Below are positions 1-64,000 of a DNA stretch of 64,000 nucleotides, piece after piece. This stretch comes from Morinoia aosen (lineage: Eukaryota; Arthropoda; Malacostraca; Amphipoda; Talitridae), in contig CM059577.1 of NCBI GenBank assembly GCA_030386875.1, positions 25,059,038 through 25,123,037 on the forward strand, written 5' to 3'. Both the position numbers and the translations under genes were made by a program. Position 1 is the stretch's first letter; each line of letters starts with the position of its first letter. The notes beneath the pieces were generated by a model. The model was not told the origin of the DNA. It ran no database searches and was given only the letters and a program-made list of their open reading frames with translations.

Positions 1-2030
1 GTAATTCAGTAACTGAAATTGATAATGTATAAACATCAATGAATATTATTTTCAAGAAGATAAATAACAAAAGACAAACACTACATTGTAATTAAATATG
101 TAAAATTGATAATAATTCAACAGAAGGAGCATATTTGCAACTATATTTACTCAATACTTGTTAATTTATTCTTTAATTTTTATGAGATCTGAATTGAATT
201 TGAAAGAATTCCTTTTCTTTTTGTTTGCACTTTCGACAGACGTAAAAGCATGTAATTATTGCCACCGTCAGCCTTTCCCTTGTGTAAATTACGTAATAAC
301 CTGACGTTTATGTTCTCTTTTTGAATAGCGGAGGTCAAAAAAACTTTGAGTGTATTTTCTCAAGAGGTATTCTTTATTTTCTTTGCCCTCAATATTTTTT
401 TTGACCTGCAGAGATTGAATAACTAAAGATGCATAACTCTATTCCTGAAGTTTCCTCTTCAAGGCGCTTGAAGGTTTTGAAAACCATCTTCTTTCTTACA
501 GCAAACTTTGTTTTTTTACAGCAAACAATCATCTTTTTTATAGCTTTATAACTGAAGCACTTTTGGCTTTGCTCACTGCGGCTTTAGTAAGGAACAATCA
601 TCTCGAGATGATATTATTTTTGTTAAGAAGTTCTTTCATGTTTCTCGGTCGCTTTTTAAATAATTTCGGGAGAAGAGAAAAAAAATTATCGTCTCTCATC
701 ATCCAAGTTCCGTTATCACTTAGCCTGCGCATGCCAGATTTTCAATTTTAATGAAAATAATTTCAAATTGCTCATTCTGCATCCAGAATCTACATTGCCT
801 GGCTGTCTCGGAGGAGTTGATGTGTAGTGATCATTATTGCTAAATTTTACTTGCAAAAAGGAAAAATTTGAAAACTTTACCCAGGTAAAACGCCAGTCTT
901 TGGGAAATCTGCTTTGTTCCACAACTCAGATTGCAATTTTCTAGAAAAGTTTTGTTTACGTTTCGTGGATACCAGAGGAACGTAGAACGAAGCTTCCGTT
1001 AACAGGATTCTTGCTTGTTCTCGCAAAGTGACGGTTCACCGCCGGATGTGGATCAAGACACAAACATACTCTGCGTCCTTCAATCTATAAGTCTCGGATT
1101 TTTAAATTGTTATTTTTATGTAGAATTTTGTTTTTTTTTAAATTGATTTGTACTTTTTCGCAGCACGAGCCGTAATACACAAAAAATTTTTCAGTAAATT
1201 AAAATAGCACTATGGAGTTTGTTTTGCCACTAATGCTGAACGTTTAACTTTACGCCAGTTTATGAACTCTCAAAAAGAATTCTTCGCAACAGCACAGCGG
1301 GGGAAAACAAAATAAATTCTCTAAGGCAGATGTCAAGTCTGCGACAATTTCCGGTCTTTTATTAAAGCTTCATTGTTGTTTTCCGGGTGGTCGACAGACT
1401 GACAAAAATTTACCAAAGTCAGACAAGCTTTGCATCGATTCTACCACTGAATGTCGTGCACAATAAAAATGTTCTTTAAGAAGTAGAAATATTTTTCAAG
1501 ATACGTTTATTAGATGAATTGGACGCTGTCAAAAAGAAAATGTGAGCTTCCCCACTGAATATGCACTAACTATTCAGCCAGTCACGTTATTGTTACCTAG
1601 TTTTTAACTCACTTTTTGACGAGTAATTAAAAACCAACGCTCATAGATCAAAGCTGATGCGAAATTCAAAGACTCCAAAAAATGATATATGCAAAATTCA
1701 ATGTTCCTATTGTAAACCCCACAAAATTTCCAACAAGGACCGAGTCAGTTCAGTTGTAAGGGAAGGAGATTCTCTACAATAATATTATTTTAAAAAGAGG
1801 AAAACCTTAAAACCCGATATTTTTCTTGTTTTAAATTATAATTTATTTTTTAACTGTTTATCGTCCAAAAAATACAAAAACTCTTTTCTTCCAAATACAG
1901 TTAACATTCATAACATTTACTTCAGGATTATGCGACAGTAGCTGGTGTCGCTTTAAATGATAATGCATTCAAATAAAAGTAACAATGCATCTAACGGTTA
2001 AAATTGAAAGAAAACGAAACTGTATTTGAA
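1..2030. other. AT-rich spacer, no gene recognised
   Basis: Low-GC sequence with only short open frames that show no coding character and no flanking splice sites. No tRNA-like fold, transposon end or array was recognised here. Confidence 0.5.
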
Positions 2031-2034
2031 ATTT

Positions 2035-2280
2035 CTTAAAGCATCTTATGAATTGATAAATGATGCACGTACCAAACTGATATCTTTAATTACAAAAGAT
2101 GGAATGGCCAAAATGATCCCCTGTATTGACAAATGATGGAATGACTAAATGACATCGAAATTAATAAAATTGTGAAACCACCAAAATTAAGTCATGAATT
2201 GACAAATGATGAAATCACCAAAGTGATCTCATAAATTGACTAATGTTGCAATAACCTAATGATGTCACGTCAGGAACTTC
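2035..2280. repeat. Degenerate tandem repeat, unit about 40-45 bp
   Basis: About five to six diverged copies share the core 'ttgacaaatgatg' followed by 'accaaaatgat'-like sequence. Unit length drifts, so this is an old decayed array. The AT-rich stretch from 2290 to 3500 after it holds nothing recognisable. Confidence 0.5.
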
Positions 2281-3635
2281 AGAGTGAAAATCTAGCAAAA
2301 TAAAGATGTAAGGAAAAGTAGGAATGCAAGTAAGAATTTAAGAAATTTTCCTTAAATTTTACTTACGTTCAATTCTTAAACAGTTTAAGAACATGAATTG
2401 AGTGCTTAGTTGAAAATCGACGCTGATGTTATTGCTGTCAATTTATATTATTGCATCTCCCCAAGTATTTCAAGAATTAACTAAAATAAAACATCTGGAC
2501 AAAGATTGAGGTAAGAAAAAAGCGTAAATCAGTTAAAAGAAAATGTTTCTAGCTGGAAAGATCGAAAGAAAAGGCCGAAGTTCAACTGCTTAAGAAAGAA
2601 AAATAATTTAAAAAGGAATATGCTCTAAGCTAAACTGAAGCAGAGTTTATCAACCAAACGAGCGCAACTCCACATTTAAGTTAATTTTAGTGAGTTGATT
2701 TAAAAGTACGACACCAACTCACTTAGTCGTAAGCTAAGGACGCAGATCCAGAAAACAGCCCATTGAAATATAAGAACTTTGCCTTAAAAAGCCAAAACAA
2801 ATGTCAAGGAATAATTCTTCGGCAGCCGAAACGAACGACAAAAACTTTTCTTAAGAAGCCAAAACACAGAGGTTCTCTAAACTGGTCTAAACTCGTCTCG
2901 GTTCTCTAAAGTAACTGAATATAGTTTTGGAGATGTCGCAGATGAAATTCAATAGTGTGCAATCGTGTAGCTTCACCTGGCAAAGAAGCCACCAAGTGGA
3001 ATCACAAAAGTTCTCAAAATTCTCAAACTGCGTCATAATTTTGACCACCGTGCAATACAGGGATGGCCGGATACTGAAAGTGTTCACAATCGCTAAAGAA
3101 TCGGTTGTCCAAGAACTGCAACGATACATAAATTAAAAAAAATGTTACTTCAAAGATTATTATTAGCCCTAGAAGTTCCATTAAGAAATTCGTGTCGGAG
3201 TTTAGGATATCCAAAAAGTTGGTTAATAGGGTTGTGAGAAAAAGACTATGAAGTTTCTCTTTCGAAATTAAAAATAATCTATAGCCTCAGAAGTGCATTA
3301 GAGATGAGAAGATGCGCGAGAACTTGCGATTTACTCCTTCAAATTTTAAATCATGATCTCAAAATTGTTGTATTCATTTGTTGTGGGATTTTCACTCGTG
3401 AGTAAGCTTTCAATCATAATAATGACCAAGTACATGAACGAAATATTTCAGTAATACGAGAAAATATTTAAGCGTTCGATTAATCAAAACACCTGCCGCT
3501 GTCATGGTCTGAGGAGGAGTGTGAGCGAACTCCTAAAGTTTATGTTCCTGAGGAGATCCAGCTCACACGTCCAATCGTGCTCGGGGAGGGCTCAGGTATG
3601 AATTTTATTTTCCGATCAGCGTATAAGCTATCTTC

Positions 3636-3803
3636 AAGACGATATATATAGATATATATATCTATATATAATATATATATATATATATAAACCAAGCTTC
3701 TACAGTTTTCAACGTAGAAGCTTGATTTTGGTATCATTAGGAAAATTTTTGGGTAGGAGATCCCTTTTTTATATATATATACACATACATAAATATATAT
3801 ATA
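3636..3803. repeat. (TA)n microsatellite tracts
   Basis: Two AT dinucleotide tracts, about 3639-3690 and 3767-3803, flank a hairpin at 3693-3724. The sequence between them has no coding signal. From 3810 to 4670 nothing is recognised. Confidence 0.85.
3693..3724. repeat. Perfect 11 bp inverted repeat (hairpin)
   Basis: The arms 'caagcttctac' and 'gtagaagcttg' are exact reverse complements around a 10-base spacer. It lies between two TA tracts, so it may be extruded DNA or a transposon relic. No function is assigned. Confidence 0.7.
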
Positions 3804-4671
3804 TAATTTATATTTGTTCGTGAAATAACTTTTCTATTGCAAAAATAGAAACTTTTTACAGGAGTAAATGCGTTTGTAATTTAATTTTACATATCCATAT
3901 GCATTTTAATTCCCCTAGTCGCAACAGAAATGCGATAAGTGAAATTTAAAAAATTAGGTACATTAGGTCAATTCAAGGGTAAGAGATCCCCTCAAAGCCC
4001 TGGTCTGCACGCAGTGACTTTTACGTCGAGTCCGTTGTTGAGAAAAATTCTTGCAGAAAATATTTTGCATTACTGGACGCTTTAAATGGGTCTTCGGAAC
4101 GTAAACAAGCCGTCTTGCTACGAAGCTGTTATGCGCTGCATTGGTGTCAGTACTTAGTAGATTGACGGTAGCTCATGTATAGATAAAAAAATCAGTTGAG
4201 TTACTAATTACTCATACTGAAATTACCATTAATTACCATAGTTACTATTACTGATTGTAAAGTTGCGAGAATTGTGGAAATTTTAGTCATTTGTTCCACA
4301 AAGCAGGTTCCACGCGCGCGAAAGTTACACTAAGAAAATAATCGCTCATTCGCTTGTTTTTGTCCGATGATCAGTGTGGTGATCGCCGTTTTGAACTAAA
4401 CTCTCGTAATATTCAAGTTGGATTGTAAAAGCTTAAACGTTCAGTTATCATCTTAAAAACTGCTATTCATAATATGTAAAAAGCTCATAACCTATTGTAG
4501 CAGGTGGCGCAAAAGTTATAATAATTTCCAGCTTATTGAAGCGTAACACCCAGAACTTTCCAAAATATTCATGAAGCTTCGAAACAGCCTCTGAATTCGT
4601 TACCTGGAAAACGTCCCTAGCCTTTAAACTTAAGTTAAATTCGAACAAACTTCATGAAATTATGCAAGCGA

Positions 4672-5015
4672 TTTGGGTAGAATTTTGATCCGCATTTTAC
4701 TCTGCATTTTGATCCTCATTTTGATTTGCATTCCATCCTTTATTTTGTATCGCATTTCTGTATTCTGATATGTATTTTGATATGCAATTTGGTTTGCATT
4801 TTGTTTTGTGTTTTTATTCTCACTTTGATCCATATTTTGTACCACATTTAGCCGTCCTTTTTGTCCGCATTTTTCACCGTACTTGAATCTGTATTCTTGT
4901 CCGCATTTTATTCACTGTTCTTGTTCACATTTTGTTCCGTCGAATTTTGTTCCGAATTTTCATCCACATTTTGTTCCGTACTCGGATCCACGTTTTAGTT
5001 CGCATTTTGGCCGCA
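4672..5015. repeat. Degenerate 'cattttgttc' tandem repeat
   Basis: About 25-30 diverged copies of a roughly 11-12 bp unit with core 'cattttg' and variable tail. It ends directly before the GC-rich island at 5045. Confidence 0.6.
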
Positions 5016-5034
5016 GTTTCTCACGTTCCCAAGA

Positions 5035-5260
5035 GACAGAGAACATGGCAGACTTCGCCGCGCCACCTGCTCCATATTTTGGGGCCGACAACCAGTTGTG
5101 CCAGCTGGAGTGACGCAACAGATGGCTCTCGAGGCTGGAAAAGGCAGCAGCGGCAGGTGGTGGCGCAGCTGGAACAACGGAAGCTCCGACAATCAGAAGA
5201 TTAGTTGTTCTTGTCTGCTTTACATCTACACTCGCCCGTTTTCGTGTTTTGTTTTTACGC
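5035..5260. other. GC-rich island with a short plus-strand frame
   Basis: A block clearly richer in GC than its surroundings. On the plus strand an ATG at 5045 opens a 22-codon frame (begins MADFAAPPAPYFGADN) that stops at 5113. The minus strand is also open here for about 100 codons, rich in Ala and Pro. No splice sites or family could be assigned. It could be a first exon or promoter region, or an old repeat; the sequence does not decide between them. Confidence 0.3.
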
Positions 5261-5280
5261 GTGAGTAGTGAAACGCGCAT

Positions 5281-6610
5281 TTAACTTTTGATTTAACACG
5301 CATTCTCATATGGTAAACTGGTTTATTTTTACGCTAGAAATTTCACTTGAATTTACAAGTTCTTGAAAGGTTCATCATAACTTCGCCTTACAGTAAATGT
5401 ATTAGTTTTTACCACCTCGACCAAGTGATTAAACGTGCTTGAAGTCTTTACTTTGCTTGTGGTATTCGCGATAATATTCAAACCAGGACCCATATTTTCG
5501 AGCAGTTTACGTTGTTGCACCGGCACAGTTGGCGTCGTAAGTCTACTTTGAAGAACTTACGCTACGGCAACGTAAATGGTTATATAATTGGGCCTCAGAG
5601 TTGGCAGATAAATATATTTTTGTAATTTAAGAACCCCAGTCATGTAATTTTATGCTTCAGAGCCACTCGCTGGGAAAGTAAAAGTCACTCGCTAAGGTTA
5701 AAAAATTATTCGTTCGTAATCATTATTTACTGAAACAAGATGCACTATTAATGGTGGATTACTATTCTCGAAGATTGTCAAAATTTCTTACATCGTTATT
5801 TTTCGTAAAATTTTTCCTGAAAATTCAAAAACAATGTAAATAACTAGAAATCTTTCGCACAAAATGATGCTATATATGTTTTTCTTGCTCATTATAAGGC
5901 GATATTTAAAATTACAGTCGAGATACTGATGTTTTATACCAATTATATAAATGTAAATACCTCTAGTTCCATGTAGAAAATAGATTTTCTTAAAATTCAC
6001 AAAATAATTCATAAGGCTTTGAACCTGAATTTAAAGAACAGGATTGTTTCAGTATGCAGCACCGGATTCTTTAAATTATGGACCGATATTTGCAAGTTCT
6101 AGCACGAAATTTTTGGGTGCAGAGCCTTTACAATTCTTTTGTGGCAGAGGTAAATTTCGTTATGTGGCCCAGTTGATCCGTGAGTTATACATCAACTTTT
6201 TTACTTATAATCTTAACTCTTGAGGCTAAGAATAAGTTATCATTAGCTTCATATTGAAAATTTACGAGAAATGCAGCATTTTATTTATTTTATTTGTAGT
6301 TACTGGGAGCTATTTCGAATTTGTATAAGTTAAGCGTCGCTAAAGACGTACAGGTAATTCGAACATCGACTGTGTGTAATTAATTTGAAGATCGGTTCAT
6401 GTAAGCGAATGTACAGCAAGTTTGTAACGGAACTATCAAAATCTTCACGCATAAAGCATAACTTTGTCGACTATATCCACAATGCAAGGTCGAAAAAACA
6501 TGTTCTTGTCTATGTGCCTGACTATAGTCAAAAATATAAAAAATAACAAGGTTGTGTCATATTAATTGTTTGTTCTCCCGTATTTAATGTGCTGTATACT
6601 AACGTAACTA
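5281..6610. other. AT-rich spacer, nothing recognised
   Basis: No open frame with coding character, no clear repeat and no transposon terminus was found. Confidence 0.5.
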
Positions 6611-6611
6611 A

Positions 6612-7767
6612 TCTGTGTACCGTCCCTGTATACCGTCCCTGTGTACCGTCCCTGTGTACCGTCCCTGTGTACCGTCCCTGTGTAACGTCCCTGTGTACCG
6701 TCCCTGTGTACCGTCCCTGTTTACCGTCCCTGTGTACCGTCCCTGTGTACCGTCCCTGTGTACCGTCCCTGTGTACCGTCCCTGTGTACCGTCCCTGTGT
6801 AACGTCCCTGTGTACCGTCCCTGTGTACCGTCCCTGTTTACCGTCCCTGTGTACCGTCCCTGTGTACCGTCCCTGTGTACCGTCCCTGTGTACCGTCCCT
6901 GTTTACCGTCCCTGTGTACCGTCCCTGTGTACCGTCCCTGTGTACCGTCCCTGTGTACCGTCCCTGTGTACCGTCCCTGTGTAACGTCCCTGTGTACCGT
7001 CCCTGTGTACCGTCCCTGTTTACCGTCCCTGTGTACCGTCCCTGTGTACCGTCCCTGTGTACCGTCCCTGTGTACAGTCCCTGTTTACCGTCCCTGTGTA
7101 CCGTCCTTGCTTACCGTCCCTGTGTACCGTCCCTGTGTACCGTCCCTGTGTACCGTCCCTGTGTACAGTCCCTGTTTACCGTCCCTGTGTACCGTCCCTG
7201 TGTACCGTCCCTGTGTACCGTCCCTGTTTACCGTCCCTGTGTACCGTCCCTGTGTACCGTCCCTGTGTACCGTCCCTGTGTACCGTCCCTGTGTACCGTC
7301 CCTGTGTACCGTCCCTGTTTACCGTCCCTGTGTACCGTCCCTGTTTACCGTCCCTGTGTACCGTCCCTGTTTACCGTCCCTGTGTACCGTCCCTGTTTAC
7401 CGTCCCTGTGTACCGTCCCTGTGTACAGTCCCTGTGTACCGTCCCTGTGTACCGTCCCTGTGTACCGTCCCTGTTTACCGTCCCTGTGTACCGTCCCTGT
7501 TTACCGTCCCTGTGTACCGTCCCTGTTTATCGTCCCTGTGTACCGTCCCTGTTTACCGTCCCTGTGTACCGTCCCTGTGTACCGTCCCTGTTTACCGTCC
7601 CTGTGTACCGTCCCTGTGTACCGTCCCTGTGTACCGTCCCTGTTTACCGTCCCTGTGTACCGTCCCTGTTTACCGTCCCTGTGTACCGTCCCTGTTTACC
7701 GTCCCTGTGTACCGTCCCTGTTTACCGTCCCTGTGTACCGTCCCTGTGTACAGTCCCTGTGTACCGT
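6612..7767 (+). repeat. 13 bp minisatellite, about 88 copies
   Basis: The unit is 'gtaccgtccctgt' in an uninterrupted head-to-tail array with point variants (tgtttacc, gtaacg, gtacag). The unit has no stop codon on the plus strand and 13 is not divisible by three. All three plus frames therefore stay open and encode the same 13-residue period (VYRPCVPSLCTVP) shifted in phase. That is a by-product of the unit, not evidence for a protein. Confidence 0.97.
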
Positions 7768-7769
7768 AA

Positions 7770-8500
7770 GTGACAGAGCTTTAGTCATGCTAGGAATTGT
7801 CGAATTTTGCATCTCGTAATAAGTTTTAACCCATTAATAAATAAAAAATACGTAACACTGTCACGGGTGAAGGTGTTTGTTTTTTCTTTCAAAATAAAAA
7901 AATATTTTCCCTCAAACTGGGAGTAGCTTTAGGTATGTCCGCTAAGGAGTGCGTTACTTCGTTGGGATTATTGATTGATCATTTTTATTCAAATTATTTA
8001 TTTAATTATTATTAAGCAAAACTTTTGATTTTTTTTTGTTGAGTAGTGTTATTATAAGCTTTAGTAGCTAAATAAATAAATAGACACCGGTATGCTTTTA
8101 ATGCTACAAAGAGTGTAGGAAGGTGCGGAGTAAAATATATCAGCCCACACATGTTGCTTGAAGTTTTCACAGGAACGAGGTTGTCGTGAACCTAATCTGG
8201 CTCCTGCATGCACCCTTGATCTCGTTTCGTCCAGCGCTACACTACAGCTGTTATGGTGACAAAACATATAGTTTTCCAACCAACCTCAATAACTGCCCTG
8301 TAATATCGATTTATTCGTTCATTAATTGAATGAAATTCATTGATTAAATTATCAAAATTAATCGTTCATCGTCATTTTCCTTAAAATAACATAACAAAAT
8401 TTCGTGTAAAATTTCTAGCTCATCGAAATTTCAAAAATTTTACACCGTTGCCAAGTCTTTAGAAAAATTTGAGGATAGTTTCTGCGTAACGACCACCTCA
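7770..8500. other. Spacer after the 13 bp array
   Basis: AT-rich, with a slightly GC-richer patch at 8130-8260 whose minus strand is open for about 70 codons. No family was recognised and no splice sites were convincing. Confidence 0.4.
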
Positions 8501-8518
8501 CGGCTTGATGTATTTACC

Positions 8519-8633
8519 ACATCCCAGTCAAACTTTTTCGCCGAAGCACACATGTTTTCGCCGCCGTAGCGATTTAATTAATTGGGCCGCGAAAATCATG
8601 CATGCAGGTGGCGAAAAAGTTAGACTGAGATGT
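8519..8633. mobile_element. 115 bp foldback element (MITE-like)
   Basis: The 24 bp ends at 8519-8542 and 8610-8633 are near-perfect reverse complements, differing at two positions, with core 'aactttttcgcc'/'ggcgaaaaagtt'. The interior is only 67 bp and non-coding. Size and structure fit a non-autonomous inverted-repeat element. No target-site duplication is evident, so the superfamily is not assigned. Confidence 0.6.
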
Positions 8634-8775
8634 TGCGACGCGCGTTTGAGACCCGTGATCAAGAATGGGTAACTTTGACTTGACCTCTGATGCGCTGAAC
8701 TCTCGCCATCGCAGTTAGCATCACCGGCATCGCTGGTGCGTTGCATGAGTTATGACTTCAAATGTGTACTGTGTA

Positions 8776-8842
8776 TGTTCATGTATATATATATGTACGT
8801 CAATCTTGATCTATATATATATATTATTATATATACATATGT
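8776..8842. repeat. (TA)n-rich microsatellite
   Basis: Interrupted TA and TATG tracts about 65 bp long. The AT-rich sequence around them is otherwise unremarkable. Confidence 0.8.
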
Positions 8843-8999
8843 AAACACATATATTGAATACATACATCATTGCCCGACGTGTATTAACTTCAGGACAATG
8901 ACTTCTTTCGTCAGAACTGTAACATCATCACAACGGTGCAAAGGTTTGCCTTGTAATTTGTACGTGTTTTACATACAGTATTTGTTCCTAATTTACACT

Positions 9000-9150
9000 G
9001 GTCCTAGTTTGCACAGCTCCTAATTTTTGCGCTTTTAATTTTTACGCTTCTAATTTGCACAGCTCCTAATTTGTACGCTTCTAATTTGCACAGCTCCTGA
9101 TTTGTACGCTTCTAATTTACACAGCTCCTAATTAGTACGCTTCTAATTGG
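9000..9150. repeat. Tandem repeat, unit about 31 bp
   Basis: Four to five copies alternate 'cacagctcctaattt' with 'gtacgcttctaattt', so the 31 bp unit is itself a decayed dimer of a roughly 15 bp repeat. The stretch from 9160 to 9800 holds no recognisable gene. Confidence 0.75.
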
Positions 9151-9804
9151 TTTACTTCTCAGAATTTACCTTATTTTTTTCTTTTCTTGTTACCGTTCAA
9201 AATTTGTTCCGTTTTTAACATGTATTTAGTACAAATTTTAACACGTATTTAGTACAAGTACGAGGTTTGTCTTTTTATTCTCTTCGGCATTGAAATTCTG
9301 TCATCTGCGCGATGTACAGTGCAGGCCAAAAAAAAATGCTACAGAATTTTAGGAGAGATGATAACTCTTAAACCATCTATCGGAGAGAGATCGACTGTAT
9401 TTCATTTGTTGTGAAATTTACAATTTTGTTATCCGTTTTAAACTTTTTACTGACGACTTTCTATTGCTTCAATAATAAATTATTTTTAGAAATAGGCCCC
9501 ATTTGGAAAAATTATTTTAGTAAATGAGCGACATTTGTTTGTGTTTCCATATCCCAAAGCGTAACGAGCGAATGAATTCAGAAAACTTTTATCGAGCAGA
9601 AGGCAGCAGGAAAGGTTCCTTGCTCTGAACGTCAATTTTCTTGAGTGAAATGACCGAAAATAAGAAGAGTTTAGCTACTAAGAAAAAATGAAATTTCGCA
9701 AGAGAGCACACTAACATCAGCTCCCTGCGATTGATGGTTATCAAGTAATCATTGTGCTGAAATTGCGTAGTATATTTTATTGAAATTGCGTAGCGACCCG
9801 ACCC

Positions 9805-10140
9805 TGTGTGTCATCAGCACCACATGTGCATCGGCAGAACGATATGATCATCAGCACGAGGTGCATCATCAGTATTATACGTATATCATCGATACTATGC
9901 CATCATTAGTACATGCCACCACCGATACCATACCATCATCTACACGATAGTGTCATCAGCACAGTATCAAAAGTACGACACATATCAGAAAAATCAGTGC
10001 GACACAGATGATCAGTGCAATTCGTATATCGTCAGTTCGATATCATTAATAAAATATCAGCACCATACGTAGATCATTAACATGGAATTATATAACATCA
10101 TCAGTACAATTCGTACATCATCGCTTCGATATAGGATTAT
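9805..10140. repeat. Degenerate 'atcatcag' repeat
   Basis: More than a dozen copies of a core 'atcatcagyac' with irregular spacers of about 10-20 bp. It lies downstream of the stop codon of the putative exon at 10225-10554 when read on the minus strand. Confidence 0.55.
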
Positions 10141-10224
10141 ATTTATCTGATGATAAATATTGTACACTCGACAGCAGAACAATCACATTCAACAAGACAA
10201 CGCGCAACCCAACACAATTACTAC

Positions 10225-10554
10225 CTATGAACCATCCCGATGAAACCTTTCCTTTTCTACGGAAACTTCATTCTCTTTCCCTCCGCTCCCCCCTCCCCCA
10301 CCGGCAGCTGCTTCCTCAGGGCACTCTTCACTGATTGCAACACGCCTTGGGGGAGCCCAACGTCCTCCCCCACCGCTCCCCCCAACTCCCCCAGCGCCAC
10401 CCCCAACTCCCCCAGCGCCGCCCCTAACTCCCCCAGCACCGCCCCCAACTCCCCCCAACAGCTGTTCTTTGGAGGCGCGTGTTTCGTGCTCGAAGTCAAC
10501 GCTTGTGGCGTCGATGGTCTTGCCCACGTCTTTGTTTCGTCGGTACTGCACCAC
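10225..10554 (-). CDS. Putative 3'-terminal exon of a minus-strand membrane protein gene
   Basis: Read on the minus strand, a splice acceptor ending 'cgcag' (10555-10559) is followed by an open frame of 109 codons ending in TAG at 10225-10227. It starts VVQYRRNKDVGKTIDATSVD. A Gly-rich segment built of 7-residue repeats (GGVGGGA) follows, then a charged tail rich in Glu and Lys. The GC content stands out from the AT-rich surroundings, which supports coding. It has no hydrophobic segment, so it would be a cytoplasmic or extracellular tail. Its phase joins in frame with the putative exon at 10889-10963. I infer it is the last exon of the gene that also uses 25683-25751 and 45389-45484. The family is not recognised. 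The acceptor has only a weak pyrimidine tract, so this remains tentative. Confidence 0.45.
   Translation of the reverse strand: MVQYRRNKDVGKTIDATSVDFEHETRASKEQLLGGVGGGAGGVRGGAGGVGGGAGGVGGSGGGGRWAPPRRVAISEECPEEAAAGGGGGSGGKENEVSVEKERFHRDGS
10373..10460 (-). repeat. 21 bp in-frame tandem repeat, 4 copies
   Basis: Four near-identical 21 bp units (core 'cccaactcccccagc') lie inside the putative exon 10225-10554. Each adds seven residues, so copy-number change would keep the frame. That contrasts with most arrays in this window. Confidence 0.85.
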
Positions 10555-10888
10555 CTGCGAATTGGTTCAGTGTCATCACGGATCACGAATTCAATGTAAT
10601 GTACAAATTAAATAATATAATAATACTTAAATACGTAGTTCATCAACAGATATGAATCATTTCCTAGCACAAGGAGATCATTCTTAATTACTGAGATAAG
10701 TATAGGCATTACGAAATGCGTATATGAGTTCACATAACATTCTCATCCATTCATATTGTCATAACATTGAGACGTAGCTAAACGTTTCATATCTTAGAGG
10801 TTACCTTTTCTAAAGACTTAGTACATTAAAAGGACTACATACACTAAAATTATATGTAACTCGTCGTACAGAAAGCGCCAAGTCTCAC

Positions 10889-10963
10889 CACGGCATCACC
10901 CCGTGAGCTCTCCGACCTCCACCCCCGCCGGAACTGTGCCCCCACGCACACCATGCTGCCGCT
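10889..10963 (-). CDS. Putative internal exon, minus strand (75 nt)
   Basis: On the minus strand an acceptor 'tctgtcggcag' (from 10964) precedes 25 codons that contain VCVGAQFRRGWRSESS. They are followed by the donor 'gtgaga' at 10883-10888. Both ends are in phase 0, matching the exons at 25683-25751 and 10225-10554. The segment is GC-rich. It lies within a roughly 275 bp region that has a decayed second copy at 20078-20335, where the corresponding frame carries stop codons. The short basic sequence would fit the start of a cytoplasmic tail after a last membrane segment. It is supported only by splice signals, phase and base composition. Confidence 0.4.
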
Positions 10964-11165
10964 CTGCCGACAGAGATATTCTCGGATTAAAAATGGAAAA
11001 TTTCGATACCTCATCGACGAATGACGTTAATTATATGCATATTTTTGAGAGCCTCTTTCAAATATTATTGTGGAAGCCTCTCCCGAAAAACGAAGAGGAA
11101 AGTTCTCCTGTAAAAACAGGGTCAGTTGAAATTTTAGAAGGAGTGTGTTCATTTGGCAGCTAAAT
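10890..11165. repeat. Dispersed duplicate A (partner at 20078-20335)
   Basis: This region and 20078-20335 align over their length in the same orientation. Shared landmarks include 'gatattctcgg', 'gacgttaatta' and 'aaaacgaagaggaaagttct'-like sequence, with roughly 70 percent identity by eye. It includes the putative exon 10889-10963 and its upstream intron. Confidence 0.65.
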
Positions 11166-12339
11166 GGCTCCTATCCTTAGGTTATTGTTAAATATAAAGA
11201 GTACAGAGCTCTCGAAAATATTCTTTAGGAGACATAAATTTTACTTGCGTTTGCGCATGTGGTGTATGAAGCGCATGGCAGATTAAGATGTTTTTTCTAG
11301 TCTCCATATAATGGAAGAGTTTAAAATTACGAAAACATGTCAAGCTAGGTAAAAATTTATGAGTTACGCCTAACTGCATTACAGAGTTCAAAAATGAGAA
11401 CGTTTTATATAAAGTCTGGTTAATGAAAGGCTTAATATTTTGCTCCCAGGAGCACATTGGAAGTTTATCCAGAGCTCTTTCCTTTCATTAAAAACATGGT
11501 CCGTGTACAAGCGAGATTTGTATTAAGGTTGCAATGCAAATTTCTGGAAGAAGCCAAGAACTAAAACAATTGAGAGACAAAATAAAGAGAATTCAAAATT
11601 GCAAGTCTGGAATTCATTCTAATATTCATGACACTCGATTCGAAGCGCGCCTATTGGAATGGAGAGCTGATGATTATGTAAAGCAGTGTGCGTTCCAAGT
11701 CTTGCTGTTCTTTCCAGTGATGAAGTTTGAAACAATTCGAGTTTCTTATTTATTACATGCCCAGCTTATTCCCAACGCCCAACACAAAAAATGGCCGAAC
11801 TTATGCCGTTTTTTCTTAGAGCAGTTTTTTGGAATTTCTCAAAATTTAAGCCTTCATTTCTTTACTTATTCGATTTTCAGTCCACTTGTTTAATTCGAGG
11901 TTTCTACTCTTTTCTAATCCAGTCATTATTTTCAATTGTTTTCCTTAGTTTGAGCTTTTTTCTTGAGGATCTGCCGTTTCAAATTTATTCTGAATCCCCC
12001 ACGCTAAAAAAGCGTAATTCCGACCTCTTAGAACAACGCCAATATCAAAGCCTTTCCGGATCCCACGCCCATTCCAATTCGCTACCTGCCGAGTATCGGG
12101 AATTCGCTAAAAGCGGGTCAAAGGCTCAGGAATTCCTTCATTGGGAATCGGAGACAAGCCTTCATTTGCATGGATTAAAATAGGAGATGGCTGGCAAAAG
12201 CGCAGTCTCGTATTGAGAGTAGGAATCCAGCGATGTTCTTTGATATCATCGCACAATTTTTGCACCGAACTGCCGTTCGAAATTTTTCGGGATCGATTTT
12301 TTCTCTATTTCGTTAGTAGGATTTTGAAACCGTTGATAC
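11166..12339. other. Intergenic or intronic stretch, no recognised gene
   Basis: Several overlapping open frames of 85-130 codons lie between 11534 and 12183 on the plus strand. They have no initiator context, splice sites or recognisable family, and they shift frame with no consistent coding signal. An old gene or transposon fragment is possible. Confidence 0.35.
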
Positions 12340-12500
12340 TCATTCTTTGCGTCGATTTGGAAGCCAACGATATCAACATTTTGTGGCGATTTTGACGCCG
12401 ATGACGTAAATTCCTTGTGTTGATTTTGAAGACGATATGGATTCTTTGTGTTGATTTGAAGCCGAATATATTGATTCTTCGTTTCGATTTCCATGAACGT
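12340..12500. repeat. Tandem repeat, unit about 33-35 bp
   Basis: Four to five diverged copies with core 'gattttgaagccgat' followed by 'attctttgtgt'. The minus strand reads repetitively as IDAKN/INTKN-type peptides, which is a repeat artefact. Confidence 0.6.
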
Positions 12501-13039
12501 GGCTTCATGCATCAACTGTACAGCATTCTGTAAGACATCACTCTCGCACTCTCTACTCATCAGGGTCAACCATAAGAAAGTTTCCTATTTTTCAAAAACT
12601 TATCACTGCGAATTGCACTTCGTTCCGAATCGCTGTAAAAATGTATCATTGCTACGCCATTATTGCTTATGAGTTTATAATTAAATAAATTTCACTTTAT
12701 ATATACAAAAACTAAATTCTTCACCCTCGACCCTTAACAATGTAATTGACAAAAGAGGAGCGGCGACTATTCTTGGTAACAACTTTCAATGATGTCAAAA
12801 ATGTCGCAGAAGTCGTTTAACAATTTCAAGACCAGTTTCAGGGCAGAAGTGTAAGCAAACTTACTGTGACAAACACCGATGCAAAATTGTATACGCACGG
12901 AATAATGCTCAATAGAAACAAGGGGAATTCCGGAAAACGTTTCACATGAAGAATCCCCGAAATTTCGAAATGGTACGCAACCAAATAGAAGAGAATGAAA
13001 AGTTTTCAAGCCGACTACATGGAACAAATTTATTTAGGT

Positions 13040-13745
13040 CAGCGATTCGTGGAATTATTGAGAGATAATTTTGTTTACTTTCCTTACAAACCTAGGATTT
13101 ACCAGGAATTGTTAGGAAGGATCCCGAAAGTAGAACAACGTTCGGCGGATGATTTCTGGAAAGACATGGAAGATTTTTAAAAACCCTCGTTCTATCAGAT
13201 GAGTCGGCTTTCCATTTGAAGGGTGTTGGTACTCGTCAAAATAATAGATCATACTTGCCTTACAAATAGCCACTATAAATTTTATTCAAAAAAATAATCT
13301 CCTGGGAACAAATTTCTATTGGATTGGGCTCTCTGGGTATGTGCTCGCTTTCGGACCAATTTTCAACAAAGGGAATTCGAATGGCGATAAACGCCAGACA
13401 TGCTTAATGAAGAAATTATTCCATGGCTGCAGGCTGGTCACGGACATAGATTCGACATAGATTTGACAGAGTGTGGTCGATGCGAGACGGAGCTCTATGC
13501 CAAAGAAGTATTCGCATGAAGAACATTTTAACAGAAGTTTTTGGAGATCGTGTCATTGGTGTTAGACGTGCGGTAGAGTGGCCCCCCACGTAGTCCCGAT
13601 CTAACTCCGTGCGATTTTTTATTTGGGGTCATTTCACAGATTGAGTTTATAAAACACCTCCAAAAGACCTGTAAGATTTACGTGATCGCATCATTCACAA
13701 TGTCAATGAATTTATAACCAATCCGAAATTATCATAAAATCAATG
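13040..13745 (+). pseudogene. Mariner-like (Tc1/mariner superfamily) transposase remnant
   Basis: Fragments in shifting frames match the order of an insect mariner-type DDE transposase. At 13070-13180 the 'FPYKPRIYQELL' segment resembles the PYKxQLxQEL linker upstream of the catalytic core. At 13192-13268 'LVLSDESAFHLKG' carries the first catalytic Asp, followed by a TRQNNR motif. At 13400-13470 a piece resembles the 'MLNEEIIPWL' region. At 13575-13630 a WPP-SPDLTPCDFF-like block and then IWG mark the end of the core. At 13650-13720 'DLRDRIIHNVNEF' resembles the C-terminal helix. The second Asp block is eroded. Several frameshifts and in-frame stops make it inactive. Terminal inverted repeats were not identified, and the N-terminal DNA-binding half is missing. 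Confidence 0.8.
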
Positions 13746-13749
13746 CTAG

Positions 13750-14525
13750 AAATGTAAGTCCGGTGTCAAAAGTGACTAGAAAACAGCGATGGTCATTGAT
13801 TATAATGGAATCATTATGTACTTGTGATTATGTAAAAACTTAATATTTTGCTATAAAATATCCTTTATTGTTATTTTTCTATTTTTATATTCACTGCTTT
13901 TTACGTAGGTAAAATCCCAGATGGCGTTTTAGAATCACACTCGCATATGAGTGAAAAAATTCATCCTCACTTTGGTTTTTACCTGTGAGTAAACTATGCC
14001 CATAAATACAAAATGAATTTGCCCGACAGAAGTAAAATAAGAAAGCAGTCGAAACGAAACAATGCTGAAGTTTCTATTTCCATTGGTTACGCAGTAATGA
14101 GTATTTGAATAGAGGGAAACTTTTTTGTGGCCCAATCCTAATCATTTTTTGTATTCCGTGCGCCCGTCTGTACTCATCCTTGTGCGTCACTCCATGAATA
14201 ATTATGTAAAGAACTTCAGTGAAGATGTCATGAAATAAAAAAAGGTAGCTAGAAATTTGTGGAAGCATTCCTATTCACGATTCAAATTATTTGCTTGATA
14301 TTCGAACTTATAATGAGCAACGCGTCTAAAGTTCAGAATAAGCAGAATTAAAAAATTAAACAGCTAACTTGAGTTCGAGAAGAAATGTTTTTTAGCGGAG
14401 TAGATACACGGTAAAGAACGTGAGAATGTTATGTTTGGCTTGTTAACACGGCACAAATGAGCACAACAGGTGATGACTGCAAGCTCCCTAGCTTACGTCT
14501 CAGGAGCGACATCGAACATGTGCCC
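13750..14525. other. AT-rich spacer
   Basis: Nothing recognised between the mariner remnant and the 15 bp array. The open frames present are short and AT-driven. Confidence 0.4.
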
Positions 14526-14529
14526 AAAG

Positions 14530-14775
14530 GTTGCTCTGGTTTACAAAGGTTGTTAATAAAATTTGTTTACAAAGGGTGTTTACAATGGTTTTACAAAGGT
14601 TATTTACAATAATTATTTAGAAATGTTATTTACAAAGGCTGATTAGAAAAGCGGTTCGCAAAGGTTATTTACAAATGTTGTTTAGAAAAGTTACTTAGAA
14701 AGATTGTTTACAAAGATCGTCCACAATGGTTGTTTACAAAGGCTAGTTATAAAGGTTGTTTACGAAGGCTTACAA
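14530..14775. repeat. Degenerate 15 bp tandem repeat, about 16 copies
   Basis: The unit is 'tttacaaaggttatt' with many substitutions (tagaaa, caatgg variants). Spacing stays near 15 bp, indicating an old minisatellite. Confidence 0.75.
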
Positions 14776-15143
14776 TAATTTAAATGTTCACAAAGGGTCC
14801 TCCGAAAAACCATTGGCGCTTGGAAAGCACCATTATGATCAAAAAATTTTAGGTAGGTTAAAAAGCACTTCAAATACACACTTTTTTTTACCATACATAC
14901 AAATGAACAGGACTTACAAAAGAATTCGCGAACCTTTGAAAAAACTAGTAATGATTGGATCGTTGGAGATCTGTATCCTTAAAAAAAGCAATGGCCCCGT
15001 TATGGGAAAAACGTGTGAATAGTACCTAGTGAATAATGAAAAAAGCGTGGTATATAGTGAATAGGGCTGCTAATTGCTGAAAAGAGTTTATTAGACAGTA
15101 GAAACTGGAAAGGCTCTGCAAAATAGTTGAAAGGGTCAAGTAG

Positions 15144-15176
15144 TACTAGACTATTAGTAGTACTAATAGTCTAGTA
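15144..15176. repeat. Perfect 14 bp palindromic hairpin
   Basis: Arms 'tactagactattag' (15144-15157) and 'ctaatagtctagta' (15163-15176) are exact reverse complements around a 5-base loop. It sits in a degenerate 'gtaaatagtgaaaagg' repeat that extends over about 15040-15240. Confidence 0.85.
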
Positions 15177-15239
15177 AATGGTTGATAGGGTCAAATAAAT
15201 AGAGGAAAAGGCGTAGTAAATAAAGAAAAGGATCTTGTA

Positions 15240-16785
15240 AAGAGTGAAAAGAATCAGCATGAAACTTCAAAATTTCGCGATAAAAATTTACACCACTTCA
15301 GGTGTGTTTTCATTCAGGAAATTAGAAGAAAAGCTTTAATACAAAATAATAAAATGCAGCAAGATAATTATAAGTCTTACATAGGTAAAGAGATAAAAGA
15401 GCCTCGCCTGTTGAGTGCCTGTCGTTAATTAAACGGTTAAGATTATTTTCGAAAACTCGTTCACAGGTGTGAATGCGTGCCATAATCTGGCGGGTAATTC
15501 GAGAGTAAGGATTATTGCCCGCCAAATTATAATGAATGTGCAAATTATATAAACGTTAGTGGCGCATAACGTTAACTGAAAATCTTACGCAACGTTAGCA
15601 CTTTTACTTCAGGCGATTGGGCTTACACACTAGAGAATTAAAAAGTAAACTGGACAACCTAAATAAAAAGAGCTCTCGACCTACAAGCAAAGCCATAAAG
15701 TATTGTACCGTCGTTTATCTAGAATGTCTTTTGAAATAAGCAAGCACTTTCGTAGCAAAATCCCGCTTAACACCAAGAAATGAAGACAATTCTGAGAAGT
15801 TAATCATATTCATCACGAAACTTTTCCTGAATCCAATTACATCATAAGCTCAGTAAAAAAATCATTACATCTCTGAAATAAAAATTTAAATGGGGGTGAA
15901 TAAAAGCACTAAAATATAAATTTCAATAAAAATAAAATTAGGCATGTTTATTATAGAGGGGGTTATCTACATAGATTATTTGCAGAAGACCCGAACTGTG
16001 CCTGTTATTCAGGTCGGGGTTTCGCTTGAAAATGTATAAAAATACTAGAATCCTTACTTCGTTCAGAATTTGTAGTAGAACAATAATAAATATGTCCATT
16101 GTGTATTGGTGCAGAATTTGTACTGGGATATGCTGTATGAAAGTCTCACGTGTGGCATGTTCTCTGAGAATATAGATAGTAAACACAAAACGGATCTACG
16201 AGACACAATGACCTGTGCGAGATTTGTAACTCATAGTACCCTTAAGCTTTGTGAGTACTCTTTATTTTTTCACCGCAGTTTCAATCGTCGTTTACCCGTG
16301 AATTTAAATTTAAATTGCAGTTTGATGTATCATCCTTGCACAGCCAATGTGGCTGTGGAAAGATGCAATTCTTCTGAGCAATGCAGTAATTGCAAGACCG
16401 AAGAATTGCACAAGCATCACACTAGTTGATTATTCGAATCCAAATAAACTTCCACAGAATCTTAGCTGGCCGAAGCTTTGTGCGTTCCGTGCGACACTTA
16501 GAGAGGATAAAATTAATTCAATGAACAATAATTTCACAGCAAAAATCTTACATTATCGAGATAATCAGTATCGTAGTTCTATGGATGCGATAATTAGACA
16601 AAATACGTTGCGTCGAGTATTTTCATCCATGGCTTCTATTACCCTTCACATAATAAGAGATTCAACTTCTAAAAAAAAAAGGGTCCAACCTTCTATCCCA
16701 TTCTGGGGCTAAATTGTTTAAATTTCATATTGTTATCATTTTCAGCCATTAAATTCACCCAGATGTTTTTGAAGGGTCAATGAGT
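15240..16785. other. Unassigned stretch with two overlapping open frames
   Basis: Plus-strand frames at 16106-16429 (107 codons) and 16347-16712 (121 codons) overlap in different phases. Neither has a recognisable domain or splice context. A frameshifted old gene fragment cannot be excluded. The rest is AT-rich spacer. Confidence 0.3.
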
Positions 16786-16789
16786 TTCG

Positions 16790-16900
16790 GTAACGATAGG
16801 TTAAGATAGGTTAGGGTAGGTTAAGTTGATTTAGGTTAGGATAGATTAGTGTAGGTAAGGTTACGATAGAATAGATTATGCTAGGGTAGGATCTGTTTGG
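16790..16900. repeat. Degenerate 'ggttaggata' repeat
   Basis: About ten copies of a 10-11 bp unit built on 'ggttagg'. It resembles the arthropod TTAGG telomere motif but is too irregular to be a telomeric tract. Confidence 0.6.
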
Positions 16901-16919
16901 TCAGGCTATGTTAAAAAAA

Positions 16920-19030
16920 TCGGGAAAAATTCATCATTTGTTTCAAAATGCAGATACGTAACGTAACGAAAAGATTACATTTCTTTTCTCTTCTTCTATT
17001 AGAGATTCAACTCTCTACTTATTTTTTGTGACTTATGATTGTTGGGTGTTGAGCAAGTGCTGAAACTGATTTCCAATATAAATTTATAATTATAACAGTG
17101 TTCAAATCACTTTATATTTTGGCAAAAGTTCTTACAAATCAAGGCATGCCCTATTTGTAGTCTTCGGTAATCTTGCAGGCATTGATATTATTTACATTCC
17201 TGCTCCCCAATATCACTCAGTTTGTTGCTAGCCTGCTTTATCAAACATCTTCATGTAAACTAGATTCTTGAATACAACCTAATCTTTGTTAATTTCAATC
17301 GAAATATACCATATATTAATTTTGATAGAATTTTTTCAATTTATTGAAATTCATTACCCGAACGTAAAAGCAAAGGAATAATCAAGCAGCTTATATGGAA
17401 ATAATTAGAGAAAAATTTGAAAAACATTTAGGTTAAGTGCTTCCTGCTTAGCTTTAAAAAGAACATCAATTAAATTTCAAATGAATCGCTTTTGGCGGAG
17501 GGGGAGGGGAGAATTATTTCAAGAGTAACTAGAAATTTCGCAATAAATTATGTTACTTACACTGTTTCATTACCACCAATTGAACATTAACATGTAATCC
17601 TAATAATAATGAAACATTTACTTCACTCTTTTCCCAAATAATAATAACATTTTGCCTGCCGATAATCATTTCTAGCAGCTCTAGGAGATTATATAAACAA
17701 CCGATTGTATAAACTTAAATAAATTTCATAGAAAATTCGCTGTTTTTCTTTCCTTTTTACAGCCATTCATCTTTGACGCAACACCTTGTTTCCGTTTATT
17801 CAATAAATACACTTGAATTCTACTCCTATGTAATTTTTCTTTTATATTCGATTAAGAACACGTCTCTTCTTTCCTTCTTAGTTTAAAGTGCATACTCATT
17901 CTGCTCACTTTAATGTGTCAGATGTCAAAAATAAACATCTGACATTTCTGCAATTTAACTGATCTCGATGCTTGTATTTTGATACTGTATCTATCTTTTT
18001 GTCTAATTACAGTTGTGTCATCATTATAACTCATTTTACTCTGAAATTTCGTTCTACTATACTATACGTAGGACTTATTAAATTTCCATTTATCCCACTT
18101 TTAGATCTACTTTAACGCAATGATGGTCTAAACGCTTCTCAGCCTAGCCTCTGAACGTTTGCTTCACGCACCACATACCAGCGCACTAATGACAAGCGTG
18201 TAATACCGCCTTTATTGCAGCGTCAATAAGCGTCCCCTTCTCCCGTTCGTGTTGATTAAAGTAGTCCTCCAATGGTGAACACGAGTTTAATAAAATGAGC
18301 TTCCTCTGAATAGACTCTTTAAAAATAACTGTCTTAAATTCTCACAGAACGAAAGTTTTCTTTTTTGATATTTATTCCCTTTGCTTTGAAATGAGAATTT
18401 TCTCTAACGCTACGGAACTCATCTTGGACTTTTTTGCTTCAGCTCACTTCAATTTGTAAATGTGGCAAGCACAGTTAGCACATAACACAGATTTCTGAAG
18501 GGAAAATAATCTTAATATGATGCATTTAGCATCGCCAACTTGGTTCTTTGTGAGATCATTTATTTTCTGCAAATGAATATAAATGAATGTCTCCCTTATG
18601 AGTACCTAAAAAAAAGTTATTACCCCTGTAGCTTCACACGAAAGTGACAATATTTTTGTACATTTTGGCTTTTCGCTTTGCGTACCTCACTTCTTTACAG
18701 TACACTCCAACTATGATGCGACGGAAATTAGTTTCTTTACCTCAACATGCACATTTGACAGGCATCTTGTATACCTGTTTTCAAGTCCTCCTGAACTTTA
18801 TGTCTTGAGATCAAATTTTCGATATTTTAGAGTAAATCGTTTCCAGGGTGCAACCCAAAAGATTTCGATGAAAGATCAAAGAATTTATGCGCTCTTGAAG
18901 TATTTTCCGATGAGTTCTGAATGCGATTTTCAAGAGGATCATCGAAATTGCTGTCTAAAACAAAGATCGGCTAAAATTTGGAATTTTTTGATGAAAATAA
19001 AACCTGAATGTAGTTATTTTGACTAACTAA
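16920..19030. other. AT-rich single-copy-looking spacer
   Basis: About 2.1 kb with no array, no transposon end and no convincing coding frame. The 73-codon frame at 18805-19026 has no family resemblance. Confidence 0.45.
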
Positions 19031-19034
19031 GCGT

Positions 19035-19250
19035 GTCCCAGAAGCCGTTGCAATTAAGATGAACTCGTATCCTAGAAACTAGAACCCTTATATCCTCGCT
19101 GGCCTCCTAGACGCTAAAATGTTGTTACTTGTCTCCTGTGAGCTAAAACAATACAGACTCAAGCCTAGATAACATGATGCCTCAAATTTATTTCCTGTGT
19201 ACCAAAATTTCTCCTCGTGATGATGATATACTGGTGAGTTGAATCCTAGG
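19035..19250. repeat. Degenerate 'cctaga-gctaaa' repeat
   Basis: Loose repeats of 'cctagatgctaaaatgttgttac'-type sequence with about 30-35 bp spacing. Related copies resume at about 19500-19690 after the Helitron fragment, so the fragment appears inserted into this repeat. Confidence 0.4.
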
Positions 19251-19257
19251 TGCTAAG

Positions 19258-19430
19258 TCTATACTACAATAAGATCCGCGTCCGTCCGTCGGTCCGTCTG
19301 TGTGGCACACCCACCAGCCGAAAGTGTGAGATGAGCGTACTTGTGATACAAGCTTCATCAACTCTACAATATTCAGCGCCTTAACTAAGCCAGCAGATTG
19401 GGAGCCGGAATGAATATCACGTGTATTGTT
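19258..19430 (+). mobile_element. Helitron 5' end fragment with an empty TTAA site
   Basis: Starts 'TCTATACTACAATAAGATCC', then the family's 'gcgtccgtccgtc' block. Over about 19270-19425 it matches the reverse complement of 42470-43750 outside the inserted TTAA element there. The TTAA at 19381-19384 is intact and uninterrupted. In the other copy the same TTAA (43644-43647) is filled by a 1.1 kb element. The base before TC is G rather than the usual A. No CTAG terminus was identified, so the copy is probably truncated. Confidence 0.6.
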
Positions 19431-19699
19431 ATGAAATAGGAACGTGTGACATGTGATTTGTCGAACATTATTGTACATTTTTGACGGGTCGTGTGCACTC
19501 GTTTCTAATAAATTGGGTCGTGACCGCTAAGACATTACTTCTCGCACCTGGCACTGTTAAACATTGCTAATTGTACCCTAGAAGATGATATACTGTTGAT
19601 TTGAATCTTAAATATTGAAATTTTTGTAACTGGTGAAATGCTGGTGCTCTCTTGACATTGAAATTCTGCTACTTGCACTCTCTTACCAATCGTCCGAAC

Positions 19700-20075
19700 A
19701 CGTATCACTCTCTCGGAGCCAAGTCCCGAATTATTCGAAGCTTTTGATTAATCAATCGGCATTTCTATTGACTATGATGAATTATATTGGTTCACCATAA
19801 TATAAACCTTCCATTTTTAAACAGCATTTTCGGAAAGACTTAATTTAAAAAAATGAAAGCATTGAATTACAGAGTATTTCTAGCCTGCAAACCAGAGCTA
19901 GTTTTTTATTATTCGTGATACCATGACAGTAATGAACTGTTGTCCTAAACTGCAATTTGCTGTAAAATTATTATTCTGAAATCGTCGCTCTCCTTTCTTT
20001 CATCCGTTCATAGTCTGACTGAAAGCTATGAAAGAATAAAAATAAAACGTTGCGAATTAGTGCCTTCAAATGTCA
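19700..20075. other. AT-rich spacer
   Basis: Nothing recognised. Confidence 0.4.
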
Positions 20076-20077
20076 CA

Positions 20078-20335
20078 GCTCTCCTACCTCCCTCTTTGCT
20101 AAACCTGCACCCCCACGCTCACCGTGCTTCTGCTCTAGCGAAGGAAATATTCTGGGGTTAGAAATGAAAAAGTTCAATTCTTCATAGTCGAATAACGTTA
20201 ATAATAGGCATACTTTTGATAGCGTCTTTGAATAATTATTAGAGAAGCATTTCTAGAAAAACGAAGAGGGAAGGTTCTTTTGGAACACGTGCGCTGGTTA
20301 GAATGAGTTTTAGAAGAAGTTTGGCTAATTAACTG
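20078..20335. repeat. Dispersed duplicate B (partner at 10890-11165)
   Basis: Aligns with 10890-11165 in the same orientation. The part equivalent to the putative exon 10889-10963 keeps an acceptor-like 'ctag' but has in-frame stops on the minus strand. It is therefore a decayed exon copy or an old dispersed repeat. The stretch from 20340 to 20870 shows nothing else recognisable. Confidence 0.6.
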
Positions 20336-20874
20336 CTTGGTCTGGGAAATTCCTTATTTTTTAATTCTTTTTCTTCTATCCGACGTTTTGATGGCACGAG
20401 TGTGAAAGTTATCCGATTAATTTTTGTGAATTAAATATTTCCGTAGTCCGTCATTCCAGAAGGCTCGCAGTAGAACGGTTGGGTATATCCTCCGTTGAGT
20501 TGAGTTAAATTAGTCTTTTCTGGCCCTGTGAGGCAATTTTCTCCGTTGGGTATGGGAGAAAAATTCAAAGCACAATACTCCACTCTGCCCAGATGTCTGA
20601 AATGGGTACCTGTCCTGACCGGAGGAAAGCGTCATGGCGTCCTGGTGTTAGTTATAAGGCATTTGAAAAACCAATGTACAAGGTGATATGTATCAGGCTT
20701 GATTGAAAATAAAGCGTCCTTAGATGCTGATGCTTGTTTTTGTTTTTTTCTCGAGATTTTGTACGGTTTGAAATGGAAGATTAAGATTATTTGCTCTCTT
20801 AATTTGCTCTGATCAGATGAACCTTCCACTTTCCCTGCGCTAATCAGTGAGCCTCACTCGAACTTTCCCGTCCT

Positions 20875-21065
20875 CTTTGATAGGGTTGAACTTTCCAACT
20901 CAACTTCTTCCCATTCATCTTTGGATAGGATTACCATCTAATTAAAGTTAAACTTTTACTCCTTCTTATTTTGGAGGGTTGAACTTTCTAACTCAACCTC
21001 AACCTCTTAACCCTCCTCTTAGTTTAACTTAACCTTCTAATTTAACTTCTTAATATTGCTACTCT
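20875..21065. repeat. Degenerate 'ttgaactttccaactcaac' repeat
   Basis: Several loosely conserved copies of a 'gaacttt-aactcaac' motif; too diverged to define a unit length. From 21070 to 21560 no gene or repeat was recognised. Confidence 0.4.
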
Positions 21066-21565
21066 GAACAATGGGAGGTACCAAACATCTTAGATAAGTA
21101 GAGCGCTAATAATTTGCCTGATGGTCGGGGAAAGTCAGTGACTTGTACGGGATGTTCTTAAAAATGTGCCCACTCTTTGACTACCCAGTGATGACGTAAT
21201 GGACATATAGGCGTTTATGGACAAAGGGACAATTCTAATGAGCTAACTCAAATAAAAGAACTTTGGAAGTTAAGTGTCATGAAAGATATCCCAGTTCCAC
21301 CTGAAACAAAAAAAAAATGCTCGAGTTATCGTCAGTCGAAGGATGAGTACATACATTCGTGACCTGTATTTACTGCCTAGGTGTTTAGCGCGCATAAGAG
21401 CTACAGTCACCTCCAGTAAGTGTGCAAAGTCTCACTCTTTCTATCTCAGTCACTGCCAAAACGAAGGACTTCTGATCGAGCGCTAGGACCAGCCCTTTTT
21501 CTAGGACCATCAACGGTTTTTATTTATTTTTTGCCCGTGCCATGAGGGCTCCATCATCTCCACCT

Positions 21566-21690
21566 GTGCTGTTGTTGCTGTGTCATTTGCTGTTGTTGCT
21601 GTGTCATTTGCTGTTGTTGCTGTGTCATTTGCTGTTGATGCTGTATCATTTGCTGTTGTTACTGTATCATTTGTTGTTGTTGCTGTTGCT
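21566..21690. repeat. 21 bp tandem repeat, about 6 copies
   Basis: Units of 'ctgttgttgctgtgtcattt'-type sequence at an exact 21 bp period. The minus strand reads as a 7-residue repeat (ATTANDT) within a 73-codon frame at 21510-21731, and the plus strand reads as SFAVVAV. The period divisible by three allows a coding repeat, but no splice sites or family support it. Confidence 0.8.
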
Positions 21691-21799
21691 GTCTCATCTA
21701 ACCCAGCGCCTACTTGCGCTCTAATATCCACTTCGCTGCCCCACCAGCAGCTGCCCGCACGCCTGAAGCCGAGAAAATCTCCACTAGTTAACTATTAGC

Positions 21800-22930
21800 C
21801 TTCTCAAGCGTCCCCGTTGGTATTTAGCTGTCGTAGATGAAAAGAATCTCATCTGTTTTTTCTTAACCCAAGGCGTTTTTTGCAGGGTTAATCGAACGGA
21901 GCTCGCTTTCGTGTTTAAACTTAATCACGAGTGGCTGTATTTTATAAAAAAAAAATAAAACATAATGAATTTAATATCATACTGATAACTTAGGTTTCTT
22001 TCTTTTAGTGCTATCATGTTGGGCCGCTGGGAAAAAACTGTTCGCATGATGGATTATGTTGGATTTTGATGTTGGATTTTTTCTTTATGATGGATTTTTT
22101 TCATGAACGAATTTAGAAAATTTTTTGGCTCCGGTTCTTATTAGGTTTTACTTGTATTATGTGGTTTAAATATATTCATTGCACTTAAATACTGTTGTAC
22201 CTGCACCACCAAAAATAATGGGTGTTATTACGTCGCAGCTACAATTCATACTGGAAAACCCTCTTTGGATAAACTATTCCACCGTTTGTCCTTTCTATTT
22301 GCGATTCATTCATTTTTTGTAAAAATAGTTTTTTTAAATTACAAACCAAGCAGAAGACTATACGATTCCAATGCAGAAACTTGCAGTCATTACGCGGAGG
22401 TGAGGCATTCAATTCACTGAGGCGCATAGCGACGAACGCACCACGCCAGCACCGAACTCATGCCTTAATGTTATGATGCAAAGACGTAAGTAAATGTGAG
22501 CTGATCCTCATTATTGAGTTCAAGCAAGGAGTTCAAACTGCTTACTTTACTATAAGAGAAGTCTCATCGTGCGAGTATTTGCATCGTTTCACCTTCGCAT
22601 GATTAAAAATCTCAATGCTGGAAAACCCTTTTCATTTTTTAACCTTTGCATGATTAAAAACTGAATATTTAAAAATCCTTTGCATTTTTTCACGACCTTT
22701 ACCTAAACATGCACAAAGTAAATGTATTTATGAAACTCTTAAGTAGCTTTGAAGAAACCCTGACTTAGCACGCATTAATTCTTCAAAACAAACAACAAGT
22801 CCCACGTTTGAGTCGTGACGTACACACGCTCTGATACGAAAATTATTTTACGCAGACACGATTGTTCTTTGAATGTATCGCATTGCTGGCACAATTTAAT
22901 TTGCTTCAAGGCTCACTAAGAGTTGTGAAG
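21800..22930. other. AT-rich spacer
   Basis: No array, transposon terminus or convincing coding frame recognised. Confidence 0.4.
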
Positions 22931-22937
22931 GAGACAA

Positions 22938-23185
22938 TCAGGACACAGTCAAGGACGCAGTCAAGGACACAATCAAGGACACAGTCAAGGACGCAGTCTA
23001 GGACACAGTCAAGGACACAGTCAAGGACGCAGTCTAGAACACAGTCAAGGACACAGTCAAGGACACTGTCAAGGACGCAGTATAGGATACAGTCAAGGAC
23101 ACAGTCAAGGACGCAGTCTAGGATGCAGTCGAGGACACAGTCAAGAGCATAGTCAAAAATACAGTCAAGGAGACAGTCAAGGAAA
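22938..23185. repeat. 12 bp tandem repeat, about 20 copies
   Basis: Unit 'acagtcaaggac' with gcag and tcta variants. The plus strand reads as the tetrapeptide RTQS within a 96-codon frame (22862-23152). The minus strand reads DCVL within a 137-codon frame. The period is divisible by three, so both strands appear coding-like without any other support. Confidence 0.9.
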
Positions 23186-23189
23186 CAGC

Positions 23190-23755
23190 GTATCAAAAAA
23201 TATTCATGAAAACAGAAAAAGGCCAAAAAAAGGAAAATAGTGGGAAAATAGCCAAGAGACAATCCTACTATGCCATGGAAACAGCCGCACAAATAGCAAA
23301 GAATAAGCCGTGGAGACATTGGTATAAATAATCAAGAAACAGCCGAAGAAATACCTGAAGAATAACCGTAGAAACACCCCAGAAGCAGTCAAAAAACATA
23401 CGTAGAAATTTCACAGAAACAGCAGTTGAAACAGACGTAGCCCAAATATTCAAGAAACTACAGTCGAAACAGCCGTAAAAATATCCGAGAAAACCCACCT
23501 AAAAACAGCCGTAGAAATTTCCAATCAACAGCTGTAGAAACAGCGAAGGAAAATCCAGGAAAAAAACTGCAAAAGCAGCCATAAATATATTCAAGAAAAC
23601 AGCTGTAGAAATAGCAAAAACAGTCGTAGAAACAACCGTAAAAATTTCGATGAAACAGCCGCAGAAAGGGTAAAAAAGTCATCAAAATGGGCAAAAAGCT
23701 GTAGCAGAAATAGCCGCGAAACAGCCGCAGAAACAGTCCTACAATCTGCCGCTTG
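23190..23755. repeat. Degenerate 'aaacagccgtagaaata' repeat
   Basis: About 20 diverged copies of a motif 'cagccgtagaaa' with irregular spacing, continuous with the 12 bp array. It is probably an older, decayed extension of related sequence. Confidence 0.6.
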
Positions 23756-24054
23756 ACCTCAGAAGAAGAAGGTTTGCTCGGCATTTCCTGCTTGCAATAA
23801 CGATAAATTTTATGTCATTTATTCTGGGGCCTCCCATACTGACCTCACCCTTATCTCCTACCCTTATCTCCTACCTCTGCCTTTCTTCCTGAGTACATAG
23901 TTATATACAGAGCATATACATGGATATACATAGATGCATATATAGGCATATATGTAAATGTACATACACATGGATGAAAATTGAGGCTTCTTGACAGAGT
24001 GTAGCGCTGCTTTAGGACTTAGAGTCTTTTATTGAATTGAGTTTGAATTTTTGT

Positions 24055-24900
24055 GCGCTAAACTCACCGTACCTGGTCTAACCTGATCCTACCAAACATA
24101 AACTGATCTTACCTGACCTAACCTGACCTTACCGGACATAACCTGATCTTACCTGGTCTAACCTGACCTAACCTGACATAAACTGATCTTACCTGACCTA
24201 ACCTGACATAAACTGACCTTACCTGGTCTAACCTGACCCTACCAAACATAAACTGATCTTACCTGACTTATAACCTGACCTTACCGGACATAACCTGATC
24301 TTACCTGGTCTAACCTGACCTAACCTGACATAAACTGATCTTACCTGGTCTAACCTGACCTAACCTGACATAAACTGATCTTACCTGACCCAACCTGACA
24401 TAAACTGACCTTACCTGGTCTAACCTGACCCTACCAAACATAAACTGATCTTACCTGACTTATAACCTGACCTTACCGGACATAACCTGATCTTACCTGG
24501 TCTAACCTGACCTAACCTGACATAAACTGATCTTACCTGGTCTAACCTGACCCTACCAAACATAAACTGATCTTACCTGACCTAACCTGACTTTACCGGA
24601 CATAACCTGATCTTACCTGGTCTAACCTGACCTAACCTGACAAACTGATCTTACCTGACCTAACCTGACCTTACCGGACATAACCTGATCTTACCTGGTC
24701 TAACCTGACCTAACCTGACATAAACTGGTCTTATCTGACCTAACCTGACCTTACCGGACATAACCTGATCTTACATGACCTAAGTTGACCTAACCTGATC
24801 TAATTTTAACTAACCTGACCTAACCAAATCTAACCGAACCTGGCCTTCAAGGCCTAACATGACGTAATTCTACTTAACGTAATCTAATCTAAGCCTAACC
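24055..24900. repeat. CCTAACCTGA-type array with higher-order structure
   Basis: A 10 bp period ('taacctgacc', 'ttacctgacc', 'taaactgatc' variants) is arranged in longer blocks that recur. Examples are the 'cttataacctgaccttaccg' block near 24268 and 24458, and 'gaccctaccaaacataaact' near 24236, 24428 and 24549. The array decays toward 24900 into plain CCTAA-like sequence. Resemblance to the arthropod telomere motif CCTAA is partial. Confidence 0.85.
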
Positions 24901-24904
24901 TTAC

Positions 24905-25555
24905 CAAAATTGATGGGTTGACCATTTTTGCAACTGAAATTCCTCAACTAGAAGCCTCAAAAACCTTCCCGAAATATTTAATATGAGAGGTTTTTTGGCC
25001 ACAATTATAATTTGATTCGAGATATTTTTTCAGATTATGAACGATGATTGAAATTGTTTTTAAGATTAACAAAGTGTAAATGGAAGCAAATCGGTTGAAT
25101 ACTTTTCAATTTGAAGAACAATCAGTAAAAGAAGATGAGGGCCGCTTCTGAGGCCCGAAAGTCTTATATAACAATGGCATAAATCTATTGAATAATGTTC
25201 TATTATAGTGTTATATAATATCATAACGCTGCAGCGAAAACAAAGGAAAACCTCCTTTATTGGTGATTATCAGTAAATGTGCGTCATTTCGGTTTCGGGG
25301 ATTAGATAGATAATCGGTGACTAAGGAAGGCCGGTTCTGGAGCCCTGTTTGGGCATTTTCGTAAGTCACTGCGCACGTTTGGGACAGAGCATTGCAGAGA
25401 ACGTGCACTACGCGCGCGTAGCCAGGTGTATTGTATACACTGTAACGCGTGTGTACAAGTGTGTGAAAGCGTGTATTCTCAAAAACACACAGAACGATCT
25501 TTAGGTAGATTAAGGGAAACAGCAGAAAAAAAGTGTCTTCTCTTATTTTTCCAAC
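24905..25555. other. Spacer within the inferred intron
   Basis: The minus-strand open frame across 25211-25678 depends on the G-rich tract and shows no domain. No other feature was recognised. Confidence 0.35.
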
Positions 25556-25559
25556 GCCG

Positions 25560-25676
25560 CCCACAACTCTCACACCTCCCACACTTCTCCGACCTCCCAC
25601 ATCCCCCACCCCTTCCTCCCCCACCCCCTTCTCCCACACCCCCCAACCCCTTTTCCAACATTCCCCTTCCCCCCCC
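25560..25676 (-). promoter_or_regulatory. G-rich tract at the start of an intron (minus strand)
   Basis: Immediately after the donor of exon 25683-25751 the minus strand carries many runs of three to eight G over about 115 bp. G-runs next to donors are known intronic splicing enhancers and can form quadruplexes. Either role here is inference. Confidence 0.4.
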
Positions 25677-25682
25677 ACTCAC

Positions 25683-25751
25683 GTTGAGGCCGAGCCACGT
25701 GATGTTCAGCAGCTGCACCAGCAGCACGTCCCGCGTCAGCCGCTGCAGGCT
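25683..25751 (-). CDS. Internal exon of a multi-pass membrane protein gene
   Basis: On the minus strand a strong acceptor ('gtctgccccacag', from 25752) leads into 23 codons containing TRDVLLVQLLNITWLGLN. They end at a consensus donor 'gtgagt' (25677-25682). The exon is in phase 0 at both ends, GC-rich and CTG-biased, and hydrophobic enough for a membrane segment. Another frame is also open but gives an Ala-rich peptide with no such character. Its phase is compatible with the exon at 45389-45484 upstream and those at 10889-10963 and 10225-10554 downstream. The family is not firmly recognised. A small four-pass membrane protein (LAPTM or DUF4728 type) is a guess from the shape only. Confidence 0.6.
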
Positions 25752-25794
25752 CTGTGGGGCAGACGTGACACTGAGCCCTAGTGTAGTGTTTGTT

Positions 25795-26085
25795 GTGACT
25801 GGCATTGCTGTTGTTAACACTACATGTTATGACTAGCATTGTTGTAGGCATTATGTGTCATGACTAGCATTGTTGTAGGCATTATGTGTCATTACTAGCA
25901 TTGCTGTTGTATACAGTATGCGTGATTATTAGCATTGTTGTTGTATAAATTATATGTGATTACTAGCATTGCTGTTGTATGCAGTATGTGTGATTAGTAT
26001 CGTGACTATTGTATACATTACATGTGAGTAGTATCATTGCTGTTGTATATACTATATGTGAGTAGTGTCATTCTTCTTACCACCA
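25795..26085. repeat. 31-34 bp tandem repeat, about 8 copies
   Basis: Units share 'tagcattgttgt' and a 'tatgtgtgat' tail. The first two units are 31 bp and identical; later ones are about 34 bp and diverged. The array begins about 45 bp upstream of the acceptor of exon 25683-25751. Confidence 0.85.
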
Positions 26086-26154
26086 TTATTATAATTCTTG
26101 TTAGTGTTGCTGTTTTCATTAGTTGTTGGCGTTTTTATAAACAAGAATTAATTT

Positions 26155-26320
26155 GAGAACATGTGTGTTGTGTGTTGTGTGTGTGGTGTGTCGTGTGGTG
26201 GTGTTTCGTGTGTGTGGCGTGTTGTGTGTGTGATGTGTTGTGTGTGTGATGTGTCGTGTGTGTGATATGTTGTGTGTGTGATGTATTGTGCGTATGATGT
26301 GTCGTGTGTGTGGTGTGTTT
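26155..26320. repeat. TG-rich minisatellite
   Basis: Units of 18-20 bp with core 'gtgtgatgtgt' and 'gtgtcgtgtg'. The minus strand reads HTHNT-type peptides in two frames as a by-product. Confidence 0.85.
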
Positions 26321-26339
26321 GTTAACACAGTCGATCACT

Positions 26340-28715
26340 GGAAGTAAGTAATTGGTAGCAAATATTTGGCAGTAGGTTTACTACGAACTGATACGTCCAT
26401 CGAATAACTGACAGCAGACTTTCAAAGATGTGCTCATCAAAATTCAGCAAAAAATTGGCGCAACCTTCAATATTCCTTTAAAGCTTCAGAATTTGCATGA
26501 ATAGATGCAGAACACGATATAATGCACGAATGTACAACAGTGTGAATAAATAAAATGAATAAGAAAATGAATGACAAGGGAATATATTAATTTCTGAACA
26601 ATTGACTAATGAGTGCCTGAATGAATGAGCACTTGAATGCTCGACTGCGCACATTCTAAAATACTCGGTTAATCAAGGCCTGAATTGTTTCGTTATCCAT
26701 TGACTAAACTTCGTTGACTAAACTTTTAAACTTACAACCTTAGTTAACTAAACTTACAATTAGGTTCCTAATTAACGTTTGTGAAGATGATTAACGCAAA
26801 TAACTTGGACGCATCCCATCTGTAGTGTGAAGCACGTCTTAACTACAGCTTCGTTTCTGGAGAAACTGCCTTCAACTTGGCACACTCAACCATCAAATGC
26901 ATTGAAAAAAATCTTAACTCCTGCGAAAACTTTAAGAAACTAAGTTCGGTCGCTACGCCACCTATTTCTCAACACGAAAGGAATCAAATCCTCTCTAACT
27001 TTGCCCTCTCCAATATCCGGAGTCTGCGTGGTAGTCTTCAAACTCGGCTCCGCTGCATCATATCCAACAATTTTCCGATAGGACTTTCATGAGAAGCCGT
27101 TTTCTTTATCGTTTTCTGTTGTAAGCTGAGCGGCAGTGCGGGGCGTGTGCTGGCGAGATTGTGTGACTGGGAAACAAAATTTTGGTTCTTTCGCTTCGCT
27201 GTTTTCGTAAAAATAGGAAAGCTGCTTTCTGAAAATGGCCGACGTTGCAGCAGCGATGGAAGATGTGTAGCGCTGGTAGTTCAAGCCTGTGGTTGATTTA
27301 GATGCTTGAAGTTGGCAAAATGCTTGTGTTTTAGATCTCATTGTCAAGTGAGATGGCTTAAAATCTTGTAACCGTTTACTTTTTATGTTGAATTTGTGTC
27401 CGTGATGTTAATGTATCTCAGCTTCATCGTGCTGAACTCGCCAGAAGGAATTCACGAAACACGAAAAGGAATTCACTAAACACCAAAAGGAGTTCACCAA
27501 AAGGCCTATTCGGAATTCGTCTCTCATACCATAGGTTATGGAATAATTGACGAATCATGACTCATCAGTTCATAGATCACTTGGATAATGAAACTTTTTC
27601 TGTCACGAATTAGAAGTATCATCTAATGAGCTTGTTTCATGGTGCTGTTTAATAAAAATTTGTAATATTTAACATTTGAACTCGTACAATACTTAAATTC
27701 TCGGAAACAATAAAAATTGAAAAATCCTGCGATGTAGTTAAAAGAAATACTTACAGATTTTTCTTTTTAGGCATTAAACAACGTAAATACACTTTGATTT
27801 TACGAAATAAGTAGGCAAGTTATACATATTTTTTACAATAAAATTGATCAGGATTAATACTTTCCCAAGTTTATGAAATAATCAGGTTGTAAAAATACAA
27901 TTGGTTTTAACTTTGAAATTAAGTTTTATCCATGCATTTCTGGCATTAAGAAGTATGTGGACACTATAAATATATTTATGCAATCGTGTAGATATGCAAA
28001 ATAGTTACATTTTCGACATTAAGCCATTCATGTATCGAATTGGAATTGGAAATTTTAGAAGAACGAGTTGTCGCACATCTTTTGTCCAATATTCATGTCG
28101 AAACAGACCCGATCCCACGAAATCCTACTCGGATTGGCTCTTAGAGTCCGTTTGCTTCCTATATCATGTTTAAATTTTGTTCAAATGTTCTCGGTCTCTC
28201 ATTTTGTGGCGGGGTAGTAACGTTTCATCATATCTAAGTAAATATTTCAATGGATTTCGGACATTGTGGACATAGTGTGTGTAAAGAACTTCGTGGTTGT
28301 TCTTTGGGTGCGTATAGGGAATTTGAAAACGCGTAGGCTTATCCAAACGGTTTCTGTAACAATATGATACAAACAAACTTAAGATCTAGCTCTAAAAACA
28401 CTGTTAATTGCACTTCAAATTCACAACTTTCGCCTATTATGCATTTTAATAAACTAAATAAACATGATCAACGAAAATGCTAAAACCTATCATATACACA
28501 AACCAATTTCGGGGTTATTGCACGGTATAAAATAGTTTATGACACTAAAACAAAATATTAAAACCTTACAGAATTATTAGCCCTGTCCGACATGCTCTTC
28601 CGTGCATAGACAACGAGTGAAACGACTCTGGCCCACACCGATTTTGACGTGCTATAGATAAAGATAAAGCTCAGCCTAAATGTACCTACCGCACACGCAT
28701 GAGCTTCGCTAACAG
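26340..28715. other. Spacer with short uncharacterised frames
   Basis: A moderately GC-richer part at 26850-27350 has a plus-strand frame of 71 codons (26877-27092) and a minus-strand frame of 86 codons (27087-27347). Neither shows a domain or clear splice sites. The rest is AT-rich, with no element recognised. Confidence 0.35.
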
Positions 28716-28722
28716 TGTGCGA

Positions 28723-28950
28723 TCTAGTTAAGTGTTTCAAATTGACTCGTGAATGCCTTAATGTATCTATTTTTCCTACTTACAACATAAAAGAAAAGTA
28801 TGTAATTCAATGTACGTTCAAGTTAAGAGTTTTAAATCGATAGATGAATGCCTTAATATTCAAATGAATCTATTTTTCCTACTTACACGATGAAAGAAAT
28901 GTATGTAATGCAATGTACGTTCAAGTTAAGTGTTTTAAATTTAAAAAAAT
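28723..28950. repeat. About 110 bp tandem duplication
   Basis: Two copies share 'gaatgccttaat', 'tctatttttcctacttaca' and 'caatgtacgttcaagttaag' in order, with a few substitutions and one small insertion. Confidence 0.8.
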
Positions 28951-29139
28951 TGTAAACGTTGGAGGGGACGTCCATGGGATGCCTCAGTTATCACCCAACC
29001 GAAGTAGTTAGATCCTACAAGAAGTCATTTTACACCCTGTGCATTAGTTCTGAACAAAAATGTCGCTGATGTATTTGTTTGTGAAAATAAATTCTTTAAA
29101 TTGCTTAAAGCAGCTCTAGCTCTGCCTGCCGTACTCACT

Positions 29140-29400
29140 CTTTAACTCACAAAGGTGTTTCTCAAATCACTCATCACGCTCTCACGAGTGTAGAAACTGA
29201 CTCACTTACATGAACGCACCTACTCATAATCTAAACCATTCGTTTACTCATCACTCTCTCAACCACACCATTCACATGAACAGCCCATCACTCATCCATT
29301 CACTCCCTCCCTCACTCTTCGCTTCAATGGCATGTCTTATCACCCAAACTTCGTCACTCATCCACTCACTCATCCCTCACTCATCACTTACCACTTACCA
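29140..29400. repeat. CTCA-rich simple repeat
   Basis: Irregular clusters of 'ctcactca' and 'catccactcac'. The plus-strand 68-codon frame over it is compositional. Confidence 0.55.
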
Positions 29401-29834
29401 CGCAGGCCAGTCCTAGTCTGTTCAGACCCTGCACAAAGTTATCGCCAATGGACGGAATCCTCCAATGATCAGCCTCAGTAATTTTTCTTATCGGAATTCT
29501 CGCGTGTTCTCGGTTTTCAAATAAAAATGTTGCCATAGCTGCTTGTCAGCGTTTAGTGATCGTGTCGGGGCCTGCGCGATGTTGAGTGGTCATTAGTAAA
29601 AATTATTGGCGGAAAAAATTTAAAAATTGACCGATATAATTTAATTCATTTAAGATAAGGGAAAGGGTAAAAATTTTGACGGTCTCGATGCGCTGTCAAA
29701 ATGTTCGAGCGGCACATGAACCTTGATCGAGAATTGAATATTTTTGAGCGGCTGTCTTTGATGAAGTGGGCAGAGTTTGTCTTTCTCGTCCGGGTCCTAA
29801 TGAACTTAGCGGAAATTGGCAGCACGTTTTATGA

Positions 29835-32800
29835 GGCGTGGGGCTGTGTTTTGTGGGCTTGTTGTTTTGAAATTGGGGCAGTGTTTTGGGCTTGTTGTTG
29901 TGAAATTGGGGCGGTGTTTTGTGGGCTTCTTGTGAAATTGTGGCGGTGTTTTGTGGGCTTGTTGTTGTGAAACTAGGGCGGTGTTTTGTGGTATGTTGTG
30001 AAACTGGGGCAGTGTTTTGTGGGCTTGTTGTGAAATTGGGGCAGTGTTTTGTGGGCTTGTTGTTGTGAAATTGGGGCGGTGTTTTGTGGGCTTGTTGTGA
30101 AATTGGGACAGTGTTTTGTGGGCTTGTTGTGAAATTGGGGCAGTGTTTTGTGGGCTTGTTGTGAAATTGGGACGGTGTTTTGTGGGCTTGTTGTGTAATT
30201 ATGGCAGTGTTTTGTGGGCTTGTTGTGAAATTGGGACGGTGTTTTGTGGGCTTGTTGTTGTGAAATTGGGGCGGTGTTTTGTGGGCATATTGTGAAATTG
30301 GGGCAGTGTTTTGTGGGCTTGTTGTGAAATTGGGACGGTGTTTTGTGGGCTTGTTGTGAAATTGGGGCAGTGTTTTGTGGGCTTGTTGTGAAATTGGGAC
30401 GGTGTTTTGTGGGCTTGTTGTTGTGAAATTGGGGCGGTGTTTTTTGGGCTTGTTGTGAAATTGGGGCAGTGTTTTGTGGGCTTGTTGTTGTGAAATTGGG
30501 GCGGTGTTTTGTGGGCCTGTTGTTGTGAAATTGGGGCGGTGTTTTGTGGGCCTGTTGTTGTGAAATTGGGGCGGTGTTTTGTGGGCCTGTTGTTGTGAAA
30601 TTGGGGCGGTGTTTTGTGGGCCTGTTGTCGTGAAATTGGGGCGGTGTTTTGTGGGGTTTGTTGTGAAATTGGGGCAGTGTTTTGTGAGCTTGTTGTTTTG
30701 AAATTGGGGCGGTGTTTTGTGGGCTTGTTGTAAAATTGGGGCAGTGTTTTGTGGGCTTGTTGTTGTGAAATTGGGGCGGTGTTTTGTGGGCCTGTTGATG
30801 TGAAATTGGGGCGGTGTTTTGTGGGCCTGTTGTTGTGAAATTGGGGCAATGTTTTATGGGCTTGTTGTGAAATTGGGGCAGTGTTTTGTGGGCCTGTTGT
30901 CGTGAAATTGGGGCGGTGTTTTGTGGGCTTGTTGTGAAATTGGGGCAGTGTTTTGTGGGCCTGTTGTCGTGAAATTGGGGCGGTGTTTTGTGGGCTTGTT
31001 GTGAAATTGGGGCGGTGTTTTGTGGGCTTGTTGTGAAATTGGGGCAGTGTTTTGTGGGCTTGTTGTTTTGAAATTGGGGCGGTGTTTTGTGGGCTTGTTG
31101 TAAAATTGGGGCAGTGTTTCGTAGGCTTGTTGTTGTGAAATTGGGGCGGTGTTTTGTGGACCTGTTGTTGTGAAATTGGGGCGGTGTTTTGTGGGCTTGT
31201 TGTGAAATTGGGGTAGTGTTTTGTGGACTTGTTGTTGTGAAATTTGGGCGGTGTTTTGTGGGCTTGTTGATGTGAAATTGGGACAGTGTTTTGTGGGCTT
31301 GTTGTGAAGTTAAGACAGTTTTTTGTGGGCTTGTTGATGTGAAATTGGGACAGTGTTTTGTGGGCTTGTTGTGAAGTTAAGACAGTGTTTTGTGGGCTTG
31401 TTGTTGTGAAATTGGGTCTGTTTTTTTGGGCTTGTTGTGAAATTGGGGCAGTGTTTTGTGTGCTTGTTGTGAAATTGGGGCAGTGTTTTGTGGGCTTGTT
31501 GTTGTGAAATTGGGGCGGTGTTTAGTGGGCCTGTTGTTGTGAAATTTAGGCGGTGTTTTGTGGGCTTGTGAAATTGGGGCGGTGTTTTGTGGGCTTGTTG
31601 TTGTGATATTGGGGCGGTGTTTTGTGGGCTTGTTGATGTGAAATAGGGGCGGTGTTTTGTGGGCTTGTAGTGATATTGGGGCAGTGTTTTGTGGGCTTGT
31701 TGTTGTGAAATTGGGCAATGTTTTGTGGGCTTGTTGTTGTGAAATTGATGCGGTGTTTTGTGGGCTTGTTGTGAAATTGGGGCAGTGTTTTGTGGGCTTT
31801 TTGTTGTGAAATTGGGGCAGGGTTTCGTGGGCTTGTTGTTGTGATATTGGGGTGGTGTTTTGTGGGCCTGTTGTTGTGAAATTGGGGCGGTGTTTTGTTG
31901 GCTTGTTGTGAAACTGGGGCGGTGTTTTGTAGGCTTGTTGATGTGAAATTGGGGCGGTGTTTTGTGGGCTTGTAGTGAAATTGGGGCATTGTTTTGTGGG
32001 CTTGTTGTTGTGAAATTGGGGCGGTGTTTTGTGGGCTTGTTGTTGTGAAACTGGGGCGGTGTTTTGTGGGCTTGTTGTTGTGAAATTGGGGCGGTGTTTT
32101 GTGGGCTTGTTGTTGTGAAACTAGGGCGGTGTTTTGTGGGCTTGTTGTGAAACTGTGGCAGTGTTTTGTGGGCTTGTTGTTGTGAAATTGGCGCGATGTT
32201 TTGTGGGCTTCTTGATGTGAAATTGGGGCGGTGTTTTGTGGGCTTGTTGTGAAATTGGAGGAGTGTTTTGTGGGTGTGTTGTTGTGAAATTGGGGCAGTG
32301 TTTTGTGGGCTTGTTGTTGTGATATTGGGGCGGTGTTTTGTGGGCCTGTTGTTGTGAAATTGGGGCGGTGTTTTGTGGGCTTGTTTTGAAATTGGGGCGG
32401 TTTTTTGTGGGCTTGTTGTTGTGAAATTGGGGCGGTGTTTTGTGGGCCTGTTGTTGTGAAATTGGGGCGGTGTTTTGTGGGCTTGTTTTGAAATTGGGGC
32501 GGTTTTTTGTGGGCTTGTTGTTGTGAAATTGGGGCGGTGTTTTGCCTGCCTGTTGTTGTGAAATTTGGGCGGTGTTTTGTGGGCTTGTTGGGAAATTGGG
32601 GCGGTGTTTTGTGGGCTTGTTGTGAAATTGGGGCGGTGTTTTGTGGGCCTGTTGGGAAACTGGGGCGGTGTTTTGTGGGCTTGTTGTTGTGAAATTGGGG
32701 CGGTGTTTTGTGGGCTTGTTGGGAAATTGGGGCGGTGTTTTGTGGGCCTGTTGTTGTGAAATTGGGGCGGTGTTCTGTGGGCTTGTTGTGAAATTGGGGC

Positions 32801-35525
32801 GGTGTTTTGTGGGCTTGTTGTTGTGAAATTGGGGCGGTGTTTTGTGGGCCTGTTGTTGTGAAATTGGGGCGGTGTTTTGTGAGCCTGTTGTTGTGAAATT
32901 GAGGCGGTGTTTTGTGGACTTGTTGTGAAATTGGGGCGGTGTTTTGTGGGCTTGTTGTTGTGAAATTGGGGCGGTGTTTTGTGGGCTTGTTGTTGTGAAA
33001 TTGGGGCAGTGTTTTGTGGGCTTGTTGTGAAATTTGGGCGGTGTTTTGTAGGCTTGTTGTTGTGAAATTGGGGCGGTGTTTTGTGGGCTTGTTGTTGCGA
33101 AATTGGGGCGGTGTTTTGTGGGCTTGTTGTTGTGAAATTGGGGCGGTGTTTTGTGGGCTTGTTGTGAAATTGGGGCGGTGTTTTGTGGGCTTGTTGTTGT
33201 GAAATTGGGGCGGTGTTTTGTTGGCTTGTTGTGAAATTGGGGCGGTGTTTTGTGGGCTTGTTGTTGTGAAATTGGGGCGGTGTTTTGTGGGTCTGTTGTT
33301 GTGAACTTGGGGCGGTGTTTTGTGGGCTTGTTGGGAAATTGGGGCGGTGTTTTGTGGGCCTGTTTTTGTGAAATTTGGGCGGTGTTTTGTGGGCTTGTTG
33401 GGAAACTGGGGCGGTGTTTTGTGGGCTTGTTGTTGTGAAATTGGGGCGGTGTTTTGTGGGCTTGTTGGGAAATTGGGGCGGTGTTCTGTGGGCTTGTTGG
33501 GAAATCGGGGCGGTGTTTTGTGGACTTGTTGTTGTGAAATTGGGGCAGTGTTTGGTGGGCCTGTTGTTGTGAAATTGGGGCGGTGTTTTGTGGGCCTGTT
33601 GTTGTGAAATTGGGACGGTGTTCTGTGGGCTTGTTGGGAAATCGGGGCGGTGTTTTGTGGACTTGTTGTTGTGAAATTGGGGCGGTGTTTTGTGGGCTTG
33701 TTGTTGTGAAATTGGGGCAGTGTTTTGTGGGCTTGTTGTTGTGAAATTGGGGCGGTGTTTTGTGGGCTTGTTGTTGTGAAATTGGGGCGGTGTTTTGTGG
33801 GCTTGTTGTTGTGAAATTGGGGCGGTGTTTTGTGGGCTTGTTGTTGTGAAATTGGGGCAGTGTTTTGTGGGCTTGTTGTTGTGAAATTGGGGCAGTGTTT
33901 TGTGGGCTTGTTGTTGTGAAATTGGGCGATGTTTTGTGGGTTTGTTGTTGTGAAATTGAGGCGGTGTTTTGTGGGCTTGTTGTGAAATTGGGGCAATGTT
34001 TTGTGGGCTTTTTGTTGTGAAATTGGGGCAGGGTTTTGTGGGCTTGTTGTTGTGATATTGGGGCGGTGTTTTGTAGGCTTGTTGATGTGAAATTGGGGCG
34101 GTGTTTTGTGGGCCTGTTGTTGTGATATTGGGGCGGTGTTTTGTGGGCCTGTTGTTGTGAAATTGGGGCGGTGTTTTGTGGGCTTGTTGTTGTGATATTG
34201 GGGCGGTGTTTTGTGGGCCTGTTGTTGTGAAATTGGGGCGGTGTTTTGTAGGCTTGTTGATGTGAAATTGGGGCGGTGTTTTGTGGGCTTGTAGTGAAAT
34301 TGGGGCAGTGTTTTGTGGGCTTGTTGTTGTGAAATTGGGGCGGTGTTTTGTGGGCTTGTTGTTGTGAAACTGGGGCGGTGTTTTGTGGGCTTGTTGTTGT
34401 GAAATTGGGGCGGTGTTTTGTGGGCTTGTTGTTGTGAAACTAGGGCGGTGTTTTGTGGGCTTGTTGTGAAACTGGGGCAGTGTTTTGTGGGCTTGTTGTT
34501 GTGAAATTGGCGCGATGTTTGGTGGGCTTCTTGATGTGAAATGGCGGCGGTGTTTTGTGGGCTTGTTGTGAAATTGGAGGAGTGTTTTGTGGGCTTGTTG
34601 TTGTGAAATTGGGGCAGTGTTTTGTGGGCTTGTTGTTGTGATATTGGGGCGGTGTTTTGTGGGCTTGTTGTGAAACTGGGGCAGTGTTTTGTGGGCTTGT
34701 TGTTGTGAAATTGGGGCAGTGTTTTGTGGGCTTGTTGTTGTGAAATTGGGGTGGTTTTTTGTGGGCTTGTTGTGAAACTGGGGCAGTGTGTTGTGGGCTT
34801 GTTGTGAAATTGGGGCGGTGTATTGTGGGCTTGTTGTTGTGAACTTGGGGCGGTGTTTTGTGGGCTTGTTGGGAAATTGGGGCGGTGTTTTGTGGGCCTG
34901 TTTTTGTGAAATTGGGGCGGTGTTTTGTGGGCTTGTTGGGAAATTGGGGCGGTGTTTTGTGGACTTGTTGTTGTGAAATTGGGGCGGTGTTTTGTGGGCT
35001 TGTTGTTGTGAAATTGGGGCGGTGTTCTGTGGGCTTGTTGGGAAATCGGGGCGGTGTTTTGTGGGCCTGTTTTTGTGAAATTGGGGCGGTGTTTTGTGGG
35101 CTTGTTGGGAAATTGGGGCGGTGTTTTGTGGACTTGTTGTTGTGAAATTGGGGCGGTGTTCTGTGGGCTTGTTGGGAAATCGGGGCGGTGTTTTGTGGAC
35201 TTGTTGTTGTGAAATTGGGGCGGTGTTTTGTGGGCTTGTTGTTGTGAAATTGGGGCGGTGTTTTGTGGGCTTGTTGTTTTGAAATTGGGGCGGTGTTTTG
35301 TGGGCTTGTTGTTGTGAAATTGGGGCGGTGTTTTGTAGGCCTGTTGTTGTGAAATTGGGGCGGTGTTTTGTGGGCTTGTTGTGAAATTAGGGCAGTGTTT
35401 TGTGGGCCTGTTGTTGTGAAATTGGGATGGTGTTTTGTGGGCCTGTTGTTGTGAAATTGGGGCGGTGTTTTGTGGGCCTGTTGTTGTGAAATTGGGGCGG
35501 TGTTTTGCGGGTCTGTTATTGTAAC
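29835..35525. repeat. Giant 35/32 bp minisatellite, about 165 copies
   Basis: The unit contains 'ggtgttttgtgggcttgttg', then 'ttgtgaaattggggc'. A 3 bp 'ttg' presence or absence makes 35 and 32 bp versions. Larger blocks recur: a rare variant set ('cttcttgatgtgaaat', then 'aaattggaggagtg') appears near 32210 and again near 34525. The minus strand of the unit lacks stops, giving an apparent 1328-codon frame (31546-35532) with a QQQAHKTPPQFHNN-type period. The frame slips with unit length and is not credible as a gene. A short plus-strand frame upstream (29701) merely runs into the array. Confidence 0.97.
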
Positions 35526-35529
35526 ATCT

Positions 35530-35975
35530 CACCCGCTGAGGAAGCGCAGAGAGAATAATAACGAAGTATCAAGTTTCAGCCTCGAAAATTCTAATCACAC
35601 TCAACAGAAAAAAGACAGATTTGGAGTCAAATAACCCCTATAAGAAGTTCAATTAGTAATTCAATAAAAACTCTAATTAGAAAACTAGGAGAGAAATTTG
35701 GACTAAAATTAATTTCAAAGCAATTACGGGTAGAAACTTCGATTGTAAATGAAATAAATAGATTTGACGGGGTAACACCACTCTTATAACAATATAAATT
35801 TGAATTTAATATAAATTAAATAATTTTGATTTGAACCACTTTAAAACCACTGGCGCGGAAGATCGTGTGACGTCCAGACCGGAACCAATAAATTTTTACA
35901 ATCGAAAAAATGAGGTGCGCAGATCTTTGTTCATTAGCAAGTGTCAGAAGAACTTTTTCCTAATGAACTCGTTAT
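35530..35975. other. AT-rich spacer after the giant array
   Basis: Nothing recognised. Confidence 0.4.
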
Positions 35976-35977
35976 AT

Positions 35978-36225
35978 TCAGGACGCTGATTATAAAGGTT
36001 ATTAGAGAGGTTTGGCGTTATTGCTAGCATTAAATATGACTGTCATGAAGGGACACTGATTAAGGTGTTAATGAAAGGGTTAGAGTTATTGATATTATTA
36101 TAAGTAACCGTTATTGGCTGGGCACTGATTATGGTGTTATTGAAAGGGGTAAGCATTATTCTTATAATATTCATGACTGTTAATTTTAGGGCATTGCTTA
36201 GGGTGATGTTATAGGAAGTGTGTCT
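35978..36225. repeat. About 70 bp tandem repeat, 3-4 copies
   Basis: Copies begin with 'gacactgattaaggtgtta'-type sequence near 35980, 36053, 36121 and 36192, followed by 'gaaagggttagagttatt' variants. Confidence 0.65.
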
Positions 36226-36485
36226 ATAATTTTGCAGATATTAAAAACTTGAACGCAAAAATATTGGCACGTATTGAATGATACCTTATTTATTTACAAT
36301 TTTTAGGGTCTAAGTAAGAAATAACCACAATAAATGAGATTTTTAAAATGTTGTAGCTATTTCGTCAGTAGATTTCCCTAGAAAATATTGGTAGCAACAA
36401 CTAATTCCTGCATATGTCTGCATGCACAACATATTTTCATAAAAATGTACAATGAGTAAGAACTATTTGAACCATCAAGAACTGG

Positions 36486-36695
36486 TTATTCTTCGGCACA
36501 GCGTAAGTGTTCATGATCGTTATAAGCAGGACGTGATGTTAAGAAATCGTCTTCTGCTCTGGGGTCGTAGCACTCTTCGGTTTGAAGGACTATAAAAATT
36601 GAGGCAGTTGTGTTAGAGTTGTTCTGCCACGAGATGTGCCACGGTACTCGGCAATACTGATGTCAAATGGCCGTGTGGTCATACCGACGTATCCA
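36486..36695 (-). pseudogene. GIY-YIG-like remnant or alternative terminal exon
   Basis: Two readings overlap on the minus strand. One frame (36695 to about 36585) reads GYVGMTTRPFDISIAEYRG. It resembles the GIY-YIG endonuclease tail of Penelope-like or related retroelements, and it ends at TAG. A second frame, open for 58 codons from 36662, ends in TAA at 36486-36488 with an acidic tail (EECYDPRAEDDFLTSRPAY). That tail is preceded by a good acceptor-like 'cctcaatttttatag'. It could therefore be a terminal exon of a minus-strand gene. The first reading is family resemblance from memory; the second rests on the splice signal and residue character. Neither is certain. Confidence 0.4.
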
Positions 36696-36799
36696 GATGT
36701 ACACTCGACACTCTACAGAGTTGGGTCTAGAGTGTTGAGTTCTGTAGAGTCTAGAAAACAAAACTCACGGACAAGAAATACCCGCATTCGTTCAGAAAT

Positions 36800-37152
36800 C
36801 TCACATTTGTAGCATGAAAAGTTATCCAACTTTGGGTGAATTGGTAAAAACGACGCTTAGTATAGCGGTCGCAAAAAGACGTTTAAAAAATATTACTAAA
36901 TTGTTGGATATTTGCCAGAGAAATCTCAAAAATAATAAATGCACACTTGAGATGTTGCACTGATTCAGAAATATTTATCAGTGACAGCTGTCATTGATGT
37001 TGATGTTATTATACATGGAGTGTAACCGCGTTATAACTACATATAACTAGTGTTTGCAGCCAGTCATAAATGATGCTATTCGATATTTTGCTTAAATAAG
37101 TCTTCCGGACGTGGTTCACAAACAAATACATCCATTCTTATAGTACCCGCCA
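36800..37152. other. AT-rich spacer left of the TTAA element
   Basis: No gene recognised. The flank of the element on this side does not resemble the Helitron sequence found on its right. Confidence 0.4.
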
Positions 37153-37156
37153 TTAA

Positions 37157-38282
37157 AGGGGTCCTCCCTTCAAAATTAAATTTTGATCTGATTGGTCTGA
37201 TATTTGGCCACTATATGTATATTTGCAAGAGAGAAACATATTTTATTCGAGAAGTTTTTTTATTTAGGCCTTAGTTTTTTTTTAAACTCGTTTTTTGGTT
37301 CATTTTTGGGATGTTTTCAAAAGAATAGAAGTCAATGAATTTTTATGCTAGAACAAATACAAAGACAGTTTTGAAATCCTCGTAACATTGCAAACAAACT
37401 GATAGGTCTGAATTTCCTATTTGGAATTATTTTTTTTATATATGGGATATTTGATCAATACCTAAAATATACAGAATTTTTAAGTTTTGATCTAGCAGAA
37501 AAAAAGACAACTAACAAATTGGAAAATCGAAGGCGATCAGTTTGTTAGAATTGTTCCAAGGATTCTAAAACTGTCCTTGTTTTCTTTCTAGCATAAAAAC
37601 TCAATGACTTCTATTCTTTTGAATTTTGAAAATAAGTGACCACAGTATAGGCCATAAACAAAATTTTTTTTTGTAGTGTAATATAATGGAAAATTTATGT
37701 AATTAAATGCTGTTTTCGTTTTTATTTCGATAATCTCCATGCATAACATCATATTCACACTGTCAATTTTAATTTACAGAGAAAAAAATTAAAAAATTTA
37801 TTACTTATATCATTAAATTATGAATTTTTTTGTTTTCAGTCTGATTCTTATGAAATTTGACTATTATATGTAACTTTTGAAAAGAAACACAATTTTATCT
37901 ATACATTTTTTTGATTCAGGCCTTAGTTTTTGAAAAAATTTGACATATTGATTTTTAGTCCACTGGTATTGATATTGCAAAATAATAGAACTCAGTGAGT
38001 TTTTATGCTAGAACAAAAACAAAGACAGTTTTAGAATCCTTGTAACATATCTAACAAAAGAACATTCGCAAATTTTTCATTTCTTCTTTTGTTTTCTTTT
38101 TATATGGGGTCGAAATGGAGTCGAAAATTAAAGATTTTGGTCCCCTTACCCTTCCCCCTTGGGGGGGGATCTATTGTCCGTAGCGCCATAAAATTTTTGG
38201 ACCGAATAGTCCACCATCTGATGGTCCTTTTCCAACAAAAACATGAAAAATGACCATCGGAGAGAAAAAGGGCCTGGCCCCC
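37157..38282 (+). mobile_element. TTAA-site non-autonomous DNA transposon, copy 1 (1126 bp)
   Basis: Flanked by direct TTAA at 37153-37156 and 38283-38286. The ends are short inverted repeats (aGGGGTCC... and ...GGCCCCC). It matches 42520-43643 in reverse complement over essentially its full length. No transposase frame is present. Inside are three copies of a roughly 70 bp module with core 'tttttatgctagaacaaa' in alternating orientation (about 37318-37390, 37552-37622, 37973-38045). The TTAA duplication is the hallmark of piggyBac-type transposition, so a piggyBac-mobilised MITE is inferred. Confidence 0.8.
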
Positions 38283-38286
38283 TTAA

Positions 38287-38392
38287 AATATTCTAGTACT
38301 TGTGCGCTGGTGAAGCTCGTGTCACAGATACGGTCATTAAGCATTCTTATGAGCGTCACAAAGAGACGGAAGAAGCGAATAACAAATAAATA
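38287..38392 (-). mobile_element. Diverged Helitron-derived fragment
   Basis: Starting at the TTAA right of the copy 1 element, the sequence resembles 43648-43720 and the reverse complement of 19300-19380. Shared blocks are 'gaagctcgtgtcacagata' and 'cggtcatt'. It ends next to the 5' TC of the small Helitron at 38393. Confidence 0.5.
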
Positions 38393-38678
38393 TCACTATT
38401 ATAAAAGTAGCCGCATCCGTCCATCCGTCCGTGTGACCCCCTCTTCTAATCAATAGCTTTAATAGCAACAAGGATAAAGCTTAAGAAATACAAGAAATTG
38501 TTCTATTGCATTATTTTTCTGTGGCGATTCAATTCCCTTTCACTTGGATTATTATGGTATCCAGAATACGCAATCAGCTTATTTTTACAAATAGAAATTT
38601 CCTTTGGAGCTTTCTCTGTTGAAATTCATGTTGCTTTGATATTTTTACCCCCGCATGGGGGGTACCAGCAACCACTAG
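38393..38678 (+). mobile_element. Short non-autonomous Helitron (286 bp)
   Basis: Begins TC after an A ('TCACTATTATAAAAGTAGCC'), then carries the family's 'gcatccgtccatccgtccg' block. It ends with a 6 bp stem hairpin (ACCCCC-gcat-GGGGGGT, 38647-38663), 11 bases, then CTAG at 38675-38678 followed by T. This matches the Helitron rule: insertion between A and T, 5' TC, 3' hairpin then CTRR. No protein is encoded. Confidence 0.7.
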
Positions 38679-39041
38679 TAAAATTCAACCCTGACCGGAC
38701 CTGCAAACTAGATAGAAAATATTCAAACTTTTATAGCTTATGTAGGGAGCTAACTTGCGAGGCAGCGCGTGGTGATGGTCTTTTTTCCTGGCCCAAGCGA
38801 GCTGAACTACACACCATGCCAGTACTAAAGTAAAACGTAACATACCTTAAAACTACAACTATGCCACCAAGCGGCGATGATAGGAATGATATTTGCTTTA
38901 TGTACAGAAATGACGAACTAGGAAATACCGAAGTCACCGATGAAACGTCTTCGTAGCGTCTTCGGTGGTGAAACGTCCTATATAATAATAATAATAACTA
39001 GTTACCGGTACAACCCGAGTATCGGGTTGTCCGACTTGCCT

Positions 39042-39165
39042 AAAAATAAAAAATAAATAAATAAATAAAAAATAAATAAATGAAAAATAAAAATAAAAAT
39101 AACAAAAAAATAAAGAAAAAAAATAAAAAAATAAAAAATAAAAAAAAAATGAAAAAATAATAAAT
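39042..39165. repeat. A-rich (AAATA)n tract
   Basis: About 120 bp of 'aaataaataaa' and 'aaaaataaaaa' variants just inside the 3' hairpin of the large Helitron. Confidence 0.9.
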
Positions 39166-39330
39166 AGTTTTCTGCAAATATAGACACAAGTGGCTTCAAT
39201 TTAATACCTCACTTGACCATATACACTCAGCCAATTTTCTAAACGGACTCGGACAAATTTCGAGTTACTGAATTAAGTATATAGATAATTTAATATTTTT
39301 AATTGATAATGCAAAAAGAAATGTTTTAAA

Positions 39331-39583
39331 TTCGTTTGACCAGTAACCTGGCTACCACTTAGTATAAAGCCCAAGATTTTGGAACTTGAGTTATCATTTT
39401 CGAAATTGTGATTTTCTTGAAAAGCTCCGAAGAGATAATAGATGACATTTCAGAATAAAATTCCGGCAGAAGAGGCCACCATGGATAGAAATGTGTCCTA
39501 CCGCTAGGGAGCAGTAGCAAGACTTCGACAGCAAGAAAAACGCCGAAACGCCATGGTGGTAGCCAGGTTACTGGTCAAACGAA
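39331..39583. mobile_element. MITE with 28 bp perfect terminal inverted repeats (253 bp)
   Basis: The end at 39331-39358 (begins 'ttcgtttgaccagtaacctg') is the exact reverse complement of 39556-39583. The 197 bp interior has no coding frame. The outer edges show no clear target duplication, so the superfamily is unassigned. It lies inside the large Helitron. Perfect arms suggest a recent insertion or selection for pairing. Confidence 0.75.
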
Positions 39584-39932
39584 TGAAACGATACAAACAA
39601 CAAAAGATAGTGATTTCACACGGAGCGCTACAATCAATGACCCTACACACACTTTTCAAGCTTGCGTTCAGAATTTTTCAGTGCGTCATCTTATAATTTA
39701 ATCATCATTTCTTTTAACTCCATTCGGTAGCAGAGTTATAATGCATTTAAAAAATTTATTTCTATCCCATACTTGCATGTAAGTGATACAGGGTGAGCAG
39801 TAAGATCAAATAATAACGTTTAACGAAACTATAACGTAAGAAAATTCACTAACAATGCATGAATAACAAGAGTCTGTAAAAAACTCATAGCAGAGGGTGA
39901 ATGAGATTATGTATTAGTAATGATATGGAGTC

Positions 39933-40521
39933 AGCATGATGGGGCTGGCAGCATGATGGGAGTGGCAGCATGATGGGGCTGGCAGCATGATGGGAGTCGC
40001 AGCATGATGGGGCTGGCAGCATGATGGGAGTCGCAGCATGATGGGGCTGGCAGCATGATGGGGCTGGTCGCATGATGGGAGTGGCAGCATGATGTGGCTG
40101 GCAGCATGATGGGAGTCGCAGCATGATGGGGCTGGCAGCATGATGGGGCTGGCAGCATGATGGGGCTGGCAGCATGATGGGAGTCGCAGCATGATGGGGC
40201 TGGCAGCATGATGTGGCTGGCAGCATGATGGGGCTGGCAGCATGATGGGAGTGGCAGCATGATGGGGCTGGCAGCATGATGGGAGTCGCAGCATGATGGG
40301 GCTGGCAGCATGATGGGAGTCGCAGCATGATGGGGCTGGCCGCACGATGGGAGTGGCAGCATGATGTGGCTGGCAGCATGATGGGAGTCGCAGCATGATG
40401 GGGCTGGCAGCATGATGGGGCTGGCAGCATGATGTGGCTGGCAGCATGATGGGAGTCGCAGCATGATGGGGCTGGCAGCATGATGGGGCTGGCAGCATGA
40501 TGGGAGTCGCAGCATGATGGG
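39933..40521. repeat. 17 bp minisatellite, about 34 copies
   Basis: Two 17 bp unit types, 'gcagcatgatggggctg' and 'gcagcatgatgggagtc', alternate in patterned runs. The minus strand lacks stops in all frames, giving three apparent frames of about 200 codons with a PSCCQPHHAA-type period. These are artefacts. The array lies inside the large Helitron. Confidence 0.97.
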
Positions 40522-40529
40522 TTACCTGC

Positions 40530-41570
40530 TCGATTATCTGAAATCGTTCTGTAGCCAATCTGGCTTAATTATTGTATGAGATACGTGTTGTGCTGGAAAT
40601 GAAGTTTCTGAGTACCAATGCCAATAGCGTCAGAAAATGTTCTGGTGTACAGGTCAATGTTTAAGTGATCCGGAGCGTATTTGAGCAAAAATGAAGTTTC
40701 AGCGATCTACATTTTGTGACTTGAGAAAGTATCTTCTCTTTGATGTCATTTTTCTCGTCATGCAATTCTTATTAGAGAGGAAATATATTTTCCGTTCTCC
40801 TGTATTTTGTAGCCACAGTTAATTATTTGTTTCAAAAAACATTTTGGTTATCGTTTTTCAGGATTGAAGTGAAAATTTCTGATCTCGAACATTCCAATGC
40901 CTACTGTTTCATGGAAATTTATCCTAAAAAAAGGATTTTCAATCTCACATTTCATGACGTGACGTCTCAAGTTTGAATTTTTTACTGTTTTCTGAAGTTC
41001 ATTTCCTGAACTTGTATTTGAGTTCCAAATTCCGTCCTATTTCTCGTTGTATTTAAATTTTTAATCTTCTTGAAAATCTCATTCAGAATTTTGATTTTAG
41101 TTTCTTTTCTAATTTCTCAACCTTACGAAAACTTTCCAGTTCTTCACACGTTAAAAGACGAATGAAAATTGTTTATCATCTTTACCCAAACACTCACTAC
41201 AAAATTCCTCTGTAAAATTCTTTTCCTATTTACTTTGTATTTTTCAGCCTGAAGGTGATGTGCGTACATCGATACGTTACTTTTTATAAATAAACAGTGA
41301 TATCGAATTTGGTGGTGAGTGTTTTTGTAAAGATGTTAAACAATTTTCTTCCTCTTTCAACGCGTGAAGAAGTGGAAAAAATTTCAGTAGTAATTGATCG
41401 GTCATTTTTAAAATCTTCTTGAATTGAACATCGAAATGTAAAACTTCACATTCTCCCTGGTGTAAATTTAGAGACACGTTATGAGATCTGTTAAGATTTC
41501 TTAAGGTAAGTAAGATCTGTTAAGCCAATGAAATTTTTGAATGTCTTATCTTAAAGAAATACTTTTTTAG
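40530..41570. other. AT-rich interior of the large Helitron
   Basis: No gene or repeat recognised. Confidence 0.4.
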
Positions 41571-41915
41571 ACAGGGTGGTTGCAATAAATGTATACCTTT
41601 TAAAATTCGAATAACTCTTTCAACATATGAAATAGGAGATTATAGCATAAAGCATCTCAAAGGACAGAATTCAATGTCTTCTTACGTGTCTGGTATACCC
41701 TCCAAATAAGCACAAACGACAAGGGTGCAGGAGAGGAGATTGTTGTAAGCAGCAAACATGGCACAATTAAACTGACGCTTCAACAACGCAAGTTTATCAT
41801 CGAAAACATGACGAAAATTGGACCCATCGTCAGGACTCAGAGGAAATTTTTCTTAGAATACCGATTCAAACCAAACAAAATAATGATTCAGAGGAACTTT
41901 CTAAATTGGTAATCC
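41571..41915 (+). pseudogene. Mariner-like element 5' fragment
   Basis: Begins 'acagggtggttgcaataaat', typical of terminal repeats of this insect mariner group. At 41763-41912 it encodes LTLQQRKFIIENMTKIG and then a stretch with RTQRKFFLEY, matching the N-terminal helix-turn-helix start of mariner-type transposases. The frame ends at TAA after about 50 codons and has no in-frame ATG. The catalytic core is absent. It is in the same superfamily as the core remnant at 13040-13745, but nothing shows that the two were one copy. Confidence 0.65.
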
Positions 41916-42519
41916 CAGTTAATTGCGAGAAACATTAATACAGGATGATATGGAAGAAAAGTTCCTGAACGAACAGCGGAAAATTTTGAAAGACTGAGAA
42001 CTCTCACCCAAGCTCATGGCCGGCATTTTGAATCGTAGGTCCTGCAAAGTAAAATACGAGTACAAATGAAAAATTAACTCTTCTTCTTTCTAATAATATC
42101 AGTATGATTTCCCTATCCTGCCAGTGAAAAATGTATAGCAATATTAGAAAATGTACATTTTTAGCAAATCGTATTTGATTAAATACGAGACTGGTATGCA
42201 ATATACGGGTAATAATGGTCTGGTTGGTTACAGAAAGAGATCCCCAAAATTTAATTCTTTATTTTGTGAATTTACCAAGAAATAATTTCACCTTGTGCGA
42301 ATATTATCGAAACGAGTGCACACGGCCCGTCAAAAAAATGACAGGATTAGACATAGGACCAAGTGAGCTTCAACATGGCTTGCCCATGATTTTCAATGTT
42401 ATTCTACTCGTATATCTTTCCAAACTTTTCCCAAGTCTCAACCGCTGCTATTCTATTCAACCTAATCTAACCTACCAATACACGTGATATTCATTCCGAC
42501 TCCCAATCTGCTGGGTGAA

Positions 42520-43643
42520 GGGGGTCCTCCGAGGCCCCTTTTCTCTCCGATGGTCATTTTTCATGTTTTTGTTAGAAAAGGACCCTTAGGTGGTGGACTA
42601 TTCGGTACTAAAATTTTATGGCGCTACGGACAATAGATCCCCCCGGGGGGTAAGGGGACCTTAAATTGTCGACCCCATTTCGACCCCATATAAAAAGAAA
42701 ACAAAAAAGAAATGGAAAATTTGCGAATTTACTTTTGTTAGATATGTTTCAAGGATTCTAAAACTGTCTTTGTTTTTGTTCTAGCATAAAAACTCAATGA
42801 GTTCTATTCTTTTGAAATATCAATACCAGTGGACTAAAAACCAATATGTCAAATTTTTTCAACAGCTAAGGCCTGAATCAAAAAAATGTATAGAAGAAAT
42901 TGTGTTTTTTTCAAAGTTTTCATATATTAGTCAAATTTCATAAGAATCAGACTGAAAACAAAAAATTTCATAATTTTATGAAATAAGTAAAAATTTTAAT
43001 TTTTTCTCTTTTTGTAAATTACAATTCACAGTGTGAATATGATGTTATGCATGGAGATTATCGAAATAAAAATGAAACAGCATTCAATTACATAAATTTT
43101 CCATTATATTACACTTTAACAAAAAATTTTGTTTCTGGCCTAACCAGTAAAGTCACTTATTTTCAAAATTCAAAAGAATAGAAGTCATTGAGTTTTTATG
43201 CTAGGAAGAAAACAAAGACAGTTTTAGAGTGCTTGAAACCTTACTAAAAAAATAAGGTCTTATTTTTTCCATTTGTGCATTTAATTTTTTTTATCATAGT
43301 TCATAACCAAAAATTCGTTCTACTTTATATATTGTGGTAAAATATCGCATGTATAAAATAAAAAATATTCAAATACAAAATCCATGGCCTTATTTTTGTT
43401 AGAAATGTTTCAAGGATTCCAAAACTGTATTTTTTTCATCCTAGCATAAAAACTTTTTGACTTCTATACTTTTGAAATATGTATAAAAATGACTGAAAAA
43501 ACTAATATTTCGAATTTTTTGGAAAAACAAAGGCCTAAATAAAAAACTTTTCGGATATAATATGTTTTTCTTCCCACAATACATATACTGACCAAATTTC
43601 AGACCAATCGGATCAGAACTCAGTTTTGACTGGAGGACCCCCC
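42520..43643 (-). mobile_element. TTAA-site non-autonomous DNA transposon, copy 2 (1124 bp)
   Basis: Inverted relative to copy 1 (37157-38282). The ends are GGGGGTCCTCC and GGAGGACCCCCC. It is flanked by TTAA at 43644-43647 and by TGAA (one change from TTAA) at 42516-42519. It interrupts Helitron sequence that is continuous at 19300-19425, where the single TTAA at 19381-19384 is the empty site. Three modules with core 'tagcataaaaactcaatga' lie near 42748-42825, 43165-43235 and 43400-43475 in alternating orientation. No transposase is encoded; piggyBac-type mobilisation is inferred. Confidence 0.82.
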
Positions 43644-44040
43644 TTAAGGCACCGAAAATTGTGGAGTTGATGAAGCTTGTATCACAGATACGCTCATCTC
43701 ACACTGCAGGCTGGTGGGTGTGACACACAGACGGACGGACGCGGCTCCTTTTATAATATAAAGTAGATATAATATTATATTCGGCGGATTTCACGAATCA
43801 AAAATCGTGTACCTTGAGAAGTGTTCCTGCCTCGAAGAAGAAACTTTCAACTTCAATGAATACAATTTTACGAGCAGCCTTGACCGTACAAACAGGCCAT
43901 CATGAGCCTGAACTTCATTCTGTGGGGACATACAAAATCTTAAATGTACTAAACTCGACGATGTATTATATATCAGTAGACATTTTGGGCTTTTTCGTAA
44001 GTTTCTCTTTGACGACCACCAGTTTTCTACTAGACATTGA

Positions 44041-44245
44041 ATAATTAGGAACTACTGTGACAAATTATGAATAATTATGAACTAACAACCATTCAATAAT
44101 TATGAACTTACAACCATTGAACAGATATGAACTCACAATCATTGAATGATTATGAACTTACGATCATTGAATAATAATGCACTTACAACCATTGAATAAT
44201 TATAGACATGCAGCCTTTGAATTATTTTGAACTTACAATCATTGA
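44041..44245. repeat. 25 bp tandem repeat, about 8 copies
   Basis: Unit core 'ttatgaacttacaaccattg' at a steady 25 bp period with scattered substitutions. Confidence 0.85.
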
Positions 44246-44249
44246 GTTA

Positions 44250-44877
44250 CTGTGAACTGCTTAATATGGATTTAGCGAACCCCTTGTGAGATTAGAAGTC
44301 TAACATCAAGGTGTGAATTTTCAGGTGGGTAAACTCATCAAAGAATTAAATAACGAATTGCTTTTACTCCTGCGAGTATGTCGTCTGAAGAAGGTATTCA
44401 AAAAGTTAGATCTTACTTAATGCTTGTTGAACTAATTTATTTAATCTCTAGATATTGACCTTTTTACAGCTCTGCGGTACAAAAGTAGTCGATTCAACAA
44501 GTTTTTATTTCTCCGAATGGCCTGAGAAGAGATAGAGCTTAAATTGGCCAGGTTTAACTAGCAATCCTTTACTTTCTATAAATGGGCCTGAATTCCTTTG
44601 ATGCCAATTAAATCACACTGGGTTCCATAACTAATGCCCGCTGCCACCGTATCGTTGAACGTATACCTATTTGTTTATTGACTCATATCTTTGATTGAAT
44701 TTGAATTTTTAGAACTCTGGGATGCATGTTTGCTATAAATTATGATGCCTGGCTTACTCTCTTGCATTTGTCGATGTGTATATTTATTTTCTTCGTCACC
44801 TATTCACACTGCAACTACTGCTGCTAAATGTGCTACAGTGGAGTTACATACCAGTTGGCAAACACCTGTGAGTATAA
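44250..44877. other. AT-rich spacer
   Basis: Nothing recognised other than the start of a compositional plus-strand frame at 44742 that runs into the 22 bp array. Confidence 0.4.
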
Positions 44878-45388
44878 TTACCAACTCACCTCACCACTAC
44901 AACACTCAAATGACCACTCTCAACAGCAACACCTACCACTCTCACCACAACACTACTCACTACACCACTCACCACATAACACCCAACATTACTTCCAACA
45001 CCCCTCCGTACACCACCACTCACCACACCTCCACTCACATCAAAAACTCCACACCACTTATCACACTTACACTACTCAATATCACACTCCTGAGAGTCGA
45101 CCCCACTCCCCCCACCATAACTCACATCAATGACTCTCACCACACGACACTCACACCACTCTCCACACCACTCCTGGCAACACCACTCACCACACTTGGC
45201 ACCACCACTCACCACATCTGGCACCACCAATCTCCACACCTGGCACCTCCACTCACCACATCTGGCACCACCACTCACTACACCTGGCACCACCACTCAT
45301 CACACCTATCACCACCTCTCTCCACACCTGTCACCTCGACTCTCCACACATGTCACCACCACACACCACACGTGGCACCACCACTCAC
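44878..45388 (-). repeat. 22 bp minisatellite abutting a splice donor
   Basis: The best-preserved half (45170-45388) has units 'ctggcaccaccactcacca'-plus-3 at 22 bp; the distal half is more diverged. On the minus strand every good unit contains 'ggtgagtggtggtgcca'. The first ten bases of the intron after exon 45389-45484 (gtgagtggtg) are thus the repeated motif. At least ten GTGAGT copies lie in the array. The plus-strand 219-codon Thr/His-rich frame (44742-45401) is a by-product. Confidence 0.9.
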
Positions 45389-45484
45389 CACAATGAAGTA
45401 GAAGGAGTAGGGTATGTAGACCAGGTCCATGGCGATGACGGCCCCGAATGTGATGAGCCACGGCAGCAGCAGCAGACTCCGGTC
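45389..45484 (-). CDS. Internal exon of a multi-pass membrane protein gene
   Basis: On the minus strand the acceptor 'gttgcag' (45485-45491) leads into 32 codons beginning DRS and containing LLLLPWLITFGAVIAMDLVY. A consensus donor 'gtgagt' follows at 45383-45388. Length 96 nt, phase 0 at both ends. The peptide is strongly hydrophobic with an aromatic end (IPYSFYF), as expected for a membrane-spanning segment. The exon is a GC-rich island between a 22 bp array and a 109 bp repeat. I infer it belongs to the same gene as 25683-25751, joined across a 19.6 kb intron; intermediate exons may have been missed. Upstream exons were not found and may lie beyond the window. A four-pass LAPTM/DUF4728-like protein is only a guess. 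Confidence 0.65.
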
Positions 45485-45547
45485 CTGCAACACAGCCACG
45501 CATTATACGCTTTTGGGGGCAGAACATAAGCGTAGGTCGTTTTTGTG

Positions 45548-45930
45548 TTTCAGTTAATGGTCTGCTACGGGATGACTTTGTGAGTTTTTTATTTTTATTT
45601 TATTTATTTATTTTTATTTCTTAATGCCGAAGTTAAAGGTACTGTTCTTTCTGTGTTCCAGTTAATGGTCTGTCACGGCGAGGTCGTCATGAGTTTTTCA
45701 TTTTTAATTTATTTTTTTATTTAGTTATAAATTTTATGCAGAAATAAAGGTTATGTAACTTTTTGCTGCAGTTAATGGTCTGTCATGTTGAGGTCTTCAT
45801 GAGATTTTTTGGCTTTATTTTCATTGATTTTAGTTTTTGATAGGGAAGCAGATGTTAAAGTTTCTATAATTTTTGTTTTTCAGTTTATGGTCTGGGGTGG
45901 AGAGGTCTTCATGCGTTTTTTCTAGTTTAT
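45548..45930. repeat. About 109-115 bp tandem repeat, 4 copies
   Basis: Copies start with 'cagttaatggtctg' near 45551, 45659, 45768 and 45883, followed by a T-rich segment. It lies just upstream of the acceptor of exon 45389-45484 on the minus strand. Confidence 0.8.
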
Positions 45931-46037
45931 TGTTGATTTTTTCTTGAGTGGAGTGCTTACGTCAGGAGTGCTTACGTTTTCTAGTTTATTGTTGATTTTT
46001 TCTTGAGTGGCGTGCTTACGTCAGGAGTGCTTACGTC
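45918..46037. repeat. 57 bp direct duplication
   Basis: The block beginning 'tttctagtttattgttgatt' and ending 'gtcaggagtgcttacg' occurs twice in tandem with one substitution. Confidence 0.9.
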
Positions 46038-46039
46038 CT

Positions 46040-47370
46040 TATTGAGGGTTCAGGTAAATATATATATACAGATACATTGGTGAGAATTGTTCAGTTTTAC
46101 ATGAAGATTAATATACATTCCTTGGAATACAAATCAGAGTAGATAAACTTCAGCAACTGTTATGGCAACAAATTCACAGCCTTTTTTTATTTTCATATCG
46201 CTAAAACTTGCTTACACCGTCAGGGGTTGGATGTGTACTATTTTACCTGCTCGTGTAATGGACATGCTCATCAAGATACGAATTAAATACTAATAACAAT
46301 CCAACGATGCGCTAATGGTTACACTATTTTTTATATGAAAAAAGATATCACCGATGTTATCTGGCATCGTTAAATTATTCAATCAGTCGAAAATTTATTC
46401 ACTCGAAAAAGAGTACCAAAGTCCTTGTAAACACGCACAATTTATCACAAGTTGTGAGAGAAAATGGATGAAGAGTTCTTAAGAGAAGCTAAGATCTACT
46501 AGCACCGAATTACTCATTATTGTTAACGACTAACAAGTGGTAAAAAAAGCGCGGAGGAGAAAAATATTCGTTCAAAACTTGAACGTGATTTTAAAATCAT
46601 GGAATCACCACCATTGAAAACACAGCTATTTAATTGAGTACACGGGTTTGTTCACTTCGTCAGGAGCGAATGCGAGGACACTCGTCGCTGTGCTCTGCTA
46701 CGCTCACACAAAGATGCCGTAAGGTCGTACTCTTGTACGTGTATAGATGGACGCAACATCAATCAACACACAAAATTTGGAAACTCATAGCTAAGTAGCA
46801 GGTGAAAACAGCTATAATAAAAACTCTGTTTCATTTTGTGGACTAAATCTAATGTTTTTGTGCACTAAATCTAATGTTTCTTATCATCAAATGCAGCACG
46901 TTGCCACGTGCAGCGCTACGGCGGTGCTAAAAATTTCAATTTACGGTTTGAATATTTGAAGAGTATGTTGTGGGAGGAAACAAATATTCTTATACCAAAA
47001 AAATTTCCATCCAATAAATTTCTCACCAACTAAAATGAAAATAATTGGCAAAATGGAGGGTTAAAACTGCGAAAGTGCAAAATACGAGTATCATAAAAAT
47101 ATCTAGCTAATTAACCAATAAAGCCAGGGTACGCACTTCTTTATATTTAACGATGAAAAAATTATTCGTACAACTCAAATTTAACACAGAATGACCATTC
47201 AATATTTTGTAGAATACCCCAAACTCATTTCCCCAGCTATCAATCGACGTCTTTAACATTCCATCAATTATTGGCGCATTTCTTTTAGAGTGCTGTCTTA
47301 TTATTCTATGCATTTCTTCCTCAGATCCTGATTGTGTTATGGAACTTGATAGGTCATAACTCACATACCC
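46040..47370. other. AT-rich spacer
   Basis: Contains an 85-codon minus-strand frame (47107-47364) directly downstream of the Tc1 remnant. Its sequence does not match the usual Tc1 C-terminus, so it is left unassigned. Confidence 0.35.
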
Positions 47371-47375
47371 CGCCT

Positions 47376-47745
47376 CATATTTTCAATGAGCACAAGTCTG
47401 GGTACTAGCTTAGCCATTCGAGTTACTTTACATCGTGATCACTCAGTCAATTCTTCAAAAATTTCACTGTGTTCGCGATCATTATCTTGCTGGAGGAGAC
47501 AACCTATTGGGGCTCCAACTTTAACGTTGACGAATGCAAGTTAGAGTTCAAAACATTTTGATACACTTCTGCGTTCCCTTTATGATCTATTGTGTGCGAT
47601 GCCAGCTAGTTCCGCCAGCCCGTAATGGTACCTCTGCCAAACTTACCAGTAAGAATTGTGTTATTCGACACAAACGCATCACCGTCTTTCCACTAAACTC
47701 GATTTTGTAATCTACCAATCACATTATTTAATTTTGGTCTCATCT
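47376..47745 (-). pseudogene. Tc1-like transposase remnant
   Basis: Reading the minus strand downward, the pieces occur in the order expected for a Tc1 DDE domain. 'TDETKIK' (47729-47748) carries the first Asp. A GRGTITGW-like piece resembles the VWG-F block. 'CLLQQDNDREHSE' (47470-47500) matches the Tc1 FQQDNDPKHTS catalytic block. 'PDL' and 'LIENM' (47376-47402) match SPDLNPIENMW across a frameshift. Stops and frameshifts make it inactive. It is distinct from the mariner-type remnant at 13 kb. No terminal repeats were found. Confidence 0.7.
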
Positions 47746-47787
47746 GTTCACGGAATATTTCTCAGAATGTTTTACACCTTGGAGAAT

Positions 47788-47865
47788 AAAGAAGGGGTCA
47801 TTATAAGATGAGTGTAATAAGGAGGACAGGATAGGATGAGAGTAAAAAGGAGAGTGAAAGCCTTT
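47788..47865. repeat. Outlying copies of the 28 bp minisatellite family
   Basis: Contains 'gaataaagaaggggtcat' and then about two 28 bp units with 'ggacaggataggatgagagt'. It matches the left edge of the large array at 49985, where 'gaataaagaaagggtcat' is followed by the same units. The array family therefore exists at two sites 2.1 kb apart. Confidence 0.8.
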
Positions 47866-47869
47866 ATAA

Positions 47870-49160
47870 TCTCAATCAAATTCAAACAACCCACGTATTT
47901 GTTTTTTAGACAACGTAGTTTTTTTTGGACAGCGCGATTTCAGTTTATTTGTGTGGAGTTCATCGCTCGATGTGCGTAGTGGAACCTAGAGCATGGAGCT
48001 CATAAATCGTCTTGCAGTTTGGATATGCAACTTGCCTCAAGTGCTAATGACCACATTACAACGACAATTTGAAAAGTTTTGCCTTAAAAGCTGTTCGTAA
48101 GAGGTAATTGGAGTTACTTACTGGTAGTATGAAATTTATTTGTCAGAATAGTTTTATCATCCATAAATGCACGAAAATTAATAAACATTCTCCTTTAGCT
48201 AGATTTGTCATAATTATTCTTGTATAATCTATTTTCATGTATTCTAAACCTTATATTTTGTCAGTTAGGTACAGTTCAGATAGTAGGAAATTCGTTGGAT
48301 GAATACTTTCTTGGTGCACGAACATTCGTTTCCCCACTTAGTAATTTGCAAGTAAAACCAATTGAAGTAAGGTTTCCGAAAGATTATGTTCTCACTTACT
48401 GAAATATGAAACTGGTTTTCGTTTCAACATTTTGAGAATGAAATAAAAATCTGTTATGGTTAAATCTGTATTGGTAGACCGGGACCATAAGGTAAGTTTA
48501 ATAAGACATGAAGACGAGATCATTTTCCATTTTAGCTAGCAGCCTGTACATTTTTATATTTTTATTTTATTTTTTATTTTTATTTTTCATGGTACTGAGT
48601 ATGTTCACATTTTCCACCCTCGTTGTTACACTGTGGTTGATTAAAAATTTTTGTTTATATTTCCCTGAGATAGTTTTGTGCGGTTTTACTATCCTCCATT
48701 CATCATTAGGTATAAATTCCAAGATTTATTTTGTCTATCTCTTATCATGATCATGAAGTATCAAGATATCTATTTAATCAATTTTTCACTATTCTCGAAA
48801 AGTATTTCAAAACTTATCTACCCCATTTCCTGGAAATTATTTTACAACATTCAAAAATTTATATAACCCATTTCCTACTATTATTGGGTATTATTTCAGA
48901 ATTTTTTACTATTCATTTTTTTCTATTTTCCGTTGGTATTCAGTTATATTTTAGGCTCATATTTTACCATAAATGGGTAGCATTTCCAGAATCAATTGAC
49001 CCATTTCCAATTATTATTGGGTAGATGAAAGCTAAAACCGATAGGTTACGAATCTCTGCCTATTAATTATGTACAATTACAAATTCTGAAAGTACATTTA
49101 GCCCTTTATTCAAAAAAATGTAAACCACGTAAATTTCAACCCAATAGTGTCAACTAAACC
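47870..49160. other. AT-rich spacer with weak repeats
   Basis: From 48790 to 49025 a loose repeat of 'acccatttccta-ttattgggta' occurs. Hydrophobic-looking frames at 48508-49024 come from T-rich sequence and are not supported as genes. Confidence 0.4.
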
Positions 49161-49164
49161 TAGT

Positions 49165-49510
49165 CTTTGCTATCCATTTACACTCAACTCAACTCAATTC
49201 CATTCATATCAACTCAATCCCACTCAACTCGACTTAAATCTACTCAACTCGCCTCCAATCTACTCAAAACGCGTCAACGAGTTTGTGCTCAAAAAGTGCT
49301 CAGCTCGAGTCAAATCTACTCAAATCGAGTCAATTCCACTCAACTCGACTTAAATCTACTCAACTCGCCTTAATTCTACTCAAATCGTCAATTCCACTCA
49401 ACTCGACTTAAATCTACTCAACTCGCCTTAAATCTACTCAAATCGAGTCAATTTCACTCAACTCGACACAATTCAACTCAGTTTCACACATTTCCTCTCA
49501 ATTCCACTCA
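49165..49510. repeat. 'ctcaactcgacttaaatcta' degenerate array
   Basis: A 10-11 bp motif 'tctactcaac' alternates with 'tcgagtcaa'. Longer blocks of about 45-55 bp recur between 49215 and 49460. Confidence 0.75.
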
Positions 49511-49734
49511 AGTTTCGTTCCCAATTAATGAATCCTTGAGTTAATAAACGTCTTCAGAGAGAATAATATTATGTATATCAATACCAAACTGTACCTTTTA
49601 AAGTTTTTAATTTTTTCGTATGTTATATAAGATAGCAGATACCAACGCATTAAAATTAATTTTTTCTCTTAGTCTGCTCCCATTATTTTAGAACCGGTAG
49701 TTTGGCAGGGGTAAAGATACAAATAAATATTGCA

Positions 49735-49980
49735 AATAAATCATCAATGCAGAGGGCTAATGAGCGCCAGCACCACGTTCTGCCTTCCTCATTAGCAGCT
49801 AATGGCTGCAGGGACCGAGCAGCTCTAATTTGCACCTCGTTCCGCACTCCCTAGCGTCTTTCAGCGCGTGTTGAAAGGGGCGGTGATGGAGGGGAGAGGG
49901 GCCGGGGGTGAGGGTAAGGGGAGACGAGGGTATGGGAAGTAAAATGGGACAGTACACGGGGATGATTAAAAAGGGGCATG
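49735..49980. other. GC-rich spacer before the 28 bp array
   Basis: A GC-rich patch. Its minus strand has an acceptor-like 'tccctgcag' near 49815 followed by about 38 open codons, but there is no donor and no recognisable product. It is not called as an exon. Confidence 0.3.
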
Positions 49981-49984
49981 GTAG

Positions 49985-51335
49985 AATGAGAATAAAGAAA
50001 GGGTCATGGTAGGATGAGAGTAAAACGGAGGACAGGATAGGATGAGAGTTATAAGGAGGACAGGATAGGATGAGAGTAATAAGGAGGACAGGATAGGATA
50101 AGAGTAATAAGGAGGACAGGATAGGTGAGAGTAATAAGGAGGACAGGATAGGTGAGAGTAAAAAGGAGGACAGGATAGGATGAGAGTAATAAGGAGGACA
50201 GGATAGGATGAGAGTAATAAGGAGAACAGGATAGGATGAGAGTAATAAGGAGGACAGGATAGGATGAGAGTAATAAGGAGGACAGGATAGGATGAGAGTA
50301 ATAAGGAGAACAGGATAGGATGAGAGTAATAAGGAGGACAGGATAGGATAAGAGTAATAAGGAGGACAGGATAGGTGAGAGTAAAAAGGAGGACAGGATA
50401 GGATAAGAGTAATAAGGAGAACAGGATAGGATGAGAGTAATAAGGAGAACAGGATAGGATAAGAGTAATAAGGAGGACAGGATAGGATGAGAGTAAAAAG
50501 GAGGACAGGATAGGTGAGAGTAATAAGGAGGACAGGATAGGATGAGAGTAATAAGGAGGACAGGATAGGATGAGAGTAATAAGGAGGACAGGATAGGATA
50601 AGAGTAATAAGGAGGACAGGATAGGATAAGAGTAATAAGGAGGACAGGATAGGTGAGAGTAATAAGGAGGACAGGATAGGTGAGAGTAAAAAGGAGGACA
50701 GGATAGGATGAGAGTAATAAGGAGGACAGGATAGGATGAGAGTAATAAGGAGAACAGGATAGGATGAGAGTAATAAGGAGGACAGGATAGGATAAGAGTA
50801 ATAAGGAGGACAGGATAGGTGAGAGTAATAAGGAGGACAGGATAGGTGAGAGTAAAAAGGAGGACAGGATAGGATAAGAGTAAAAAGGAGGACAGGATAG
50901 GTGAGAGTAATAAGGAGGACAGGATAGGTGAGAGTAAAAAGGAGGACAGGATAGGATGAGAGTAATAAGGAGGACAGGATAGGATGAGAGTAATAAGGAG
51001 GACAGGATAGGTGAAAGTAAAAAGGAGGACAGGATAGGATGAGAGTAATAAGGAGGACAGGATAGGATGAGAGTAAAAAGGAGGACAGGATAGGTGAGAG
51101 TAATAAGGAGGACAGGATAGGTGAGAGTAAAAAGGAGGACAGGATAGGATGAGAGTAATAAGGAGGACAGGATAGGTGAAAGTAAAAAGGAGGACAGGAT
51201 AGGATGAGAGTAATAAGGAGGACAGGATAGGATGAGAGTAATAAGGAGGACAGGATAGGATGAGAGTAAAAAGGAGGACAGGATAGGTGAGAGTAATAAG
51301 GAGGACAGGATAGGATGAGAGTAAAAAAGGAGACA
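49985..51335. repeat. 28/27 bp minisatellite, about 48 copies
   Basis: Unit core 'gaggacaggataggatgaga' followed by 'gtaataag' or 'gtaaaaag'. A two-base 'at' presence or absence gives the shorter form. The minus strand lacks stops, giving apparent 470-codon frames (YPVLLITLILSCPPYYSH-type period) in two phases. These are artefacts. Confidence 0.97.
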
Positions 51336-51339
51336 TGAT

Positions 51340-52035
51340 AGAGGGAGAGTATATAGGGAGCAGGGGGAGAACATGAAGAACAGAAGGCAGGTAGGGCATA
51401 GGATCAGCAATTGTTTTATGTTTCCATGTTTAATTATCCTCGTAATTTGTGTTGATTGGCCTCTAAACACGAACCTCCCTTCCTCATTACTTTTCCTTTA
51501 CACCACCTACGCGTGAGTCGTCTTACGTCACCCTGAACTTAACACTACATGTTTTAAGGCACACAATAACTAAGGGCAAACAAACAAAATTTGGAAAGGA
51601 ATTCATTTTCTACTTTGGATCGTTTTCGTAATATATTAAATACCTAGATGCAAGGCTAAGGTTTATACATCATTTGTTTAACGCATCAGTAACGCTTGAC
51701 GTGCGTCATGAATATATATATATATTTAAACGTTGAGTACCTCTGATAAACAAATTAATTTTCCTACAAATGAATACAAATGAAGCATTCCTAATTTAAA
51801 AGGAAGTCCGGATTATCATTTTAGATAATTTTAGACCATTTTAGATTATTTTAACATAGGTGAAAATTTGACACAGTAGAGAAGCACGGGACAATGACCT
51901 GAGCAGCATAAAGTATGCCTGGATGTAATAAGTGTTGGAATTTAAATTATGTTTAAATCCAAATCTTAAAATTGAAATAATAGCTGAAATATAGAGTTCA
52001 TATTTGAAGATTAATAGACTACAGCTTTATACATC
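51340..52035. other. AT-rich spacer
   Basis: A short TA tract at about 51713-51725; nothing else recognised. Confidence 0.4.
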
Positions 52036-52039
52036 GTTT

Positions 52040-54570
52040 TGGCGATTAGTTGAAGCTGTACTGTAGCGTGACAATGAATTGCTGCAACCATGCGGTAGAG
52101 TGACAATGAATTGCTGCAACCATGCTGTAGCGTGACAATGAATTGTTGCAACCATGCTGTAGCGAGACAATGAATTGCTGCAACCATGCTGTAGCGTGAC
52201 AATGAATTGTTGCAACCATGCGGTAGCGTGACAATGAATTGTTGCAACCATGCTGTAGCGTGACAATGAATTGCTGCAACCATGCGGTAGAGTGACAATG
52301 AATTGTTGCAACCATGCTGTAGCGTGACAATGAATTGCTGCAACCATGCAGTAGCGTGGCAATGAATAGCAGCGGCCATGCTGTAGCGAGACAATGAATT
52401 GCTGCAACCATGCTGTAGCGTGGCAATGAATAGCTGCAACCATGCTGCAGCGTGGCAATGAATTGCTGCAACCATGCTGTAGCGTGACAATGAATTGTTG
52501 CAACCATGCTGTAGCGAGACAATGAATTGCTGCAACCATGCTGTAGCGTGGCAATGAATTGCTGCAACCATGCTGCAGCGTGGCAATGAATTGCTGCAAC
52601 CATGCTGTAGCGAGACAATGAATTGCTGCAACCATGCTGTAGCGTGGCAATGAATTGCTGCAACCATGCTGTAGCGAGACAATGAATTGCTGCAACCATG
52701 CTGTAGCGAGACAATGAATTGCTGCAACCATGCTGTAGCGTGGCAATGAATTGCTGCAACCATGCTGCAGCGTGGCAATGAATTGCTGCAACCATGCTGT
52801 AGCGAGACAATGAATTGCTGCAACCATGCTGTAGCGTGGCAATGAATTGCTGCAACCATGCTGTAGCGAGACAATGAATTGCTGCAACCATGCTGTAGCG
52901 AGACAATGAATTGCTGCAACCATGCTGTAGCGAGACAATGAATTGCTGCAACCATGCTGTAGCGTGGCAATGAATTGCTGCAACCATGCTGCAGCGTGAC
53001 AATGAATAGCTGCAACCATGCTGTAGCGTGACAATGAATTGTTGCAACCATGCTGTAGCGAGACAATGAATTGCTGCAACCATGCTGTAGCGTGACAATG
53101 AATTGTTGCAACCATGCTGTAGCGTGACAATGAATTGCTGCAACCATGCTGTAGCGTGACAATGAATTGTTGCAACCATGCTGTAGCGTGACAATGAATT
53201 GCTGCAACCATGCTGTAGCGAGACAATGAATTGCTGCAACCATGCTGTAGCGTGACAATGAATTGTTGCAACCATGCTGTAGCGTGACAATGAATTGCTG
53301 CAACCATGCTGTAGCGAGACAATGAATTGCTGCAACCATGCTGTAGCGTGGCAATGAATTGCTGCAACCATGCTGCAGCGTGGCAATGAATTGCTGCAAC
53401 CATGCGGTAGCGTGACAATGAATTGTTGCAACCATGCTGTAGCGTGACAATGAATTGCTGCAACCATGCGGTAGAGTGACAATGAATTGCTGCAACCATG
53501 CTGTAGCGTGACAATGAATTGTTGCAACCATGCTGTAGCGAGACAATGAATTGCTGCAACCATGCTGTAGCGTGACAATGAATTGTTGCAACCATGCGGT
53601 AGCGTGACAATGAATTGTTGCAACCATGCTGTAGCGTGACAATGAATTGCTGCAACCATGCAGTAGCGTGGCAATGAATAGCAGCGGCCATGCTGTAGCG
53701 AGACAATGAATTGCTGCAACCATGCTGTAGCGTGGCAATGAATAGCTGCAACCATGCTGCAGCGTGGCAATGAATTGCTGCAACCATGCTGCAGCGTGAC
53801 AATGAATAGCTGCGGCCATGCTGTAGCGAGACAATGAATTGCTGCAACCATGCTGTAGCGTGACAATGAATAGCTGCAACCATGCTGTAGCGTGACAATG
53901 AATTGCTGCAACCATGCTGTAGCGTGACAATGAATAGCTGCGGCCATGCTGTAGCGTGACAATGAGTTGCTGCAACCATGCTGTAGCGTGACAATGAATA
54001 GCTGCAACCATGCTGTAGCGCGACAATGAATAGCTGCAACCATGCTGTAGCGTGACAATGAATTGCTGCGGCCATGCTGTAGCGTGACAATGAGTTGCTG
54101 CAACCATGCTGTAGCGTGACAATGAATAGCTGAAACCATGCTGTAGCGTGACAATGAATAGCTGCAACCATGCTGTAGCGCGACAATGAATAGCTGCAAC
54201 CATGCTGTAGCGTGACAATGAATTGCTGCAGCCATGCTGTAGCGTGACAATGAATTGCTGCAACCATGCTGCAGCGTGACAATGTATTGCTGCAACCATG
54301 CTGTAGCGCGACAATGAATTGCTGCAACCATGCTGTAGCGCGACAATGAATAGCTGCAACCATGCTGTAGCGTGACAATGAATTGCTGCAGCCATGCTGT
54401 AGCGTGACAATGAATTGCTGCAACCATGCTGCAGCGTGACATTGAATAGCTGCGGCCATGCTGTAGCGAGACAATGAATTGCTGCAACCATGCTGTAGCG
54501 TGACAATGAATTGCTGCAACCATGCTGTAGCGTGACAATGTATTGCTGCAACCATGCTGTAGAGAGGCAA
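52040..54570. repeat. 32 bp minisatellite, about 79 copies
   Basis: Unit core 'gtagcgtgacaatgaattgc' then 'tgcaaccatgct'. Variants (gcgag, gcggt, ggcaatg, aatagc, gcggcc) recur in the same order: the rare 'agcagcggcc' variant is at 52369 and 53680, 1311 bp (about 41 units) apart, in matching context. All three minus frames are open for about 845 codons with the same shifted peptide period (TLQHGCSNSLSRYSMVAAIHCHA in pieces). They are not genes. Confidence 0.97.
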
Positions 54571-54864
54571 TGGTATGTTGCAACTACACGTTACTGCAGT
54601 ACAATATTGTGTACATCAATTGTGTACAATAAACGTTCTAGTTTCCCCGTTACAAAAACTATCCTCAACACTGGTCACCATTTTGTTCTAACTATGAATA
54701 GCATCATTACATGGTCTAGAGACACGACTCTAAGTTAGTGCAGAAAACAACAATACAAAAACGTATTCATTTCCAACTTTGTGTATATTTTACAATTCCT
54801 CGGAAGCGAAGGCGTCGAGTCAAGATATATCTCATTTGCTGAATTTTTCTTTTGTTGAATGTTT

Positions 54865-54982
54865 GTTTCATTAAATGTTTCATTTGTTGAAATTTTCATT
54901 TGCTGAATGTTTCATGCGTGGAGTGTTTCATTTGCTGAATGTTTCATGCGTGGAGTGTTTCATTTGCTGAATGTTTCACTAA
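54865..54982. repeat. 32 bp tandem repeat, about 3 copies
   Basis: Units of 'catttgctgaatgtttcatg' followed by 'cgtggagtgttt'. Confidence 0.85.
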
Positions 54983-55177
54983 ATTAAAGTTAAAAACAAA
55001 AACTGAAGGTTGTATTCAAATTGATTTAAACTAAAAATTTTAAAATTCATAAATGTAGGACCCGTCACTAGGAAAACTCAGATGCACATTTCAGAATTTT
55101 GTACTTAGAACAACTGTTTCTAATAAAGTATTGTGTTTCGAGTCTAAGCTTTATGGTGGATTGTTGGTTATCTTGTG

Positions 55178-57595
55178 GGGCCTGTGTCACGTCCCCTATT
55201 GTGGGGCCAGTGTCACGTCACCTATTGTGGGGCCAGTGTCACGTCACCTATTGTGGGGCCAGTGTCACGTCACCTATTGTGGGGCCAGTGTCACGTCACC
55301 TATTGTGGGGCCAGTGTCACGTCACCTATTGTGGGGCCAGTGTCACGTCACCTATTGTGGGGCCAGTGTCACGTCACCTATTGTGGAGCCAGTGTCACGT
55401 CACCTATTGTGGGGCCAGTGTCACGTCCTCTATTGTGGGGCCAGTGTCACGTCACCTATTGTGGGGCCAGTGTCACGTCACCTATTGTGGGGCCAGTGTC
55501 ACGTCACCTATTGTGGGGCCAGTGTCACGTCCTCTATTGTGGGGCCAGTGTCACGTCACCTATTGTGGGGCCAGTGTCACGTCACCTATTGTGGGGCCAG
55601 TGTCACGTCCTCTATTGTGGGGCCAGTGTCACGTCACCTATTGTGGGGCCAGTGTCACGTCACCTATTGTGGGGCCAGTGTCACGTCACCTATTGTGGGG
55701 CCAGTGTCACGTCCTCTATTGTGGGCCAGTGTCACGTCACCTATTGTGGGGCCAGTGTCACATGCCCTATTGTGGGGCCAGTGTCACGTCACCTATTGTG
55801 AGGCCAGTGTCACGTCACCTATTGTGGGGCCAGTGTCACGTCACCTATTGTGGGGCCAGTGTCACGTGCCCTATTGTGGGGCCAGTGTCACGTCACCTAT
55901 TGTGGGGCCAGTGTCACGTCACCTATTGTGGGGCCAGTGTCACGTCACCTATTGTGGGGCCAGTGTCACGTCCTCTATTGTGGGGCCAGTGTCACGTCAC
56001 CTATTTTGGGGCCAGTGTCACGTCACCTATTGTGGGGCCAGTGTCACGTCACCTATTGTGGGGCCAGTGTCACGTCACCTATTTTGGGGCCAGTGTCACG
56101 TCCTCTATTGTGGGGCCAGTGTCACGTCACCTATTGTGGGGCCAGTGTCACGTCACCTATTGTGGGGCCAGTGTCACGTCCTCTATTGTGGGGCCAGTGT
56201 CACGTCACCTATTGTGGGGCCTGTGTCACGTCACCTATTGTGGGGCCAGTGTCACGTCACCTATTGTGGGGCCAGTGTCACGTCACCTATTGGGGGCCAG
56301 TGTCAAGTCACCTATTGTGGGGCCAGTGTCAAGTGCCCTATTGTGGGGCCAGTGTCACGTGCCCTATTGTGGGGCCAGTGTCACGTGCCCAATTGTGGGA
56401 CCAGTGTCAAGTCACCTATTGTGGGGCCAGTGTCACGTCACCTATTGTGGGGCCAGTGTCACGTCACCTATTGTGGGGCCAGTGTCAAGTGCTTTATTGT
56501 GGGGCCAGTTTCACGTGCCCTATTGTGGGGCCAGTGTCACGTGCCCAATTGTGGGGCCAGTGTCACGTCACCTATTTTGGGGCCAGTGTCACGTCACCTA
56601 TTGTGGGGCCAGTGTCACGTGCCCTATTGTGGGGCCAGTGTCAAGTCACCTATTGTGGGGCCAGTGTCACGTGCCCTATTGTGGGGCCAGTGTCACGTGC
56701 CCAATTGTGGGACCAGTGTCAAGTCACCTATTGTGGGGCCAGTGTCACGTCACCTATTGTGGGGCCAGTGTCACGTCACCTATTGTGGGGCCAGTGTCAA
56801 GTGCTTTATTGTGGGGCCAGTTTCACGTGCCCTATTGTGGGGCCAGTGTCACGTGCCCAATTGTGGGGCCAGTGTCACGTCACCTATTTTGGGGCCAGTG
56901 TCACGTCACCTATTGTGGGGCCAGTGTCACGTCACCTATTGTGGGGCCAGTGTCACGTCACCTATTTTGGGGCCAGTGTCACGTCCTCTATTGTGGGGCC
57001 AGTGTCACGTCACCTATTGTGGGGCCAGTGTCACGTCCTCTATTGTGGGGCCAGTGTCACGTCACCTATTGTGGGGCCAGTGTCACGTCACCTATTGTGG
57101 GGCCAGTGTCACGTCACCTATTGTGGGGCCAGTGTCACGTCACCTATTGGGGGCCAGTGTCAAGTCACCTATTGTGGGGCCAGTGTCAAGTGCCCTATTG
57201 TGGGGCCAGTGTCACGTGCCCTATTGTGGGGCCAGTGTCACGGGCCCAATTGTGGGACCAGTGTCAAGTCACCTATTGTGGGGCCAGTGTCACGTGCCCT
57301 ATTGTGGGGCCAGTGTCACGTGCCCTATTGTGGGGCCAGTGTCAAGTCACCTATTGTGGGGCCAGTGTCACGTGCCCTATTGTGGGGCCAGTGTCACGTG
57401 CCCAATTGTGGGACCAGTGTCAAGTCACCTATTGTGGGGCCAGTGTCACGTCACCTATTGTGGGGCCAGTGTCACGTCACCTATTGTGGGGCCAGTGTCA
57501 AGTGCTTTATTGTGGGGCCAGTTTCACGTGCCCTATTGTGGGGCCAGTGTCACGTGCCCAATTGTGGGGCCAGTGTCACGTCACCTATTGTGGGG
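55178..57595. repeat. 26 bp minisatellite, about 93 copies, with higher-order blocks
   Basis: Unit 'gtgtcacgtcacctattgtg' then 'gggcca'. Distinct variants mark repeated blocks: 'gtgctttattg' at about 56489, 56800 and 57501; 'cctattgggggccag' near 56286 and 57144. Plus-strand frames of 852, 825 and 589 codons exist only because the unit has no stop on that strand. Confidence 0.97.
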
Positions 57596-57599
57596 AGAA

Positions 57600-58760
57600 G
57601 AAACGTAACTTTAAGATAAAATTCCTTTCTCTGCGTGAAAGACATTTCTGTGCATAAGATTCGTACGAAAGACATTTCTGTGCATAAGATTTATTTTCTT
57701 GTGAAATGCATGGTGCAAATTCTGAGTTCGAAGACTGTGCAGCTGACTGAAGGCTGAGCCTGTCGTAATGTTATTCACCTCACGAAACTTCGAAATTTAT
57801 CTTCAGGATCCGAAGTCCAGGCGATCGGGTAATTTTTCAGGTAACTGTCCCTCAGGTATCGGTGGCTGCGATTTTTATTCGTTCCTCACCTGAAGCTTCG
57901 GAAAGTCCACGAAGCTAAGGGCTTTGAAAAGATTTTTGTTTTATTACCTGGCATTTTTGGCCTCCGCTTGTTCCAGAAATAACATTTCAGATGCTGCAAG
58001 AAGAGTTCCTTTTTTATTTTTCCAAGTTTTAGGCTTTCTATACTTCAGAAATAAGCTTTAAAGAGGTCAAAAAATAGTATTTTATCCGAATTTTAGAGTT
58101 AACTTATTCTAGAATTTTTTTTAAGTTCGGAGATATATCATATCCGATGTCTCTGAGTGTCATGAGTAAGTTTAAATTCAGCGTCTTTGCTTTGATGAAA
58201 AGTTCTGCGTGTGGCTCATATAGGTTTTAGAGTTTTGTTCATTTAGATAGTTTGCTCTAAGCTTCTGGACTTATAATGCTTTTTTCGGGATTCCTGGCAC
58301 TCTCTGCAAACCGCTGTTATTAGACACATCCGCACTTGCTAGCTTGTTGGTTAATTGCAAGTTTGAATTTTCCCAACTGCAATTCGTCTACGCGAGTTCC
58401 GACTCAATATTGGTCGGGCGTAAATTTTTATATTAAATAATTTTGCTAATAAATAAATTACTCTGGATTGAACTCAATGTAGGTCACGTTATAAGTCATC
58501 TCATAACTCTCTACATATACGACAAAACCTCATGTTCAACTAAGGAAGTGAAGTATATTTGAACTGACTAACCTAACGTATATATGCCGCACTGCCAACA
58601 TTAAAGCCACGCTGACGCCGTCAAGGCGTAGAACTGCCCTCATAGAATTTGCCAGATGTTGACGCCAATACAATTTCTCTCTGTAATAATCTTATTTCAT
58701 CATTTAATGCTATTTCTTAGCAAAACTGTATAAGGTGTTACTAGCAACTCAATTAAGTAA
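57600..58760. other. Spacer after the 26 bp array
   Basis: A 24 bp block 'aaagacatttctgtgcataa' is directly repeated at about 57630 and 57667. No gene was recognised. Confidence 0.45.
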
Positions 58761-58763
58761 TGA

Positions 58764-59186
58764 TCAATGTCTCCATTGAGGATAGGATTTCAATGTATTG
58801 TCATCAAACGACGTTGCGAGCTGTAGAGGCTCGATCACAACCGCCACATAAAGGTTCCTTTGGAGTCGCTGCAGTGGACGGGCTTCCCTCGGCAGAGTAG
58901 GGGGCATACCTAAGACGGCAGTGGTTGGCAGAAATAGAAAGAAAAACAGTTTATTTCCAATAAAGGTGACAGCAAAGGTCGTTGTTTCCTCCCCGCATGC
59001 CATTCGGGCATGGTGAGGAACTTTCTTCACATAATTCCCTTTGTTTCTGCTAAATGATAAGATCCATGTGACGCGCGACGAAATAAAAGTTCCCATTCCA
59101 ATCGCCACCCAGGAACTCCCGAGCAAAGCTAAGTGCCATGATCTACCTGTGATCTCAAGAGCCCAGTTCCCCCCTCCGATGCACAT
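58764..59186 (-). CDS. Hypothetical 140-codon frame, unknown
   Basis: This is the longest open frame in the window with an ATG that is not built from a tandem repeat. It begins MCIGGGNWALEITGRSW and includes a basic stretch (NYVKKVPHHARMACGEE) and a hydrophobic segment (KLFFFLFLPTTAVLGM). It ends in TAA at 58764. It could encode a small membrane protein or come from an old transposon. No family, splice sites or neighbours support a function. Base composition is only slightly above background. Confidence 0.25.
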   Translation of the reverse strand: MCIGGGNWALEITGRSWHLALLGSSWVAIGMGTFISSRVTWILSFSRNKGNYVKKVPHHARMACGEETTTFAVTFIGNKLFFFLFLPTTAVLGMPPTLPREARPLQRLQRNLYVAVVIEPLQLATSFDDNTLKSYPQWRH

Positions 59187-59189
59187 GTA

Positions 59190-59980
59190 GGATTATCTCT
59201 GACGCGTAAGGTTACCATTAATTTGTAACTATCTTTGATTTATCAGATTTATCTTTGATGTGGTAAGCATAACTTTGATCTGCTAAGTGATTCCGGAATT
59301 CTTTCCCTTTAGGCAATAAACCTCGATGTGGTTTGGGTTGTCTCACTTTCTAAGGATAGAGTAGCAAGTTGTCGCTGACGTTATTGAAGTTGATAATATT
59401 AGAGTGCTACGCGACGCTACCTCAAATGATGCCTTGAAACTTTGAAGTCTTTGGCACATGATAAATCAAATCATAGGATTAATTTGATATTGACTACGAG
59501 TGACTTATCTATCATGTGAAAAATTTGTGAATTGTTGGAGTGATGAGAAAAGGGTCACGATGACGAAGTTAAAAATATAATGATGAGAATACGAACAGAG
59601 CGCATTGTGTTGCTTACAGTCTTGAAATAATATCACGCGAAAATTTCATGTTGATCCCTCATCATTGGAAAAGAAATAACACGTTTAGATGGCGCTGCTG
59701 CAGGACTTAGTAATGTCAAGCCAAATAGCTCCCCAACATTTAGCGCCATAGCGGTGGAACTAGAAACTTCCATCTAAATAGGGCCATAACAGTCCAGCGT
59801 CCATTTCAAAGATTGAGTACATTTTTAATTACGTAGGTTACACGCGTTGAAACTCAATGTAGGCCAGGCGTAATTTCTTAACGTTGAAACACTTTTTAAT
59901 TAAATAAGTGATACACATTGGACTTCACAGTGCTATTATTGCATCTCCAGCAATACCTTCTCTCCTTCTCTTCCACATTA
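59190..59980. other. AT-rich spacer
   Basis: Short motifs such as 'aactcaatgtagg' recur at about 58470 and 59850. Nothing else was recognised. Confidence 0.4.
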
Positions 59981-59984
59981 TTTT

Positions 59985-61003
59985 AATATTTTATTGCCCC
60001 ATTTGAAGGGGCTTCATTATTTTATTGCCTCATCTGAAGGGGCTTCATATTTTATTGCCTCATTTGAAGAGGCTTCATTATTTTATTGCCTCATTTGAAG
60101 AGGCTTCATTATTTTATTGCCTCGTTTGAAAGGGTTTCATCATTTTATTGCCTCATTTGAAGAGGCTTCATTATTTTATTGCCTCGTTTGAAAGGGTTTC
60201 ATCATTTTATTGCCTCATTTGAAGAGGCTTCATTATTTTATTGCCTCGTTTGAAAGAGCATCATCATTTTATTGCTTCATTTGAAGAGGCTTCATTATTT
60301 TATTGCCTCGTTTGAAAGGGTTTCATCATTTTATTGCCTCATTTGAAGAGGCTTCATTATTTTATTGCCTCGTTTGAAAGGGCTTCATCATTTTATTGCC
60401 TCATTTGAAGAGGCTTCATTATTTTATTGCCTCGTTTGAAAGGGTTTCATCATTTTATTGCCTCATTTGAAGAGGCTTCATTATTTTATTGCCTCGTTTG
60501 AAAGGGCATCATCATTTTATTGCTTCATTTGAAGAGGCTTCATTATTTTATTGCCTCGTTTGAAAGGGTTTCATCATTTTATTGCCTCATTTGAAGAGGC
60601 TTCATTCTTTTATTGCCTCGTTTGAAAGGGTTTCATCATTTTATTGCCTCATTTGAAGAGGCTTCATTATTTTATTGCCTCGTTTGAAAGGGTTTCATCA
60701 TTTTATTGCCTCATTTGAAGAGGCTTCATTATTTTATTGCCTCGTTTGAAAGGGTTTCATCATTTTATTGCCTCATTTGAAGAGGCTTCATTATTTTATT
60801 GCCTCGTTTGAAAGGGTTTCATCATTTTATTGCCTCATTTGAAGAGGCTTCATTATTTTATTGCCTCGTTTGAAAGGGTTTCATCATTTTATTGCCTCAT
60901 TTGAAGAGGCTTCATTATTTTATTGCCTCATTTGAAGAGGCTTCATTATTTTATTGCCTCATTTGAAGAGGCTTCATTATTTTATTGCCTCATTTGAAGA
61001 GGC
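59985..61003. repeat. 31 bp minisatellite in 62 bp dimers, about 33 monomers
   Basis: Type 1 'attgcctcatttgaagaggc' alternates strictly with type 2 'attgcctcgtttgaaagggt' through most of the array. Both ends carry runs of type 1 only. The monomer has the short inverted repeat GCCTC...GAGGC in type 1, which type 2 loses. Confidence 0.96.
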
Positions 61004-61004
61004 C

Positions 61005-61460
61005 AGTGTAAGAATTGCTGAATTGAGAGTTCATGCTGAGGGAACAGCGAAAGGGTTGAAATAAAGTATGCTGAAAATTGTTTCTTGTTTCATTACACGC
61101 TAGGTTTTTATCCTAAAGCTCAAATTAGTCCACAAAACCGCTCCTTAACGAGAAATTAACTGTTAACGTGAAATTAACTTCTGTTTCAAGAACACAATGA
61201 AAATTTTTCCTGTTCGTGACCGAACGAGTGCATCCAACTTCCCCAATTTTTTATTGGCTGTAGGCATATACAACCATAGAATTTTCCGACCTACACTTCA
61301 CGTCGTCGTAGTGGCTCAACTTGCAGCGTAAGTTCATTAAAGTGGACTTGGCTGGGCTACGTGCTGCACAGCGCTTTACGTAGCCAAATCAACTTAGTAA
61401 AACTTAAATTTCCAGCTGCACCGCTACCACGATGTAAACTGCCTGAACATTTCACATCCC
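61005..61460. other. Spacer
   Basis: No gene or repeat recognised. Confidence 0.4.
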
Positions 61461-61464
61461 AGGA

Positions 61465-61615
61465 ATCAGTACGACCTGACCCGCCAAAAAAATACATTTC
61501 AGTTGATGGACTCGATAGTTGAATTGATTCAATTGATTCAATCAGTACGACCTGACCCATCAAAAAAATACATTTCAGTTGATGGGCTCAATGGTTGAAT
61601 TGATTCAAACCAACA
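61465..61615. repeat. 76 bp tandem duplication
   Basis: 'atcagtacgacctgaccc' starts both copies (61465 and 61541), each followed by the same 'catttcagttgatgg' segment with few differences. Confidence 0.9.
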
Positions 61616-61779
61616 AGATCGAGTTTGTACTGAACATTTCGGCCTCCCTGGACATTTGACTCGCAGAGTCCCCCCTTATTTGCCCCCTCTGTGCCTCCTG
61701 TGCTTTGTTTCTACATCTTTTATCCCTGAAAATTATTGGAGCTGTAGACCTGAGTTATTATGTGTCGTTTGTCTGCGGC

Positions 61780-61850
61780 CGCGCCCATAAAGCTCTGTCC
61801 CGGGACCATAAAGCTCTGTCTCAAGCCCATAAATTCAGCCTTAAAACTGA
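61780..61850. repeat. 'cccataaagctctgtc' repeat, 3 copies
   Basis: Three copies of about 20-22 bp; the third is partly diverged. Confidence 0.75.
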
Positions 61851-61902
61851 GGAACGGGCGGCGTACAGCCTGCTGATCGTGAAAATATCTTCAATTAATG
61901 TA

Positions 61903-62400
61903 CGTGCTGGGCAGTGTGCGTAATGCACGTGCAGGAGAGTACACTCGATGTACGTGCTGAGCAGTGTGCGTAATGCACGTGGAGGGCAGTGTGCGTAACG
62001 CACGTGCATTAAAGTACGCTCAATGCACGTGCAGGAGAGTACACTTGACGTACGCGCAGGGCAGTGTGAGTAATGCACGTGCAGGAGAGTACACTTGATG
62101 TACGTGCTGAGCAGTGTGCGTAATGCACGTGCAGGAGAGTACACTTGACATACGCGCAGGGCAGTGTGCGTAATGCACGGGCAGGAGAGTACACTTGATG
62201 TACGTGCTGAGCAGTGTGCGTAATCCACGTGCAGGAGAGTACACTTGATGTACGTGCAGGGCAGTGTGCGTAATGCACGTGCATGAAAGTACGCTCAATG
62301 CACGTGCATGAGAGTACGCTCAATGCACGTAGGGGAGAGTACACGTAACGCACGTGCATTAGAGTACTTTCAATGCACGTGCAATATAGCATACTGAAAT
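61903..62400. repeat. 50 bp minisatellite rich in CACGTG, about 10 copies
   Basis: The unit contains 'taatgcacgtgcaggagagt' and 'gatgtacgtgctgagcagtg'. It carries the palindrome GCACGTGC, the core of bHLH E-boxes, at least a dozen times over 500 bp. The minus-strand frames (92-135 codons, Cys/His-rich) are by-products. Confidence 0.93.
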
Positions 62401-62404
62401 GACT

Positions 62405-62755
62405 TAATGCACGTGCAGATGAGCGCGCCGTTGGGCTGATGGAAAGCTGGCATAATTTACGCGCTAATTATGTGGCAGTTGTAATTTACGCGAGTAAAAA
62501 TGACATTTGTTGATGTTGAGTTAGTGCACTGTGATATATAATGACGGGTGTTGTTCCGCGCCGGAGTGGCGTGAGGCAGCAGAATATATTATTGCTTAAA
62601 GCGCCAGTTGTTTCTAATTGTTATTCCTGCACTTCGTAATTGCCTCACGCAATAACTGCATCACGTTAGAAGAGTTGCGTCAAGCAAGAATGGCGCCAAA
62701 CATTAATTAATGCACGCTGTAATTTCCTTGTGTTGGATTTCTTAATTGTCAAAAA
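62405..62755. other. Spacer
   Basis: Short 'gcgccagttg' and 'cctcacgcaa' motifs only; nothing assigned. Confidence 0.35.
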
Positions 62756-62759
62756 ATTT

Positions 62760-63037
62760 CACCTATGAATGCTTCACACTGGCATTGCCTCACGCTATAA
62801 TGCTTCTCGCTGCAATCGATTCGCACGCATTGCTTCACGCTGTCATTGCTTCACGCGGGTATTGCTTCAGGCACGCTGAAATTGTTTCACTGTGGCATGG
62901 CCTCACGCTGTACTTGCTTCACTCTGGAATTTCTTCGCTGTGGAATTGCTTCACACTGTCTTCATTACTTCATGCTGTTATTGCCTCATGTTATAATGAC
63001 TTCACACTCTTACTTCGTCACACCATAAATATATATG

Positions 63038-63073
<36 letters not shown>

Positions 63074-63240
63074 TATATATATACATATATGCTGTATTTG
63101 TGTTACACTGTTATTGCTTCACGTTGATTTTGTCTCACACATTTATTGCATCACTCTATTATTTCTTCGGGGTGTAATTTCTTAGCATTATTGATGTTTT
63201 ACGTTGTAGCTGCTTCCCGCTGGGATTGCTGCACACTCGT
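62760..63240. repeat. Degenerate 'attgcttcacgctgt' repeat with a TA tract
   Basis: About 25 diverged copies of a roughly 15-17 bp unit. A (TA)n microsatellite at about 63028-63088 interrupts it. Confidence 0.7.
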
Positions 63241-63295
63241 ATTGCAAGCTCCATTACTGGCATGACTGACATGGGATGTGCCAGTACTGACATGT

Positions 63296-63315
63296 GTCAT
63301 GGTTTTAACCATGAC
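63296..63315. repeat. 20 bp near-perfect palindrome
   Basis: 'gtcatggtt' and 'aaccatgac' are exact reverse complements with a two-base centre. No function is assigned. From 63316 to 63540 a 70-codon plus frame (63278-63490) has no recognised family. Confidence 0.75.
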
Positions 63316-63781
63316 GTATAAGAAACGATCATTCATGGAGGACGCTCCACTATTTGAATTGTTCGAAGCAGCCCTGAGGAGTGTCGATAGCCGCGCTGAC
63401 GGTTATACATATTCTGCTTCACATCGACGTCACACCGACTTCGAGAACGCGAGGAAACAAGGGAGTCGTCCGACCGAAGAAGTTGCCTAAAGTCGACAGC
63501 TAAGGAGCTTATCACTCATTGCTATTTGTATCACTGTTCAATAGCTAACGTTAATTAGATTATCAGTACAATTATCGAGATTTGATGTTCCCCTTGCGAA
63601 TATAATTCAATACGCTAGAGTCAAACGTAACAGCTTGTTTGTGGAATTAATTCATCTTAAGATTATACACCACAGAACAGGAATTCAGAGCCAGAAAAAC
63701 GTAAATTCCCCGCACCTCTCAGAACCTCTTAATGATGAAAAAAGTGCGAAAAAAAACGTCTCCAGCCGCATTTGTGAACGC

Positions 63782-64000
63782 ATGAATTCCACAATGGATG
63801 AATTGAAACGATCATGGAACATAAAACTGATTCCCACCAAAGCCGATGGACACTGCCTCCTCCACGCAGTAGCTCAACTACTTACAAAACAACCAGCATC
63901 AAAATGGAATTACAATTCCCTAAAGGCTGCAATCAAAACAGAGAGTAAAGCAAACTACAGCACATATGCTAAGTTTTTTGACAAGAACAGTGGCGACATG
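63782..64000 (+). CDS. OTU-domain cysteine protease-like protein, N-terminal part, truncated by the window end
   Basis: From the ATG at 63782 the frame is open to the last base (73 codons). Residues 16-35 include the motif KADGHCLLHAVAQLL. It fits the catalytic D-G-x-C box of OTU (ovarian tumour) cysteine proteases, with Asp22 and the nucleophile Cys25. The His of the triad would lie beyond the window. OTU enzymes cleave ubiquitin chains, and related OTU domains also occur in arthropod transposable elements. The same frame is open upstream to a stop near 63540, with a Ser/Lys-rich stretch and no earlier ATG. The true start could therefore be upstream through splicing, or this may be the middle of a larger polyprotein. 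A host deubiquitinase and a transposon-encoded OTU are both possible. Confidence 0.65.
   Translation, partial: MNSTMDELKRSWNIKLIPTKADGHCLLHAVAQLLTKQPASKWNYNSLKAAIKTESKANYSTYAKFFDKNSGDM

Follow-up and report, generated by a model that had tools for sequence, protein, structure and literature searches.

In this study, we asked how a 1124 bp stretch of non-coding DNA came to split a dispersed repeat of Morinoia aosen at a single TTAA, and to which superfamily of TTAA-targeting transposons this mobile element belongs. The element lies on the plus strand at 42520–43643 of the window, by which we mean the whole 64,000-nucleotide stretch of DNA analysed, and its length is as claimed in the original prediction, which had placed a 1124 bp element in a repeat near 43644. 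No open reading frame of more than 50 aa (ATG, GTG or TTG start) overlaps it, and the one of 50 aa begins outside. It is bounded by short terminal inverted repeats (TIRs), GGGGGTCCTCC at 42520–42530 (plus strand) and GGAGGACCCCCC at 43632–43643 (minus strand, with one C more than the consensus of 26 copies), and by two target-site copies on the plus strand, TGAA at 42516–42519, which is TTAA with one substitution, and TTAA at 43644–43647. The host repeat is split into a left half at 42473–42514, next to the site, and a right half at 43648–43741, both on the plus strand. The putative assignment of this repeat to the Helitrons, made in the prediction, would call for TC...CTRR ends with a 3' hairpin and insertion in AT. 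At the filled site the sequence is GGG-TGAA-(element)-TTAA-GGC. The filled TTAA site of the prediction thus holds for the right flank, while two intact TTAA copies are not present; the site is best read as one TTAA that was duplicated upon insertion and whose left copy then mutated at one base.

An uninterrupted copy of the same repeat, claimed earlier as an empty-site control near 19381, occupies 19287–19431 on the minus strand. From alignment with the reverse complement of 19260–19430, 38 of 39 aligned bases of the left flank are the same (score 37, with a maximum of 15 in 300 shuffles), and the right flank scores 77.5, with a shuffle maximum of 16.5. Homology around 19381 thus extends to both sides of the site rather than stopping on one side of the TTAA, and therefore the observation of an insertion stands. 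The copy had been described, at 19300–19425, as continuous with one TTAA; it is indeed uninterrupted, but at its site, 19381–19388, where the minus strand reads TTAGTTAA, it exceeds the common empty site by 4 bases.

We additionally searched the genome (1.99 Gb, 29 contigs; TTAGG arrays were absent from 1.5 kb at each of six contig ends) with this copy. All 40 scored copies, the window's own among them, cross the site uninterrupted, these being the best 40 of 2095 candidates, a scoring which favours uninterrupted copies. Fetching 80 bases for eight of the other 39 gave the clean empty site GGGTTAAGGC, GGG-TTAA-GGC exactly, in four (L100, L102, L103 and L106) and variant sites in L101 (GGGTTAATTAAGGC), L107 (GGGTTAAGTTAAGGC), L104 (GGGTTAAAGGC) and L105 (AGTTAGGC). 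A pattern search returned 533 host-repeat copies with 12–42 bases between two anchors around the site, and among the 54 that come first in contig order a single TTAA is found in 48, TTAATTAA in two and an altered TTAA in four. That the empty copy bears no relation to the two flanks, and the arrangement is an artefact of assembly or chance, is vanishingly improbable: we found no point in its favour, and it is refuted by flank scores well beyond those of shuffled sequence, by the copies that cross the site and by the fetched empty sites. We could therefore confirm that the 1124 bp insertion at 42520–43643 is real, and the locus offers natural examples of one TTAA both occupied and empty.

The element belongs to a large family. 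The 15-mer TTAAGGGGGTCCTCC occurs as an exact end 837 times in forward and 814 times in reverse orientation, 1651 in total, compared to 2 + 1 = 3 matches for the reversed control pattern. Of 39 further copies fetched from the genome, 29 carry TTAA at both ends at most 9 bases from the predicted boundary, or 25 of 35 if segmental duplicates recognised by common flanks (L012/L014, L027/L028 and L038/L039/L040) are counted once; L041, with a spurious left TTAA 10 bases off, is not among the 29. Fetched copies are 83–91% identical to one another. The window copy and the 25 copies with TTAA at both ends that are left after this reduction, 26 in all, were aligned to a consensus of 1139 bp. The median K2P distance to this consensus is 0.088 (0.057 for the window copy), and therefore the family is not young. 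Both the window copy and the consensus have 5'-GG...CC-3' termini, i.e. RR...YY. Inside the element, a unit of about 65–100 bp is present three times in both orientations: the arm at 42733–42831 (plus strand) pairs with its inverted copy at 43154–43252 (minus strand) at 84% complementarity, and a third unit at 43430–43494 (plus strand) pairs with 43151–43215 at 82%. At 1.1 kb, the element is large by the standards of MITEs. Another copy lies within the window at 37157–38282 on the minus strand, 88.9% identical to the consensus and flanked by TTAA at 37153–37156 and 38283–38286; its left TIR is damaged.

The original prediction of a TTAA-specific, piggyBac-type MITE proved right in its first part, since the element is a TTAA-specific, non-coding DNA transposon with short TIRs in a repeat with empty paralogues. 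The second part was not supported. One of the many piggyBac transposases of this genome could have moved the element, given the TTAA target duplication that the piggyBac superfamily shares with it and at least 116 piggyBac domain matches, many with open frames. However, where TIRs at TTAA are clear, in 23 of 30 fetched piggyBac loci, all 23 begin with C, whereas the element begins with 5'-GG, and we found no relation between the TIRs. Of the remaining seven loci, six are without a TIR and one (L074), with an AT-rich match only, was dropped, as were second-best TIR matches of other piggyBac loci. None of the 30 has TTAAGGGGG at its own ends; the motif is present in L063 outside its piggyBac, as part of a family copy truncated where the fetched DNA stops. 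Since, in addition, the long DNA homology of the element leads to genes of a different transposase, as set out below, and the sole strong match in the control loci is this element copy outside the piggyBac of L063, we consider a piggyBac origin very unlikely. TTAA alone does not mean piggyBac, and what was likely a misfiling is corrected here. As a separate observation, six piggyBac loci (L048–L053) with open frames of 576–645 aa share one 14-base TIR at either end, CCCTTTCGGTCCGA, which points to recent activity.

As a model for the partner transposase we tentatively chose PF20700, which is named Mutator in Pfam. The genome yielded 111 matches, of which eight loci were fetched, and long element-like DNA is present in four of these (L091, L093, L096 and L097), while no such homology was found in the other four (L090, L092, L094 and L095). 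The best match to the consensus is L096x, 74% identical over 616 columns (E 6e-105), followed by L091, L093 and L097x at about 70% over 573–580 columns, all lying downstream of the ORF with the same orientation. In the window copy, the 3' part concerned, approximately consensus 518–1115, corresponds to about 43023–43620 (plus strand). Upstream of the ORF, L097x additionally matches consensus 44–171 (E 2e-21) and 48–159 (E 3e-19), the former corresponding to a 5' subterminal part at about 42563–42687 (plus strand) with 75.6% identity. L091, L093 and L097 are mutually 88–97% identical and constitute one family, and therefore the shared 3' block is known from two lineages. The best score among 100 shuffled consensuses was 38 bits, compared to 370 observed. 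Among 32 control loci (30 piggyBac, two P-like), only L063 gave a strong match (314 bits, 89% over 241 bp), which is a family copy that landed nearby; the next best reached 35 bits.

The right end of L096x is TTAA-GGTCAACCC, i.e. GGTTGACC-TTAA, a TTAA-GG terminus, while its left end was not found within 1.15 kb upstream of the ORF, and the fetched stretches of L097, L091 and L093 contained no clear TTAA-GG terminus. L092 and L095 are 2.76 kb elements with an identical 16-base 5'-GG TIR, GGCCATCGAACGGTTT, directly inside TTAA; these termini fit Kolobok. In an alignment of all eight ORFs, D268, D372 and E549 (L096x numbers) are conserved in eight of eight, making them candidates for the catalytic acidic residues, and the C and the H of the signature in seven of eight each, with W for C in L096 and Y for H in L094. 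Kolobok elements are described in PMC9587614 as producing TTAA duplications, as having 5'-RR and YY-3' termini unlike those of piggyBac and as encoding a transposase with the signature D, D, C/DxxH, E; RR termini are likewise given in PMC6004289. A literature search found no paper naming both Kolobok and PF20700, and the placement of PF20700 elements in Kolobok, which we infer, therefore rests on the TTAA-GG ends and the signature.

Taking this placement into account, the element agrees with Kolobok in its 4-bp TTAA target-site duplication, its RR/YY termini, the sequence shared with PF20700 elements and the transposase signature of these presumed relatives. It is therefore highly likely that the element is an old non-autonomous member of the Kolobok superfamily of DNA transposons, shortened by internal deletion. 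Within this superfamily, the T2-MITEs of Xenopus, as portrayed in PMC6004289, are similar in being non-autonomous MITEs with a TTAA target and 5'-RR...YY-3' termini, but start with AGGRR, whereas the element starts with GGGGGTCC. According to PMC6004289, a THAP domain is usual in Kolobok transposases, though not defining; two PF20700 proteins scanned against Pfam gave PF20700 only (E <= 0.001) and no THAP domain, which therefore lowers our confidence in the assignment. KolobokP shares the superfamily placement and RR...YY ends with our element but differs, according to PMC9587614, by long terminal direct repeats and target-site duplications of mainly 3–4 or 4–5 bp, compared to short TIRs and TTAA here.

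Weighing against the link to Kolobok is the case of L063, in which a copy landed beside an unrelated transposase, that of a piggyBac. Sola3 also uses TTAA, and the element could belong to a third group of this kind, with its likeness to PF20700 loci reflecting an old nested insertion; the family copy in L063 shows that such neighbourhoods arise, and the ends listed yielded no autonomous copy sharing the TIR of the element. Nested insertion would, however, have to account for a 3' block that follows the ORF, with side and orientation unchanged, in both the L096 and the L091/L093/L097 lineage, and for a 5' part upstream of the ORF in L097x. The identity of 70–74% at these loci is moreover lower than the 83–91% among fetched element copies. 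We therefore regard a third-group origin as improbable and retain the Kolobok assignment, by which a family with 1651 exact ends is tied to PF20700 transposases of the same genome.

We propose a model in which the element would have arisen as a deletion derivative of a PF20700 Kolobok that kept the end regions and lost the gene. Its TTAA-flanked 5'-GG...CC-3' ends would be cut by a Kolobok-type (PF20700) transposase acting in trans, and the excised element would be pasted into a TTAA within the dispersed repeat, leading to duplication of the TTAA. Cut-and-paste in trans, the PF20700 lineage of the transposase and the exact partner of the element are presumed in this model.

The empty copy of the window touches on excision. 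Its site GGCTTAGTTAAGG (given in an alternative form as CTTAGTTAA) is extended by 4 bases relative to the usual empty site, resembles the TTAATTAA variants and equals GGGTTAATTAAGG with two substitutions. In a pattern search for 3–9 additional bases immediately following the target TTAA, 14 places were found in the genome, all 14 with exactly 4 extra bases and ten reading TTAATTAA; searching in like manner at a control position lying 8 bases upstream gave one place, likewise with 4. These variants might be scars of Kolobok excision, in which the whole element was removed and both TTAA copies were kept. If so, the empty copy of the window, TTAGTTAA, would be a once-occupied site, Kolobok would, unlike piggyBac, leave the TTAA duplication behind, and the TTAATTAA sites would be evidence on the excision of Kolobok elements. 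We consider this unlikely. The excision of KolobokP, as reported in PMC9587614, deletes 1–5 flanking bases on one side, which disagrees with a clean TTAATTAA. The variants could equally represent a shared subfamily of the host repeat, which would also predict that four of the 14 places (on C2, C10, C16 and C21) are among the best 40 matches to the 4-base-longer copy of the window, or could stem from slippage at TTAA.

A transposase-bearing copy with GGGGGTCCTCC ends was not found among the first 100 listed of the 1651 exact ends and the listed matches of a 111-place subset, from which four pairs were fetched, none of them coding. When ends of opposite orientation were simply paired within these first 100 places, the longest two pairs, of 3.26 and 2.40 kb, were interrupted element copies. 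As candidates for an autonomous copy we rejected L078, an element copy split by sequence containing a 530-aa ORF that by eye is retrotransposon-like, L079, another copy into which about 1.25 kb has come to lie, as well as L080 and L081, both 1.3 kb element copies. The L096 transposase has a further copy, in three pieces of 87–91% identity, at C24:69652549-69658771; this copy shares upstream DNA with L096 (89%), while the 3' stretch fetched there matches neither L096 nor the element. By eye, the upstream DNA common to both is LINE-like, as if the two gene copies had been duplicated together with their surroundings. L092 (C7) and L095 (C24), 99.5% identical and each with a PF20700 ORF and 5'-GGCC TIRs inside TTAA, are apparently young Kolobok-like elements. 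Loci with a THAP domain were also considered as the Kolobok partner and rejected, the two fetched of 150 matches (L088 and L089) being without a TIR at TTAA. Both loci hold the same 4.6 kb element, in copies that are 99.3% identical and have a TIR of at least 31 bp, and L088 has a THAP ORF of 904 aa; from features typical of P elements, they probably represent a recent P element.
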